A stretch of DNA of 64,000 nt from Rhodobacteraceae bacterium HLUCCO18 (GTDB lineage: Bacteria; Pseudomonadota; Alphaproteobacteria; Rhodobacterales; Rhodobacteraceae): contig LJSY01000015.1 in NCBI GenBank assembly GCA_001314805.1, positions 1-64,000 of the forward strand, given 5' to 3'. Positions 1-64,000 of the stretch are shown here, one piece after another. Each line of letters opens with the position of its first letter. The first letter of the stretch is position 1. Below the pieces are notes generated by a model. The model saw only the letters and a program-made list of their open reading frames with translations. It ran no database searches and was not told where the DNA came from. The translations under genes and the position numbers were made by a program.

Positions 1-1078
1 CCCCGGCCGCCGCTTCCTCGGCCTCGATCGATTCGAAGAGCGCCTTGAAATTGCCCTCCCCGAAGCCGTCATCGCCCTTGCGCTCGATGAACTCGAAGAA
101 GATCGGCCCGATCACCGTCTTGGAGAAGATCTGCAACAGGATCCGCGTCTCGCCGCCATCCACGACGCCCTCGCCGTCGATCAGGATGCCGTGCTTCTTC
201 ATCCGGTCCACCGGCTCCTCATGGCCCGTCACACGCTCGAAGCTCTGGCGGTAGTAAGCCTCGGGCGGCCCCGGCATGAACCGCACGCCCCGCTCGGCGA
301 TCGCGTCGACCGCGTCGTAGATGTTGCGCGCGCCCACGGCGATGTGCTGGATGCCTTCGCCGTTGTATTTCTTCAGGTAATTCACGATCTGACCCGTCTC
401 GCCGCGATCCTCGTTGATCGGGATGCGGATACGCCCGCAGGGCGAGGTCAGCGCGCGGGAATGCAGCCCGGTGAACTTGCCCTCGATGTCGAAGAACCGG
501 ATCTCGCGGAAATTGAACAGATCCCCGTAGAACCGGAACCAGACGTCCATGTTGCCCTTGAAGACATTATGCGTGAGGTGGTCGAGGTAATAGAACCCCA
601 CACCCTCGGGATGGGCGGCCGAGACCCAGTCGAATTCCTCGTTATAGGGCGAGCTGTCCCAGTACCGGTCGGTGAAGTAGATGAGCGATCCGCCGATCCC
701 CTTGATCGCCGGCCAGTCGAGCGTCTTGTCGTCGCCGTCGTAGGGCTCCGCCCCTTTCGCCACGGCATGATCGAAGGCGTGCTGCGCGTCCACCACGCGC
801 CAGGCCATCGAGGGCGCGCAGGGCCCGTGCTCCTCGACGAAGCGGGCCGCGAAGCTTCCGGGTTCGGCGTTCAGGACATAGGTGATGTCACCCTGCTGCC
901 AGAGCTCGACGGCCTTGGTCTTGTGGGTGGCGGTGTGGGTGTAACCCATGCGCGCGAAGAGATCGCGCAGCACCTGCGGGTCGGGATGGGCGAATTCCAC
1001 GAATTCGAACCCGTCGGTACCGGCGGGGTTATCCGCGGTGATCGTCGCGCGCGGGGCGTCATGCGGGAAGGGTCCCAT
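1..1078 (-). CDS. hpd: 4-hydroxyphenylpyruvate dioxygenase (3' end outside window)
   Basis: Converts 4-hydroxyphenylpyruvate to homogentisate in tyrosine catabolism, using one non-haem Fe(II) in the cytoplasm. The 359 visible codons hold the two-part vicinal-oxygen-chelate fold. The metal ligands lie in YYLDHLTHNV and GIQHIAV (His) and near FFEFIERKGDDGFGEGNF (Glu), with the family's C-terminal FGEGNFKALFESIE block. The usual length is about 360 residues, so only the last few codons and the stop are missing. It is divergent from an Lrp/AsnC regulator with 96 bases between them, which suggests local control of the catabolic gene; that is inference. Confidence 0.96.
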   Translation of the reverse strand, partial: MGPFPHDAPRATITADNPAGTDGFEFVEFAHPDPQVLRDLFARMGYTHTATHKTKAVELWQQGDITYVLNAEPGSFAARFVEEHGPCAPSMAWRVVDAQHAFDHAVAKGAEPYDGDDKTLDWPAIKGIGGSLIYFTDRYWDSSPYNEEFDWVSAAHPEGVGFYYLDHLTHNVFKGNMDVWFRFYGDLFNFREIRFFDIEGKFTGLHSRALTSPCGRIRIPINEDRGETGQIVNYLKKYNGEGIQHIAVGARNIYDAVDAIAERGVRFMPGPPEAYYRQSFERVTGHEEPVDRMKKHGILIDGEGVVDGGETRILLQIFSKTVIGPIFFEFIERKGDDGFGEGNFKALFESIEAEEAAAG

Positions 1079-1174
1079 GGGCGTCTCCTGAATTTCCGTT
1101 CGCTTGTTCCGGGGTCAGATTACGCCCTTTCCTGCGCGCGTTGTGCGCGTTTTTCTTGAATCATCGGCAAAAGG

Positions 1175-1675
1175 ATGCGAGTTTTGCGCATGCAGGACAC
1201 TAATCTTGACCAAACAACGCAAATCGAGGAAACTGACCGTCGCCTGCTCGCCCTGATCCAGCAGGACGCGACCCTCACCGCGCAGGCGCTTGGCGAGCGG
1301 CTCAACCTCTCGGCCAGCCAGGCCGCGCGTCGGCGTCAGCGGCTGGAAGCCCGCGGCATCGTACGCGCGACGCGCGCCGTGCTCGACCCCCAACGCGTGG
1401 GCCTTGGCGTGCAGGCGTTCATCCAGGTCGTCATGGCCACCCATACCGAGGCCAACGCAAGGGACTTCGCCGCACTGACCCGGGCGCAGCCCGAGATCGT
1501 CGGCGCCTGGACCCTGACGGGCGAGGCCGACTACCTCCTGCGGGTCTATTGCACCGATCTCGACGCGCTCAACCGGCTGGTGCAGAACGTCCTTCTGCCC
1601 CACCCCGCCGTCAGCCGGGTACAAAGCCGCATCGTGATGGACCGGATCAAGCCCGACGCCCCCCTCCCGCTTTAG
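1175..1675 (+). CDS. Lrp/AsnC family transcriptional regulator
   Basis: Cytoplasmic DNA-binding protein of 166 residues. An N-terminal winged HTH (ETDRRLLALIQQDATLTAQ, then LNLSASQAARRRQRLEARG) is followed by the RAM ligand-binding domain ending in VQSRIVMDRIKPDAPLPL. It is divergent from hpd and is the natural candidate for an amino-acid-responsive regulator of it (inference). The start is uncertain: ATG at 1175 sits directly on an AAGG, while a second in-frame ATG at 1190 leaves a long spacer. Confidence 0.9.
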   Translation: MRVLRMQDTNLDQTTQIEETDRRLLALIQQDATLTAQALGERLNLSASQAARRRQRLEARGIVRATRAVLDPQRVGLGVQAFIQVVMATHTEANARDFAALTRAQPEIVGAWTLTGEADYLLRVYCTDLDALNRLVQNVLLPHPAVSRVQSRIVMDRIKPDAPLPL

Positions 1676-1765
1676 GCAAATGCGGGGGCGCGGCGGGATG
1701 CGCGTGGACTTTGCAGTCGCGGCGCGACTAGGGTCCGAACTGGACAAGGACGGCAGGACATCGCG

Positions 1766-3727
1766 ATGGAAGGGGCGCTTCTACAGGCCACGATCTACCT
1801 GACGGCCATGGTCATCGCGGTACCGCTGTCGGTGCGCCTCGGGCTCGGATCGGTGCTGGGCTATCTCATCGCGGGGATCGCCATCGGCCCGGTTCTTGGC
1901 CTTGTCGGCTCCGAGACGCAGGACCTGCAGCACTATGCCGAATTCGGCGTGGTCCTTATGCTCTTCCTCATCGGGCTGGAGCTCGACCCCAAGACTTTGT
2001 GGAGCATGCGCCGCAAGCTGGTCGGCGTCGGCGGCGCGCAGATCCTGCTGTCGACCGTCGCCATCGCGACGGTGGCCAACGCGTTCGGCCTGCCTTTGGC
2101 CACCGCGCTGGCCGTCGGTATCACGCTGGCGCTGTCCTCGACGGCCATCGTGCTCACGACCCTGACCGAAAAGGACCTGATGCGTACCGAGGGCGGCCGG
2201 TCCTCCTTCTCGGTGCTGCTGACACAGGACATCGCGGTCATCCCCGCGCTGGCGATCCTGCCGCTGCTGGCGGTTCAGCCCGGCGTCTGGAGCGCCGAGG
2301 ACGGCTCGATCCAGCGCGGCCATGCCGATGATGGCCATTATTCCATGTCGCTCGTGGAGGGGCTTCCGGCCTGGGGCGTGACACTGGTCACGCTGGGGGC
2401 CGTCATCGCCGTGATCCTCGCCGGCCGGTACCTGTCGCCGATCCTCTTCCGCTACATCCACCTCAGCCGCCTGCGCGAGATGTATACCGCCGTGGCGCTG
2501 GTCATCGTCGTCGGTATCGCCCTCCTGATGATCCTTGTGGGGCTTTCGCCCGCGCTGGGCGCCTTCGTCGCGGGCGTGGTCCTTGCCAATTCCGAGTTCC
2601 GGCACGAGCTCGAGGCCGATATCGAACCCTTCAAGGGCCTGCTTCTCGGGCTCTTCTTCATCACCGTGGGCGCGGGGATCAATTTCGGCACGCTCTTCGG
2701 CAACCCGCTGATGATTCTCGGCCTCACGCTGGGCCTGATGGCGTTGAAGGGCGTCATCCTCTTCGGCATCGCCCTCGTGTTCCGACTGCGCGGAGGAGAC
2801 AAGTGGCTCTTCACGCTGGCGCTGGCGCAGGCGGGGGAATTCGGCTTCGTGCTGGTGGCCTTCGGGCTGCAGCAATCGGTTTTTCCCGTGCGGATCGGGG
2901 AAATCCTGCTCCTGGTGATTGCGCTGTCCATGCTACTGACGCCGCTGGCTTTCATCGCCTCGGACTGGATCGGGCGGCGGCTCGCGCATGAGCAGTCCGG
3001 CAAGGAGGACGCGGCCGACGAGATCGAGGAAAAGGCGCCAATCATCATCGCGGGCATCGGCCGCTTCGGGCAGGTGGTCAACCGGATGGTGCAGGCCTCG
3101 GGCTACAGGACCGTGGTTCTCGACAACGACCTCGCCACGATCCAGCTGATGCGCAAGTTCGGCTTCAAGGGCTATTTCGGCGACCCGTCCCGCCCCGAGC
3201 TCCTGGCGGCGGCGGGTCTGGAGACGGCGAAGGTTCTCGTGGTCGCCGTCGATGACAAGCAGGCGGCGGTCGACCTCGTGCGCTATGCGCGCCGGCTGCG
3301 CCCCGACATCGCGATCACCGCGCGGGCCCATGACCGGCTGCATGTCTACGAGCTTTACGATGCCGGGGCCGATCACATCGTGCGCGAGATGTTCGACTCG
3401 AGCCTCAGGGCCGCGCGCTACGTGCTGGAGGACATGGGACTGACGGATTACGAGGCCCACGAGATGGAAACCGCCTTCTACCGCCACGACCGACAGACGC
3501 TGAGGGAACTCGCGGAACTCTGGCAACCGGGCGTCGCCCTCAGCGACAATGCCGCCTATGTCGCGCGCGCGCGGGAGTTGAACAACAATCTCGAAACAGC
3601 GCTCCTGACGCAAGGCGGCGAGGAGGAGACGCCCCAAAAGGGTTGGCGCCCGCGCGGCGATGGCGGCGCGCTGAGCGGGCTGCAGCGCAGCGGCGCGTCC
3701 GGTCGCAAACCGCCCGATCTGGACTAA
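1766..3727 (+). CDS. Kef-type monovalent cation:proton antiporter (CPA2) with TrkA-N domain
   Basis: Inner-membrane cation/proton antiporter of 653 residues. About twelve hydrophobic segments fill residues 1-400 ([67 protein letters not shown] are CPA2 signatures). A cytosolic RCK/TrkA-N domain starts near residue 425 with the nucleotide-binding motif GIGRFGQ. The family includes KefB, KefC and YbaL, which move K+ or related ions under nucleotide or thiol control; which ion this one moves cannot be told. No KefF/KefG-like gene is adjacent. The last codons overlap cobT, which runs the other way. Confidence 0.92.
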
Positions 3728-4743
3728 CCGCCCGACACGCCCGCCTCGGCGAAGGTCGCCATGCCCGAATGACAGGCCAGCGCTCCTTTCAGGACCTGGA
3801 TGGCCAGCGCAGCACCCGTCCCCTCGCCCAGCCGCATGCCAAGCGACAGGATCGGCGCCTTCCCGATCCGCTCCAACAAAGGGCCGTGGGCGTGCTCGGC
3901 CGACAGATGGCCGGCGACGGCATGATCCAGCGCGCCCGGCACGGCCTCGTGCAGGCAGGCGGCCGCAGCCGAGCAGATGAACCCGTCGAGAATGACCGGT
4001 ATGCCGCGTACCCGCGCATGGGCGATCGCACCGGCCATGGCGACAAGTTCCCGCCCACCGAGACAGCGCAGGACCTCCAGCGGGTCGCCTAGTGCCGTCG
4101 CGTTCGCCGCGACGCCCGCCGCCACCGCCGCCGACTTGGCCGCGAGCCCCGCGTCGTCGACGCCCGTGCCGCGCCCGGTCCAGTCTTCCGCCGCGCCGCC
4201 GTAAAGCGCGTGGGCCAGTGCCGCCGCCGCGGTGGTGTTGCCGATGCCCATCTCGCCCGTCACCAGAAGGTCCGCCTGCGCGTCGACCGCCTGCCAGCCT
4301 GCCGCGAGCGCCTCGGCGAAACCGGCCGCGTCCATCGCGGGGCCGGTTGTGAAATCCACCGTCGGCCTGTCGAGCGCGATCGCGACGACGTCGAGCCGCG
4401 CCCCGGCAAGCTCGGCCAGCTGGTTGATCGCCGCGCCGCCCGCCTGGAAATTCGCCACCATCTGCACCGTGACGTCGGCGGGAAACGCGCTGACGCCGCG
4501 GGCGGTCACGCCGTGATTTCCGGCGAACACCGCGACTTGGGGCGCGGTGATCCGCGCCTTCGCGTCGCCGCGCCAGGCGCAATACCAGACCGCGAGATCC
4601 TCCAGCCGCCCAAGCGCGCCCGGAGGCTTGGTCAGCTGCGCGTTGCGCGCCCGAGCCGCGCCGCGCGCGGCGTCGTCCGAGGTGGGAGCGCGCGACAGCG
4701 CATCCCGCAATTCGGTCGCGTTTCCGGGGGCGGAGAGGGACAT
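3724..4743 (-). CDS. cobT: nicotinate-nucleotide--dimethylbenzimidazole phosphoribosyltransferase
   Basis: Makes alpha-ribazole phosphate from nicotinate mononucleotide and dimethylbenzimidazole, giving the lower ligand of cobalamin. The 339 residues match the family in length. Visible signatures are the N-terminal [46 protein letters not shown] and, near residue 300, [14 protein letters not shown], which carries the catalytic Glu. A GGAG lies about 11 bases before the ATG. It is divergent from cobS with 94 bases between; the stop overlaps the end of the antiporter gene by three bases. Confidence 0.96.
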
Positions 4744-4837
4744 CCGGTTGAGGTCTCCATTGCCGAAGGGGTCGGATTGCGGGATGTGTAGCCACAGACC
4801 GCCCGCTTGCCATTGCGTCAGAAAGGCTCACCCAAGG

Positions 4838-5605
4838 ATGTCCCGCGACCCCGAAGCGCAGCTGTTCCACCTTCGCGATCCGCTGCGCGCCCTAGTGCTG
4901 CTGACGCGGCTTCCCGTGCCGGGGGCCGATGGCGCGCGCGCGGCGGCCTCGGTTTGGGCTTGGCCGATCGCGGGGCTGCTCGTGGGCGGATTGGCCGGTT
5001 TTCTCGCATGGCTGGCCCTGCTTGCCGGCCTGACACCAGCGATGGCGGCGGGCCTCGCGCTCGGCGCGGGCATCGTGATGACCGGCGCGCTTCACGAGGA
5101 CGGTCTGGCCGATTGCGCGGATGGGTTCTGGGGCGGCCACACCCCGGAGCGCAGGCTCGAGATCATGAAGGACAGCCGGATCGGGGCCTATGGTGTCCTC
5201 GCGCTGATCCTCGTGACCGGGCTGAAATGGCTTGCCCTGACCGCGCTGATCGAGGCCGGCGCGCTCTGGGTCGCCGTGCTGCTGCCCGCAGCGCTCAGCC
5301 GTGGGGCCATGGCAGGCGTCATGGCAAGCCTGCCCTTTGCACGCGAGGACGGGCTGGCCCGGCAGGTCGGCAAGCCGCCGATTGCCGCAGCCGCTGTCGC
5401 TCTTGTCGCCGCCGCCATCCTCGCCGCCGCGGGGACCGGCATTGCCGGGGTGGCGGCAATCTTGACGTCCGGCGTCGCGGCCATGGCCGTCACGCGACTC
5501 GCGCGGGCGAAAATCGGAGGGCAGACAGGCGACGTGCTGGGCGCAGCCCAGCAACTGTCGGACCTCGGCGCCCTGCTCGCGCTGGCAGCGTTCCTGTCGC
5601 CTTAG
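4838..5605 (+). CDS. cobS: adenosylcobinamide-GDP ribazoletransferase (cobalamin synthase)
   Basis: Inner-membrane enzyme joining adenosylcobinamide-GDP to alpha-ribazole or its phosphate, the last assembly step of cobalamin. The 255 residues are mostly hydrophobic helices. The motif GALHEDGLADCADGFWGG and the downstream MKDSRIGAYGV are typical of CobS. The ATG at 4838 follows CAAGG; the same frame stays open further upstream, but that part overlaps cobT and shows no family similarity. It works with the divergent cobT, which makes its substrate. Confidence 0.95.
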   Translation: MSRDPEAQLFHLRDPLRALVLLTRLPVPGADGARAAASVWAWPIAGLLVGGLAGFLAWLALLAGLTPAMAAGLALGAGIVMTGALHEDGLADCADGFWGGHTPERRLEIMKDSRIGAYGVLALILVTGLKWLALTALIEAGALWVAVLLPAALSRGAMAGVMASLPFAREDGLARQVGKPPIAAAAVALVAAAILAAAGTGIAGVAAILTSGVAAMAVTRLARAKIGGQTGDVLGAAQQLSDLGALLALAAFLSP

Positions 5606-5895
5606 CAGGGACCGGTGCGGTAGACCGGCTGACCGGCCGAATTGCGGCCCACGTAGTAGGCGCATTCACCAGTCGAGGTGTTCCGGGCGACCCGCTGGCC
5701 GATGGCGGCACCAGCAAGCGCCGTGCCGACGGTCCATGCAGGGTTGGCGTCGAACGCGTCGGCCAGAAGCAGTCCGGCACCGGCACCGATGACGGTACCT
5801 GCCAAGTCGGATTGGTCTTGCTGGGTGAGGGGCTGGCAAGCGGCCAATGCGAGAACCGATGCGATTCCGAGGAATGCGGCGCGGATGGTATTCAT
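5602..5895 (-). CDS. small glycine-zipper lipoprotein
   Basis: A 97-residue secreted lipoprotein. The signal peptide ends in the lipobox LAAC, so Cys20 would be lipidated. The mature part has a glycine-zipper-like hydrophobic stretch (GTVIGAGAGLLLADAF, then GTALAGAAIGQRVA) and ends with three cysteines including CAYYVGRNSAGQPVYRTGPC. Proteins of this kind are common outer-membrane lipoproteins of unknown role. A GGAG lies nine bases before the ATG. It is convergent with cobS and overlaps its stop. Confidence 0.8.
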   Translation of the reverse strand: MNTIRAAFLGIASVLALAACQPLTQQDQSDLAGTVIGAGAGLLLADAFDANPAWTVGTALAGAAIGQRVARNTSTGECAYYVGRNSAGQPVYRTGPC

Positions 5896-6015
5896 GTCGG
5901 AGGTCTCCCTGATGCTACCTTATGTCAACGCGCGAGACCGCGAAAAAGTTCCCGCCACGATGACACCCGTGGCCCGGGCGCACGTGTTGGCCGGGCAACC
6001 AAAACACTTGCAAGA

Positions 6016-6044
6016 GAAAACCCCGCCGCGATATGCGGACGGGG
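6016..6044 (-). terminator. Rho-independent terminator of carD
   Basis: On the minus strand CCCCG (T bulge) CCGC pairs across a five-base loop with GCGG CGGGG, followed directly by TTTT. It lies about 40 bases past the carD stop, so it ends the leftward helicase-S4-fdxA-carD block or carD alone. Confidence 0.8.
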
Positions 6045-6081
6045 TCATCTGGCCAGTCGGCCGACCATCGCCGATGGCGGG

Positions 6082-6594
6082 TCAGGCGGCGCGCGCGGTC
6101 AGCACCTCGTCGACCTGCTTCTGTGCGCCGGCCTCATCCATGCCCTTCACCGCCGCCAACTCACGCGTCAGCCGCTCGAGCGCCGCTTCGTAAAGCTGAC
6201 GCTCCGAATAGGACTGCTCGCGCTGGTCGTCGGCGCGGTGCAGGTCGCGCACGACCTCCGCGATCGAGATCAGATCGCCGGAGTTGATCTTCTGCTCGTA
6301 CTCCTGGGCACGGCGCGACCACATGGCGCGCTTCACCTTGGCCTTGCCCTTGAGCGTGTCCATCGCCTTGGACACGATGTCGGGCGACGACAGCGACCGC
6401 ATACCGACTTCGGTGGCTTTCGCGGTGGGAACACGCAGGGTCATCTTGTCCTTCTCGAACGAGATCACGAACAGCTCCAGCTTGAGGCCGGCGATCTCCT
6501 GTTCCTCGATCGAAACGATCTGGCCCACGCCATGCGCCGGATAAACGACGTAATCGTTCGGGCTGAAGTCCTGCGATTTCCGCGATTTCGACAT
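6082..6594 (-). CDS. carD: CarD/CdnL family RNA polymerase-binding regulator
   Basis: Binds the RNA polymerase beta subunit and stabilises open promoter complexes. The 170 residues begin MSKSRKSQDFSPNDYVVYPAHG, giving the RID-type Tudor-like domain with GVGQIVSIEEQEIAG, followed by the helical C-terminal domain (RAMWSRRAQEYEQKINSGDL). The ATG at 6594 has GGGAAG at good spacing; the frame extends further upstream without family similarity. Gene order behind fdxA and the helicase is a recurring alphaproteobacterial arrangement. Confidence 0.93.
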   Translation of the reverse strand: MSKSRKSQDFSPNDYVVYPAHGVGQIVSIEEQEIAGLKLELFVISFEKDKMTLRVPTAKATEVGMRSLSSPDIVSKAMDTLKGKAKVKRAMWSRRAQEYEQKINSGDLISIAEVVRDLHRADDQREQSYSERQLYEAALERLTRELAAVKGMDEAGAQKQVDEVLTARAA

Positions 6595-6886
6595 ATGCAC
6601 TTCCCTTTTCCCGGTATGCCGTCGCATCGCGTTTCTCAGGCGACAAAACGCCGACGGGAAACCGCGGTTTCCCACAAGCATTGTGTCTGGCGCTGAACGG
6701 AAGGCGGGCTCACAGGCCCGCGTGATGCTTCGGACAGTCAACTATGTCCGTAATATGTAGCACAGGAATCGGGTAATTACAAAGATTCGCGCACGCACCG
6801 AAGGCATCCCCCTGAATCCAAGGAGTTTTTGGTCCAACGCGCCGCGTCAGGCGGCCTTGGCCGGTCCCGATCGGGGGTATGTCAGG

Positions 6887-7222
6887 TCAACCGCCCTCCC
6901 CGGCGGCTTCGGAAAACATCTCCATCTTGCCGGGCTTGCCGTCAAGTTCATCGGCGTCGGGCAGGGGATCCTTCTTGGTGACGATCACCGGCCATGCCTC
7001 GGAATACTTGCGATTGAACTCGACCCATTTCTCCATGTCCGGTTCGGTATCGGGACGGATCGCGTCGGCGGGGCATTCCGGCTCGCAGACGCCGCAATCG
7101 ATGCACTCGTCGGGATGGATCACCAGCATGTTCTCCCCCTCGTAGAAACAGTCGACGGGGCACACCTCCACGCAGTCGGTGTATTTGCAGGCAATACAGT
7201 TCTCGGTCACGACGTATGTCAT
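6887..7222 (-). CDS. fdxA: ferredoxin FdxA, 3Fe-4S/4Fe-4S type
   Basis: A 111-residue cytoplasmic electron carrier. Cysteines in [18 protein letters not shown] and [16 protein letters not shown] give the seven-iron arrangement. The C-terminal acidic tail and the length match FdxA of alphaproteobacteria. The start at 7222 gives [13 protein letters not shown], the standard N-terminus; the longer open frame is not conserved. It sits between an S4-domain gene and carD. Confidence 0.95.
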
Positions 7223-7390
7223 GCATAAACCTCGGATGGTCGTTCGTACCGGCTTGCTACGTGACGCCCTTGTCCGATGCAAGTTCAGCGCGCCCCGCGG
7301 CGATCCGGCGGTCTGTATTTCAACTGTAAACTTTGGTTGACATGTTGCAAGGGCGATTTTCCAGCCCCCGCCGCCCCGTTTTGCCGCAGG

Positions 7391-7759
7391 TCAGTCTCCG
7401 GGATCGCGCAGATCGTCAAGCTTGCGCCGCGCCTTCTTCGTCGGACGCGAACCGGCCCTTGGCGCCCCGGCGCTTTCATCGGCGCGGTCCGCCGGGGGAT
7501 CGAGATCGTCATAGAGATCCTGCGCCTCGGCGGCTGGCCCCCGGCGCGTTCCCAGCGCGGCGATCCGGACGACCCGGATCGCGCGGGCCTGTGCGAAGGT
7601 CAGAACATCACCCGGCCCGACGGCGGCGGCGGGCTTGGCCGTTCGAACACCGTTGACGCGAACGCCCCCACCGCTGACGATCCGGGCGGCCAGCGAACGG
7701 GTCTTGAAGAACCGCGCATGCCAGAGCCAGCGGTCCAGCCGGTCGGTGGGGCGGGACAT
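7391..7759 (-). CDS. S4-domain RNA-binding protein, Hsp15 type
   Basis: A 122-residue protein with an N-terminal S4 domain: RLDRWLWHARFFKTRSLA, then VRVNGVRTAKPAAAVGPGDV. This is the Hsp15/HslR pattern; in E. coli that protein binds stalled 50S subunits carrying nascent chains. The C-terminal half is charged and low in complexity, with KKARRKLDDLRDPGD at the end. It follows the helicase gene by 11 bases and is very probably co-transcribed with it. Confidence 0.88.
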   Translation of the reverse strand: MSRPTDRLDRWLWHARFFKTRSLAARIVSGGGVRVNGVRTAKPAAAVGPGDVLTFAQARAIRVVRIAALGTRRGPAAEAQDLYDDLDPPADRADESAGAPRAGSRPTKKARRKLDDLRDPGD

Positions 7760-7770
7760 GCCGCCCCCGC

Positions 7771-10700
7771 TCAGGTCTTGTCCTTGAGGGCGGCCAGAAC
7801 CGCGAAGGGATTGTCCGGATCGACCTTGGCCGGTTTGTCGGGGCGCGCCGAATAGGTTCGCGGGCCGTCCTGACGCTCCTTGCGATCCTTCCCGCCTTTG
7901 CCACCGGGGCCACCTGGACCCTTACCGCCTTTGCCACGAGGCTTTCCGCCGCCCTTCGGCTTCTCGCCGCGGGGCTTGGCGGAAGCCCCCTCGGGGCGGC
8001 GTTGCGGCCGGTCGCCGCCACGACGCCGCGGCGCCCAGGTGAAGGTATAGAAGACCTCCGTTTCGGCATCGGTCGCCGCACCGGTTTCGGGCGGCGCATC
8101 GCCGGAAACCTCGGTGGGGGTTTCGGCCGGCGCCTCAGACGGCGCGTCCCCCGGAACCTCGGAGGGCGGCGCGTCCGGCGCCTCGGACGGCATGTCCGGG
8201 GCCTCGCCCGGCGGGTCGGCCGGGATCTCCTGCGGCGTGGGATCGGGCGTATCGGCCCCTTCCAGACCGGTCGAGGGCGCTTCGCCCAGCGGTGTTTCGT
8301 CTATCGTCTCGGGCGCGTCCGTGGCCGCAGGCTCCGTTCCCGTCTCGGGCCCCGTCTCGGACGCGCGCTCGGGCCCCGTCTCGGGCGCGCTCTCGGGCGA
8401 GATTGCGGGCGCGGGCTCCGGTGCTGCCTTCACCTTGGGCCGTTCGCCGCGATCGGCCCGGTAGCCGAGGCCACCCATCAGGTCCGCGAATTGCTCCAGC
8501 GTCAGCCCGGTGATCGACAGCATGTCCGCCGTCGCCTCGAACCCGCCCCGCGTGTCCTTCCCGCGCAGCATGTCCGCCAGACGCTCCAGCATGTCGATGC
8601 GGATGGCCCGGCTGGCAGCGGGACGGTAGCCCGACATGGTGTAGTAGCCATCGGGCCGATCGGTTTCATGCGGAATCGTCACCAACCCGGGCGGCGGGCT
8701 GTCGGGAACATGGTCGAGACCCTTCTCCAGCGCCCAGAGCGCAAGGCGCAGACGCGTCGGCGCGGGCTTCAGCAGAAGCGGCATGAAGATCGTGAACTGA
8801 CCGAAGCGCACGCCGTGCTTGCGCAGAAGCCCCCGAGCGTCCTGATCCAATGCCTTGATGTCATCGGCGATCTCGGCGCGCGGCACGATGCCGTAGCCCT
8901 CGACCAGCCGGAACGCGACGCCGCGCGCAAGTCCCGTGATCGCCTCGTCGCGGGCCAGACCCAGAAGCGGCTCGAACTGGGCGGCGATCCTGCGGTCGAC
9001 GAAATGCTGCAGCCGGCGCTGGACCTTGAGGATGACCTCGGTGCCCGCGTCCTCTTCCACGAAGGCCTCGGCCGTGGGTTTCATCGCCTCGGGGCCCGCC
9101 ACCAGCCGCCCGACCGCCTGCGCGCCCCAGAGGAGGCCACCCTCCTCGGTCATCTCGAAGGCGGTGTCGGGCGCGTTGTAGAGCCGGTCCGCCCGCAGGT
9201 GGAACTCCGGCCTGAGCGCCGCCATCGCAGCCTGCCGCAACGTCTTGGCCTCATCCGGGCTTGCCGTCTCGTCCTGCCGGAACCGGAACCCGTCGATCCG
9301 GCCCAGAACCTGACCCTCGACGGTTACCTCACCGCTTTCTGTCACCTCGGCCACAAGGCTCTCCTTCTGCTTCAACCGGCGCAGAAGCACACTGGTGCGC
9401 CGGTCGACAAATCGCTGGGTCAGCGCGCCATGCAGCGCATCCGACAGGCGGTCTTCTACGGCACGGGTGGCGCCGCGCCAATGGCTTTCGTCCTCGACCC
9501 AGCCGGTGCGCTGCGCCACGTAGGTCCATGTGCGGATATATGCCAGCCGCTTGGACAGCGTGTCTATGTCGCCCTCCGTCCGGTCGATCCGCCGCACCTG
9601 CCGCGCCAGCCAGTCGTCGGGCACGCGCGCACCGTCGCGGAGAAAACCGAAGATCCGGCCCAACAGATCGGCATGTTCGGCATGGCTGATGCCCCGGAAA
9701 TCCGGGATCCGGCAGACATCCCAGAGAAGCCTGACATCGCGCGCGTCGGCGATGCGCCCCGCAACGTCCTCCCGATCCGACAGCGCCTTGAGCGCCATAA
9801 GGTCATCGGCCTCCCTCCCGCGGGTCAGCCATTCGTCGTCGGTGCGTTCCTCCAGCGACGCGATCAGCCGCGCGACCGAGCCGAAGTCCAGCTCGGAGTT
9901 GCGCCACCAGAGCTTGCGCACCGGCGCGAAACGGTGGCTCATGATCGCCTCGGCCACGCCATCGTCGAGCGGCGGCGCCTCTCCGGTCACGCCGAAGGTG
10001 CCGGCATTGGTATGCCGCCCCGCCCGCCCCGCGATCTGCGCCAGCTCATGCGGCAGCAGGTCCCGCATCTTGCGGCCGTCGAACTTGCGCAGGCCCGAAA
10101 ACGCCACGTGCCTGATATCGAGGTTGAGGCCCATCCCGATCGCATCCGTCGCCACCAGCACGTCCACGTCGCCGTTCTGGTAAAGCTCCACCTGCGCGTT
10201 ACGGGTTCGCGGGGAGAGCGCCCCCATGACCACCGCCGCACCCCCCTTCTGCCGCCGCAGAAGCTCGGCCATGGCATAGAGGTTCTCGACCGAGAACCCG
10301 ACGATGGCGCTTCGCGGCGGCATGCGGCTGACCTTCTTGGACCCGATATGCGTCAACTCCGACATCCGCTCGCGGCGCATGAAATGGCAATCGGGCACCA
10401 GCGCCGCGATCGCCCCCCGCATCGTGTCCGAGCCCAGAAAAAGCGTCTCGTGCAGGCCACGCGCGTGCAGCAGCCGGTCGGTGAAGACATGCCCGCGCTC
10501 GGGGTCGGCGCAGAGCTGAATCTCGTCGATGGCAAGGAAATCCGCGCCATTGCCGACCGGCATCGCCTCGACCGTGCAGACCCAGTATTGCGTCCGCTCC
10601 GGCACGATCCGCTCCTCGCCGGTCACCAGCGCGACGACCGATGGACCGCGAAGGGCGACGATCTTGTCATAGACCTCCCGCGCCAGAAGCCGGAGCGGCA

Positions 10701-10821
10701 GGCCGATCACGCCCGTGCGATGCGCGAGCATCCGTTCGATGGCGTAATGTGTCTTGCCGGTGTTCGTCGGCCCGAGGATGGCGACCACGCGTCCGCGCGC
10801 CGCGGGACTGAAGTCCCTCAT
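7771..10821 (-). CDS. SUV3-like DExH RNA helicase with long low-complexity tail
   Basis: A 1016-residue RNA helicase. Walker A GPTNTGKT is at residues 17-24, motif II DEIQ at 99-102 and motif VI QIAGRAGR at 262-269; the DEIQ box is the form seen in the mitochondrial degradosome helicase SUV3. After the helical middle part, a Pro/Glu/Thr/Ala-rich stretch made of repeated ET-GPE and SEAP units runs from about residue 815 to 930. A Gly/Lys/Arg tail and a terminal DPDNPFAVLAALKDKT follow. GGAGGA lies eight bases before the ATG. A role in RNA turnover is inferred from the family. Confidence 0.9.
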   Translation of the reverse strand: MRDFSPAARGRVVAILGPTNTGKTHYAIERMLAHRTGVIGLPLRLLAREVYDKIVALRGPSVVALVTGEERIVPERTQYWVCTVEAMPVGNGADFLAIDEIQLCADPERGHVFTDRLLHARGLHETLFLGSDTMRGAIAALVPDCHFMRRERMSELTHIGSKKVSRMPPRSAIVGFSVENLYAMAELLRRQKGGAAVVMGALSPRTRNAQVELYQNGDVDVLVATDAIGMGLNLDIRHVAFSGLRKFDGRKMRDLLPHELAQIAGRAGRHTNAGTFGVTGEAPPLDDGVAEAIMSHRFAPVRKLWWRNSELDFGSVARLIASLEERTDDEWLTRGREADDLMALKALSDREDVAGRIADARDVRLLWDVCRIPDFRGISHAEHADLLGRIFGFLRDGARVPDDWLARQVRRIDRTEGDIDTLSKRLAYIRTWTYVAQRTGWVEDESHWRGATRAVEDRLSDALHGALTQRFVDRRTSVLLRRLKQKESLVAEVTESGEVTVEGQVLGRIDGFRFRQDETASPDEAKTLRQAAMAALRPEFHLRADRLYNAPDTAFEMTEEGGLLWGAQAVGRLVAGPEAMKPTAEAFVEEDAGTEVILKVQRRLQHFVDRRIAAQFEPLLGLARDEAITGLARGVAFRLVEGYGIVPRAEIADDIKALDQDARGLLRKHGVRFGQFTIFMPLLLKPAPTRLRLALWALEKGLDHVPDSPPPGLVTIPHETDRPDGYYTMSGYRPAASRAIRIDMLERLADMLRGKDTRGGFEATADMLSITGLTLEQFADLMGGLGYRADRGERPKVKAAPEPAPAISPESAPETGPERASETGPETGTEPAATDAPETIDETPLGEAPSTGLEGADTPDPTPQEIPADPPGEAPDMPSEAPDAPPSEVPGDAPSEAPAETPTEVSGDAPPETGAATDAETEVFYTFTWAPRRRGGDRPQRRPEGASAKPRGEKPKGGGKPRGKGGKGPGGPGGKGGKDRKERQDGPRTYSARPDKPAKVDPDNPFAVLAALKDKT

Positions 10822-10849
10822 GGGCTCGTCCTCCTCCGGGGGCCACGCG

Positions 10850-11401
10850 TCAGAGCGTGCGGCCCTCCAGCTCCTGCTCGATCCTGCCGATGGCCTCTTC
10901 TATGTCCGGCCGGTGCGGATGTATAGCGTGGGCGGCGCGATAGGCGGCCAGCGCCCGCTCCAACTCGCCCATTTCCTCGAGCATGATGCCCAGCCCCGTG
11001 AGCGCCGCGAAATGCCGCGGCTCCAACGCCAGCACGCGCTGGATGTCCGCCATGGACGGGCCATAGGCGCCCATCTGGAAAAACAGCGTGGCGCGCGCGT
11101 TCCAGCCCTCGGCGAAATCCGGCGCGTGATCGGTCAGCGCGGTCAGATGGTCATAGGCCGCATCAAGGTCCTCGTCCTCCAACGCATCGCGTCCCCGGCG
11201 CAGCAGATAGTCGGCCGAGGGTGAGCCGGATCGCGACCAGGCCTGGTAGACCTGTTGTTCCACCACGTCCCAGTTGCGCAGGTCCGGCTGCGACAGCCGA
11301 TCGAGCAGCTCGTCGGAACTGGGTTGAGCCGCGGCAATGGCGGGAATCCCGCACAAGACTGCCGCGACGACAAGATTGAGAAGGCGCGTGCGAATTGGCA
11401 T
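10850..11401 (-). CDS. secreted tetratricopeptide-repeat protein
   Basis: A 183-residue protein with a Sec signal peptide (MPIRTRLLNLVVAAVLCGIP, cleavage near AIAAAQP). Two to three TPR units follow: DLDAAYDHLTALTDHAPDFAEGW, SMADIQRVLALEPRHFAALTG and ELERALAAYRAAHAIHPHRP. It is likely a periplasmic scaffold; its partner is unknown. It lies 28 bases upstream of the helicase gene in the same direction. The frame is open 12 codons further upstream, but the start used puts the signal peptide at the N-terminus. Confidence 0.78.
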   Translation of the reverse strand: MPIRTRLLNLVVAAVLCGIPAIAAAQPSSDELLDRLSQPDLRNWDVVEQQVYQAWSRSGSPSADYLLRRGRDALEDEDLDAAYDHLTALTDHAPDFAEGWNARATLFFQMGAYGPSMADIQRVLALEPRHFAALTGLGIMLEEMGELERALAAYRAAHAIHPHRPDIEEAIGRIEQELEGRTL

Positions 11402-11500
11402 GGTGACTAATGTAGCATTCCCGCGCGCACGATCCATATCAAAGCACGGTGAAGACGCCGGAGAAGCAAAGACCGGCAGTACGGCAAACGGAGAAAATGG

Positions 11501-11794
11501 ATGTCAAACATGATCGAGGCAGCCGTCGGCGCCATCTCGCAAAAGCTCGGCGGCGATTTCGACGGCTCGGCCAAGTTCGTGATCGAGGGCGAGGGCGCCG
11601 TGATCGTCGACGGCGCGGGCGTACGCGCGGCCACCGAAGAGGACACGGCCGACGTGACCATGACGGCGGATGCCGACACCTTCCAGGAGATCCTGTCGGG
11701 CGATCTGAACCCCACATCTGCCTTCATGTCGGGCAAGCTGAAGCTCGACGGCGACATGGGCACGGCGATGAAGCTGGGCTCCGCGCTGTCCTGA
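11501..11794 (+). CDS. SCP2 sterol-transfer-domain protein
   Basis: A 97-residue protein that is almost entirely one SCP2 domain: FVIEGEGAVIVDGAGV, then DVTMTADADTFQEILSGDLNPTSAF and KLKLDGDMGTAMKLG. Family members bind lipids such as acyl-CoA or sterols; the ligand here is unknown. GGAG precedes the ATG by eight bases. Its stop overlaps the start of the alpha/beta hydrolase (TGATG), so the two are translationally coupled and may share a lipid substrate (inference). Confidence 0.88.
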   Translation: MSNMIEAAVGAISQKLGGDFDGSAKFVIEGEGAVIVDGAGVRAATEEDTADVTMTADADTFQEILSGDLNPTSAFMSGKLKLDGDMGTAMKLGSALS

Positions 11795-12753
11795 TGCTCG
11801 CGGCGCCCGCCATAGCAGCGCCGGAACCCGCGCCGTTCCTGTCGGACATCGCCGGGGGGCCCGACAACGCGCAGGCCTGGTGGGTGACCAGCGCTGACGG
11901 CACGCGGCTTCGCATGGGGCTCTGGGAGGCCGCGACCGGAGCGCCGCGGGGCACGGTCCTGCTTTTCCCCGGGCGGACGGAATATGTCGAGAAATACGGC
12001 CGCGTCGCCCGTGACCTCGTGGCCGCGGGCTACAGCGTCGCCGCCTTCGACTGGCGTGGACAGGGGTTGGCCGACCGCCCGCAGCACCGCCGCGACATGG
12101 GCCATGTCATCAGCTTCGACGAATACCGGCAGGACGTGAGCGCCTTTCGCCATGCGCTCGGGGACTTGGGGGTTCCCGGCCCATTTTTCCTCATCGCCCA
12201 TTCCATGGGGGGCGCCATCGGGCTCAGGGCGCTGCATGACGGGCTGCCGGTCAGCGCGACCGCCTTCACCGGTCCGATGTGGGGCATCCAGATGACGCCC
12301 TTCCTGAAATCCATCGCCGGGATCGTCCTTGGCCTCGCCGGCCCGCTCGGGCTCGGCACCACCTTCGCGCCCACCACCGGCCCTTGGCAGCCGATGGCCT
12401 TCGACGACAATCAGTTGACCACCGACCGCGACCAGTTCGACTACATGTCGGCGCAGATCGACAGACATCCCGAGCTGGCGCTCGGCGGCCCCTCCGTCCT
12501 CTGGGTCAAGGCCGCACTTCGGGAGACGGCCAGCCTCATGGCCCTGCCCGCACCAGACATGCCGACCGTCACCCTGGTCGGCAGCCGCGAAAGCATCGTG
12601 GAGGTTCCGACGATCCACCGCCGCATGGCGGCTTGGCCAAAGGGTCGCCTCATCACCATCGAGAGCGGACTGCACGAAGTCATGATGGAAACGCCTCGGC
12701 TGCGCGAAGCCGCGCTCGGCGCCATCATCGACCATTTCGACGCGCACGCCTGA
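11794..12753 (+). CDS. alpha/beta hydrolase, lysophospholipase (PldB) type
   Basis: A 319-residue serine hydrolase. The oxyanion/nucleophile region is LIAHSMGGAIGLRAL (Ser in AHSMGG), with FDWRGQGLADRP upstream and a late His in ESGLHEVMMETP, as in monoacylglycerol lipase/PldB proteins. A short hydrophobic N-terminus is present. The start at 11794 overlaps the stop of the SCP2 gene. The frame reads open further upstream, but that part lies over the SCP2 gene and is not conserved. Confidence 0.88.
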   Translation: MLAAPAIAAPEPAPFLSDIAGGPDNAQAWWVTSADGTRLRMGLWEAATGAPRGTVLLFPGRTEYVEKYGRVARDLVAAGYSVAAFDWRGQGLADRPQHRRDMGHVISFDEYRQDVSAFRHALGDLGVPGPFFLIAHSMGGAIGLRALHDGLPVSATAFTGPMWGIQMTPFLKSIAGIVLGLAGPLGLGTTFAPTTGPWQPMAFDDNQLTTDRDQFDYMSAQIDRHPELALGGPSVLWVKAALRETASLMALPAPDMPTVTLVGSRESIVEVPTIHRRMAAWPKGRLITIESGLHEVMMETPRLREAALGAIIDHFDAHA

Positions 12754-12770
12754 AGCGCCGACGCCTTTCC

Positions 12771-12827
12771 CTTCATCCTGGCAGAAAACTCCGGGGGAGC
12801 GCCCGCAGGGCGCGGGGGCAGAGCCCC
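12771..12827. repeat. extragenic hairpin repeat, copy A
   Basis: Begins with CTTCATCCTGGC, then an A-rich CAGAAAACTC, a G-run, a dyad GCGCCC-GCA-GGGCGC (12799-12813), and GGGGGCAGAGCCCC. It matches copy B at 18765-18824 across its length. Both copies lie between convergent genes just past a stop codon, here pldB-like and lolD. Confidence 0.8.
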
Positions 12828-12830
12828 ATG

Positions 12831-12852
12831 CGATTATTCGTACGAATAATCG
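12831..12852. repeat. 22-bp perfect palindrome
   Basis: A perfect inverted repeat with arms CGATTATTCGT / ACGAATAATCG and no spacer, unusually AT-rich for this genome. It lies between repeat copy A and the lolD stop. It could be a dimeric-protein site or part of a bidirectional terminator; no T-run follows it. Confidence 0.85.
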
Positions 12853-12861
12853 AAGCCCCGC

Positions 12862-13542
12862 TCAGACCAGGACGCCCTGTTCCAGACGCAGCACCCGGTC
12901 CAGACGCGCCGCCAGCTCGGGATTGTGGGTCGCGATCAGAGCCGCCATCCCCGTTTCGCGCACAAGCGACATCAGCACGTCGAACACCCGGTCCGAGGTC
13001 TCGGGGTCGAGATTGCCCGTGGGCTCGTCCGCCAGCAACAGCCGTGGCGCGTTGGCAAGCGCCCGGCAAAAGGCCACGCGCTGCTGCTCGCCGCCCGAAA
13101 GCTCGGCGGGCCGGTGCGCCGCGCGCGCCGATAGCCCCACGCGGTCGAGCAGCATCGCCGCCCGCTCATCGGCCGCGTCGCGCGCCACACCGTGAGCCAG
13201 TTGCGGCAGCACGATGTTCTCCGCGGCGGTGAACTCCGGCAGCAGATGATGGAACTGGTAGACGAAGCCCACCAGCCCGCGGCGCGCGGCCGTGCGCGTC
13301 CTGTCGGACGCCCCCGTCATGTCCTGCCCGGCCAGCGCCACGCGCCCCACATCGGCGGTGTCGAGCAGCCCCGCGATATGCAGCAGCGTCGACTTGCCCG
13401 CGCCCGACGGTGCCACGAGGCCCACCACCTCGCCCACCGCGATCCCGGCCGAGGCGCCGCGCAGCACCTCCACCGCGTTGGGCTTGCCGCGGTTGTAGAC
13501 CTTCTCGATCCCCTCGAGTTCGAGCGCCGGCGCCTCACTCAT
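12862..13542 (-). CDS. lolD: lipoprotein-releasing ABC transporter ATP-binding protein
   Basis: ATPase of the Lol system, which extracts outer-membrane lipoproteins from the inner membrane. 226 residues. Walker A APSGAGKST (Ala replaces the usual Gly), signature LSGGEQQRVAFCRAL and Walker B LLLADEPTGNLD are all present. It overlaps the end of lolC by eight bases, as expected for the LolCDE operon. The window also carries lgt, which acts earlier in lipoprotein maturation. Confidence 0.94.
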   Translation of the reverse strand: MSEAPALELEGIEKVYNRGKPNAVEVLRGASAGIAVGEVVGLVAPSGAGKSTLLHIAGLLDTADVGRVALAGQDMTGASDRTRTAARRGLVGFVYQFHHLLPEFTAAENIVLPQLAHGVARDAADERAAMLLDRVGLSARAAHRPAELSGGEQQRVAFCRALANAPRLLLADEPTGNLDPETSDRVFDVLMSLVRETGMAALIATHNPELAARLDRVLRLEQGVLV

Positions 13543-14818
13543 AGCGCAGGGCCTCGACCGGGTTCATCCGCGCCGCGCGCCGTGCGGGGAAGATCGTCAC
13601 CAGAAAGGACAGCCCCAGCGACAGCGATACCGCCGAAAGAACATCGCCCCATTCGAGCCGCGCGGGCAACGAGGACAGGAACCGGACCGAAGGATCCCAG
13701 ACCCCGCCACCCGCGATCCAGTTCACGAAATCGAAGATCGGGTCGATCCAGATCGCGAAGGCGCAGCCCAGCGCCACGCCCGCCAGCGTGCCCGCCACCC
13801 CGATGGCCGATCCGCAGATGAAGAAGACCCGCAGCACCGCCCCCTCGGTCAGGCCGACGGTGCGCAGCACGCCGATATCCCGCGACTTGTTCTTCACCAG
13901 CATGATGAGGCCCGAGACGATGTTCATCGTGGCGATCAGCACGAGGATCGAGAGGATGACAAACATGATGTTGTCCTCCATCTGCAACGCCTGCAGGAAG
14001 GCCCCGGAACTGTCCCGCCACGTCCAGAGGGAGACCTCGTCCCCCGCCGCCCTCAGGATCGGAAGGACCATGCCCCCCACCTCCTCGGGATCGTCGAGCA
14101 TCACCTCGATCTCGTCGGCCACGCCGTCGCGGTTGAAATAGGTCTGCGCCTCGGAAAACGGCATGTAGACGCGCACCCGGTCGATGTCCCAGCGCCCGAC
14201 CTGGAAGATGTAGACGACCTCGTAGGCCGACACGCGCGGGGACGTGCCGAAGGCCGTGCGCGCGCCGTCGGGCGAGATCAGCCGCACCCTGTCGCCGATG
14301 TCCAGCCCCAGTTCCCGCGCGACGCCCGACCCGATGGCGACACCCTCGTCAAACCGCGCGATGTCGCCACGCGCGACCTCCGGTTCGGCCACCAGCGGCA
14401 CGCGGGCCAGATCCTCGGGCGCGATCCCGATCACCTCGACGCCCGCGTTCCGCCCCTGGTGAGAGGCCATGACCTGCCCGCGCACGACGGCCGCCGCATG
14501 GGCCACGCCCGGCAGGACCCGCACGGCCTCGGCGATCTCGGTGTAGTTCTCCAGCGTCCGGTCGACGCGGCCCGCCTCGTCCACCTCCGCCTGGTCGTAG
14601 ATGCTGACATGGGGGTTGGCGCCGAGGATCGTGCCGACGAACTCGTAGCGAAAGCCCGAACGCACGGCGAGCGTGGCGATCAGCGCGGCGACGGCCAGCG
14701 CGATGCCGAGGAAACTGATCCATGTCATCACGCTCACCCCGCCTTCGGCGCGGCGCGCGCGCAGATAGCGCCAGGCGATGAAGAACTCGTAGCGGGAAAA
14801 GGGCGGCGGGGTGGCCAT
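13535..14818 (-). CDS. lolC: lipoprotein-releasing system permease, LolC/LolE family
   Basis: Inner-membrane permease of 427 residues. One N-terminal membrane segment (VMTWISFLGIALAVAALIATL), a large periplasmic domain, then three C-terminal membrane segments of FtsX type ending in the conserved FPARRAARMNPVEALRYE. A single permease gene pairs with lolD here, so it may act as a homodimer as in other alphaproteobacteria (inference). ATG at 14818 has AAGGAG about eight bases upstream; the extra 17 upstream codons are unlikely to be used. Confidence 0.93.
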   Translation of the reverse strand: MATPPPFSRYEFFIAWRYLRARRAEGGVSVMTWISFLGIALAVAALIATLAVRSGFRYEFVGTILGANPHVSIYDQAEVDEAGRVDRTLENYTEIAEAVRVLPGVAHAAAVVRGQVMASHQGRNAGVEVIGIAPEDLARVPLVAEPEVARGDIARFDEGVAIGSGVARELGLDIGDRVRLISPDGARTAFGTSPRVSAYEVVYIFQVGRWDIDRVRVYMPFSEAQTYFNRDGVADEIEVMLDDPEEVGGMVLPILRAAGDEVSLWTWRDSSGAFLQALQMEDNIMFVILSILVLIATMNIVSGLIMLVKNKSRDIGVLRTVGLTEGAVLRVFFICGSAIGVAGTLAGVALGCAFAIWIDPIFDFVNWIAGGGVWDPSVRFLSSLPARLEWGDVLSAVSLSLGLSFLVTIFPARRAARMNPVEALRYE

Positions 14819-14949
14819 TGGGCTGGCTCCTTCATGCTCGGTGGGCGCAACGTGGTCAGTTTCGGCCAAGTGTCAAGCGCGCGGTCCCGCCGACGCAGCG
14901 CCGCCTCGCGCCCCCGTGAACCCACGCCCCGACCGGGCGGCCAGACAGC

Positions 14950-15570
14950 TCAGGAGCGCGCCACGTAGCGGTCGCGCCGATGGTTGACGGTGATGAGCTG
15001 ATTGAGGATCGCCGCACCCAGAAGCGACCATAGCACTATCTGCCAGTCGAACAGGAACAAGGCGACCGCGAAGACGCACACATCGAAGCCCAGCTGCGTC
15101 CGGCCGGCGGGAATGCCGTTGCGATCCTGCAACCAGAGCGCCACGACGCCGATCCCGCCCAGCGTCGCGCCATGCCGGAAGAGCGCCAGAAACCCCGCGC
15201 CGGCAAGCACACCAAACAGCGCTGCACCCAGCGCGGGCGGCAGCGTCTCGATGGTGAAAAACAGCGGAAACGCATCCGCAAGCGCCGACATGATCGTGAC
15301 CGCGATCAGGCTCCTGATCGTGAACCGCCAACCCAGCTGCACGATGGCCAGCGCATAGAACGGCAGGTTCAACACGAAGAACAGCGTGCCGAAGGTCCAG
15401 TCCGAGGCCTGCGCCCCGATGATCGCGAGCCCCGCGATCTGGCCCGTGAAGAGCCCGGCGGCGTTCAGGAACTGGACCGAAAGCGCCACCAGCGTCGCGC
15501 CGACAAGAATGCCCAGCACATCCTCGATCAGGGAATGCTGCTCGGCCGGGGGTCTGGAGAGGATCAACAT
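14950..15570 (-). CDS. YitT family membrane protein
   Basis: About 206 residues with five hydrophobic segments: DVLGILVGATLVALSVQFL, LFFVLNLPFYALAIVQLGW, ALFGVLAGAGFLALFRHGA, FDVCVFAVALFLF and others. TGQIAGLAIIGAQASDWTFG and ATLGGIGVVALWLQDRNG are typical of the YitT/DUF161 family; its transport role is not established. The start is uncertain: ATG at 15570 leaves a normal short N-terminus but has no good ribosome site, and the frame is open to 15657. Confidence 0.78.
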   Translation of the reverse strand: MLILSRPPAEQHSLIEDVLGILVGATLVALSVQFLNAAGLFTGQIAGLAIIGAQASDWTFGTLFFVLNLPFYALAIVQLGWRFTIRSLIAVTIMSALADAFPLFFTIETLPPALGAALFGVLAGAGFLALFRHGATLGGIGVVALWLQDRNGIPAGRTQLGFDVCVFAVALFLFDWQIVLWSLLGAAILNQLITVNHRRDRYVARS

Positions 15571-15722
15571 CGGGTCAGGGCCATTTTCAGCGGGGACCGC
15601 GACAGGTCGGCGCCGCAGCATCCGCGTTACCCTCATGATCCACAGGGCGCAGGTCAAGCGCGTCGGCCTTGACCTCGCCGGGGTTTGCCCCGCATCTGCC
15701 GGGACACCGCCGGGAGGAAGAC

Positions 15723-16847
15723 ATGCACAAAGCCGCCATCACCGGGCACGGGGTCTTCACACCGTCGCAGATCATCACCAACGACGAGCTTGTCGCCGCC
15801 TTCAACGCCCATGCCGACCGCTGGAACGCGGCCAATGCCGACGCCATCGCGGCGGGCGAGGTAGAGGCCAAGGCGCATTCCTCCACCGACTTCATCACCG
15901 CCGCCTCCGGCATCGAACAGCGCCATGTCCTAGACAAGACCGGCATTCTCGATCCCGACGTCATGCACCCGTGGTTGCGCGAACGCTCCGACGACGAACC
16001 CGGGCAGATGGCGGAGATGGCGCTCGACGCCTGCCGCGCCGCGCTCGACATGGCCGGCGTGGACCCGTCCGACGTCGACTGCGTCCTCTGCGCCGCCTCC
16101 AACCACGAACGCGCCTACCCCGCCATCGCCGTCGAGATCCAGGAGCTTCTGGGCACGGGCGGCTTCGGCTTCGACATGAACGTCGCCTGCTCCTCGGCCA
16201 CCTTCGGCATCCAGGCCGCCACCGACATGATCCGCGCCGGCTCCATCTCCCGCGCCCTCGTCGTGAACCCCGAGATCTGCTCCGCCCATCTGGAATGGCG
16301 CGACCGGGACTGCCACTTCATCTTCGGCGACGTGGCCACCGCCGTGCTGATCGAACGGGCCGACCTGGCGAAGGGTCCGCATTTCCTGATCCGCTCGACC
16401 CGCTGTGCGACGCAGTTCTCCAACAACATCCGCAACAACAACGGTTTTCTGCGGCGCACGCGCAAAGGCCACATGGAAGACCGCCGCGACATGCAGTTCA
16501 TGCAGAACGGCCGCAAGGTCTTCAAGGAGGTGCTTCCGCTGGTCTCGAAACACATCGCCGACCACATGGAGGCCGACGGGGTGGAGGCCAGCGACCTCAA
16601 GCGCCTCTGGCTGCACCAGGCCAACAAGACGATGAACGACTACATCGGCAAGAAGGTACTCGGCCGCGAACCGGCTCCGGGCGAGCAGCCCAACATCCTG
16701 CAGGACTACGCCAACACGTCCTCCGCCGGGTCGATCATCGCGTTTTCGAAGTATTCCGAGGACTTGGGCCCTGGCGATCTGGGGCTCATCTGCTCCTTCG
16801 GGGCGGGCTATTCCGTGGGCTCCGTCATCCTCGAGCGGAGGGGGTGA
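15723..16847 (+). CDS. beta-ketoacyl-ACP synthase III family protein
   Basis: A 374-residue thiolase-fold condensing enzyme. The Cys-His-Asn triad is Cys156 in NVACSSATFGI, His298 in LHQANKTMND and Asn331 in NTSSAGSII. It is longer than housekeeping FabH (about 320) because of an N-terminal insertion around residues 20-60 and loops near 230-260. It is probably a FabH-like enzyme starting fatty-acid or another acyl chain; the primer is unknown. AGGAAG precedes ATG 15723; 18 upstream in-frame codons look non-coding. Confidence 0.88.
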   Translation: MHKAAITGHGVFTPSQIITNDELVAAFNAHADRWNAANADAIAAGEVEAKAHSSTDFITAASGIEQRHVLDKTGILDPDVMHPWLRERSDDEPGQMAEMALDACRAALDMAGVDPSDVDCVLCAASNHERAYPAIAVEIQELLGTGGFGFDMNVACSSATFGIQAATDMIRAGSISRALVVNPEICSAHLEWRDRDCHFIFGDVATAVLIERADLAKGPHFLIRSTRCATQFSNNIRNNNGFLRRTRKGHMEDRRDMQFMQNGRKVFKEVLPLVSKHIADHMEADGVEASDLKRLWLHQANKTMNDYIGKKVLGREPAPGEQPNILQDYANTSSAGSIIAFSKYSEDLGPGDLGLICSFGAGYSVGSVILERRG

Positions 16848-16853
16848 GAGGCT

Positions 16854-17543
16854 TCAGGTCGCCGAACCCGCCAGCGGACCCGGAAGGCGCGGCGCCGTGA
16901 ACGGCCTGTCGCCCAGAGCTTCGGCGAGGATCGCGGCCTTCGTGCTCTCCCGCTCCTCCAGCGACCTGCACAGCGCTTGGAGCGTGCGGTAATCCCCGAG
17001 CCTCAGCCACCGGTCAGCGGCAACGGGGTATAGCGCCGCCCAGCGCAGAAGCGGCCCGAGATAGAGCGCAAGCGCGGAGGGCGGCGCGAAGAGCGCGGGC
17101 TCTGCCCGCGCGGCCGCGTCTAGAATGGCGAGTTGCTCCGACACGTGCCCGGCCATGATCCGGTGATGCAGACCGAACGTCTCCTCCGGACCGTACCGCT
17201 CGGGGTGGAAGACCCGGATCAGGTCGGAATGGACGGTGTTGGACAGGTAGAAGAGCCAGCGCAGGAACGCACCGCGACGGGCCTCGCCCACGGCCGGGCC
17301 CAGCCGCGCCCCGGGATACGTGTCACAAAGCCACAGGAGACATGCGCCGGTCTCCGCGATGGGACCGTCCGGCGTCTCCAGCGTCGGGATCAGGCCCACC
17401 GGATTGAGCGCGAGATAGGCCGGCGATTTCTGCGCCCGCGTCGCGCGATCCACGGGCACGGCCCGGTAGGGCAACCGCGCCTCCTCCAGCGCGAGGCGCA
17501 GGACGAGCGAAGCGTTGTCGGGCGCGAAATGCAACGTCAGCAT
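16854..17543 (-). CDS. glutathione S-transferase family protein
   Basis: A 229-residue soluble protein. The N-terminal thioredoxin-like domain runs MLTLHFAPDNASLVLRLALEE to LNPVGLIPTLETPDGPIAETGA, with the glutathione-contacting V-x-IPTL and E-T-G-A positions. A helical C-terminal domain follows. Asn/Ser in APDNASLV occupy the catalytic loop. Substrate unknown. GGAGGG precedes the ATG at 17543. It is convergent with the FabH-like gene, with six bases between. Confidence 0.88.
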   Translation of the reverse strand: MLTLHFAPDNASLVLRLALEEARLPYRAVPVDRATRAQKSPAYLALNPVGLIPTLETPDGPIAETGACLLWLCDTYPGARLGPAVGEARRGAFLRWLFYLSNTVHSDLIRVFHPERYGPEETFGLHHRIMAGHVSEQLAILDAAARAEPALFAPPSALALYLGPLLRWAALYPVAADRWLRLGDYRTLQALCRSLEERESTKAAILAEALGDRPFTAPRLPGPLAGSAT

Positions 17544-17571
17544 GGGCAGTCCCTCCGGAACGGGGCGCACC

Positions 17572-18036
17572 TCACCCCCGGCTGTCGGCCTCGAGCTTCA
17601 GCTTCATTTCCACCAGCACCTTCTGCAGTTCCAGCACCTCGGCCAGAAGCCGCCGCGCCTCGTTGATCGAGATGACTCCGTCCCCGATCGACTGGTGATA
17701 CTCCGCCATGAGGATCGCGAAACGCTGGCTCAGAACGATCACGTCGGAATTGACGCCCGCGCCGCGCTCCGCGTTGCGCCGGTCCGACCCGTAGGAAAGC
17801 ATGCCGCCGTTGAGTTCGGCAAGTGCCGCCGTGACATGCGGATAGCTCGACGCGCCTTCGATCGCCGCCACCGCATCCACCGGCATGAAGCGGTCGGCAT
17901 GCTCCGGCGCCTCCGAGAAATAGCGGCCGAGCGTGGCCTTGGATCGTCCCGTCACCTCGCAGGCCGCGGCATAGCCCACGTCCTTGACCAGCCGCTCGGT
18001 ATGCCGCTTGAGATAGAGCCTTGCCGCGTCCGTCAT
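17572..18036 (-). CDS. conserved hypothetical protein with HTH-like N-terminus
   Basis: A 154-residue protein I cannot assign. Residues about 15-50 look like a helix-turn-helix (VGYAAACEVTGRSKATLGRYF). The last 50 residues are predicted helical with heptads (ISINEARRLLAEVLELQKVLVEMKLKL), so it may dimerise. It is divergent from thymidine kinase and lies 28 bases upstream of the GST gene in the same direction. The open frame continues upstream over tdk, but that part is antisense shadow. A DNA-binding role is only a guess. Confidence 0.7.
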   Translation of the reverse strand: MTDAARLYLKRHTERLVKDVGYAAACEVTGRSKATLGRYFSEAPEHADRFMPVDAVAAIEGASSYPHVTAALAELNGGMLSYGSDRRNAERGAGVNSDVIVLSQRFAILMAEYHQSIGDGVISINEARRLLAEVLELQKVLVEMKLKLEADSRG

Positions 18037-18162
18037 GCCCGCCCCGTCATGCCCGCCCCTCCGGCCCGCCCCTCCGCTTTGACGCAGCAAAGCCGCTTCG
18101 CGTCGCGCGGTCAATCGAACAGGCGCTTGCCCCTTCGGCGGGCCTGCGGCAGAACCACGGAC

Positions 18163-18750
18163 ATGGCCAAGCTCTACTTCCATTACTCGACGATGAACGC
18201 GGGCAAATCGACCCTGCTCCTGCAAGCCTCCTACAACTACCATGAGCGGGGGATGCAGACCTATCTGCTGACCGCGAATTTCGACGACCGGGCGGGCCCG
18301 GGCCGCATCGCCAGCCGCATCGGCATCGCGGCGGAGGCGGACACCTACACGCAGCAGGACGATCTTTTCGAAAGGATCGCGGCGCGGGTCGGGACCGGCC
18401 CATGCGCCTGTGTCCTCGTGGACGAGGCGCAATGGATGACGCGCACGCAGGTGTGGCAACTGGCCCGCGTCGTCGACGACCTGGGCGTTCCGGTCATGTG
18501 CTACGGGCTGCGCGTCGATTTCCGGGGCGAGCTTTTTCCCGGCTCGGCGGCGCTCCTCGCGCTTGCCGACGAGATGCGCGAAGTGCGCACGATCTGCCAT
18601 TGCGGCAAGAAGGCCAGCATGGTCATCCGCGTGGATGCCGAGGGAAACGCGCTGACCGAAGGCGCGCAGATCGAGGTGGGCGGCAATGACCGCTACATCT
18701 CCCTTTGCCGCAGGCATTTTCGCGAGGCGACCGGGGACCGGCCCGTCTGA
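18163..18750 (+). CDS. tdk: thymidine kinase
   Basis: Phosphorylates thymidine with ATP for dTMP salvage. 195 residues of the type II (bacterial/cellular) family: P-loop MNAGKST at 11-17, VLVDEAQW near residues 85-91, and the lasso/zinc region with cysteines in TICHCGKKAS and a late SLCRRHF. Starts MAKLYFHYSTMNAGKS as usual; the open frame upstream is not coding. It has no neighbouring nucleotide gene. Confidence 0.95.
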   Translation: MAKLYFHYSTMNAGKSTLLLQASYNYHERGMQTYLLTANFDDRAGPGRIASRIGIAAEADTYTQQDDLFERIAARVGTGPCACVLVDEAQWMTRTQVWQLARVVDDLGVPVMCYGLRVDFRGELFPGSAALLALADEMREVRTICHCGKKASMVIRVDAEGNALTEGAQIEVGGNDRYISLCRRHFREATGDRPV

Positions 18751-18764
18751 CCGGGCGCGTGCCG

Positions 18765-18824
18765 CTTCATCCTGGCGAAAAACTCTCGGGGGGCTGCCGC
18801 AGGCAGCGGGGGCAGACAGCCCCC
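18765..18824. repeat. extragenic hairpin repeat, copy B
   Basis: Second copy of the element at 12771-12827. The dyad here is GCTGCC-GCA-GGCAGC (18793-18807). Relative to copy A both arms changed while pairing was kept. It lies between the convergent tdk and dehydrogenase genes. Confidence 0.8.
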
Positions 18825-18842
18825 TCCCCGGCCAGCCTTCGC

Positions 18843-19790
18843 TCAGACCGGGTTGGGCAGGTCCCGGCCCTCCGCGAAGGCGATCGCATTTTCCAGAGCC
18901 ATCCGCCCCATCGCCTCGCGAACCTCCAGCGCCGCCGTGCCCAGATGCGGCAGGAGCGTCACGTTCTCCATGGCGATCAGCGCCTCCGGCACCACCGGCT
19001 CGAACTCGTAGACGTCGAGCCCCGCGCCCGCGATCGCACCGGCCTCCAGCGCCGCGATCAGCGCGGTCTCGTCCACCACGTCGCCGCGGCTGATGTTGAC
19101 GAAGATCGCGTGGGGCTGCATCGCCGCGAAGGCCTCCGCCCCCATCAGGTGGTGGGTGTCCGCCCCTCCGGGCGTGGCCAGAACCACGACGTCGGCGCAG
19201 CCCAGCGCGTCCGCCATCTCCATCTGCTCGGCCGGCATGTCCACCGCCTTGGCGGAGCGGTTCACATAGACGATCCGGCAACCGAACCCGTGATGGCAGC
19301 GATGCGCGATAGCCTGACCGATCCGGCCCATGCCGACAATGCATACGGTCTTGCCCGTCAGGTGGAGGCCCAGCATCTGCGTGGGGTGCCAGCCGGTCCA
19401 GTCGCCCGCGCGCAGCATCCGCTCGCCCTCGCCCGCGCGCCGTGCTGTCATCAGGATCAGCGTCATGGCGATATCGGCCGTCGCATCGGTGACGGCCCCC
19501 GGCGTGTTGGTCACAGCGATGCCGGCGGCGCGGGAAGCGGCCACGTCGATATGGTTGTAGCCCACCCCGAAATTCGCCAGCAGCCCGCAGCGCGGCTTGG
19601 GCACGGCGGCGAAGGCCTCGGCGCGGAACGCATCGCCCAGCGTCGGCAACACGATGTCATGGTCGCCCAGCGCCGCGACGCATTCCTCATGGTCCATCGG
19701 CGTCGTCACGCTCCGGCAGGTCACGTCGAAGCGCGCCTCGGCCTCCGCCATGACACTTTCGGGCAGACGGCGCGAGATCAGGAGTTTCAT
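18843..19790 (-). CDS. D-2-hydroxyacid dehydrogenase
   Basis: A 315-residue NAD(P)-dependent dehydrogenase. Rossmann motif VGMGRIGQAIAHR, catalytic Arg in NISRGDVVDE, Glu in LDVYEFEP and His in LLPHLGTA are all present. LLANFGVGYNHIDV fits the glyoxylate/hydroxypyruvate reductase branch, but the substrate cannot be read from sequence. Its first codon overlaps the last base of csaA; it is the last gene of a leftward ybjN-proC-csaA block. Confidence 0.88.
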   Translation of the reverse strand: MKLLISRRLPESVMAEAEARFDVTCRSVTTPMDHEECVAALGDHDIVLPTLGDAFRAEAFAAVPKPRCGLLANFGVGYNHIDVAASRAAGIAVTNTPGAVTDATADIAMTLILMTARRAGEGERMLRAGDWTGWHPTQMLGLHLTGKTVCIVGMGRIGQAIAHRCHHGFGCRIVYVNRSAKAVDMPAEQMEMADALGCADVVVLATPGGADTHHLMGAEAFAAMQPHAIFVNISRGDVVDETALIAALEAGAIAGAGLDVYEFEPVVPEALIAMENVTLLPHLGTAALEVREAMGRMALENAIAFAEGRDLPNPV

Positions 19791-20128
19791 CAGTGCATCC
19801 TTTCGCCGTTCGCGACGCGCTGGTCTGGCGCCAGCAAGACGATCCCGCCCTCCGCGTCCGACACGCCCAGCACCAGCACCTCGGATCGCATCGGGCCGAT
19901 CTGGCGCGGCGGGAAGTTCACCACGGCCATGACCTGTCGGCCCGGCAGCGTCTCGGGCGTATAATGCGCGGTGATCTGCGCAGAGCTCTTTCGCTCCCCG
20001 ATCTCGGGACCGAAATCGATCCAGAGCTTGATCGCCGGTTTCCTCGCCTCGGGAAATGGCTCGGCGCGGGTCACGGTGCCCACGCGAATGTCGACCTTGA
20101 GGAAATCGTCGAAGGAGATCTCGGTCAT
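19790..20128 (-). CDS. csaA: tRNA-binding protein CsaA
   Basis: A 112-residue OB-fold protein: [41 protein letters not shown] and [18 protein letters not shown] are the tRNA-binding EMAPII-like pattern. In Bacillus CsaA has chaperone and secretion-linked activity; the alphaproteobacterial role is not settled. It overlaps proC by four bases and the dehydrogenase by one, so all three are probably one transcript. Confidence 0.92.
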
Positions 20129-20937
20129 CCCCTGAGCTCCCGGCTTCGATCGGCCGCCGCGCCGACGGTTCGCCTGATCAGCGGGGCGAGCCCCGAGCCC
20201 TCGTCCATGAGAACATCGAGGCCCGCCTGGGTCGTGCCGTTCGGGCTGGTGACGTTGATGCGCAACCGTTCGGGTGTCTCGTCGGCCGACATGGCGAGCG
20301 CGCCGGCCCCCGCGACCGTCGCCTTTGCCAGCGCCATGGCCAGATCGGGCGCAAGTCCCTCCGCCTCTCCGGCGGCGGCCAGCGCGTCGATCATGTAGAA
20401 GACATAGGCCGGTCCCGAGCCTGAAACGCCGGTGACCGCGTCGATCTGCTCCTCGACGTCGAGCCGCACGACCTGCCCCACGGCGGACAGAAGCGCCTCG
20501 GCCATGGCGAGGTCTTCGGCCCCTGCGGCGTCATTGCCGACAATGGCGGTGATCCCCTGCCCGATGGCCGCCGGGGTGTTGGGCATGGCGCGCACGATCC
20601 GCGTGCCCGCGCCAAGCGCCGCCTCGAATGTGGCGATCGGCGTTCCCGCCGCCACCGACAGGAACAGCGTCTCGCCGCCGCCAAAGCGCGCCACGGTCGG
20701 CAGCCCCTCGGCCATCATCTGCGGTTTCACGGCCAGAAGCACCACCGCCGGGCTCTCGGGCAGTGTCGCGTTCAGGCAGACGCCCTGCCGCTTCAGCCAG
20801 TCCGATGGATGCGGATCGACCACATGCACCGAGGACGGCGGCAAGTCCCGGTTCAGCCAGCCCTCCAGCATGGCCGACCCCATCTTGCCGCAGCCCAGCA
20901 TGACAAGGCCGCGGCGCGCAATCTCGGAAAACGCCAT
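20125..20937 (-). CDS. proC: pyrroline-5-carboxylate reductase
   Basis: Last step of proline synthesis, reducing pyrroline-5-carboxylate with NAD(P)H. 270 residues: N-terminal Rossmann motif [15 protein letters not shown], the AVKPQMM segment, [16 protein letters not shown], and the C-terminal [19 protein letters not shown] plus [13 protein letters not shown]. All are family hallmarks. It overlaps csaA downstream. Confidence 0.96.
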
Positions 20938-20970
20938 CTCGGTCCCCCCTGGTTTCTCCGGGGGCGGAGA

Positions 20971-21474
20971 CTAGGCGCGGCCGTAGCCCTCCGCAATGGC
21001 GACCTGCATCGCCTCTTCCGGGGTGCGGTCCGACCACAGCGCCAACTGGAACGCGGGATAGTAGCGCTCGGCCGACAGGACTGCCGTTTCAACGATGCAG
21101 GCGATCTGGTCGGGGCTGGCAAGCTGTTCGCCGGCCAGTACCAGACCGTAGCGGTAGACCATCAGCTTCTGCGCCGCCCACCATGTGAACGCGCCAGCCC
21201 AGCAGCGGTCGTTCACGAGGTTGAGCATCTCGAAAAGCTTTTCGCGACCGTCCCGGGGCGGATCCATGTCGAAGGTGCAGATCATCCGCAGGGTCTCGTC
21301 GTAAGACGACCAGGCGAGCGTCACCGAATAGGTGCGCCACTGCCCCTCGATCGCCATGGCGATCTGGTCGTCGGCGACGCGATCGAAATCCCATTCGTGA
21401 TGCGTGGCCAGGGACTCCACGATATCGATGGGGTGGATATCCCCGGAATCCAGAAACTGCTCGGAAAGCGACAT
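20971..21474 (-). CDS. YbjN domain-containing protein
   Basis: A 167-residue soluble protein with the YbjN fold, related to type III secretion chaperones: AIEGQWRTYSVTLAWSSYDETLRMICTFD is split across the core, followed by EMLNLVNDRCWAGAFTWW. Function unknown; E. coli YbjN has been linked to stress and motility phenotypes. It lies 33 bases upstream of proC. The only ribosome-site candidate is a weak GAGG about nine bases before the ATG. Confidence 0.87.
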   Translation of the reverse strand: MSLSEQFLDSGDIHPIDIVESLATHHEWDFDRVADDQIAMAIEGQWRTYSVTLAWSSYDETLRMICTFDMDPPRDGREKLFEMLNLVNDRCWAGAFTWWAAQKLMVYRYGLVLAGEQLASPDQIACIVETAVLSAERYYPAFQLALWSDRTPEEAMQVAIAEGYGRA

Positions 21475-21491
21475 TGCCCAGGCCTCGTTTT

Positions 21492-21521
21492 TTGGCAGCC
21501 TTGCGGGGCCTTGGTTATCTC
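21492..21521 (+). promoter_or_regulatory. candidate promoter for the structured RNA
   Basis: TTGGCA at 21492-21497, an 18-base spacer, and TATCTC at 21516-21521. A start about six bases downstream would place the RNA 5' end exactly at the closing helix of the structure at 21527. It is found by eye only. Confidence 0.35.
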
Positions 21522-21526
21522 TCCAA

Positions 21527-21632
21527 GACTCCCACGACAGGCTGGGTGTCCTTGCTAGGGGTCGCCAGACCGAAGCCTGGCCCCTACAAGATATGGTGCG
21601 GCGACTTGGGAGTCCTGTAAAGAAGTATTTTT
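21527..21632 (+). ncRNA. candidate structured small RNA
   Basis: Between ybjN and the DUF2726-like gene. GACTCCCA (21527-21534) pairs with TGGGAGTC (21607-21614), closing the region. Inside, CTTG-c-TAGGGG-tcg-CCAG (from 21551) pairs with CTGGCCCCTACAAG (ending 21590) to form an apical hairpin of about 14 pairs, leaving an open middle. A TTTTT run lies near 21628-21632. It could instead be the 5' leader of ybjN on the other strand, since the pairing holds on both. No SRP, tmRNA or RNase P signature is present. Confidence 0.35.
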
Positions 21633-21694
21633 GTGACGAGAAGGCTGGTGTCGCCCATTTGTGGCGTTACCCACAATATATTGCGTATTGGGGA

Positions 21695-22324
21695 TTACTG
21701 GGCCGCAATGCCTTCTCTGGGCTGCAGGAGCCGGCTTATCTCGTTCTGGCGCTCCGTCGAAAGACCGGCGGCATTCACGATGAGATAGGCCACACCGGCA
21801 CGTCTGCAGATCTCGCCCTCCACTTCCAGCGCGTCCGAGGCAGAGCCCGCATCGCGCTCGATATTCACGGCCACCACCGGCTGCCAATCCGCGTCGACGA
21901 TCAGGAAATCCACCTGAAGGCTGGCCAGATGTGTCGTCACCTTCTGTTCGTCGGCCCGGGACAGGCCCGAAGAGCCTGCATAAAGGAACGCGCTCAGCGA
22001 AAGCTGTGTCAGCACGCGATGGCCCATGATGCTCTGGGAGGCGATGTCCTCGAGCGCATCGAACACGCGCTCCTCGATCAGGCCGATGACCGGCATCGGG
22101 TAGGCGGTGATCTTGGGCAACTCTTCGGCCATGGCCCCGGCGCCCTCGGACGCCGTCGCGATGACGGCGGTCTCGACGCGCGTTGCCCTCCGTTCCCTGC
22201 GCCGCCGTTCACGACGCCTGCGCGACCGCACGCGGAAAAGAACCAAGAGAAGCAGCAGCAGCGCGGCAAACCCGATGATCACCTCAAGAGGAGCCATCAG
22301 AATTGACATGATCGTTTCATCCAT
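21695..22324 (-). CDS. membrane-anchored DUF2726-like protein
   Basis: A 209-residue protein. One N-terminal membrane segment (LEVIIGFAALLLLLLVLF) is followed by a strongly basic stretch (RVRSRRRRERRRRERRATR) and a cytosolic domain. The core QVDFLIVDADWQPVVAVNIE, then EICRRAGVAYLIVNA, resembles DUF2726, a restriction-endonuclease-like fold seen near topoisomerase and nuclease domains. The expected catalytic Lys is not evident, so it may be inactive or a binding domain. Start could also be the ATG at 22309. Confidence 0.65.
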   Translation of the reverse strand: MDETIMSILMAPLEVIIGFAALLLLLLVLFRVRSRRRRERRRRERRATRVETAVIATASEGAGAMAEELPKITAYPMPVIGLIEERVFDALEDIASQSIMGHRVLTQLSLSAFLYAGSSGLSRADEQKVTTHLASLQVDFLIVDADWQPVVAVNIERDAGSASDALEVEGEICRRAGVAYLIVNAAGLSTERQNEISRLLQPREGIAAQ

Positions 22325-22442
22325 GGCGTCAGGCCTTCACAAACACAGTTGCAAAGGCCCTACGGGCAGAATTCGTCGATCCCTTGGCGGGGTTTGGGCA
22401 GTTGCGGGGCGGTGGCGCGATCCGGGCGTCCGGCCCGAAGCG

Positions 22443-22703
22443 TCAGTCGGAGCCCTTTGCCTCGAGCGCCGCGATGCGGGCTTTCAGCGCCTCGTTCTCC
22501 TCGCGGGCCTTCTGGGCCATGGCGCGCACGGCCTCGAATTCCTCGCGCGCGACGAAGTCGCGATCCGCCAGCCAGCGGTCGATCATCGAATTCAGCGCGG
22601 TCTCCGCCTCGGCCCGGGCGCCTTGCGCCACGCCCATGGCATTGGTCATCAGTTGGCTGACATCTTCCATGATGCGGTTGCGCGATTGCATGACGGCCTC
22701 CAT
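22443..22703 (-). CDS. ubiK: UbiK / BMFP-domain accessory protein
   Basis: An 86-residue helical protein: an amphipathic N-terminal helix (IMEDVSQLMTNAMGVAQGAR) and a C-terminal coiled coil (RAMAQKAREENEALKARIAAL). This is the YqiC/BMFP pattern; UbiK assists the ubiquinone-synthesis complex in Proteobacteria, and BMFP proteins bind and fuse membranes. GAAGGTG fits ATG 22703; ATG 22691 is also possible. It is divergent from lgt. Confidence 0.82.
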   Translation of the reverse strand: MEAVMQSRNRIMEDVSQLMTNAMGVAQGARAEAETALNSMIDRWLADRDFVAREEFEAVRAMAQKAREENEALKARIAALEAKGSD

Positions 22704-22820
22704 TGCACACCTTCGTGATATGGCCGCCCAGAGGCCCGGGATCAAGGTTGACTTCGCCGCAGCCCCCCCGCATCCCCTCGCCCGGAGAACTCGGCGCGAC
22801 AGAAGAAGGACCCCCGATCG

Positions 22821-23735
22821 ATGCTTCTGGCCATTCCGTTCCCGGACATCTCGCCCGAGATCTTCGCGATCTCCATCGGCGATTTCCGTTTCGCGCTGCG
22901 CTGGTACGCGGTGGCCTACATCATCGGGTTGCTCGCGGGCTGGTGGATCATCGTCCGCGCGATGCGCACGCCGAGGCTCTGGCCCGCCGACACACCACCC
23001 ATGCGTCCCGAACAGGTGGAGGGGTTGCTGACCGCCGTCATCCTCGGCGTCATCATCGGCGGACGCATGGGCTACGCGCTGTTCTACCAGCCGGGGGGAT
23101 ACCTGTCGGACCCGCTGTCGATCCTGCGCATATGGGAAGGGGGCATGTCGTTTCACGGCGGTCTCGCGGGCGTGGCGGTGGCCGCGTTCATCTTCTGCCG
23201 CCGCAACGCGATCCCGCCGCTTCAGGTGGCCGACGCCATGGCCATGGTCGTCGCCATCGGGGTCGGGCTGGGCCGGGTCGCCAACTTCATCAACGCCGAG
23301 CTTTGGGGACGACCGACCGACCTGCCGTGGGGCGTGATCTTCCCCGGCGAGGCGGCGCAGGCCTGCCCGGGGCCCGAGGGGATGCTGCTGCAGGGTCTGG
23401 ACGCGGTCTGCGCGCGCCATCCCTCGCAGCTTTACGAGGCCATTCTCGAGGGCCTCGTGATGGGTGCGATCCTTCTCTGGCTCGCGTGGCGGCGCGGCTG
23501 GCTGAAGCGGCCCGGCGCGCTGACGGGCATGTTCTTCGTGATCTACGGCCTCTCGCGCTTCGCGGTGGAGTTCGTGCGCCAGCCCGACGCGCAGTTCGTG
23601 AGCCCCGGCAACCCGGTGGGCTACTCCATCCAGTTCTCGCCCTCTGTCGGCCTGACCATGGGACAAATCCTGACGCTCCCGATGATCGCGCTGGGTCTGT
23701 GGCTGATCGCACGCGCGCGCACACCCACCAAATGA
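22821..23735 (+). CDS. lgt: prolipoprotein diacylglyceryl transferase
   Basis: Transfers diacylglyceryl from phosphatidylglycerol to the lipobox Cys of prolipoproteins in the inner membrane. 304 residues, about seven membrane segments. Motifs [36 protein letters not shown] and [12 protein letters not shown] hold the known essential residues. AGAAGGA precedes the ATG. Its stop overlaps the methyltransferase start (ATGA). Confidence 0.96.
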
Positions 23736-24805
23736 CCGACCTCAAGACACGACTGACCGAGAGGATATCGCGGCACGGCCCGATGACGCTGGCCGAATAC
23801 ATGACCGAGTGCCTGCTGCACCCCACGCTCGGCTACTACACGCGGCGGGACCCGCTGGGCCGGTCGGGCGACTTCATCACCGCACCCGAGATATCGCAGA
23901 TGTTCGGGGAACTGATCGGCCTCTGGCTCGCGCAGGTCTGGATGGATCAGGGCGCGCCGGGTGACGCCATCCTGCTGGAGCTGGGGCCGGGGCGCGGCAC
24001 GCTGATGGCCGACGCGCTTCGCGCGACGCGCGGCGTTCCCGGTTTTCACCCGGCGATGAGGTTGCACCTCGTCGAGGCTTCGCCCTATCTGCGGGATGTC
24101 CAGCGCCGCACGATTTGCGGTCACGATCCGGTCTTTCACGACACGCTCGACACCGTTCCGGATGGTCCGGTGTTCGCCATCGCCAACGAGTTCTTCGACG
24201 CCCTGCCGATCCGGCAGTTCCAGCGGGCCGGCGGCGCGCTCTGGCATGAGCGCGTCGTGGGGCTCGACGCGGGCGAACTATCCATGGGCCTCACGCCACC
24301 CGCGCCGCTCGCGCGGCTGGAGCACCGTCTCGGCGACACCGAGCAGGGCATGGTCGTGGAGACCTGCGCCCCGGCGGAAGCCATCGCGGCCGAGCTCGGC
24401 CGGCGGATCGCGGAGCATGGCGGCGCGGCGCTGATCGTGGATTACGGCGAGGATGAGAGCTTCGGCGACACGTTCCAGGCGGTCGCAGGGCACAAGACCG
24501 TCGACCCCTTCGCGGCTCCCGGCATGGCCGACCTGACGGCGCATGTGGCCTTCGGCCCGCTGGCCCGCGCGGCGCGTCCCGCCCATGCCACTGCGCTGGT
24601 GCCGCAGGGCGTCTTTCTCGAACATCTCGGCATCACCGCGCGCGCGCAGGCGCTGGCGCGTCACCTGCAGGGCCCGTCTATCGATCAACACATCGCTGCA
24701 CACAGGCGGTTGACGCACCCCGAGGAAATGGGACACCTCTTTAAGGCGCTCGCCCTTTTTCCGGCCGGCGCTGCAACGCCGCCGGGGCTTTCCGCCCGCA
24801 CCTGA
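23732..24805 (+). CDS. SAM-dependent methyltransferase, NDUFAF7/MidA family
   Basis: A 357-residue class I methyltransferase of the COG1565 family. [21 protein letters not shown], the SAM motif [17 protein letters not shown] and [13 protein letters not shown] are diagnostic. The mitochondrial member NDUFAF7 dimethylates an arginine of NDUFS2 during complex I assembly; whether the bacterial protein does the same is unproven. It is coupled to lgt by a four-base overlap and followed after 26 bases by pgeF. Confidence 0.92.
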
Positions 24806-24831
24806 CCCTCAGGAGGTCGAAAACCCCGCCC

Positions 24832-25602
24832 ATGACCGCCCTTGCCGCCAGCCTCGAGATCATCACCGCGCCCGTTCTGGGCGAGGTGCGGCATGGCTTC
24901 TTCACCCGGCGCGGTGGCGCGTCCTCGGGCATTTTCGAGGGGCTGAACTGCGGCGGCGGGTCATCGGACCAATCCGCCATCGTGGCAATGAACCGCGAAC
25001 GCGTTGCGCGCGCGCTTGACGTCACGCCCGACAGGCTCGTGACCGTGCATCAGGCCCATACGGCCCGCGCGGTGACGCTTTCCGGCCCGGCGACGCAGCC
25101 GGTCACGGCCGATGCCATCGTGACCGCGACGCCCGGTCTGGCCGTTGCGATCCTGACCGCCGATTGCCAGCCGGTCCTGTTGGCGGACAACAGTGCCGGC
25201 GTCGTCGCCGCAGCCCATGCCGGCTGGCGTGGCGCGCTGGACGGTATCCTCGAGGCCACGCTCGACGAGATGGAGGCCGCGGGCGCCAGACGGCAGGACG
25301 TGCGCGCGGCCATCGGTCCCTCGATCAGCCAGACGGCCTACGAGGTCGGGCAGGAATTCCTCGAACGGTTCATGGACGACGACCCCGGCAACGGGCGCTT
25401 CTTCATCAACGGTTCGGACGACAAGTACCTGTTCGACCTGGTGGGCTACGGCCTAAAGCGGCTGCGCGATGCGGGGGTCGGCGCGGCGGAATGGACGCGG
25501 CACTGCACCTATGCCGATGCGACGCGCTTCTATTCCTACCGCCGCTCGCTGCACCGCAAGGAGGCCGACTATGGCCGACTGATTTCGGCGATTCGCCTCT
25601 GA
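24832..25602 (+). CDS. pgeF: peptidoglycan editing factor / purine nucleoside phosphorylase (YfiH family)
   Basis: A 256-residue laccase-domain protein. The metal-site motifs are HQAHTARAV, LTADCQPVLLAD and AAAHAGWRGALDGIL. Family members act on purine nucleosides, and in E. coli PgeF removes mis-incorporated serine from peptidoglycan precursors. AGGAGGTC precedes the ATG at good spacing. It is the third gene of the lgt transcript. Confidence 0.93.
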   Translation: MTALAASLEIITAPVLGEVRHGFFTRRGGASSGIFEGLNCGGGSSDQSAIVAMNRERVARALDVTPDRLVTVHQAHTARAVTLSGPATQPVTADAIVTATPGLAVAILTADCQPVLLADNSAGVVAAAHAGWRGALDGILEATLDEMEAAGARRQDVRAAIGPSISQTAYEVGQEFLERFMDDDPGNGRFFINGSDDKYLFDLVGYGLKRLRDAGVGAAEWTRHCTYADATRFYSYRRSLHRKEADYGRLISAIRL

Positions 25603-25880
25603 CGGCCAATCTGGGCGACATCGCCCCATTCGGGCCGATGGCCGCCGCGATTCTGGCGCAAAGGTGGCAGGTCGCGACAAGGCGTTGCCACAATCCGGTC
25701 GCGAATGCAAGAAAACATCATGATTACAGTATCTTGGGCGGCTCGCGGCGACGTTGCCAAGCGCCCGAAAAACCACCTCGCCTGACGGCCTTGGCCCAAA
25801 CTCGGCCGAAAAGCTCCGTCATCTTCCTTGCAAGCCCGGAGATCACTCGGGCGCGCAAGATTGATCGAGGAGACAGGCAC

Positions 25881-26018
25881 ATGAAAACCCGCCGTTGGAT
25901 GAAGACGCTTCTGGCCGAAGCCAAGAAGTCGGAAAACGAGATAAAGCCGGTCTGGGCGCGCGACATCCGCCCCAAGCGTTGCATGGCCAAGCAGGTCAAG
26001 GTCAGCGCGGCGGAATAA
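25881..26018 (+). CDS. small basic conserved protein, 45 residues
   Basis: MKTRRWMKTLLAEAKKSENE, then IKPVWARDIRPKRCMAKQ, gives a basic protein without signal peptide. GAGGAGAC lies nine bases before the ATG. A strong terminator follows 27 bases after the stop, which makes this a self-contained gene. The MKTRRWMK start and a W-A-R-x-x-R motif recall short proteins often annotated in related genomes (from memory). The open frame continues far upstream over pgeF, but only this part is likely translated. Function unknown; a nucleic-acid or ribosome contact would fit the charge. Confidence 0.72.
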   Translation: MKTRRWMKTLLAEAKKSENEIKPVWARDIRPKRCMAKQVKVSAAE

Positions 26019-26044
26019 CCCGCGCAGACCCGGCACCCGAAGCG

Positions 26045-26072
26045 AAAAGGCGGTCCCCCGGGGCCGCCTTTC
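26045..26072. terminator. bidirectional terminator
   Basis: AAGGCGG (26047-26053) pairs with CCGCCTT (26064-26070) with an inner CCCC/GGGG stem. T follows on the plus side, and TTTT on the minus side. It serves the 45-residue protein gene and the leftward TPR-sulfotransferase gene. Confidence 0.85.
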
Positions 26073-26091
26073 GTCTGTCTTGGAGGCAGGC

Positions 26092-28161
26092 TCAGTCCCC
26101 GGCCATCAGGTCCGGCGGCTCGGCCCGGTCGAGCGCGGCGATCAGGTCGGCCAGCCCCGCCTCGAACCGCCGCCACCCGGCGACCGAGCCGCGGCCGATG
26201 GGCTGGCGCACCTGCGCGAAGCTGAGCGTGGCGACATTGCGCCGCGCCGACTGCGGTGCGAGGCAGGCATCGTCCCAGGGCACATCCGCGAATTCGATCA
26301 GCTTGCGGATCACCGGCTCGGGGTCTTCCGTCAGCGCTTCGTATTCGACGATATGCACGCGATCCGGAAAGCGCTCGGCCCAAAACGCCACGAGCGCCTC
26401 ATGCAATCGGATGTAGCGCGCCATGGCCGTCTGGTCATAGGCGTAGCGGTGAAGGCCCTCGGGAAACATGTTGCGCCAGAGCGACAAGCCCGTGTCCCTC
26501 GGGTCACGGCGCAACACCACGAAACGCGCGCCAGGCAGCGCGGTGGCGGCATGGCCGATCCGCGAGAAGGTGGAAATGGCCTTGTCGGCGATGATCCTTG
26601 GCGCATCCGTCCTGCGGCGCGCGGCGGCCAGGTAACGCTGACCGGCTTCGACGAAGCGCACCGGGTCTGCATGGTCCGCGCGCAGCGCCTCCAGCGCAGG
26701 GGCAAGCGCGCGGGAGAGATAGGGCATCTCACCCCCCGCGGTGACATCTGGATGGGCGGCGAGGATCGTCTCGACCAGCGTCGTGCCCGACCGCGGCAGT
26801 CCGGTCACGAAGACGACCGGATCCTCCGGGCCCTTCGGCGTCAGGTCCCGCAGTCGCGGCCAATCGCCCGCAAGCTCCCGCGCGATGGCCAGATCGGCCT
26901 CGAAGGAGTAGGGAAACGCCTCGGCCATCAGCCGGTTGGCGCGGTCGAGATGGTCGATCTCGGCCCCAATATCGCCCCGGTCCGCCGCGAATTTCGCCGC
27001 CGCGAAACGCATGACGCGCCGCGTGCGTGCCGGCAGGTCGGGGCGGGCCAGCTGCGTCGCGAGCCGGGCCGCCACGGGATCCTCCGCAGCGCTTTTGCGA
27101 CCGTTGGCGTAGGCGCGGTAGGCTTCGGGCTCCCGCGGGGCCAGCGCAATCGCGCGCGTGAGGTCCGCCTCCGCGTCGGCGAGGTCCCCGGCGCTTTGCC
27201 GAAGCTGCCCGCGCGCCGTCAGCAGGCCGGCGTTGTCGGTGTCGGTCGCCAGACCTTCGGTCAACAAGGCAATGGCCGCCGCGATCTCGCCCGCATCTCC
27301 AAGCGCCGTGGCAAGCCTCTGGCGCAGGTCGGTCCCGTTGCCCCGCGGCCGGCACCGCAGCGCGGCGACGAACGCGTCGCGGGCCGCGTCCACCTCGCGC
27401 AGCGCAGCCCGCGCGATGGCAAGCTGCGCGAGAAGCGGAAAAGTCGCTTTCCGCGCGGAAGCCGCCTCGAGGATCGCCGCGGCGTCCTCCTCGCGGCAAC
27501 TGTCGGAAAGCGCGCGGGCCAGCGGCAGGGCCACATCCGCCCCCAGCGCCTCGGCCTCGCGCAGCGTCGCGATCGCGGCCTCCGGACGGCCCGTCCGCGT
27601 CAGGACCCGGCCCAGATCGACGAGGAAAACGGCGTTTTGCGGTTCCCGCCGGGCCGCTTCCGCGAAGGCGGTCACGGCCTGCGCCCACTGGCCCAGCGCC
27701 GCATGCGCCGCGCCGACGGCATGCACGGGCGCAGCGGCCATCGGCGCCGCGCGCGCAAGCGCCATCGCCTGTTTCAGGGCCTCGCCCGGCTCTCCCTTCG
27801 CGATGCGGTCGAGGATGGGTTTCGTCTCCGCCGCGACGCCAAGGACAATCCCGGCCCTCGCCGCCTCGCGTTCCAGCTTGCTGCGGGGCGCACCCACGAG
27901 CACCCCGTGCAGAGCCTGCCAGATCGCGGCTTCGGCGGGCTTGGCCTTCAGCGCGGCCCGGAGCGATGTCTCGGCCCCGGCCGGATCACCCTTGTCCGCA
28001 AGGATTCGGCCCTTTTGAAACAGGACTTCCGCCTGCCCCGGAACGGCACGAAGGATGCGGTCATGGATGGCCAATGCCGCCTCGACATCGCCGGCCTTCT
28101 GGAGATCGAGCGCCTGCTGGTAGAGCCGCGGGATCTCCGCTTGCGATGGCGGGAGCATCAC
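26092..28161 (-). CDS. tetratricopeptide-repeat sulfotransferase family protein
   Basis: A 689-residue protein. The first 400 or so residues are TPR-like helices in tandem (for example AGDVEAALAIHDRILRAVPG, then QKGRILADKGDPAGAETSLR). The C-terminal part is a sulfotransferase: 5'-phosphosulfate loop VTGLPRSGTTLVETILAAHP and 3'-phosphate strand RFVVLRRDPRDTGLSLW. It would transfer sulfate from PAPS to an unknown acceptor. The PAPS-making sat-cysC gene is three kilobases away, which is suggestive only. No signal peptide is seen, so it is probably cytosolic. Confidence 0.88.
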   Translation of the reverse strand: MMLPPSQAEIPRLYQQALDLQKAGDVEAALAIHDRILRAVPGQAEVLFQKGRILADKGDPAGAETSLRAALKAKPAEAAIWQALHGVLVGAPRSKLEREAARAGIVLGVAAETKPILDRIAKGEPGEALKQAMALARAAPMAAAPVHAVGAAHAALGQWAQAVTAFAEAARREPQNAVFLVDLGRVLTRTGRPEAAIATLREAEALGADVALPLARALSDSCREEDAAAILEAASARKATFPLLAQLAIARAALREVDAARDAFVAALRCRPRGNGTDLRQRLATALGDAGEIAAAIALLTEGLATDTDNAGLLTARGQLRQSAGDLADAEADLTRAIALAPREPEAYRAYANGRKSAAEDPVAARLATQLARPDLPARTRRVMRFAAAKFAADRGDIGAEIDHLDRANRLMAEAFPYSFEADLAIARELAGDWPRLRDLTPKGPEDPVVFVTGLPRSGTTLVETILAAHPDVTAGGEMPYLSRALAPALEALRADHADPVRFVEAGQRYLAAARRRTDAPRIIADKAISTFSRIGHAATALPGARFVVLRRDPRDTGLSLWRNMFPEGLHRYAYDQTAMARYIRLHEALVAFWAERFPDRVHIVEYEALTEDPEPVIRKLIEFADVPWDDACLAPQSARRNVATLSFAQVRQPIGRGSVAGWRRFEAGLADLIAALDRAEPPDLMAGD

Positions 28162-28162
28162 G

Positions 28163-28663
28163 TCACGCCGACTGGCTGAGCCTGTTTTCCATCACGTCGA
28201 AGGGCACGCCCGGAGCATCCTTCGCGCCCCGGATGACCAGCGACGTGCGCACGCTCGCGACATTGGGCGCGGCCGTCAAAGACCCGGTCAGAAAGCTCTG
28301 GAAGGTCGAAAGATCCGGCGCCACGCATTTCAGGATGAAGTCGATCTCACCGTTGAGCATGTGGCACTCGCGCACGAGCGGCCAGCCGCGACAAAGCTCC
28401 TCGAAGGCGACGAGGTCCGCCTCGGCCTGGCTCGAGAGGCCGACCATGGCAAAGACCTGAACCTCGAAACCCAGCAGACGGGGGTCCACCTCGGCGTGGT
28501 AGCCGCGGATATACCCGGCCTCCTCCAGCGTGCGCACGCGGCGCAGGCAGGGCGGCGCGGAGATGCCGACGCGGCGGGCAAGTTCGACGTTGGTCATTCG
28601 ACCGTCGTCCTGCAGTTCGGCGAGAATCTTGCGATCTATGGGATCGAGCTTGGTGCTGGGCAT
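28163..28663 (-). CDS. lrp: Lrp/AsnC family transcriptional regulator
   Basis: A 166-residue regulator with winged HTH (LDPIDRKILAELQDDGRMTN, ELARRVGISAPPCLRRVRTLEE) and RAM domain. The sequence is closer to classical Lrp than the regulator at 1175. GGAGG lies eight bases before ATG 28663. It is divergent from trxB, an arrangement found in related bacteria. The TPR-sulfotransferase gene follows one base after the stop, so the two may be co-transcribed. Confidence 0.93.
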   Translation of the reverse strand: MPSTKLDPIDRKILAELQDDGRMTNVELARRVGISAPPCLRRVRTLEEAGYIRGYHAEVDPRLLGFEVQVFAMVGLSSQAEADLVAFEELCRGWPLVRECHMLNGEIDFILKCVAPDLSTFQSFLTGSLTAAPNVASVRTSLVIRGAKDAPGVPFDVMENRLSQSA

Positions 28664-28979
28664 CTGGTCCGGCCCCCTCCGCCGGATGGTACGTCTGGTC
28701 ATTCCGTGCGCATGAACACGTCCACGCGCAATTTTATTTCAAGGTCGCGCAACATATGGAATAGCGGTCGGGGATTTGCAAGCGGCGACGTGGCCGGGTC
28801 CGGGGCGACGTCCCGGGCGAGGGCAAGCTGCCTACGCACTATGCCCGGCGCGCGCGGTCTGCACAAGAAACAGGAGCACGCCGCATCTCGACGCAGGCCC
28901 CACCGGCCGATCCACTCTTTCGCCGGGGCGTTCCGCGTCTTATATCGATTGCGTCCGCAAACAGCCCCGAGGTCCGATC
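28664..28979. other. lrp-trxB divergent intergenic region
   Basis: 316 bases without a gene. It holds an AT-rich patch at about 28729-28765 (AATTTTATTTCAAGG, then CAACATATGGAATAG), which is the likely lrp promoter or autoregulatory area. A TATATCGATT lies near 28943, 37 bases before trxB. I see no terminator, RNA gene or clear inverted repeat. Confidence 0.5.
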
Positions 28980-29975
28980 ATGTCCGACACCCGCCACACC
29001 CGCGCTCTGATCATCGGGTCCGGCCCTGCCGGATACACCGCGGCCGTCTACGCCTCGCGCGCGATGCTGGAGCCGATCCTCGTGCAGGGCATCCAGCCCG
29101 GCGGACAGCTGACCATCACCACGGATGTCGAGAACTGGCCCGGCGACACCAGCGTCATGGGCCCCGACCTTATGGTGCGCATGGAAGACCACGCGCGCGA
29201 GATGGGCACCGAGATCATCAGCGACCACATCTATTCGCTCGACCTGTTCAGGCGCCCCTTCACGGCCCATGGCGACAGCGGCACGACCTACACCGCCGAC
29301 GCCGTGATCCTCGCCACGGGCGCCCAGGCGAAATGGCTGGGCCTGCCGTCGGAGGAGCATTTCAAGGGCTTCGGCGTCTCGGCCTGCGCGACCTGCGACG
29401 GCTTCTTCTATCGGGGCAAGGAGATCGTCGTGGTGGGCGGCGGCAACACCGCCGTTGAGGAGGCGCTTTTCCTGACCAACTTCGCCTCCAAGGTGACGCT
29501 GGTGCATCGCCGCGACAGCCTGCGCGCGGAAAAGATCATGCAGGACCGGCTGTTCAAGAACCCCAAGGTCGAGGTGGTCTGGAACCACACGATCGAGGAG
29601 GTCGTGGGCGGCGAGGAGCCGCGCGGCGTCGAGGGCGTCGTGATCAGGCATGTCGAGACGGGCAAGACGCAGACGATCCCTTGCGCGGGGTTTTTCGTGG
29701 CCATCGGCCATGCGCCTGCCACCGAGCTGGTCAAGGACCAGCTGGAGCTTCACAACGGCGGCTACGTGAAGGTGGAACCGGGCAGCACGCGCACCTCCAT
29801 TCCCGGCGTCTTCGCCGCGGGCGACCTGACGGACCACATCTACCGGCAAGCCGTGACGAGTGCCGGGATGGGCTGCATGGCCGCGCTCGACGCCGAGAAA
29901 TGGCTGGCCGAGCAGGAGGGCGAGGAAACGTCCGACGCAGGCGTCTATGCCGCCGAGATCGGGGCGGCGGAATAG
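28980..29975 (+). CDS. trxB: thioredoxin-disulfide reductase
   Basis: Flavoprotein that passes NADPH electrons to thioredoxin. 331 residues: FAD motif [15 protein letters not shown] near residue 11, redox pair Cys136/Cys139 in ACATCDG, NADPH motif [13 protein letters not shown], and the C-terminal [21 protein letters not shown] split over the FAD contact. ATG at 28980 follows GAGG by eight bases; 68 upstream codons in the same frame are not conserved. Confidence 0.96.
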
Positions 29976-30148
29976 CCGCACACGCCGCCGACCTGCCCAT
30001 CGCGCCGCGGGTTTCGGGCCCTGCGACCCTGTGCGGGACGCGGTCGGGGGTCACGATACCACCCCGTTTCGTCCCGCGTTGCGTCACCTTGATGCCGTGT
30101 TCCACGTTTATTCCAGACCCGTATTTTTTAGTGGATTTGGAGCGACCC

Positions 30149-30850
30149 ATGGCGATGCGTGCATTTCTGGCCAGCGAAGAGGCGGCCATCACGACGGACT
30201 GGGTCGTCGCGACCGCTGCGGTGACGGCCATGGGCCTCGCGACCGTCACTCTGGTTTCTGGTGGAATGGAAGACATCTCCGGCGGCATCGCCACGACGTT
30301 GTCGGAGCAGCTCGAAACGGCCTTCGTCGCCGCGACCGCGGGGCTGACGGTGACCGACGTGTGGAACGATCCCTCCGTGTCGATGCGCGACTTGCTCAAC
30401 GTGGAGCAGTTCTCGTTCTCCACGGTCGTCGATCTCGACCCGAATGCCGAAGGGATCCTTTTCGAAACCGGCGCCAATGTCTGGGGCACGATTCTCTATC
30501 AGCATGACGGCGTGCTCTATCTGCAGTCGGGTCGCGGCAATGGCTACGGCGAGACGGCCGAGCGGGGCGAGGCATCCTGGCAAGTCACCGGGGGTACGGC
30601 CACGATCGAGGGCTCGCTCGATGCCAATGGCGGCCTCGCGCTGATGATCAATGGCGAGGTGGTCGATCAATCCTCTTTCAACACGTCGCTGCTGGCCGGC
30701 GGCAATCCGGGCAGCATCGCAGGCGCGAATTCCGGCGTCGCGGCCAATCGCGGCGGGTTCAACCAGAACGATGCTGGCTATCCGGGCGTGACCGAGGTGG
30801 TTCTCTTCGAAGATCAGACGACCGGTCACGAGCTGGTGCCGCTCGACTGA
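30149..30850 (+). CDS. Flp-pilin-like protein with laminin-G-like C-terminus
   Basis: A 233-residue protein of unknown function. Residues 4-45 (FLASEEAAITTDWVVATAAV, then TAMGLATVTLVSGGMEDISG) have the charge-then-hydrophobic layout of Flp/Fap pilin N-termini, with the acidic residue before the membrane helix. The rest looks like a beta-sandwich of laminin-G/concanavalin type: FSFSTVVDLDPNAEGILFE, WGTILYQHDGVLYLQSG, GEVVDQSSF. No Tad pilus genes are in the window. Start by position of the helix; GGAGCG precedes ATG. Confidence 0.65.
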   Translation: MAMRAFLASEEAAITTDWVVATAAVTAMGLATVTLVSGGMEDISGGIATTLSEQLETAFVAATAGLTVTDVWNDPSVSMRDLLNVEQFSFSTVVDLDPNAEGILFETGANVWGTILYQHDGVLYLQSGRGNGYGETAERGEASWQVTGGTATIEGSLDANGGLALMINGEVVDQSSFNTSLLAGGNPGSIAGANSGVAANRGGFNQNDAGYPGVTEVVLFEDQTTGHELVPLD

Positions 30851-30905
30851 GGCAGACCGGCGGCGGGCGCACGGGCACCGCGCCTGCAGAGCTTCGGCAA
30901 CAGTC

Positions 30906-30921
30906 TGTTCACGTGTGAACA
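30906..30921. promoter_or_regulatory. palindromic operator 1 upstream of sat-cysC fusion
   Basis: TGTTCAC-GT-GTGAACA, a perfect 7-base dyad with a two-base centre, 74 bases before the GTG start. Same arms as operator 2; the centres are 49 bases apart. Confidence 0.75.
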
Positions 30922-30952
30922 AACATCTTTCCTCCCGGAAGCGATCGTGACA

Positions 30953-30972
30953 TTTGTTCACCCGTGAACAAA
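30953..30972. promoter_or_regulatory. palindromic operator 2 upstream of sat-cysC fusion
   Basis: TTTGTTCAC-CC-GTGAACAAA, a perfect 9-base dyad ending 22 bases before the GTG start. Its position beside the start suggests repression, and the adjacent MarR-type HTH is the obvious candidate binder (inference). Confidence 0.8.
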
Positions 30973-30994
30973 CCCGATTCGACCGGATGAAACC

Positions 30995-33064
30995 GTGGCC
31001 GACCCCACCATCGCCCCGCCAGACGAAGACATCCTCTTCCGGCTCCTGCGCCAGCTCGACACGGCGCCCGACGCGTCCCAGCGCGAAACGGCCGAGGCCA
31101 TGGGCGTCAGCCTCGGGCGGCTCAACGCGCTGTTGCGCGCCAGCACATCGGCAGGCCTCGTGCAGATCACGGAGAAGAAGTCAGACGACCGCAGGCAGCG
31201 CGCGTCTTACCTCCTGACCCCGCGCGGAGCGGCCGAGAAGGCACGCCTCGCGGATCGGTTCCTTGCCCGAAAGTTCGCCGAATACAACGCCCTTCACGCC
31301 GAGCTGACCGGCTCGGCCAGCCCCCTTGCCCCCCCGAAGTCCAGGACATTGACCATGCAAAGCCATCTGACACCCGTTCCCGAGCTCTACGTCTCCTACG
31401 ACAGTGCGCAGAAGCTGAAGATGGAGGCCGCCGACCTGCCGTCGTGGGACCTCACCGCGCGCCAGGTCTGTGACCTCGAGCTGCTGATGAACGGCGGCTT
31501 CAACCCGCTCAAGGGCTTCATGGGCAAGGCAGATTACGACAGCGTGGTCGAAAAGATGCGGCTGACCGACGGCACGCTCTGGCCGATGCCGATCACGCTG
31601 GACGTGTCGCAGGCCTTCGCCGACACGATCGAGCCGGGACAGGACATCGCGCTGCGCGACGCCGAGGGCGTGATCCTCGCCATCCTCTCGATCTCCGAAA
31701 AGTGGAGCGCCGACAAGGCGCGGGAGGCCGAGAAGGTCTACGGCGCCGACGACATCGCGCATCCGGCGGTCTACTATCTCCACCACAACGCGGGCCCGGT
31801 CTATCTGGGCGGAGCGATCACCGGCATCCAGCCGCCGACGCATTACGATTTCCGCGCCCGCCGCGACACGCCGAACGAGTTGCGCGCCTATTTCCGCAAG
31901 CTCGGCTGGCGCCGCGTCGTCGCCTTCCAGACGCGCAACCCTCTGCACCGTGCGCATCAGGAACTGACCTTCCGTGCCGCCAAGGAGGCGCAGGCGAACC
32001 TGCTGATCCACCCGGTCGTCGGCATGACCAAACCGGGCGACGTGGACCACTTCACCCGCGTGCGCTGCTACGAGGCAGTCCTGGACCAGTACCCGTCGGC
32101 CACCACGCACATGAGCCTTCTGAACCTCGCCATGCGCATGGCCGGCCCGCGCGAGGCGGTCTGGCACGGGCTGATCCGCAAGAACCACGGCTGCACGCAC
32201 ATGATCGTGGGGCGCGACCACGCAGGTCCGGGCAAGAATTCCGCCGGTGAGGATTTCTACGGCCCCTATGACGCGCAGGACCTGTTCCGCGAGCACCAGG
32301 AGGAAATCGGCATCGAGATGGTCGATTTCAAACACATGGTCTACGTGCAGGAGCGCGCGCAATACGAACCGGCGGACGAGATCGCCGACAAGGACGACGT
32401 CACGATCCTCAACATCTCGGGCACCGAGCTGCGCCGCCGCCTGCGCGAGGGGCTGGAGATCCCGGAATGGTTCTCGTTCCCGGAGGTGGTGAACGAACTG
32501 CGCCGCACCTCGCCGCCGCGCTCCAAGCAGGGCTTCACGGTGTTCTTCACGGGGCTTTCGGGCTCGGGCAAGTCGACCATCGCCAACGCGATCATGGTCA
32601 AGCTGATGGAGATGGGCGGCCGGCCCGTGACGCTGCTCGACGGTGACGTGGTGCGCAAGCACCTGTCGAGCGAGCTCGGCTTCTCCAAGGAGCATCGGGA
32701 CATCAACATCCGCCGCATCGGTTATGTCGCGTCGGAGATCACGAAGAACGGCGGTATCGCGATCTGCGCGCCGATCGCGCCCTACACCGCCACGCGCCGG
32801 GCCGTGCGCGAGATGGTCGAAGCCTACGGCGCCTTCGTGGAGGTGCATGTGGCGACTTCGATCGAGGAATGCGAACGGCGCGACCGCAAGGGGCTCTACA
32901 AGCTTGCCCGCGAAGGCAAGATCAAGGAGTTCACCGGCATCTCCGACCCCTACGAAGAGCCGACGACCGCCGAACTCGTGGTCAATACCGAGGGGACCGA
33001 GGTCGACTACTGCGCGCAGCAGGTGCTGCTGAAGCTCGAGAGCATGGGGCTGGTCGCGGCCTGA
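30995..33064 (+). CDS. MarR-type HTH fused to bifunctional ATP sulfurylase/APS kinase
   Basis: One open frame of 689 codons from GTG 30995. Residues 1-115 are a winged HTH of the EPS-associated MarR type (SQRETAEAMGVSLGRLNALL, YLLTPRGAAEKARLADRFLA). Met121 (31355) begins a full sulfurylase (ELYVSYDSAQKLKMEAADLP; HRAH in NPLHRAHQE; VGRDHAGPG), and APS kinase follows with P-loop GLSGSGKST near residue 520. Together the enzymes make PAPS from sulfate. An AGGAC seven bases before ATG 31355 could start a separate 569-residue enzyme. No stop separates the parts. Confidence 0.85.
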   Translation: MADPTIAPPDEDILFRLLRQLDTAPDASQRETAEAMGVSLGRLNALLRASTSAGLVQITEKKSDDRRQRASYLLTPRGAAEKARLADRFLARKFAEYNALHAELTGSASPLAPPKSRTLTMQSHLTPVPELYVSYDSAQKLKMEAADLPSWDLTARQVCDLELLMNGGFNPLKGFMGKADYDSVVEKMRLTDGTLWPMPITLDVSQAFADTIEPGQDIALRDAEGVILAILSISEKWSADKAREAEKVYGADDIAHPAVYYLHHNAGPVYLGGAITGIQPPTHYDFRARRDTPNELRAYFRKLGWRRVVAFQTRNPLHRAHQELTFRAAKEAQANLLIHPVVGMTKPGDVDHFTRVRCYEAVLDQYPSATTHMSLLNLAMRMAGPREAVWHGLIRKNHGCTHMIVGRDHAGPGKNSAGEDFYGPYDAQDLFREHQEEIGIEMVDFKHMVYVQERAQYEPADEIADKDDVTILNISGTELRRRLREGLEIPEWFSFPEVVNELRRTSPPRSKQGFTVFFTGLSGSGKSTIANAIMVKLMEMGGRPVTLLDGDVVRKHLSSELGFSKEHRDINIRRIGYVASEITKNGGIAICAPIAPYTATRRAVREMVEAYGAFVEVHVATSIEECERRDRKGLYKLAREGKIKEFTGISDPYEEPTTAELVVNTEGTEVDYCAQQVLLKLESMGLVAA

Positions 33065-33073
33065 ACGTCATGC

Positions 33074-33103
33074 GCCGGTCCGGCGTGAAAGCGCCGGACC
33101 GGC
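33074..33103 (+). terminator. terminator-like hairpin after sat-cysC
   Basis: A perfect 12-pair stem (GCCGGTCCGGCG / CGCCGGACCGGC) with loop TGAAAG starts ten bases past the stop. No T-run follows, only TGGTCTTC, so it may stabilise the 3' end rather than terminate. Confidence 0.6.
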
Positions 33104-33192
33104 TGGTCTTCGGGCGAAACACGCCTAACATACGTCAAGGGACCTTGCCCGGACACGGGCAAGGCTGGGGGGCGGATCGCCGGGGGGCTGAC

Positions 33193-33570
33193 GTGGAAAA
33201 CTCGACCAAAGACACCGCGCATCTGCGATCTCTCCTCGAAGAGGACGAGGCGACGATGAGCGTCGTGATCACGGATCCGTCGCTGCCCGACAATCCGATG
33301 ATCTATGTCAGCGACGAGTTCGAGACGCAGACCGGGTATTCCGTCGAGGAGGCCACCGGCCAGAACTGCCGTTTCCTGCAGGGGCCCGACACGGACCCTC
33401 ATGCGGTGGAGGCGATCCGGCAGGCGCTCAGGGCGGAAACACGGTTCACGATCGACATCCTGAACTACCGCAAGGACGGCTCGGCCTTCGTGAACCGGCT
33501 GCGCATCCGGCCGATCTATGATGCGGATGGCAGGCTGATGTTCTTTGCAGGCGCCCAGAACCCGGTGTAG
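33193..33570 (+). CDS. short LOV (PAS) blue-light photoreceptor
   Basis: A 125-residue flavin-binding LOV protein without effector domain. The photoactive Cys59 sits in GQNCRFLQGPDTDP; NYRKDGSAFVNRLRIRPIYD and the final FFAGAQNPV complete the PAS core. The sequence is very close, from memory, to the short LOV protein of Dinoroseobacter shibae, which affects photopigment levels. The start is GTG 33193 behind GGGGGG; ATG 33256 would cut the N-terminal cap. It acts alone or through a partner; no output gene adjoins. Confidence 0.9.
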   Translation: MENSTKDTAHLRSLLEEDEATMSVVITDPSLPDNPMIYVSDEFETQTGYSVEEATGQNCRFLQGPDTDPHAVEAIRQALRAETRFTIDILNYRKDGSAFVNRLRIRPIYDADGRLMFFAGAQNPV

Positions 33571-33578
33571 CGGCGGGA

Positions 33579-35039
33579 TCAGTCGCCGTCGCCCGGTCCG
33601 ACCTCGCCCGTGTCGGGCTCGGCGGCGGGTTCGGGCGCGCTTTCGTCGGTCGGCAGGCCCCCGTCCCATTCGGTCTCCAGCACCTCTCCGCTCGCGTAGC
33701 GCATCGTGCCCTCGCCCTGTCGGCGGCCGTTGACGAACATGCCCTCGTAGACGTCGCCGTTGGAATAGGTGGCCACACCCATCCCGTTGATCTCGCCGTC
33801 TTCCCATGCGCCTGCATAGGTGAAACCGTCGGGCATGGTGAGCGTGCCCTCGCCCTCGCGCTGCCCGGCGACGAAGGTGCCCTCGTAGACGGTGCCGTCG
33901 GAATAGGTGGCGATGCCCTGCCCGTGGCGCAGGCCGTCCTCCCACTGCCCCTCGTAGCGGTAGCCGTCGGGATGGCTCATCACGCCCTGCCCGTGCTGGC
34001 GGGCGTTGAGGAACTGGCCCTCGTAGACCAGTCCGTTGGCGTAGCGCGCCACGCCCGTGCCCTGGATCACGCCGTCGACCCAGTCGCCCTCGTAGGAGGA
34101 GGCGTCGGGATAGGTGATCGTGCCCCGCCCATGAGCGAGGTCGTCGCGGAATGAGCCGACATAGACAGAGCCGTCGGGATAGGTCACTTGTCCCTGCCCC
34201 TCGATCCGGCCCTCGCTCCACTCGCCGACATAGACATAGCCGTCCGCGCCGGTGAAGACGCCGTTGCCGTGGCGGCGATCGTCGAGGAAATCGCCTTCGT
34301 AGACATCGCCGTTGTCATAGACCACGCGGCCCTCGCCCTGTCGCTGGCCGTCGACCAGCACCCCGGTATAGACATCGCCGTTGGGCTGGGTCAGGACACC
34401 TTGCCCGTTGATCTGGCCATCGGCCCATTCGCCCTCGTAGATGACGCCACTAGCCATCTCGAGCCGCCCGGTCCCCGACCGCTGCCCGTCCGCGAACTGG
34501 CCTGTGTAAACCGCGCCGTCGGGATAGGTGATCGTCCCGGTCCCTTCCTTCAGCCCGTTCTCCCACTCGCCCTCGTAGCGGTAGCCGTTGGGCCCGGTCA
34601 TCACGCCCTGCCCATGATGCAGCGCGTTCAGAAATTCGCCCGTGTAGCTCACGCCATTGGCATAGACGGCGGTTCCGCTGCCCTCGATGCGGCCATCGTT
34701 CCACGCGCCGTCATAGGTGGAGCCGTCGGCGAAGGTGATCGAGCCCGTGCCCTGCGGACGCCCAGCGGCGAATTCGCCTTCGTAGACCGACCCGTCGGGG
34801 AAGCGGGCCACGCCCTGACCGCGGATTTCGCCATCGACCCAATCGCCGGTGTATTCGTACCCGTTGGGCAGCCGGTAGGTGCCCGTGCCATGCTGCACGC
34901 CGTTGCGGAACTCGCCCTCGTAGATGCCGCCGTTGTCGTATTGCTGAATGTCCACCCGGGTGTCCTGCGCAAGAACCCCGCCCGGTGCCATCACCGCCAT
35001 GCCGCCTGCAACCGCGACGCACCATATCGTCTTTCGCAC
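33579..35039 (-). CDS. secreted MORN-repeat protein (18 repeats)
   Basis: A 486-residue protein with a Sec signal peptide (MRKTIWCVAVAGGMAVMAPG, cleavage near VLAQ). It is then almost entirely 23-residue MORN units of the form YxNGxxYEGEWxxGxxxGxGxxT: 18 full copies and one partial, about residues 34-460, ending in an acidic tail. At DNA level this is a 69-bp tandem repeat. MORN arrays bind membranes or act as scaffolds; this one would be periplasmic or exported. The start codon is GTG with GAGGAGG about 11 bases upstream. Confidence 0.88.
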   Translation of the reverse strand: MRKTIWCVAVAGGMAVMAPGGVLAQDTRVDIQQYDNGGIYEGEFRNGVQHGTGTYRLPNGYEYTGDWVDGEIRGQGVARFPDGSVYEGEFAAGRPQGTGSITFADGSTYDGAWNDGRIEGSGTAVYANGVSYTGEFLNALHHGQGVMTGPNGYRYEGEWENGLKEGTGTITYPDGAVYTGQFADGQRSGTGRLEMASGVIYEGEWADGQINGQGVLTQPNGDVYTGVLVDGQRQGEGRVVYDNGDVYEGDFLDDRRHGNGVFTGADGYVYVGEWSEGRIEGQGQVTYPDGSVYVGSFRDDLAHGRGTITYPDASSYEGDWVDGVIQGTGVARYANGLVYEGQFLNARQHGQGVMSHPDGYRYEGQWEDGLRHGQGIATYSDGTVYEGTFVAGQREGEGTLTMPDGFTYAGAWEDGEINGMGVATYSNGDVYEGMFVNGRRQGEGTMRYASGEVLETEWDGGLPTDESAPEPAAEPDTGEVGPGDGD

Positions 35040-35254
35040 GGGTCTTGCCCCTCCTCGTCCCGGAGCCGGTCGTTTTCATCTCGGAGCCGCTCGCGCGCCA
35101 AAGCTAGGGGAGGCTCCGGGTCTCTGCAATGCATTTCCGGGCGCGTCGAGGTCCCATGCGCGGTGCTTTACCGCGACCGCTTGGCCCCGGGCGGTGGTCT
35201 GCTATGTCAGGGACGGCGCGGCGATGGGCGCGCGAAGTGGAAAGGTCTGAACCC

Positions 35255-36915
35255 ATGTCCGAGCGGTTCCGCATGTGGCTGGCGCAACTCAATCCCACCG
35301 TCGGCGATCTGGCGGCCAATGCCGACACCGCCCGCGCCGCGTGGGAAAAGGCACGCGACGCCGGCGCCGACATGATCGCCTTTCCCGAGATGTTCCTGAC
35401 CGGCTACCAGCTTCAGGACCTGGTGAAGAAACCCGCCTTCGCGATGGATGTGCACCGGGTCATGGGAGAGCTTGCCGCGACCTGCACCGACGGTCCGGCC
35501 ATCGGGATCGGCGGCCCGCTGCCCGGCGGGGCCAAGCCGTTCAACGCCTATTACGTGCTTCAGGACGGCGAAATCTCGGCGACCGTGCTCAAGCACCACC
35601 TGCCGAACTACAACGTCTTCGACGAAAAGCGCTATTACCATTCGGGCGACCCGGCAGGCCCGGTGCGCGTCGGTCCGCTTCGTATCGGCGTGCCGATCTG
35701 CGAGGACGCGTGGTTCGAGGACGTGACCGAAACGCTGGCCGAGACAGGGGCCGAGATCCTACTGGTCCCAAATGGCTCCCCCTACCATCGCGGCAAAATG
35801 GATGTCCGCCAGGCGCAGATGGTGGCCCGCGTGGTCGAGACGGGGCTGCCGCTGGTTTACCTGAACCTCTTGGGCGGACAGGACGACCAGGTCTTCGACG
35901 GGGCGAGCTTCGTTCTGAACCCCCATGGGCGGCTCACCCACCAGATGCCGGCCTTCGAGGAGGGGCTGTTCGAGGTGATCTTCGAGCGGGGCGAGGAGGG
36001 CTGGCACGCGCTGGAGGGCGAAAAGGCGCACCTCCCCGATACGTGGGAGGCCGACTATCGCACCATGGTCCTGTCGCTTGGCGATTACATGCGCAAGGCG
36101 GGCTTCGGGAAGGCCGTGCTGGGCCTTTCGGGCGGGGTCGACTCGGCCCTTGTCGCCGCCATCGCCTGCGATGCGCTGGGGCCGGAGAACGTGCGCTGCG
36201 TGATGCTGCCCTCGCGCTACACCTCCGAGGCATCGTTGACGGACGCGCGCGCCGTGGCGGAGCGGCTGGGATGCCGGCTCGACACCGTATCCATTGGCGG
36301 CGCACATGTCGCCGTGACCGACGCGCTGTCGGAGCTTTTCGCTGGGCTGGAGCCCGATCTTGCCGAGGAAAACATCCAGTCCCGCCTGCGCGGCGTCATG
36401 CTGATGGCGCTGTCGAACAAGTTCGGCGAAATGCTTTTGACCACCGGCAACAAGTCCGAGGTCGCGGTGGGCTATTCCACGATCTACGGCGACATGGCGG
36501 GCGGCTACAAGTCAAGGATCTCTACAAGACCCGCGTCTTTCAGACCTGCCGCTGGCGCAACGCCAATCACCGGGCGTGGATGAAAGGGCCCGAGGGCGAG
36601 GTCATCCCGCCCCGCGTCATCGACAAACCGCCCACGGCGGAGCTGCGCGAGGATCAGAAGGACGAGGACAGCCTGCCGCCTTATGCCGATCTCGACGTGA
36701 TGCTCGAGATGCTGATCGACAAGGACGCCTCGGTGGCCGACGTGGTCGCGCTCGGCTATGACCGGGAAACGGTCAAGAAGATCGAGCGGCTGATCTATCT
36801 CAGCGAATACAAGCGCTTTCAGTCGGCACCCGGCACAAGGCTGACCGAGCGCGCCTTCTGGCTCGACCGCCGCTATCCCATCGTGAACCGCTGGCGGGAC
36901 GAGACGGGAAACTGA
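35255..36915 (+). pseudogene. nadE: glutamine-dependent NAD+ synthetase, frameshifted
   Basis: Makes NAD+ from nicotinate adenine dinucleotide with glutamine nitrogen. The nitrilase-type glutaminase domain (FPEMFLTGYQLQDLVKK, LVPNGSPYHRGKMDVRQ) and the ATP-binding synthetase domain (GLSGGVDSALVAAIACDALG) are intact. The frame breaks at 36510/36511 after GDMAGGY. The family reads GGYNPxKDLYKTR; here AA is followed directly by GTCAAGGATCTC, so about four bases are missing. The first frame stops at 36583; the second frame runs KDLYKTRVFQTCRWRNANHR to 36915. A corrected product would be about 554 residues, the normal length. It may be a sequencing error. Confidence 0.88.
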
Positions 36916-37005
36916 CGGAAACCGCACCGGATTTTGCTGTGGCCGAGCGGAACGCGGCGACCGAACGGAGTCGATCCTGTCGCAAGAAGGCGGCCCGGGC
37001 GCGCG

Positions 37006-37027
37006 AAAAGGGCGCCCGAAGGCGCCC
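37006..37027 (-). terminator. terminator of the hsp20-DUF1150 operon
   Basis: On the minus strand GGGCGCC-TTCG-GGCGCCC followed by TTTT: a seven-pair stem with a stable tetraloop, 27 bases after the DUF1150 stop. Confidence 0.88.
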
Positions 37028-37053
37028 CCGCAGTAACTCAGATGTCCTTGGCG

Positions 37054-37281
37054 TCAGTGGACGCTCACCGGTTCCATGTCGTGCTGACGCGCCACCACGA
37101 AGGCAAGCTTGCGGTCGTCGACTAGGGCCAGTTGCTGGCCATCCTCGGACCCGATGGCATAGAGCTTTTCGCGTCCCTGCGCCTGTTCCCGAACCTCCGG
37201 GGGCAGATCGGCCACCGCGATCTCGCGGATATAGACGATCGGCCGGCCCGAAACCTCGGCTGCGGAATTGCGTTCGTTCAT
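37054..37281 (-). CDS. DUF1150 family protein
   Basis: A 75-residue protein. RPIVYIREIAVADLPPEVRE and LYAIGSEDGQQLALVDDRKLA match the DUF1150 family of alphaproteobacteria, whose function is unknown. It overlaps the end of the hsp20 gene by four bases, so it is likely heat-induced with it and may be a partner of the chaperone (inference). Confidence 0.9.
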   Translation of the reverse strand: MNERNSAAEVSGRPIVYIREIAVADLPPEVREQAQGREKLYAIGSEDGQQLALVDDRKLAFVVARQHDMEPVSVH

Positions 37282-37703
37282 GACGTACCCCCTTCGGTCG
37301 TGATCCTGATCGTTTGCACGATGCTGTCGGGCACCGCGCGCTGCAGATCGACGTGCAACAGCCCGTGCTCCATCGATGCGCCGGCGACTTCGACACCATC
37401 GGCCAGCACGAAGCTGCGCTGGAACTGGCGCGCGGCGATCCCGCGATGCAGGAACACCCGGTCGCTGCCGTCCTCGGCCTGCTTGCCGCGCACCACGAGT
37501 TGCCGCGCCTCGACAGTGATCGACAGGTCGGTCTCGGCGAATCCGGCCACGGCCAGCGTGATGCGATAGGCGTTTTCGCCCCGCTGTTCGATATTGTAGG
37601 GCGGGTAGCCGTCGTTTCCGGACTTCGCGGTCCGTTCGACGAGCCGCTCAAGCTGGTCGAACCCCAGCAGGAACGGGTGCGACCCCAGCGTCAGTTTCGT
37701 CAT
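37278..37703 (-). CDS. small heat-shock protein, Hsp20/alpha-crystallin family
   Basis: A 141-residue ATP-independent holdase. PPYNIEQRGENAYRITLAVAGF starts the alpha-crystallin domain; LVVRGKQ, FLHRGIAARQFQRSFVLADG and the late LLHVDLQRAVPD follow, as in IbpA-type class A proteins. ATG 37703 has AAGGA nine bases upstream; 14 more open codons upstream are not conserved. Confidence 0.94.
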   Translation of the reverse strand: MTKLTLGSHPFLLGFDQLERLVERTAKSGNDGYPPYNIEQRGENAYRITLAVAGFAETDLSITVEARQLVVRGKQAEDGSDRVFLHRGIAARQFQRSFVLADGVEVAGASMEHGLLHVDLQRAVPDSIVQTIRITTEGGTS

Positions 37704-37880
37704 CGGGCACATCCTTGAACAAGCGATCTGCATAAGGCCGGACACCCCGTTGCGGCAGCGTCGGCCAGTCCATCAAGATATGGGAAACCCCGGCCCGTCT
37801 TGCAAGATCGCGGCGCAGGAGGCTTGGAGGCGTGCACCTTTGCGTGTAGTCTGATCGCCTGCTCCAAAAGGTGTTGAGCG

Positions 37881-38123
37881 ATGCGCGATCTGGGGACGGA
37901 ATTCATGAACGCACCGAGCGAGATGACGCACGAGGACGTGCTCCGCGTGAAGCTCGAGGTGTTGCGCCGCGAACACCGTGATCTCGACGACGCGATCATG
38001 GCCCTGCAGGATGCGGTGAACCCCGATCAGCTGACGCTGAGGCGTCTGAAAAAGCAGAAGCTGGCCCTGAAGGACCGGATCGCCGCGATCGAGGACGAAC
38101 TGACGCCCGACATCATCGCCTGA
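37881..38123 (+). CDS. DUF465 (YdcH) family protein
   Basis: An 80-residue, mostly helical protein. [20 protein letters not shown] and [22 protein letters not shown] match the DUF465 coiled-coil family; role unknown. Two starts are possible: ATG 37881 with AAAAGG nine bases away, or ATG 37905 giving [12 protein letters not shown]. It precedes purE by 82 bases in the same direction. Confidence 0.8.
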
Positions 38124-38205
38124 GGCTTCCGGCCCGCACCATTGCGTCGGCAGGGCCGGTCGCTATAGTGCCGCGCTCTGCCCACGGTTCATCGGGAATG
38201 CCCCC

Positions 38206-38694
38206 ATGTCGGACATCCAAATCGGCATCATCATGGGAAGCCAGTCGGACTGGCCCACCCTGCGCGAGGCGGCGGTGATCCTCGACGAGCTCGGGCTGTC
38301 CTACGAGGCGCGCATCGTCTCGGCGCATCGGACGCCCGACCGTCTGTGGGAGTACGGGCGCACGGCGGCGGAGCGTGGGCTGAAGGTCATCATCGCGGGC
38401 GCGGGCGGCGCGGCGCATCTGCCGGGCATGATGGCGTCCAAGACTCGTGTTCCGGTCATCGGCGTGCCCGTTCAGACCAAGGCGCTCTCGGGCGTCGACT
38501 CGCTCTATTCCATCGTCCAGATGCCGCGCGGCTACCCGGTGGCGACCATGGCCATCGGGGCTGCGGGCGCGGCCAATGCGGGGCTCATGGCGGCTGCGAT
38601 CCTCGCCACGCAGGATGACGCGCTGGCTGCCCGCCTCGACGCGTGGCGCGAGGCGCTTTCGGCCTCGATCCCCGAGGCGCCGAGCGATGACTGA
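38206..38694 (+). CDS. purE: 5-(carboxyamino)imidazole ribonucleotide mutase
   Basis: Moves the carboxylate of N5-CAIR to C4 in purine synthesis. 162 residues, the class I length. [49 protein letters not shown] and [18 protein letters not shown] are the family active-site segments. It overlaps purK by eight bases. Confidence 0.97.
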
Positions 38695-39760
38695 ACCGCT
38701 CCGCTCCGGATCGGTCATTGGCATCCTCGGCGGCGGGCAACTCGGCCGTATGCTCTCCGTCGCCGCCTCCCGCCTCGGCTACAGGACCCATATCTATGAA
38801 CCCGGCGCGGCGCCGGCGGCGGATGTCTCCGTCGCCTTGACGCAGGCCCGTTACGACGACCTCGACGCGTTGCGCGCCTTCGCCGAAGCCTGCGATGTCA
38901 TCACCTACGAATTCGAGAACATTCCCGCCGAGGCGCTGGACATCCTGTCGGAGACCACGCCGCTTTACCCCGGACGCCGCGCGCTCGAGGTGAGCCAGGA
39001 CAGGCTGACCGAAAAGCGGTTCCTGGCTGAGCTCGGGCTGGCAACCGCCGCCTTCGCCGCCATCGACGGGCCGGACGATCTGGAGGCCGCGCTTGCCGCG
39101 ACGGGGCTGCCGGCCATCCTGAAGACGCGCCGCTTCGGCTATGACGGCAAGGGGCAGGCGCGGGTCACGGACCCCGGCGGCGCGGCCGAGGCGCTCTCCA
39201 TGCTCGAGGGCGCGCCCGCGATCGCCGAGGGCTTGGTCGACTTCAGCCGCGAGATCAGCGTCATCGCCGCGCGCGGACGCGACGGATCGGTGGCGGCCTA
39301 CGACCCGGGCGAGAACGTGCATGTGGACGGCATTCTGGCGACGACGACGGTGCCCGCCGCGATCCCGGCTGCGCTTCGCACGGACGCGGTACTCATCGCC
39401 TCGCGAATCCTGAACGCGCTCGATTACGTGGGCGTTCTGGGGGTCGAGCTTTTCGTCACGCCAGGCGGCCTGATCGTGAACGAGATCGCGCCCCGTGTGC
39501 ACAATTCCGGCCACTGGACGCAGGCGGGCTGCGCGGTGGACCAGTTCGAGCAGCACATCCGCGCCATCACGGGCTGGCCGCTTGGCGACGGGACGCGGCA
39601 CGCGGACGTGGTGATGGAGAACCTGATCGGCGCCGATGTGAACCGCGCGCCGGCGCTGGCCAGCGAACGCGGCGTTCAGGTGCATATCTACGGAAAGTCC
39701 GAGACCCGCGCGGGCCGCAAGATGGGCCACGTGAACCGGGTCACCGGCCCGGCCCGTTGA
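38687..39760 (+). CDS. purK: 5-(carboxyamino)imidazole ribonucleotide synthase
   Basis: ATP-grasp enzyme making N5-CAIR from AIR and bicarbonate, the substrate of PurE. 357 residues: [63 protein letters not shown]. The start lies inside purE, typical coupling. Its last 20 bases overlap the convergent lipase gene. Confidence 0.97.
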
Positions 39761-40529
39761 TCGTCGGGAAGTCAATTCCCGGCAACTCGAATTCCGGCAA
39801 CTCGATGAAGGTCTCCACCGCGTCCAGAAGCTCCATGTCGTGATCGAAGGCCCCGGTTCTCAGGAACTCGACGACCTCGGCGATCACGACGGGATTGTTC
39901 ATCATGAAGGTGTGCGTCACCGGCAGGATGATGAAGTCATGCATTCCTTCGACCATCGTGCGGCCAACGGCGACCTTCCCGTCATCCGCTCCGGGGATCA
40001 GCGACGAATAGATCGGATTCAGAGACCGGTTGCCGGCGATCACGCCGAGCTCGAAATCCACCGGCGGCAGGCGTCCGGGCAGATCGTCGGCGCCGGTGCC
40101 CAGCTCCTGCCCCGCCTCGCCGTGGACCCATTCGAACGGCTCCAGCGTTCCAAACACGTCCACCAGTTCCGTGCCCGCGTTGGGCGGCGCGAGCATCACG
40201 ACCCGGCCCAGCCGTTCGGGCCGGTGGTTGGCGAGCCAGAAGCGCACGAGAATGCCACCCATCGAATGGGTCACGAAATGCACCCGGGACGCGCCGCAGC
40301 GCGCCATCGCGGGCAGGATCGTGGCCGGCGCAAGCTCGGCGATGGAGCCGTTGGTCGACGGGTAACCCTGGTTGACGACGCGATAGCCTTCGGCCCTGAG
40401 CGCCTCTTCCATCAGGAAAAGCGAGGTCTCGCTGCGCGCAAGCCCGTGCAACAGGACCACGCAATCCTCCGCCCGGGCGGGCAGGACCGTGGCCAGCAGG
40501 ACCAGACAGGAGATCGCGAGACGGCGCAT
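39741..40529 (-). CDS. secreted alpha/beta hydrolase (lipase-like)
   Basis: A 262-residue protein with a signal peptide ([20 protein letters not shown]). [14 protein letters not shown] carries the oxyanion loop, and [18 protein letters not shown] holds the nucleophile Ser in THSMGG. The family includes bacterial lipases/acyltransferases with unclear substrates. It would act in the periplasm or outside. It is divergent from the Nudix gene with 79 bases between. Confidence 0.85.
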
Positions 40530-40608
40530 GACTCGTACTTAGGTCACCGGGCGCGCTGGCGCGAGGGCTCGCTTGCACCCTGCCGCTGCGTCAGGTCAAG
40601 CTGACGCC

Positions 40609-41073
40609 ATGGATAACCCTCCCGTCCCACCGCGCCCGACGCCCCGCCTCGCCGTGCGGGGTATCCTGCTGATCGAGGATCGGCTGCTTCTGGTGAATGC
40701 CTACCCGGGACGCCGGAGCGACCTTCTCTGCGCACCCGGCGGCGGGGTGGAGCCGCATGCGAGCCTGCCCGAGAACCTGCGCCGCGAGTTTCACGAGGAA
40801 ACCGGGCTGGAGATCGCCGTGGGCGCGCCCTGCCTCGTCAACGAGTTCCACGCGCCCGGGCGCGGCTTTCACCAGGTTGACATCTATTTCCGCGTTGATC
40901 TTGTCGCGGGCGATCCCTTCGGCCCTTGGACAGACCCCGAGGGCGTGGTGAACCGGCGTGTGCTGGCGAGCCGGACGGAGATGGGCGGGCTGCGCTACAA
41001 GCCCGACAGCCTGCCCGATGCCGCCTGGGGGACGGATATGATCTACGACCCGCTGGAGCCTCTCGTCCGCTGA
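40609..41073 (+). CDS. Nudix hydrolase
   Basis: A 154-residue protein. The Nudix helix reads GGGVEPHASLPENLRREFHE then ETGLEI; the REFHEETG core that binds metal is intact. The Glu of the G-x5-E part is replaced by Ala (EPHA-S instead of EPGE-S). A late W-T-D-P-E-G region follows. Substrate unknown. ATG 40609 gives a normal N-terminus; 12 codons upstream are open. The stop lies within the convergent EamA gene. Confidence 0.88.
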   Translation: MDNPPVPPRPTPRLAVRGILLIEDRLLLVNAYPGRRSDLLCAPGGGVEPHASLPENLRREFHEETGLEIAVGAPCLVNEFHAPGRGFHQVDIYFRVDLVAGDPFGPWTDPEGVVNRRVLASRTEMGGLRYKPDSLPDAAWGTDMIYDPLEPLVR

Positions 41074-41906
41074 AACGCGCCCAGCCCGTAAGCGATGCCC
41101 CCCAACGTCACCAGCGTGGCACCCGCCATGCGCGGCGTCACCGCCTCGTTCAGCAGCAAGACACCGCCCGCCATCGCGATCACCGGCACCGACAGCTGCA
41201 CGAGGCCCGAGACCGACGCCTCGAGCCGGGGCAGAACCGCGTACCAAAGCGCATAGCCGAGGCCCGAGGTGACCGCACCCGACAGGATGGCAAGCGCGAT
41301 GCCCTGCGCCGTCGCTGAGGGTCCGGCGCCTTGTACCGCCAAGAGGGCAAGCGCGCAGAGCGGGGCCGCGAGGATGAAATTCGCCGCCGTCTCGGCCAGC
41401 GGGTCCGTCGCCCGCCGCCCCACCAGCGAATAGACGCCCCAGCCGAGTGCCGCCGCCAGCATCGCCGCCGTGGCCGCAATCGGCAAGGCCACGGCACCCG
41501 TCGGCCAGACAAGCCAGGCTAGCCCGGCCATGGCCAGCGCCGCGCCGATCCAGCGGCGTGACGGCATCGCCTCGCCTGCGATGACCGCACCCGCGAACAT
41601 GGTCAGCTGCACGCCTCCGAAAAGGATCAGCGCGCCGATCCCGGCGTCAATCGCCAGATAGGCCATCGAGAATCCCAGCAGGTAGACGGCAAGGCCCAGC
41701 GCGCCGGGAATGCGGCGGCGCGACCGAAGCGGCAGCGCCCGACGCTGCATCAGGACCAGCGCGCCCAGCGTCGCCGCCCCCGCCACCGCCCGGATCAGCG
41801 CGAAATCGGTCGCGCCGATCAGGCCGGGGCCCACCGCCATGCGGTTCAGGATCGAATTGGCCGCGAAGGCGGTCATGACCAGCGCGGTGAGCGCCGCGAG
41901 CCTCAC
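41043..41906 (-). CDS. EamA/DMT family transporter
   Basis: A 287-residue inner-membrane protein with ten hydrophobic segments in two EamA halves (first around FAANSILNRMAVGPG, second from MLAAALGWGVYSLVGRRATD). Substrate unknown; such carriers export amino acids, nucleotides or other metabolites. The start is GTG at 41906, overlapping the phnM stop by four bases (GTGA), so it is translated with phnM. Its 3' end overlaps the Nudix gene by 31 bases. Confidence 0.86.
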   Translation of the reverse strand: MRLAALTALVMTAFAANSILNRMAVGPGLIGATDFALIRAVAGAATLGALVLMQRRALPLRSRRRIPGALGLAVYLLGFSMAYLAIDAGIGALILFGGVQLTMFAGAVIAGEAMPSRRWIGAALAMAGLAWLVWPTGAVALPIAATAAMLAAALGWGVYSLVGRRATDPLAETAANFILAAPLCALALLAVQGAGPSATAQGIALAILSGAVTSGLGYALWYAVLPRLEASVSGLVQLSVPVIAMAGGVLLLNEAVTPRMAGATLVTLGGIAYGLGAFQRTRGSSGS

Positions 41907-43051
41907 GCCGCGACCCCGAGGAACCGCGCGGCCAGCGGGCCTGCCAGGTAGGAGACGGTGCCGTTCGCGATGGTGCCCGCGATGCGGCGGCTCTTCTCCT
42001 CCACGATCACGATGTCGGCGCGGAGGCCCGGGACCAGCCGCCCCCGGTCGCTGAACCCCAGCAGGCGCGCCGGCCCCTCCGAGATCAGCGCCCATGCGTC
42101 GCGCAGGTCCATCCCTTCCGACACCAGCCGAAACGCCGCGCGCGCGGGCGACGGATAGTGATAGTCCGAGGCCAGCGCATCGACGAGGCCCGCCGCCACC
42201 AGATCGCCCGCAGCGACCTTGCCGGCATGGGACCGGCCGCGCACGAGATTGGGCGCGCCCATGATCACGCCCTCGCCCGCGACATGGGCCGCCTCGGCCG
42301 CCTCCCGCGTTTCGGGAAACTCGCAGATCGTGGCGCCCAGCGCGCGGCCGCGCATCCGGTCGGCCGCGCTGTGATCGTCATGGCTGCCGATCAGGACGCC
42401 GCGTTCGGTCAACGCCGAGCAAAGCCGCGAGAGCGCCCCCGGCACCGCGTCCCAGCGGTCGTGCATCTCCTGCAACATCGCGCGATGCGCCTCGGGCGAG
42501 CGCCGCGCCTTCAGCGCCTGCCCCGTCAGGCTGGGCGGCCGCTTGCCCGCGGCGAGCTCCTTGTGTGGCAGGTGATCGTTCAGCACCACGTAGCGCACGC
42601 CGCCCCGCTCCACGAGCGCGTGCGCCCGGTCGAAATCGTCGATCATCCCGATCTCGAGCCTGAGCTGGACCATGGTGTCCGCGCGCATGGGCGTCTCGGC
42701 CAGCGCATCGACAAGCGCCTCGGCGAAGTCGGGCCCGCGCATGCCGCCTTCCCATGAAAAGAACTGCGCGATGACGGCGGTGGTTATCCCGTTCGCGGCA
42801 AGCTCGGCGTCGAAGCTGTCAAGGCCCGCGGACAGGCTCTCCAGGGCGCCGCGTCGCGGGGCGAGATGCCGCTCGAACCCGTCGCCGTGGATATCGACGA
42901 CCCCCGGCAGAAGCAGGTACCCGGAAAGATCGACGCGCGGACCGTCGGACGCACACCCTATGCGCCCGCCGACAAGCGAAAGCGTCGTGTCGGCAAGGCC
43001 ACCCGGCGTCAGCACGCGCGCGCCGGTCAGGGTCAGGTCGGGCAAAGTCAT
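41903..43051 (-). CDS. phnM: alpha-D-ribose 1-methylphosphonate 5-triphosphate diphosphatase
   Basis: Amidohydrolase-fold enzyme of the C-P lyase phosphonate pathway; it removes pyrophosphate from the ribose triphosphate phosphonate. 382 residues. The metal motif LLPGVVDIHGDGFERHLAPR, GVLIGSHDDHS, and LASDYHYPSPARAAF are typical of PhnM. No other phn gene is in the window; its only partner is the coupled EamA carrier. It either belongs to a split phn set or has another diphosphatase role. Confidence 0.9.
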   Translation of the reverse strand: MTLPDLTLTGARVLTPGGLADTTLSLVGGRIGCASDGPRVDLSGYLLLPGVVDIHGDGFERHLAPRRGALESLSAGLDSFDAELAANGITTAVIAQFFSWEGGMRGPDFAEALVDALAETPMRADTMVQLRLEIGMIDDFDRAHALVERGGVRYVVLNDHLPHKELAAGKRPPSLTGQALKARRSPEAHRAMLQEMHDRWDAVPGALSRLCSALTERGVLIGSHDDHSAADRMRGRALGATICEFPETREAAEAAHVAGEGVIMGAPNLVRGRSHAGKVAAGDLVAAGLVDALASDYHYPSPARAAFRLVSEGMDLRDAWALISEGPARLLGFSDRGRLVPGLRADIVIVEEKSRRIAGTIANGTVSYLAGPLAARFLGVAA

Positions 43052-43095
43052 GGCGCGTCCCTCATGGACCGAAGGACGCGCCGGGGAAAGCCCCC

Positions 43096-44238
43096 TCAGA
43101 CCCCCGAGGCGTTGGCGCGGTGTTCGCGGATCACGATCGCAATGGCCCCCGCCCCCGTCAGCGCAAGCGCCAGTACCACCAGCCAGCCCAGAAGAGGGAT
43201 CAGCGCGATGATCCCCACGAGGAAGGCCCCCAGAAGCGCGAGGCCTGCCTTGGGCAGGATGTCCGTGGGGATCTCATTGCCGAGGCGCAGCCAGAGGCCC
43301 ACGCCGAAGATGTAGGCCCCCATGACATAACCCGCGTAGCCCACCACCCCCGCGAGCATGAGCGCCGCAAAGAGAAGCGGGATCCCGATGACGGTCAACG
43401 CCAGAACGAAACCCGCCCCCGCGATTGTCGAGATCAGGAGGAAGCCGGCGACGAAGCTCTGCCCCGGCGCGGACAGCGCCTTTTCGCGCCACTGCGCGAC
43501 ATGGGCCGGGGCGATGGCGAGCGCTGCGGCGGCCACCGCCGCGACGGTCAGCACGCTGACGAAGAAGCTTGCGATCGCGGCGCGGAACGCGGTCCGTCGC
43601 ATGTCGGCGAACCCGCCCGGTCGGTCCTCGCGCGCGTCCATGCTGCGCAGCTCGACACGGTCGGGATCGGCCACGCGGGCGGGGATGTCCACCGGCTCCT
43701 CGCCCTCCTCGACATAGACGATGACCTGCCCCGCCACGGTCGCGTCATCGCCGAACTCGACGCTTTCGACGGCCAGCATCAGGTCGCCCGCGACAGTCGC
43801 ATCAAGCGACAACTCCCGCGCGGCGATCAGCGCGGACCCGTTCAGAGCGCCCCGCACCTCGGCGTCGCGCGCGAAAAGCCGCAGGTTGCCGCCGATCTCG
43901 ACGTCCAGCTCCACCTCGGCGGCGAAGAGGCTGGCGGCCCCCGCGACCATGGCGTCGAGGTCGATCTCGTAGGCGAAGGCGTAAAGCGTCCCCGTGTCCG
44001 CTTCGATGGTGAGCCGCCGCGCGGCCAGATGCGTCGCACCCGTCACGGGTTCCTCGAGCGCCAGGTCCTCGCTCGCGGCGAAAAGGTCGCCCTCGGTGGG
44101 CGTGTCGACCTCGATATCGCTGCCGGCCACGTACCGGTCGGCGGCGAAATCGAGCTCGGAGGTCTCCGCGCCGGCTGGGCCGGGCAAGGCGGCAAGGGCG
44201 AATAGCGCCGCGGCCAGTGCAGGCAGCAGTCTTGGCAT
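43096..44238 (-). CDS. secreted/membrane protein with bactofilin-like repeats, unknown function
   Basis: A 380-residue protein with a signal peptide (LLPALAAALFALAALPGPAGA). Residues about 30-170 are short beta-strand repeats (AGSDIEVDTPTEGDLFAASE, then GATHLAARRLTIEAD, GGNLRLFARDAEVRG, LNGSALIAARELS), recalling the beta-helix of bactofilins or polymer-forming proteins. Residues 210-380 hold about five membrane segments. So a periplasmic beta-helix is held by a membrane anchor. I do not recognise a function. Confidence 0.78.
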   Translation of the reverse strand: MPRLLPALAAALFALAALPGPAGAETSELDFAADRYVAGSDIEVDTPTEGDLFAASEDLALEEPVTGATHLAARRLTIEADTGTLYAFAYEIDLDAMVAGAASLFAAEVELDVEIGGNLRLFARDAEVRGALNGSALIAARELSLDATVAGDLMLAVESVEFGDDATVAGQVIVYVEEGEEPVDIPARVADPDRVELRSMDAREDRPGGFADMRRTAFRAAIASFFVSVLTVAAVAAAALAIAPAHVAQWREKALSAPGQSFVAGFLLISTIAGAGFVLALTVIGIPLLFAALMLAGVVGYAGYVMGAYIFGVGLWLRLGNEIPTDILPKAGLALLGAFLVGIIALIPLLGWLVVLALALTGAGAIAIVIREHRANASGV

Positions 44239-44322
44239 GATGGGGTCTCCCGTTCACTCGATACATCCGGACGGGATAGTGCGGTGATTCCGGGCGTCGG
44301 GCGTTGATGTGCAGCAAGCGCC

Positions 44323-45174
44323 TCAGGCGTCGCGATAGGCGGCGGCGATGGCGACCGCAGGGTCCTGTGCGCCGAGGCCCCGCTCGATCTGGCGCGCATG
44401 GCCCTTCCCTGCGATCTCCAGTGTCGCGGAGGGGAAGCCATAGCTCTCGGCGACCCGGCGAAAGACCTCGTTGTCCCCCTGGATGCCTTTCAAGGTGAAC
44501 CCGACGGTCTGATCGGCCCCCGTGATCCTGGGCATCCTGTCGCGCAAGAAGGGTGTTCCCGCGGGCCCGCTGATCAGCACCCCCAGCGCATCTTCCATGG
44601 ATATGCCGGCCCGCTTGGCTATAGGGAGCATCTCGCAAAGGCCGGCGATGTAGATCTGCAGCATGGCGTTGTTGATCGTCTTCATGGCCATCCCCACGCC
44701 CAGCGACCCCATGTGCAGGACGCGCGGGCTTATGGCGGTCAGCACGGGCATGGCGCGCTCCGCGACCTCCGGGTCCGCGCCCAGGAAAAAGCCGCAGGTG
44801 CCCGCCGCGACCATCTCGGGCCCGCCCGAAACCGGCGCGTCGGCGACCTGCGCGCCCTTGGCGGCAAAGGCCCCCGCGCGGTCGATCAGGATCTGCGGCA
44901 CGACGGTGCTGGTCTCGAGGATCAGGCGGCCCGCAAGATCGTGCGGCAGCAACGCGTCGAGCGTCTCGGTCACGGCAGCGTCGTCGTAGAGCGACAGGAT
45001 CAGCGTGTCGGACGCCTGGACCAGCGCCGCCAGATCCGGGGCCGCCGCCACGCCGTCGACCGTCCGTCCAGACCGCGTCCAGCCGGTCACCGTCGCGCCC
45101 GATGCGGCCAGCTTCCGCGCCATTGCACTCCCCATCCGACCGAGGCCCAGAACGCCGATCCGTTCCATTCGCAT
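44323..45174 (-). CDS. NAD(P)-dependent dehydrogenase, 3-hydroxyisobutyrate dehydrogenase family
   Basis: A 283-residue beta-hydroxyacid dehydrogenase. N-terminal IGVLGLGRMGSAMARKLAAS, DAPVSGGPEMVAAGTCGFFL near residue 120, and the catalytic Lys in GMAMKTINNAM are visible. Substrate unknown (3-hydroxyisobutyrate, tartronate semialdehyde or similar). Three starts are close: GTG 45177, ATG 45174 (TGATG coupling to the SDR gene) and ATG 45168. Confidence 0.88.
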   Translation of the reverse strand: MRMERIGVLGLGRMGSAMARKLAASGATVTGWTRSGRTVDGVAAAPDLAALVQASDTLILSLYDDAAVTETLDALLPHDLAGRLILETSTVVPQILIDRAGAFAAKGAQVADAPVSGGPEMVAAGTCGFFLGADPEVAERAMPVLTAISPRVLHMGSLGVGMAMKTINNAMLQIYIAGLCEMLPIAKRAGISMEDALGVLISGPAGTPFLRDRMPRITGADQTVGFTLKGIQGDNEVFRRVAESYGFPSATLEIAGKGHARQIERGLGAQDPAVAIAAAYRDA

Positions 45175-45950
45175 CACCCCTCCGCCTTCTCTGCAAGGCC
45201 CCTCAGCGCCGGCAGGCCGATCGCCGTCGCCTCGAACCCGCCATCGGCGGCGATGATCTGCCCCGTGACATAGGACGCCTCGGGCGAGCAGAGGAACGCG
45301 ATGACGGCCGCGATCTCGTCCTCCGAGCCGTAGCGGTTCAGCGGGATCGCATCATGGTAGGCGTCGATGATCGCCTGGGAATGCACCGCCATGGCGAGCT
45401 TGGTGCGCACGGGTCCCGGACAGACGCAGTTCACCCGGATGCCGTGTTCGCCCAGTTCCGCCGCCTGCTGGCGGGTCAGGTGCATGACGGCCGCCTTGGA
45501 TGTGCCGTAGGCCACGCGCAGCGTCGAGGCGCGCAGACCCGAGATCGACGCGATGTTGACGATGGCACCGCGCGTGTCCTTCAGCGCGGGCGTGGCTGCT
45601 TGCGAACAGAGGAACACGCCGTCGAGATTGGTTTCCATCACCGTTCGCCAGCGGGCGAAACCGGTTTCCTCGATCGGCCCGAAATCCGCCACGCCCGCGT
45701 TGTTGATCAGCGCGTCGATCTGGCCCCATTCGGCCAGCGTGTCGGCGACCATCGTATCGACCTGCCGGGGGACGGAGACGTCGTAGGGCAACGGCAAGAT
45801 GCCGGTCAGGGGCTCCGAGGCCAGCGCGAGTTCCGGCGCGTCGCGGTCGACCATGGCCACGCGCCACCCCGCCGCGAGAAACCGTTTCGTGGTCGCCAGC
45901 CCGATGCCGCGCGCGGCGCCGGTGACGATGGCAACAGGCGAATAGGACAT
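45174..45950 (-). CDS. short-chain dehydrogenase/reductase
   Basis: A 258-residue Rossmann enzyme. Cofactor motif TGAARGIGLATTKRF, NNAGVADFG, catalytic Ser in IVNIASISGLRAS and YGTSKAAVMH (Tyr and Lys) are present, and the C-terminal SPEASYVTGQIIAADGGF is typical. It acts on an unknown alcohol or ketone. It is coupled to the 3-hydroxyisobutyrate-type dehydrogenase, which suggests one catabolic route (inference). Confidence 0.93.
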   Translation of the reverse strand: MSYSPVAIVTGAARGIGLATTKRFLAAGWRVAMVDRDAPELALASEPLTGILPLPYDVSVPRQVDTMVADTLAEWGQIDALINNAGVADFGPIEETGFARWRTVMETNLDGVFLCSQAATPALKDTRGAIVNIASISGLRASTLRVAYGTSKAAVMHLTRQQAAELGEHGIRVNCVCPGPVRTKLAMAVHSQAIIDAYHDAIPLNRYGSEDEIAAVIAFLCSPEASYVTGQIIAADGGFEATAIGLPALRGLAEKAEG

Positions 45951-46037
45951 GACGCGACCCTCCCTCTTGCGGGCAGCGTAGGGCAGGTCGCGGCGCTGTG
46001 GAAGCAGGCGGCGCGCCGTTGCATTCAGCGCCGCAAC

Positions 46038-46065
46038 AGAAAAGGGCGCCCCGAGAGGCGCCCTT
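46038..46065 (-). terminator. groESL terminator
   Basis: On the minus strand AAGGGCGCC-TCTCGG-GGCGCCCTT followed by TTCTGTTG: nine pairs, six-base loop, about 30 bases after the groEL stop. Confidence 0.88.
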
Positions 46066-46093
46066 CCCGCAGTCGAATGATGCGGCCTTTGGC

Positions 46094-47776
<1,683 letters not shown>

Positions 47777-48064
47777 TCAGGCGACGATGCCCAGGATGTC
47801 CGACTCCTTCATGATCAGCATCTCTTTGCCGTCGATGGTGACCTCGGTGCCGGACCACTTGCCGAACAGGATCTTGTCGCCGGCCTTGACGTCCATGGCG
47901 ATCCGGTCGCCGTCATCGTCCTTCGCACCGGCACCAACGGCCACGACCAGCCCTTCGGCCGGCTTTTCCTTGGCGCTGTCGGGGATGATCAGGCCACCGG
48001 CGGTCTTGTCGTCGCTCTCCACGCGCTCGACGAGCACGCGGTCATGCAGCGGAGTAAATGCCAT
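47777..48064 (-). CDS. groES: co-chaperonin GroES
   Basis: Heptameric lid of GroEL. 95 residues: [36 protein letters not shown] (mobile loop) and [23 protein letters not shown] 48064 has GGAG ten bases upstream; the frame is open further upstream across the CIRCE site but cannot be translated from a normal transcript. Confidence 0.98.
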
Positions 48065-48102
48065 TTCTCGAACTCTCCTCGTAAGGTTCGGTTGTCTCCC
48101 AG

Positions 48103-48129
48103 TTAGCACTCGCTTGCGGTGAGTGCTAA
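48103..48129. promoter_or_regulatory. CIRCE operator (HrcA site)
   Basis: TTAGCACTC-N9-GAGTGCTAA, an exact match to the consensus inverted repeat bound by HrcA. It lies 38 bases upstream of groES, just downstream of the promoter. Confidence 0.98.
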
Positions 48130-48136
48130 CCACGCG

Positions 48137-48165
48137 GAGATAGGCAGCGCCCGAAGGGCTGTCAA
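48137..48165 (-). promoter_or_regulatory. groESL promoter
   Basis: Minus strand: TTGACA (48165-48160), a 17-base spacer, TATCTC (48142-48137). Transcription would start at about 48130, at the edge of the CIRCE element, so HrcA would block it. The -35 box is a perfect sigma-70-type consensus. Confidence 0.85.
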
Positions 48166-48270
48166 TGGGGACATATCCGCCGGCGTCCCAACTTTTTCGC
48201 GAAACCCCTCCGCTTTCTTCGAGACGGTAGCTTTTCCTTAGCCTGTTCTCGGTGAAAGAGGCCGGAAACC

Positions 48271-49770
48271 ATGCGGACAAGCAGGACGAAACCGATGGCA
48301 GACAAACCGCCGCGCTCGCCATCCCATGCGGAGACGGAGCAGGGACGCTTCGCCGAACTCGCCCTGCGGCACTCCCTCGAGGCGGTGCTGGTCACCGACG
48401 TGAAAAACCGCGTGCTCTGGGCCAATGCGGGGTTCGAGCGCATGTTCGGTCATTCCCCAAAGGGCATCCTCGGCCGCGAGGTCTCCGGCCTGCTCGACGG
48501 ACCGGAGACCGACCCGGCCGCCCGCGCCGAACTGCGTCGGGCGATGGAAAACCGGGCCACCGTCACTGTCGAGATCGTGCATTATCGCGCCGACGGCACC
48601 CGCATATGGGTGGAAAAGACCCTGACGCCGATCTTCGACGAGGGGGGTCGGCACATCAGCAACATGTCCATCGCACGCGACATCTCTCGGCGAAGACGGC
48701 TCGAGGACCACACGCAATCGCTGATGGCGGATGAGGAGCTTCGCCAGGGCGAGCGCAAGCTGCTGAGCCAGGTGAGCGAATGGCTCTACTCCGCCAAATC
48801 GATGGGCGAGCTTCTGATGGTCGTGAGCAAGTCGCTCGAGACCCTTCTGCCAGAGGCGGAGGGCCAGCTTTTCATCTATGCCAATTCGCGCGACATGCTG
48901 GATCTGCGTGCGAAATGGGGCGGCGCGGGCGGTCCAGACCACATCGAGGCCGATGAATGCTGGTCGCTCCGGCGTGGGCGGGCCTACGCGTTCGGAGGGC
49001 GCGCCATCGAGTTTCCCTGCGCCCACGTCACCTGCCAGGACACGCCGTATTTCTGCCTGCCGGTCATCGCGCAGGGCGACACCATCGGCCTTCTGCACCT
49101 TGCCTTCACGGGGCTTGACCCGATCTCGACGGGCAAAGGGCACGTCAAGGAGTTGCTGGACCGGCGCTGGGAACTCGCGCTGCTCTGCGCCGAACAGATC
49201 AGCCTTGCCGTCGCCAATGTCCAGCTGCGGCAGGAACTGCTTGACCAGTCGGTGCGCGACCCGCTGACCGGCCTGTGGAACCGCCGGTGGTTCCTCGACG
49301 CCGCTCTCAAGGAAATGAAACGGGCGGGCCGAACGGGATCCGACGTGTCGCTGGTTTCGCTCGACGTCGACCACTTCAAGCGGTTCAACGACCACCATGG
49401 CCACGATGCCGGCGATATCGTGCTGCGCGAAGTGGGCGCTCTCATGCGCCAGCTGATGCCCCATCCTCTGGCCCCCTGCCGTCTGGGAGGCGAGGAATTC
49501 GTGATCCTCTGTCCCGGCCTCACCCACGATGAGACACTCGCCCGCGCCGAAAGCTTCCGCGAGGCCGTCGCCGCGCTCGAGGTTCCCTATGCGCAGGGCA
49601 TGTTGCCGGCGATCAGCATATCGGCCGGCGTGGTGAGCCTTTCCGATGGCATCTCCCACGTGGAGGACATGCTGAAATCCGCCGATCAGGCGCTTTACGC
49701 AGCCAAGGCCGCCGGACGCAACCGGGTGGTCTCGGCTCACGCCCTGCCGCGCGGCGGCGCAAACGGGTAG
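48271..49770 (+). CDS. PAS-GAF diguanylate cyclase
   Basis: A 499-residue cytosolic signalling protein. PAS about 25-140 ([34 protein letters not shown]), GAF-like domain about 170-320 ([31 protein letters not shown]), and GGDEF about 330-490 with [11 protein letters not shown] and the active-site GGEEF near residue 407. No RxxD inhibitory site precedes GGEEF. It should make cyclic di-GMP from GTP; the input signal is unknown. AGAGG precedes ATG 48271. A second ATG lies at 48295. Confidence 0.93.
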
Positions 49771-49928
49771 AACGGGCGCAGGCCCGGTCCCCCGCGCCCG
49801 TCCGCAAACCCACCTGCCGATAGCGCGACGGGCCCTGCTGCGCCCGCCGCGACGCCCTGCCCCGTGACATCCCCGCCCCCCGCGTTTAAGACGGCCGCGA
49901 GTTGCATTTCCCACCTGAGAGACATCCC

Positions 49929-50852
49929 ATGACCACGCTCGTTTTCGGCCACAAATCGCCTGACACGGACTCGACCGGATCGCCCATCATCTGGGCCTGG
50001 TACCTCACCGAGATCGCCGGAACCGAGGCCAAGCCCGTCCTCTTGGGAGAGCCCAACACCGAGGCCGCCTTCATGCTGACGCGCTGGGGCCTCGAGAAGC
50101 CCGCGATCATCGACGCCGTGGACGAGGGCCAGCCGGTCGTCATCGTGGACACCAACAACCCCGCCGAGCTGCCAGCGAACGTGAACGCCGCCGATATCCG
50201 CGCGATCATCGACCATCACAGACTGGTCGGCGGGCTGGAGACGAAGGGCCCCATCGACATCACCCTGCGCCCCTTGGCCTGTACCGCCACCATATTGCAC
50301 GACCTGATGGGCGCGGATGCCACGAAGATGCCCGAGGCCATCAAGGGCGCGATGCTGTCCTGCATCCTGTCGGACACACTGGAATTCCGCAGCCCGACCA
50401 CCACCGATACCGACCGCGACCTGGCAGAGGCGCTGGCCGCCGAACTGGGTGTCGATATTCCCGCATACGCCGCCGAGCTGTTCGCGGCGAAATCCGACGT
50501 AACCGCCTTTTCGGACGCGGAGCTTCTGCGCATGGACAGCAAGGAATACGAGGTGGGCGGCGTGTCCTTCCGCGTGAGCGTGCTGGAAACGACCTCGCCC
50601 GAGACGGTTCTTTCCCGCAAGGACAGCCTCATGGCCTCCATGCCCGCCGTGGCCGAGCAGGACGGCGTCGATCAGGTCCTGCTCTTCGTCGTCGATATCC
50701 TGCGCGAGCAATCGACCATGCTGATCCCCAACGAGCTGACCAGACAGGTGGCCGAGAAAAGCTTCGCCACGGTATGCGGGGATGCGGACATGGTCGTTCT
50801 GCCGGGCGTGGTCAGCCGCAAGAAGCAGATCATCCCGAATCTCGCGCTGTGA
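49929..50852 (+). CDS. ppaC: manganese-dependent inorganic pyrophosphatase
   Basis: Family II pyrophosphatase hydrolysing PPi to phosphate. 307 residues. DHH domain: VFGHKSPDTDSTGSPIIWAW, VIVDTNNPAEL, IIDHHRL; C-terminal DHHA2 ends VLPGVVSRKKQIIPNL with the RKKQ substrate motif. GAGAGAC precedes ATG 49929, and nine further upstream codons are unlikely. It clears PPi released by Sat, Prs and NadE-type reactions encoded nearby. Confidence 0.96.
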   Translation: MTTLVFGHKSPDTDSTGSPIIWAWYLTEIAGTEAKPVLLGEPNTEAAFMLTRWGLEKPAIIDAVDEGQPVVIVDTNNPAELPANVNAADIRAIIDHHRLVGGLETKGPIDITLRPLACTATILHDLMGADATKMPEAIKGAMLSCILSDTLEFRSPTTTDTDRDLAEALAAELGVDIPAYAAELFAAKSDVTAFSDAELLRMDSKEYEVGGVSFRVSVLETTSPETVLSRKDSLMASMPAVAEQDGVDQVLLFVVDILREQSTMLIPNELTRQVAEKSFATVCGDADMVVLPGVVSRKKQIIPNLAL

Positions 50853-50865
50853 TCGCGGCGCGGAA

Positions 50866-51750
50866 ATGACCGAACTTATCGACAGCCTCGCGGAGATCGG
50901 CCTGCAATACGACGCGCTGTTCTGCGATCTCTGGGGCTGCGTGCATGACGGCGTCCGCGCCTTCCCCGAGGCCGTGGCGGCGTTGCGCGCCTACCGGGCG
51001 GGCGGCGGCACGGTCGTGATGGTGACCAACGCGCCGCGCCCCAGATCGAGCGTCGCGCGCCAGCTGGAGCGTCTGGGCGTGCCCGCCGATTGCTGGGACG
51101 CGATCGCCACCTCGGGCGACGCGGCGCGGCTGGCGATGTTCGAGGGCGCCGTCGGAACGAAGGTCTGGCATATCGGGGAGCCTCACGACGAACCGTTCTT
51201 CGAGCCCCCCGCGATTCTCGACAACCCCGTGAAGATCGAAAGGGTTCCTCTGGACGAGGCCGAGGGCATCGTATGCACCGGTCCGTTCGACCCCCATGCC
51301 GATCCGTCGGTCATGCGGCCCCAGTTCCTGCTGGCCAAGACGAAGGGCCTGCCGCTTCTCTGCGCCAATCCCGACATCGTCGTGGATCGTGGCGACAGCC
51401 GGGAATGGTGCGCCGGCGCGCTGGCCGGGCTTTATACCGAGATGGGCGGCGAGAGCCTCTATTTCGGCAAGCCGCATCCGCCGATCTACGACCTCGCGCG
51501 GCGGCGCATGGACAGTATCGACCGCCTCGTGCCGAACGAGCGCATCCTTGCCGTGGGCGACGGGATCTTCACCGATATCCAGGGCGGCATGGGCGAGAAT
51601 ATCGACACGCTCTTCATCACCGGCGGCCTCGCGCGCGAGGAAACCGGGACGGGCTCCGGGACCTCCGCCCGGCCGGATGTGAAGAAACTCGCGGCGTTTC
51701 TGGACAAGGCCGAACTGGAGCCGACATTCGCCATCGCCGCGTTGCGCTGA
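50866..51750 (+). CDS. HAD-superfamily class IIA hydrolase (TIGR01459 type)
   Basis: A 294-residue phosphatase-like protein. The first HAD motif reads FCDLWGCVHDG; motif II is VVMVTNAPRP; LYFGKPHPPIYDLA and RILAVGDGIFTDIQGG form the later motifs. The sugar-phosphatase-like cap fits class IIA. Substrate unknown. It starts 13 bases after ppaC, probably in one transcript. Confidence 0.9.
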   Translation: MTELIDSLAEIGLQYDALFCDLWGCVHDGVRAFPEAVAALRAYRAGGGTVVMVTNAPRPRSSVARQLERLGVPADCWDAIATSGDAARLAMFEGAVGTKVWHIGEPHDEPFFEPPAILDNPVKIERVPLDEAEGIVCTGPFDPHADPSVMRPQFLLAKTKGLPLLCANPDIVVDRGDSREWCAGALAGLYTEMGGESLYFGKPHPPIYDLARRRMDSIDRLVPNERILAVGDGIFTDIQGGMGENIDTLFITGGLAREETGTGSGTSARPDVKKLAAFLDKAELEPTFAIAALR

Positions 51751-51762
51751 AGCGAGGGCGGG

Positions 51763-52098
51763 CTAGCCGCTCTGCTTCATCCGGGTCACGAAGGAATCGA
51801 GGCGATCGAGGCGGCCCGGGCGGTTCTCGTGCTGGGACAGGACCCAGCTGCGTACGGATTGCAGCGCGCCCGATACCAGCGTGCAGGTCCGCACCCGCCC
51901 GAGCTTCTGCGACGTGATGAGGCCCGCCGCCTCCAGCTTGCGCAGATGCTCGAGGAACGACGGCAGCGCCATGTCGTGGGCCTGGGACAGTTCGCTGACG
52001 CTCGCCGGCCCCAGGCGCAGCCGTTCGACGACAGCGCGCCGCGTCGGATCGCTCAACGCCAGGAAAACCGCGTCGATCTTTTGTCTATTCTTAGCCAT
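51763..52098 (-). CDS. ArsR family transcriptional regulator
   Basis: A 111-residue winged-helix protein: AVFLALSDPTRRAVVERLRL, SVSELSQAHDMALPSFLEHL, KLEAAGLITSQKLGRVRTC. The usual metal-binding cysteines of ArsR/SmtB are absent, so it belongs to the non-metal branch that often controls SRPBCC or lipid genes. ATG at 52098 follows no strong ribosome site. Divergent from a MaoC gene; the intergenic region holds DnaA-box-like sites. Confidence 0.88.
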   Translation of the reverse strand: MAKNRQKIDAVFLALSDPTRRAVVERLRLGPASVSELSQAHDMALPSFLEHLRKLEAAGLITSQKLGRVRTCTLVSGALQSVRSWVLSQHENRPGRLDRLDSFVTRMKQSG

Positions 52099-52116
52099 CG
52101 ACCTAGCAATAGCGCC

Positions 52117-52178
52117 TGTGGATAAGTTGTCAATCGTGCCGATAATAGTCGCAGTGCTGTGGGCAGTGCTGTGGATAG
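52117..52178. promoter_or_regulatory. DnaA-box pair with tandem repeat in arsR-maoC intergenic region
   Basis: TGTGGATAA at 52117-52125 is a perfect DnaA box on the minus strand; TGTGGATAG at 52170-52178 differs at one base. Between them GCAGTGCTGTGG occurs twice in direct tandem (52151-52174). The intergenic stretch of 189 bases has nothing else recognisable. Confidence 0.5.
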
Positions 52179-52308
52179 TCCGCAAGCAAGATTCCTTGCG
52201 CAAGAAAATTGCGGCGTGCGCCCCCATTAACGGCATTTTGTTACTTTCCGCATTGCAGAAACTATCCGAACGCGCTATCAGCCTGCCATGCGCGAGGGAG
52301 ATGCGGAC

Positions 52309-52752
52309 ATGCTGGACAACATCACCACCGGAACGATCGTCATCGAGGATCTCGAGATCGGCATGAAACGGTCTCTGCAAAAGCTCGTCACCGATCATGA
52401 CATCGAACTCTTCGCGCAGGTCTCGACCGACCGGAATCCCGTGCATCTCGACGACGACTATGCCCGCGACACGATCTTCGAGGGGCGCATCGCCCATGGC
52501 ATGCTGACTGCCGGCCTGATTTCCGCCGTCATCGGCGAACAGCTGCCCGGCCACGGGACGGTCTATCTGGGCCAGACGCTGAAGTTCATGGCCCCTGTCC
52601 GCCCGGGCGACATGGTCCATGCCGAGGTGGAGGTCATGGATATCGACTATGGCCGCCGCCGCGTGACGCTTGCGACCCATTGCCGGGTCGGCGACACCGT
52701 CGTGCTGAAGGGCGAGGCCGTCGTTCTGGCCCCGTCGGGCAAGTTCGACTGA
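52309..52752 (+). CDS. MaoC-like (R)-specific enoyl-CoA hydratase
   Basis: A 147-residue hot-dog-fold protein. The hydratase motif VSTDRNPVHLDDDYARDTIF carries the catalytic Asp/His pair; AHGMLTAGLISAVIGEQLPG and GQTLKFMAPVRPGDMVHAEV follow. Family members hydrate enoyl-CoA to (R)-3-hydroxyacyl-CoA. The frame also has ATG 52288; GAGGGAG fits 52309 at about ten bases. Confidence 0.88.
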   Translation: MLDNITTGTIVIEDLEIGMKRSLQKLVTDHDIELFAQVSTDRNPVHLDDDYARDTIFEGRIAHGMLTAGLISAVIGEQLPGHGTVYLGQTLKFMAPVRPGDMVHAEVEVMDIDYGRRRVTLATHCRVGDTVVLKGEAVVLAPSGKFD

Positions 52753-52816
52753 CGTCTCCGGCCCGCGTGCGGTTGCGCGGCTTGCCCTCCCGCGGCACGG
52801 CGGTTAAGTGCGCCGC

Positions 52817-53743
52817 ATGCGGATCGTGCGCGACTACCAGTTCACCCGTCCCGAAGACCGCGGCGCCTCCGTGGCGATCGGCAATTTCGATGGCGTGCAC
52901 CGGGGCCATGCCCATGTGATCGACCTCGCGCGGCGTCCCGATGCCCCCTTGGGCGTGGTGACGTTCGAGCCGCATCCGCGCGAGTTCTTCGCCCCCGACG
53001 CGCCGCCCTTCCGCCTGATGAACGCCGAGGCGCGCGCCCATCGTCTGCAGAAACTCGGCGTCGAGGTCCTGGCCGAGCTTCCTTTCGATACGACCTTGTC
53101 GAGCCTCACGGCCGAAACCTTCGCCCGCCACGTGCTAGCCGACGGGCTCGGCGTGAGCCACGTGGTCGTCGGCGCGGATTTCTGCTTTGGCAAGGGACGG
53201 GCCGGCACCGCCGACATGCTGGCGGATTTCGGGCGCGAGATGGGCTTCGACGTCACCATCGCGTCGCTTCTGTCGGGCGAAAGCGGGGCCGTCTCCTCCA
53301 CCGCGATCCGCACCGTGCTGAGCGAGGGCGACCCGCGCGCGGCCGCCGACATGCTTGGCCACTGGCACCGGATCGAGGGCCCCGTGCTGCATGGCGAGAA
53401 GCGCGGACGGCAACTTGGCTATCCGACCGCGAACATGGAGCTTTCCGGCCTGCACGTCCCGAAGCTTGGCGTTTACGCGGTGCTTGTCGACGTTCTGACC
53501 GGCCCCCATGCGGGCAGCTACGGGGGTGTCGCGAATCTCGGGATTCGCCCGATGTTCGAACGCCCCTCCCCGAATCTCGAGACCTTCCTTTTCGATTTCT
53601 CGGGCGACCTCTACGAACAGCACCTGTCGGTCGGATTGGTGGAGTACCTGCGGCCCGAAATGGCCTTCGACGGTCTCGACGCGCTGATCGTGCAGATGGA
53701 CGCCGACAGCGCCGCGGCCCGGAAGGCGCTCGCGCGCGCATGA
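52817..53743 (+). CDS. ribF: bifunctional riboflavin kinase/FAD synthetase
   Basis: Converts riboflavin to FMN and FAD. 308 residues: the N-terminal adenylyltransferase with [15 protein letters not shown] and [12 protein letters not shown]; the C-terminal kinase with [19 protein letters not shown] and [16 protein letters not shown] 52817 is the standard start; a GTG at 52808 would add three residues. It overlaps the next gene by four bases. Confidence 0.96.
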
Positions 53744-54186
53744 GGGACCGTTTCTGGCAAACCGTGCCGATGGACCGCATGACGGCCGCGGAATGGGAGG
53801 CGCTCTGCGACGGCTGCGGCAAGTGCTGCCTCAACAAGCTGGAGGACGAGGACACGCAGGAGGTCGCGCTGACCCGCGTCGCCTGCCGTCTGCTGGACGA
53901 CGAAACCTGCCGCTGCGGCCAGTACGAGATCCGCAAGACGCTGGTTCCCGAATGCATCCGCCTGACGCCGCAGACCATGGCCGATGTGGCCTATTTCATG
54001 CCTGAAACCTGCGCCTACCGGCTGCTGCACGAGGGCAAGCCGCTTTACTGGTGGCATCCGCTGGTGTCGGGCGATCCCGAGACGGTGCACAGCGCCGGCG
54101 TCAGCGTGCGCGGCATCACCGTTCCCGAATGGGAAGTGCCCGAAGAGGAATGGGAGGATTACGTGATCGAGGAGCCCGGCACATGA
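53740..54186 (+). CDS. YcgN family cysteine-cluster protein
   Basis: A 148-residue protein of the UPF0260 family. Cysteines cluster in [29 protein letters not shown] and VPECIRLTP, so it probably binds a metal or Fe-S cluster. W-containing [14 protein letters not shown] follows. Function not established. Its start and stop overlap ribF and the threonine aldolase gene, so all three are one transcript. Confidence 0.93.
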
Positions 54187-55241
54187 ACCTGAACTTCGCA
54201 TCGGACAACACGGGGCCCGCCCATCCCAAGGTGATGGAGGCCGTCCTGCGCGCCAATGACCACGCGGCCATGCCCTATGGCAACGATCCCGTCACCGAGG
54301 CCGCCGTGGCCGCCGTGCGCGCGGCCTTCGAAGCGCCCGAGGCGGAGGTCGCCTTCGTCGCCACCGGAACCGCCGCCAACGCGCTGGCGCTGTCCTGCCT
54401 TGTGCGGCCCTTCGAAAGCGTCTTCTGCAGCCGCGTCGCGCATATCGAGGAGGATGAATGCGGCGCGCCGGAATTCTACATGGGCGGCGCGAAGCTGACG
54501 CTTGTCGATGAGACCGACGGCAAGATCGACGCGGGCGATTTCGCCGCGAAACTCACTGCCGCGATGGATCGCGGTGTGCACGGCGCGCAGCCAGCGGCCC
54601 TCAGCCTGACCCAGATCACCGAACGCGGCGCGACCTACAGTCTCGACGAGATCGCGACACTGACGGGGATTGCCCGCGATGCAGGGCTTGCCACCCATCT
54701 CGATGGCGCGCGCTTCGCCAATGCCTGTGCCGCACTCGGCTGCAGCCCGGCCGAAATGACGTGGAAGGCGGGCATCGACGCGGTCAGTTTCGGCGGCACC
54801 AAGAACGGCTGCCTCGGCGTCGAGGCCGTGGTGATGTTCGATGCGTCCCATCGCCGGGAACTGGCGCTGAGACGCAAGCGCGCGGGGCATTTGTGGTCCA
54901 AGCAACGCTACCTTTCCGCCCAGATGCTGGCCTATGTGCAGGACGGTCGATGGCTCGAGATGGCGCGCTCCGCCAACGCGGCTTCCGCGCGGCTGGCGAA
55001 GGGGCTGCGCGCCATGCCCGGCGCGCGGATCCTGCACGAGGCGGCCGGCAACCTGATCTTTGCCGAGCTCCCCCGAGCGGCCCATGCGCGCGCCTTTGCA
55101 GCCGGTGCCTCCTACTACCTTTTCCCGGGGGACACGCCGCTCGATGGTGACCCGGAGACGCCCGTGCGCTGCCGGCTGGTCTGCGACTGGTCGAAATCCT
55201 CGGCGGAGGTCGATGCGCTGATCGCAAGCTGGGCCGGTTGA
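54183..55241 (+). CDS. ltaE: low-specificity L-threonine aldolase
   Basis: PLP enzyme cleaving threonine or allo-threonine to glycine and acetaldehyde. 352 residues: [48 protein letters not shown], and the PLP Lys in [19 protein letters not shown] overlaps the previous stop (ATGA). A terminator lies just past the stop. Confidence 0.93.
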
Positions 55242-55247
55242 AGGGCG

Positions 55248-55289
55248 CCGTTTTCCGCGCGGAAAACGGGCTGACAAACTCCCGTTTTT
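55248..55289. terminator. bidirectional terminator with adjacent 22-bp palindrome
   Basis: AAAACGGG (55263-55270) pairs with CCCGTTTT (55281-55288), ending in T-runs on both strands. Overlapping it, arms CCGTTTTCCGC / GCGGAAAACGG form a perfect palindrome at 55248-55269. The two structures share one arm and are mutually exclusive. It separates convergent ltaE and hydrolase genes. Confidence 0.82.
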
Positions 55290-56101
55290 CAGCCGGACAA
55301 CGCGCGCTTTCCGGCCCCTTGTTGGGTGGCGGCATCCAGGAAATCACCGAGCACCGCGGCAACCTCTTCGGCATGGGTGATCGGTGCCATGTGCCCCGCG
55401 CCCTCGATCTTCTCGCGCCGCACGTCTGAAAGCCCGGCCTCGAGCGTGTCGAGGATCTGCCCGATCACCGGCGGCGACGCCGCGCCTTCCATCAGCAGAA
55501 CCGGGCAGCGGACCTGCCCCAACCTCGGCAAAAGCCGCGCCTTGTCGTCGTGCAGCGCGGTGCGCTGCGCCGGGATCATCCACATCTGCGCCGCCATGCG
55601 CGCGGCCTCTCCCTTCGGCAGGGCGTCGAAATCCTCTCCCGAGCCCCAGACCGACAGGAACAGGCGCGCCGCGTCCCTCTCGTCGCCGGCCGCGATCATC
55701 GGCTCCATCCGGGCGAGCGTTTCGGCATTCGCGCGCTTCTCTGACCCGTCCGGCGCGGCGGCGAAGAGCACCGGCTCGAACAGGGTCAGGGACGCCACCC
55801 GGTCCGGCGCCTCGATGGCCATCCGCAGGGCCACGGTCGCGCCGAAGCTGTGGCCGACGAGGTGCGTGGGCGCCTCGGGCAGGAAACCTGCCGCGTGCTC
55901 CGTCGTCTGGTCATGGAAGTCGCGGGCCCGGTCGCCCGGCGGCCCCTGCCCATGCGCCACCATGTCGGGCGCGATCAGGCGAAACCTGTCCGACAGATGC
56001 CGCGCCACGCGCTTCCACGCGCCGCCATGGGCGAGCGTGCAATGCAGCAGAAGAACCGGCCGCGCGCCCTCCGCGCCCCAGAGATGCAGACCCTCGCTCA
56101 C
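55289..56101 (-). CDS. alpha/beta hydrolase
   Basis: A 270-residue cytosolic hydrolase. LLLHCTLAHGGAWKRVARHL, the nucleophile Ser in LVGHSFGATVALRMAI, an Asp near CPVLLMEG, and the late His in EGAGHMAPITH are visible. Substrate unknown. The start is GTG 56101, overlapping the stop of the isomerase gene (GTGA), so the pair is translationally coupled and may act in one aromatic-degradation step (inference). Confidence 0.87.
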   Translation of the reverse strand: MSEGLHLWGAEGARPVLLLHCTLAHGGAWKRVARHLSDRFRLIAPDMVAHGQGPPGDRARDFHDQTTEHAAGFLPEAPTHLVGHSFGATVALRMAIEAPDRVASLTLFEPVLFAAAPDGSEKRANAETLARMEPMIAAGDERDAARLFLSVWGSGEDFDALPKGEAARMAAQMWMIPAQRTALHDDKARLLPRLGQVRCPVLLMEGAASPPVIGQILDTLEAGLSDVRREKIEGAGHMAPITHAEEVAAVLGDFLDAATQQGAGKRALSG

Positions 56102-56697
56102 AGCGCGCCGGACAGGTGCAGCTCCAGATCCTCGATCCGGTCCTGTCCCCAGAACTTCTCGGCGCCGTCGACGATGTAGAAGGGCGCGCCGAACACCCCG
56201 GCCGAGACCGCATCCTCGAGGTTGCGGGTGTATTCCTCGGCGCCCGCAAGCATGTCCATCCCCGCCAGCCCGGGGTCAAAGCCCGCCTCCTCGAGGCAGG
56301 CGCGGATCTCATCGTCCTCGGCGATATCACGCATGTCGCGCCACACCGCGCCGGTAAACGCATGTACCAGCTTGCCCAGATCGCCCCCGCCGGCCCTGGC
56401 CGCCGCGATGAACGCGTAGGAGGACGGCGCGGGGTTCACGGCACGATAGGGCGGCTCGAGGTTTAGCGGCAGACCGAGCTTTTTCGACAGGCGCCTGAGC
56501 TCCTGCAGGCGGTAGGCGAGCCGCGCGGGATGCCGTTCCTTCGGCGGTTTGCCGCCCGTGCGCGCGAAGAGCGCCACCACGTCGAGCGGCCGGTAAGTCA
56601 CGGTCGCGCCATGGCGTGCGGCGACCTCTTCCATCCGGGTTCCGGCGAGGTAGGTGAACGGAGATGTCGTCGCGAAGAAATACTCGATATGGGCCAT
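56098..56697 (-). CDS. 2-hydroxychromene-2-carboxylate isomerase family protein
   Basis: A 199-residue DsbA/GST-kappa-fold protein. IEYFFATTSPFTYLAGTRME carries the catalytic Ser in place of Cys; FGAPFYIVDGAEKFWGQDRI is the conserved cis-Pro and substrate loop. Known members isomerise chromene carboxylates in naphthalene degradation using glutathione. No other naphthalene genes are present, so the substrate here is open. Confidence 0.9.
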   Translation of the reverse strand: MAHIEYFFATTSPFTYLAGTRMEEVAARHGATVTYRPLDVVALFARTGGKPPKERHPARLAYRLQELRRLSKKLGLPLNLEPPYRAVNPAPSSYAFIAAARAGGGDLGKLVHAFTGAVWRDMRDIAEDDEIRACLEEAGFDPGLAGMDMLAGAEEYTRNLEDAVSAGVFGAPFYIVDGAEKFWGQDRIEDLELHLSGAL

Positions 56698-56820
56698 GTT
56701 CCGCCCCCTCCATTTGGCTTTGCGCCGACCCTAGGCTGGTGTTAGGGGGTGTCAACCGATGCCAGGGCGGGGGGCGCTCCCGGCATTGCCAAAAGGTCGT
56801 GACAAGGGGGACAGCTGCCA

Positions 56821-57849
56821 ATGTCGTCAAGCGAACCGAAACTCATTTCCGGCAATGCCAACCGGACGCTGGCCGAGGCCATCGCGCGGCGCATGTCCAT
56901 GCATCGCGGCATGCAGGTGTCACTGGTGGATGCCCGGGTGGAACGCTTCAACGATGGCGAGATCTTCGTCGAGGTGTTCGAGAATGTCCGCGGCGAGGAC
57001 ATGTTCATCATCCAGCCGACCTCGAAACCCGCCAACGACAACCTGATGGAGCTTCTGATCATGGCCGACGCGCTGCGCCGGTCCTCGGCGGCGCGGGTCA
57101 CGGCGGTCATCCCCTATTTCGGCTACGCGCGCCAGGACCGGCGCACGAAGGCGCGCACGCCGATCTCGGCCAAGCTCGTGTCGAACATGATTACCCATGG
57201 CGGGGTCGAGCGGGTCCTGACCATGGACCTGCACGCGGCCCAAATCCAGGGCTTTTTCGACATTCCCGTGGACAACCTCTATGCCAGTCCGATCTTCGCG
57301 CTCGACATCCTGCACCAGTTCCAGGGCGACATGTCCGACGTGATGGTCGTGAGCCCCGACGTGGGCGGCGTGGCCCGCGCGCGGGAGCTTGCCACCCGCA
57401 TCGGCGTGCCGCTGGCCATCGTCGACAAGCGCCGCGAGAAGGCGGGCGAGGTCTCGGGCATGACGGTGATCGGCGACGTGGCCGACCACAAGTGCATCAT
57501 CGTCGACGACATGTGCGACACGGCAGGCACGCTCTGCAAGGCGGCCGATGTCCTGATGGAGGCCGGCGCGACGGAGGTGCACGCCTATACCACTCATGGG
57601 GTCCTGTCGGGTCCGGCAGTAGAGCGGATCACCGCTTCGGTGCTGAAGTCGCTGGTGGTGACCGACACGATCGAGGCGACGGCGGCGGCCAAGGCCTGTC
57701 CGAATATCCGCATCGTGCCGACCGCGCCGATGTTCGCGCAGTCCATCGTGAATATCTGGTCGGGGACCTCCGTGTCGTCGCTTTTCGACACCGCATCGCT
57801 GGTACCGATCTACGAAGGACTTTATCCCAAGGGCATGTGGGGGCGCTGA
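56821..57849 (+). CDS. prs: ribose-phosphate pyrophosphokinase
   Basis: Makes PRPP from ribose 5-phosphate and ATP, feeding purine, pyrimidine, NAD and histidine synthesis. 342 residues: EPKLISGNANRTLAEAIARR, PYFGYARQDRRTKARTPIS, ITHGGVERVLTMDLHAAQIQ, VVSPDVGGVARARELA and the PRPP loop CIIVDDMCDTAGTL. A long GGGGG precedes the ATG. Its end overlaps the MFS gene by 28 bases. Confidence 0.97.
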   Translation: MSSSEPKLISGNANRTLAEAIARRMSMHRGMQVSLVDARVERFNDGEIFVEVFENVRGEDMFIIQPTSKPANDNLMELLIMADALRRSSAARVTAVIPYFGYARQDRRTKARTPISAKLVSNMITHGGVERVLTMDLHAAQIQGFFDIPVDNLYASPIFALDILHQFQGDMSDVMVVSPDVGGVARARELATRIGVPLAIVDKRREKAGEVSGMTVIGDVADHKCIIVDDMCDTAGTLCKAADVLMEAGATEVHAYTTHGVLSGPAVERITASVLKSLVVTDTIEATAAAKACPNIRIVPTAPMFAQSIVNIWSGTSVSSLFDTASLVPIYEGLYPKGMWGR

Positions 57850-59048
57850 GCCCGCCGGATCCGGATCGCCAGCGGCAGGATCAGCGCCACCAGCAGCGCC
57901 GAGAACAGGAACGGCGCGCCCGGCAGGTAGAGGCCGGCCTCGTCCGATATGAACACACCGAAAAGCGGCGTGAAGACCAGCGGCGCGAGGACGGCGGCCA
58001 GCGATGACAGGGAGGCGATGACGCCCTGCACCATGCCCTGCCGGTTCTCCTCGACCGTATTGGCCGACATCGCTGTCAGGGTCGGCGGCACGAGGTCGGT
58101 GAGTGCCGCGAGCGGCAGAAGCAGCGCCACCATCCAGATCGCGTCGGCGAAGCCGAACCCGACGAGGGACACCACGCCGAGCACGAGCCCCCAGACGGCA
58201 AGCCGCGCCTCCCCCAGTCGCGCCACCGCGAAGGGCATCACGCCGGCCTGCACGATGGCGATCAGCACGCCATAGGCCGACAAGGTCAGGCCGATGACCA
58301 GCGTGGACCAGCCGAAGGTCTCGCGGCCCCAGAACGCCCAAAGCGTCGGGTAGACCATGTTGGCGAACTCGAACACGGCGATGCAGATCAGCGGGATGGC
58401 GAGACCGGGCACCCGGAAGGCCGCCACGATGGTCCGGAACGCGTTGAGATCGCGCGCGCCGAAGGGGCGTCGGTTCTCGCGCTTGAGCGATTCCGGCAGC
58501 ACGAAGACGCCGAAGACGAAGTTGAGCGCAGAAAGCCCCGCCGCCAGCCAGAAGGGCGCGGTGATGTGCCATGTGGCCGCGATCCCGCCCAGTGCCGGGC
58601 CGATGACGAAGCCGATGCCGAAGGCGGCCCCGATCAGCCCGAAGCGCGCGGCCCGTTCGCCCGGTGTCGATATGTCGGCGATATAGGCTGTCGCGGTGAT
58701 GTAAGTGGCCCCGGCCAGCCCCGCCAACGTCCGCCCCGCGATCAGCAGCCAGAGCGACCCGGCCAGCGCCATGATGACGTAGTCCACCGCCAGGAGCGCC
58801 AGCGCAAGGAGCAGGACCGGCCTCCGCCCGAACGCGTCCGAGAGCGAGCCCACGACAGGTGCGAAGAGGAACTGAGCCCCCGCATAGGCTGCCATCAGCA
58901 CGCCTGCCCAGATCGACCCCTGCGCAAGGTCGCCTGCGCCCACGCGCGCCATCAGGTCGGGCATGATCGGGAACACGATGCCGATCCCGATGGCGTCGAT
59001 CATCAGGGTGGCGAGGATGAACAGAAGGGGGCCGCGTTCCTGGGGCAT
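57822..59048 (-). CDS. MFS transporter, TetA-like multidrug efflux type
   Basis: A 408-residue inner-membrane exporter with twelve hydrophobic segments. The first loop motif A reads GSLSDAFGRRPVLL, and motif C GIGFVIGPALGG in segment five marks the drug:proton antiporters of the TCR/TetA group. Substrate unknown. The start at 59048 (MPQERGPLLFILATLMIDA) fits the family; the frame reads further upstream over the lectin gene without similarity. Confidence 0.9.
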   Translation of the reverse strand: MPQERGPLLFILATLMIDAIGIGIVFPIMPDLMARVGAGDLAQGSIWAGVLMAAYAGAQFLFAPVVGSLSDAFGRRPVLLLALALLAVDYVIMALAGSLWLLIAGRTLAGLAGATYITATAYIADISTPGERAARFGLIGAAFGIGFVIGPALGGIAATWHITAPFWLAAGLSALNFVFGVFVLPESLKRENRRPFGARDLNAFRTIVAAFRVPGLAIPLICIAVFEFANMVYPTLWAFWGRETFGWSTLVIGLTLSAYGVLIAIVQAGVMPFAVARLGEARLAVWGLVLGVVSLVGFGFADAIWMVALLLPLAALTDLVPPTLTAMSANTVEENRQGMVQGVIASLSSLAAVLAPLVFTPLFGVFISDEAGLYLPGAPFLFSALLVALILPLAIRIRRAQRPHMPLG

Positions 59049-59104
59049 GCCAGCCCTATCGACCGGCCGCGCCACAAGAGCAAGCCGCGACAGAGGACCG
59101 GGCG

Positions 59105-59455
59105 TCAGTAAATGTCCCAGTCGTCCTCGCCGGAGACCTCGCCGATGGCGATCCAGTCGGCGCGAATGCGGGCCACCCGGCTGTCGCCCCAGGTGCGGAA
59201 GACGATCTCGAAGCCCTCGGCCGTCACAGCCTCGCCACGCAGGTCGGCGCGCTGGTTGGTGTTGCCGTCGGTATCCCACATGGACATGCCCAGATGCACC
59301 GCAGGCACGTCGCGGAACCGCTCGGAGAACGTGACCTTCAGCCGAGTCTCGCGAGGGCCGGAGCCTGACCACATCGGGCCGTCATCCTGGAAATCGCTGA
59401 AAAGCGTCTGGCTCCCCTGATCGATCCCGACAAGGGAGCTGCGGAGCCGTCTCAT
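59105..59455 (-). CDS. H-type lectin domain protein
   Basis: A 116-residue protein. GSQTLFSDFQDDGPMWSGSG, then RLKVTFSERFRDVPAVHLGM, and RADWIAIG are the H-type lectin (discoidin/agglutinin-like) pattern. It has no signal peptide. Ligand and role are unknown. It lies 98 bases past atpC, separated by the ATP synthase terminator. Confidence 0.87.
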   Translation of the reverse strand: MRRLRSSLVGIDQGSQTLFSDFQDDGPMWSGSGPRETRLKVTFSERFRDVPAVHLGMSMWDTDGNTNQRADLRGEAVTAEGFEIVFRTWGDSRVARIRADWIAIGEVSGEDDWDIY

Positions 59456-59489
59456 GCGACGGGCCTCCGTGGCGCCTTGGCAGTCTCAC

Positions 59490-59521
59490 GAAAAACCCCC
59501 GCCGACGGGATCGCGCGGGGG
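59490..59521 (-). terminator. ATP synthase operon terminator
   Basis: On the minus strand CCCCCGC, a 12-base loop, GCGGGGG and then TTTTT. It lies about 32 bases past the atpC stop. Confidence 0.9.
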
Positions 59522-59553
59522 TCTCGGTCCTGCATTGGGGGCGTCCGCCGCGA

Positions 59554-59991
59554 TCAGGGTGCGGGGACGCGACTGGTTGCGGGGATCCGGATCTGATCGC
59601 CCGCGGCCACCAGATCGGCGAGGAACTTGGCGGCGGCGTCCACTGCGCCCTCTGCGCCCTCTGCGCTCGCGGCCTTGTCCTGCGCCGCGCGCGCCTCGGC
59701 GGTCAGCTCGTCCATCACGTCTTGCGTGACCTCGCCCACGGGCATCGCGCGCTCGGCCAGAACGGTGACGCCCGCACTCGAGATGTCGGCGAAGCCGCCG
59801 ATCACGAGATACTCGTCCGTGCCGCCGGTATGGGTGACCGACAGGATACCGGGGCGCAGCGTCGTGATGGTGGGTGCGTGGTCGGCCATGGCCGTCATGT
59901 CGCCATCGGCGCCCGGCACACGCACCTCGGTCGCTTCGAGCGAGGCAAGGCGGCGTTCGGGGCTGACCAGGTCGAATTGCAGGGTTGCCAT
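59554..59991 (-). CDS. atpC: ATP synthase F1 epsilon subunit
   Basis: Central-stalk subunit and regulator of F1. 145 residues: [55 protein letters not shown] form the beta-sandwich, followed by a helical C-terminus. Two ATGs are adjacent (59994, 59991); GGAGG fits 59991. It is last in atpA-G-D-C, separated from atpD by two strong hairpins. Confidence 0.95.
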
Positions 59992-60021
59992 CATGGCCTC
60001 CGGTTTCTGTCTTTGCATCGT

Positions 60022-60073
60022 GGCGGGGTGAACCCCGCCCTACGCCAACGTGTCGGGCGGGACTGGTCCCGCC
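60022..60073. repeat. twin hairpins between atpD and atpC
   Basis: GGCGGGG-TGAA-CCCCGCC at 60022-60039 and GGCGGGA-CTGG-TCCCGCC at 60056-60073: two perfect seven-pair stems with four-base loops, 16 bases apart and nearly the same in sequence. Neither is followed by a T-run, so they are likely processing or partial-attenuation signals rather than terminators. Confidence 0.75.
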
Positions 60074-60079
60074 GCGCCG

Positions 60080-62405
<2,326 letters not shown>

Positions 62406-62462
62406 GGGCCTTCACCCTCCTTCGGTCGAATGGGCCTTCGGTCGAATTGGCCTGGGGCCGGA

Positions 62463-64000
<1,538 letters not shown>

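Follow-up and report, generated by a model that had tools for sequence, protein, structure and literature searches.

A MarR_EPS-type winged helix fused in frame to ATP sulfurylase/APS kinase in Rhodobacteraceae: a putative trigger enzyme of sulfate activation with two predicted translation starts

Trigger enzymes, among them PutA, NadR and BirA of E. coli, carry a catalytic enzyme and a DNA-binding domain on one chain. PutA is reported to bind only the putA/putP spacer and to repress its own gene (PMC8249747). A sulfur-assimilation enzyme active in transcription has also been described in fungi, where PAPS reductase A acts as a transcription activator (PMC4848566); however, this protein is eukaryotic, is another enzyme and works through a C-terminal activation peptide, and the abstract of that study does not speak of an operator at its own gene. 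In this study, we analysed a window of 64,000 nucleotides from Rhodobacteraceae bacterium HLUCCO18 (contig LJSY01000015.1, positions 1 to 64,000), in which one gene joins a MarR_EPS-type winged helix-turn-helix (HTH) to the sulfate-activation enzyme Sat-CysC. By analogy the fusion is of the same kind as the PutA-type trigger enzymes. It differs from them in its enzyme, that of sulfate activation, in its DNA-binding domain, a winged helix of the MarR_EPS type, and in a free enzyme that its conserved internal start is predicted to supply as well. We propose, with a probability of about 0.72, that it is an autogenously repressed trigger enzyme made in a long and a short form from two translation starts. 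Genome comparison establishes the fusion, the association of an operator-like motif with it, its near-single predicted target and the conserved internal start.

The fused gene lies on the forward strand at 30995-33064, begins with GTG and runs through 689 codons (689 aa) in an uninterrupted frame. Its N-terminal part (residues 1-120, 30995..31354, forward strand), which ends in a variable linker, is a MarR_EPS-type winged HTH: the TIGR04176 MarR_EPS profile matched residues 10-104 with 93.4 bits when residues 1-120 were taken alone and 88.6 bits in the whole protein, against a cut-off of 88. The following Sat-CysC (ATP sulfurylase/APS kinase) part (31355..33064, forward strand), 569 aa from an internal ATG with the stop included, gave 1050.8 bits with NF004040 Sat/CysC over residues 118-688 (cut-off 669). 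With the frame free of stops and both profiles above their cut-offs, the single uninterrupted HTH and Sat-CysC frame claimed in the initial annotation of this DNA was borne out. The Pfam order in the protein is HTH_24, PUA_2, ATP-sulfurylase and APS_kinase; HTH_24 (PF13412) passed its cut-off (25.0 bits versus 21.9), PF14306, PF01747 and PF01583 were matched in the Sat-CysC part, and the classical MarR profile PF01047 stayed below the Pfam gathering cut-off in the fusion protein (16.6 bits versus 24.6). The QTRNPLHRAH motif and the APS kinase P-loop are intact in 91/91 complete fusions, and the catalytic domains of the fusions are predicted to be intact. Nine columns are invariant across 42 HTHs, fused and free, and the linker between a conserved LHAEL and the internal start, though variable in its residues, is 16 codons long in 90 of the 92 loci that showed LHAEL. 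Judged from its open frame, its constant linker length and the retention of the operator and of HTH residues, the long form is maintained.

A search of related genomes for the same fusion was positive in 5/5 genomes of the own genus and in 90/394 Rhodobacteraceae genomes, two of these 90 (G036, G384) having it in frames cut by contig ends, and the earlier view that its parts are known only as separate proteins is thus untrue of the databases. Sat-CysC is present in 325/394 family genomes, and the HTH was matched in 135/394 with an E value no higher than 1e-6. Of these 135 matches, 90 are strong (at least 118 bits) and in frame with Sat-CysC; the remaining matches are weaker and mostly lie within short frames. 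The 93 fusions examined here comprise the 90 of the family genomes and those of three same-genus genomes, the window included. L083, which has little upstream sequence, was retained among them. The codon scan omitted L112, with a flagged stop, and L134 and L135, which run into contig ends; the latter two were also omitted from the Sat tree, and L083, L134 and L135 have no estimate of the long start. L133, with an HTH and no Sat on its contig, was excluded from the fusion counts and grouped with the free HTHs for the tree. The fused alignments A1 and A2 comprised 24 and 46 rows. Scanning GTDB with the fused-HTH alignment gave 319 relatives, and the best 80 of 319 are all in frame with Sat-CysC and free of stops; these are the closest matches and thus uninformative on frequency, 23 of them repeating earlier genomes and 57 being new. 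The bearers among the best 80 of 319 include Roseicyclus, Nioella, Shimia, Leisingera, Phaeobacter italicus, Roseovarius and Antarctobacter, and outside the family the fusion was found in none of 385 class genomes, judged by open-frame length. The own genome is a draft of 3.68 Mb in 87 contigs, which might suggest an artefact of assembly or annotation, but the fusion also occurs on single-contig genomes (G002, G127, G372), and 92 loci from other genomes together with 57 further named loci share the same frame, so that we regard such an artefact as ruled out, its probability being negligible. A sequencing error hiding a stop or frameshift is rejected by the same recurrence in genus and family. 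A description of this fusion was not found in the literature searched, which was judged largely from titles and the starts of abstracts and covered subscription journals thinly.

The palindromes upstream of the gene to which the initial annotation alluded were located at 30905..30922 (distal, CTGTTCACGTGTGAACAA, with one mismatch to TTGTTCACNNGTGAACAA) and at 30954..30971 (proximal, TTGTTCACCCGTGAACAA), the latter with the core GTTCA-N4-TGAAC at 30956-30969, 25 nt before the GTG. This core is perfect upstream of 91/93 fusions, the exceptions being L095 (9/10 positions) and L083 (contig end), whereas it is perfect in 0/39 unfused sat-cysC genes within 700 bp upstream, one of which has a 9/10 match. 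The unfused set consisted of 40 loci hand-picked from the matches listed, a few of them for long frames, and one proved to be a divergent fusion (L164), leaving 39. On well-supported branches of the enzyme tree 5/5 independent pairs of relatives agree (p = 0.0625), and a few random pairings gave 4, with 1 undecided. Among the 57 new loci, a perfect operator with AGGA-N8-start 360-420 nt downstream was found in 55, and L227 has both at 424 nt from each other; L204, from a metagenome bin and with a foreign-looking upstream stretch, is without the operator.

A search of the own genome for TTGTTCACNNGTGAACAA gave just two sites with no more than one mismatch, and both fall within the 90 bp that precede the gene. 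Three further TTGTTCACNNGTGAACAA sites, in other parts of the genome, have two or three mismatches, and none was obtained with the reversed control pattern. Across 35 fused genomes, 54 sites had at most two mismatches to TGTGTTCA-N4-TGAACACA, against 3 for the control pattern; 36 of the 54 lie at the fusion and the other 18 are all two-mismatch sites. By hand count, each of the 21 sites that differ by no more than one mismatch in these 35 of the 93 fused genomes sits at the fusion gene, thus the only visible target of the fused regulator, and apparently its single one, is its own gene. A wider regulon was not seen, sites with at most one mismatch being confined to the fusion gene in the own genome and in the 35 of 93 fused genomes. 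It had been suggested at the outset that a DNA-binding enzyme of sulfate activation could control its own synthesis, and this is very probably the case, as the operator occurs with the fusion, not without it, and forms the only strong sites in the genome.

In the region of the proximal palindrome, columns -29 to -26 and -8, -7, -4 and -3 relative to the operator core are conserved across 92 loci, and in the window these correspond to a putative promoter at 30927..30956 on the forward strand, with CTTT at 30927-30930 and TG-N2-AT at 30948-30953 running into the operator. A sigma-70 consensus scan of the window did not find a promoter; the conserved columns look like a promoter whose downstream element enters the palindrome. 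Between the end of the core and the estimated long start lie 5-43 nt, 19 nt being the commonest distance (27/90 loci); the long starts are estimates that take the start codon nearest the usual place. We propose that HTH-Sat-CysC, the long product, uses its winged helix to bind GTTCA-N4-TGAAC at its own promoter, and that the bound HTH most likely blocks RNA polymerase, since the likely -10/start region and the operator overlap, the operator typically ending 19 nt before the long start (25 nt here). In 20/93 fusions the proximal site has a second one 26-49 bp upstream, where an upstream activating site could be expected, and the HTH might then be an activator of its own promoter; however, the site that nearly all fusions share overlaps the conserved TG-N2-AT and most often ends 19 nt before the long start, which is the position of a repressor, and we consider activation improbable.

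The initial annotation had also pointed to an internal start at ATG 31355, and this is supported by an AGGA Shine-Dalgarno at 31343..31346 on the forward strand, 12 nt before the ATG. In 91/93 fusions (exceptions L050 and L121) AGGA occupies exactly position -12 relative to the internal start codon, this codon being ATG in 88, GTG in 4 and TTG in 1 of the 93; in L082 and L128 the internal start was moved by one and two codons to reach an ATG. Among the best 80 of 319, 75 have AGGA at -12 from the aligned start, and in 4 it is displaced by one more codon, the ATG of these loci coming one codon earlier; L218, which is from the same genome as L050, is without AGGA. The motif is kept at the level of nucleotides: the Arg codon there is AGG in 92/93 fusions versus 39/4882 (0.8%) of the other Arg codons of the same genes, and the codon after the internal start begins with A in 91/92, though it codes for Thr, Ser, Asn, Ile or Met, so that across the junction the amino acids vary and the nucleotides stay constant. 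In a scan of 662 columns of 90 genes, the Arg117 column showed +3.8 bits of rare-codon use, the next column 1.25, with a spread of 0.32, and AGGA at -12 was found before 0/1397 other in-frame Met codons of Sat-CysC. Predicted pairing with the anti-Shine-Dalgarno at the 16S end had a mean of -4.87 kcal/mol over 93 internal starts and of -2.35 over 90 long starts, while 39 starts of unfused sat-cysC averaged -4.27 and the 1397 other Met codons -2.6; in the window gene the two starts pair about equally (-4.0 internal, -3.8 long), the difference holding for the group only. As a separate observation in the HTH region, codons 41, 42 and 54 of the 90 fusions show a weaker excess of the rare codons GGG/CGG.

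Since the internal Shine-Dalgarno is conserved as nucleotides, both long and short products are expected, and the data suggest that the cell makes both the HTH-bearing enzyme and, from AGGA-N8-ATG, Sat-CysC alone. The internal start is probably ancestral, since translation of unfused sat-cysC begins at roughly this position, and together with the equal pairing of the two starts in the window this would suit a situation in which only one product matters, the long or the short alone, with AGGA-ATG being the ancestral free-enzyme start kept for other reasons. On the other hand, an unused relic would not hold a codon used for 0.8% of Arg in 92/93 fusions, and an unused HTH would not retain its frame, residues, linker length and operator; we therefore think it quite unlikely that only one of the two products is made, and prefer the reading in which two products are made from one gene. 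Under the two-product reading, both products would make PAPS and would probably co-assemble, and the share of HTH-bearing subunits would set the level of repression.

What the repressor part might respond to can be approached from predicted structures. The AlphaFold model of the HTH (mean pLDDT 85.9) comprises a winged helix followed by a long C-terminal helix at residues 76-105, and Foldseek with this model returned MarR regulators and Sso10a with modest scores, consistent with a MarR-like fold. In classical MarR proteins extra helices make up the ligand pocket, while the fused HTH appears in the model to be a bare winged helix with one long helix and no ligand domain of its own, thus a signal would need to come from the enzyme. 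The full-length AlphaFold model is too weak over the Sat part (mean pLDDT 67.6) to place the HTH on the enzyme. The best-scoring solved relatives of the enzyme, 1i2d and 1m8p (676 and 674 bits over residues 140-687), are presumably Penicillium ATP sulfurylase, which has no DNA-binding domain. In filamentous fungi the C-terminal domain of ATP sulfurylase is reported to bind PAPS as an allosteric inhibitor (PMC3779200), and PAPS would thus be a natural candidate for the signal.

Accepting that the HTH appears to be without its own ligand domain, we suggest that the enzyme part most likely reports the state of sulfate activation (APS/PAPS) to it. DNA binding, repression, co-assembly and metabolite sensing are the steps that we infer in this scheme. 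Its most specific form is put forward tentatively, as somewhat unlikely when taken as a whole: long and short subunits would share one oligomer, binding of APS/PAPS to it, by analogy with the PAPS-inhibited fungal enzyme, would alter its DNA binding, and the assembly would be sensor and repressor of sulfate activation at once, tuned by the ratio of the two starts on a single mRNA. The HTH might also simply gauge the amount of long protein, in plain negative feedback with no metabolite, as a single-target autoregulator needs no ligand and the HTH shows no ligand domain. NadR and BirA, however, are enzyme-fused regulators that answer to their substrate, and a free HTH would suffice for plain feedback. 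PutA too, as an enzyme-fused regulator of known biology, is described as responding to substrate (PMC8249747). We regard autogenous control without a signal as a possibility to be taken seriously, though short of an even chance.

Standalone MarR_EPS proteins (TIGR04176) belong to the same HTH family as the fusion and are 34-52% identical to the HTH of the window (28 rows); the retrieved ones mostly belong to short frames, of roughly 108-225 aa, at other places in the genome. The perfect core was found within 300 bp upstream of 12/28 standalone MarR_EPS matches at other loci, thus the motif goes with the HTH family, and GTTCA-N4-TGAAC is the predicted operator for TIGR04176 regulators. In these free MarR_EPS loci (L286-L305, L308-L313, L012, L013) the core is often present, some 80-260 bp ahead of the HTH match and with other flanks, for example ACCGTTCA..TGAACGAT. 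A second HTH copy was not found in the own genome at E < 0.05. In a tree that took every third fused row (31/93), the fused HTHs together with L164 split from 29 free ones with a support of 97/100, and since the tree separates fused from free HTHs, the HTH was probably joined to the enzyme once. From the side of the enzyme a single clean origin was not recovered, as fused and unfused Sat-CysC are mixed in the tree, which needs 18-19 changes with few supported branches; repeated losses of the HTH along with its operator, or exchange of sat-cysC, are likely and would account for the mixing. L164 (G299) has a divergent MarR_EPS HTH, 43.6% identical, fused to Sat-CysC; two perfect palindrome cores lie upstream of it, and AGGA stands 11 nt before a possible internal ATG. 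An independent fusion in L164 was considered and set aside, its HTH falling on the fused side, though on a very long branch. The free Sat-CysC of other Rhodobacteraceae (NF004040) is the same enzyme, 83-89% identical among the matches listed, but has no HTH, and no perfect operator in the 39 tested. Sat-CysC without a matched HTH also occurs on Rhodobacteraceae plasmids, for example of Roseobacter denitrificans and Sulfitobacter; in the plasmid records H1-H10 (Roseobacter, Sulfitobacter, Paracoccus and others) Sat-CysC is 80-85% identical and the matched part is without an HTH.

The seven neighbouring frames at 26092-36583 encode a TPR-sulfotransferase, an Lrp/AsnC protein, an FAD oxidoreductase, a protein without a match, a PAS protein, a MORN protein and an NAD synthase. 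Exopolysaccharide genes were not found among these seven frames, and the label 'EPS-associated' that the HTH had received reflects the TIGR04176 family name only, the neighbourhood showing no such context. The TPR-sulfotransferase (PF13469, 130.4 bits; 26092-28161, reverse strand), about 3 kb from the fusion, is a possible user of PAPS. Directly downstream of the fusion lies a single PAS-domain protein of 125 aa (PF13426; 33193-33570, forward strand), in which the stretch GQNCRFLQG resembles that of a LOV photosensor, followed by a 486-aa protein with 13 MORN repeat stretches (33579-35039, reverse strand).

In the own genome (G000), PAPS reductase PF01507 and sulfite reductase PF01077 were not matched in the whole assembly, and PF01507 is present in four same-genus genomes. 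Either the cys operon lies in an assembly gap, or PAPS serves sulfation alone in this species. We considered whether the fusion arose through loss of cysteine synthesis and rejected this, PF01507 being found in 38/40 fused versus 39/40 other genomes, with no link; the comparison took 40 of the 93 fused genomes, and the 40 others include G299 and three without a strong Sat-CysC match. A description of how sulfate activation is controlled in marine Rhodobacteraceae was not found in the literature searched, mostly titles and the starts of abstracts.

In 90/394 genomes of the family, one gene thus appears to hold an enzyme, its repressor, its operator and an isoform switch, and an annotation that chooses either start alone would miss a product. 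Metabolite sensing by the enzyme part would be an interesting step beyond the sequence evidence, and the fusion provides a clear and cheap test case for an enzyme that may itself be its pathway's sensor.
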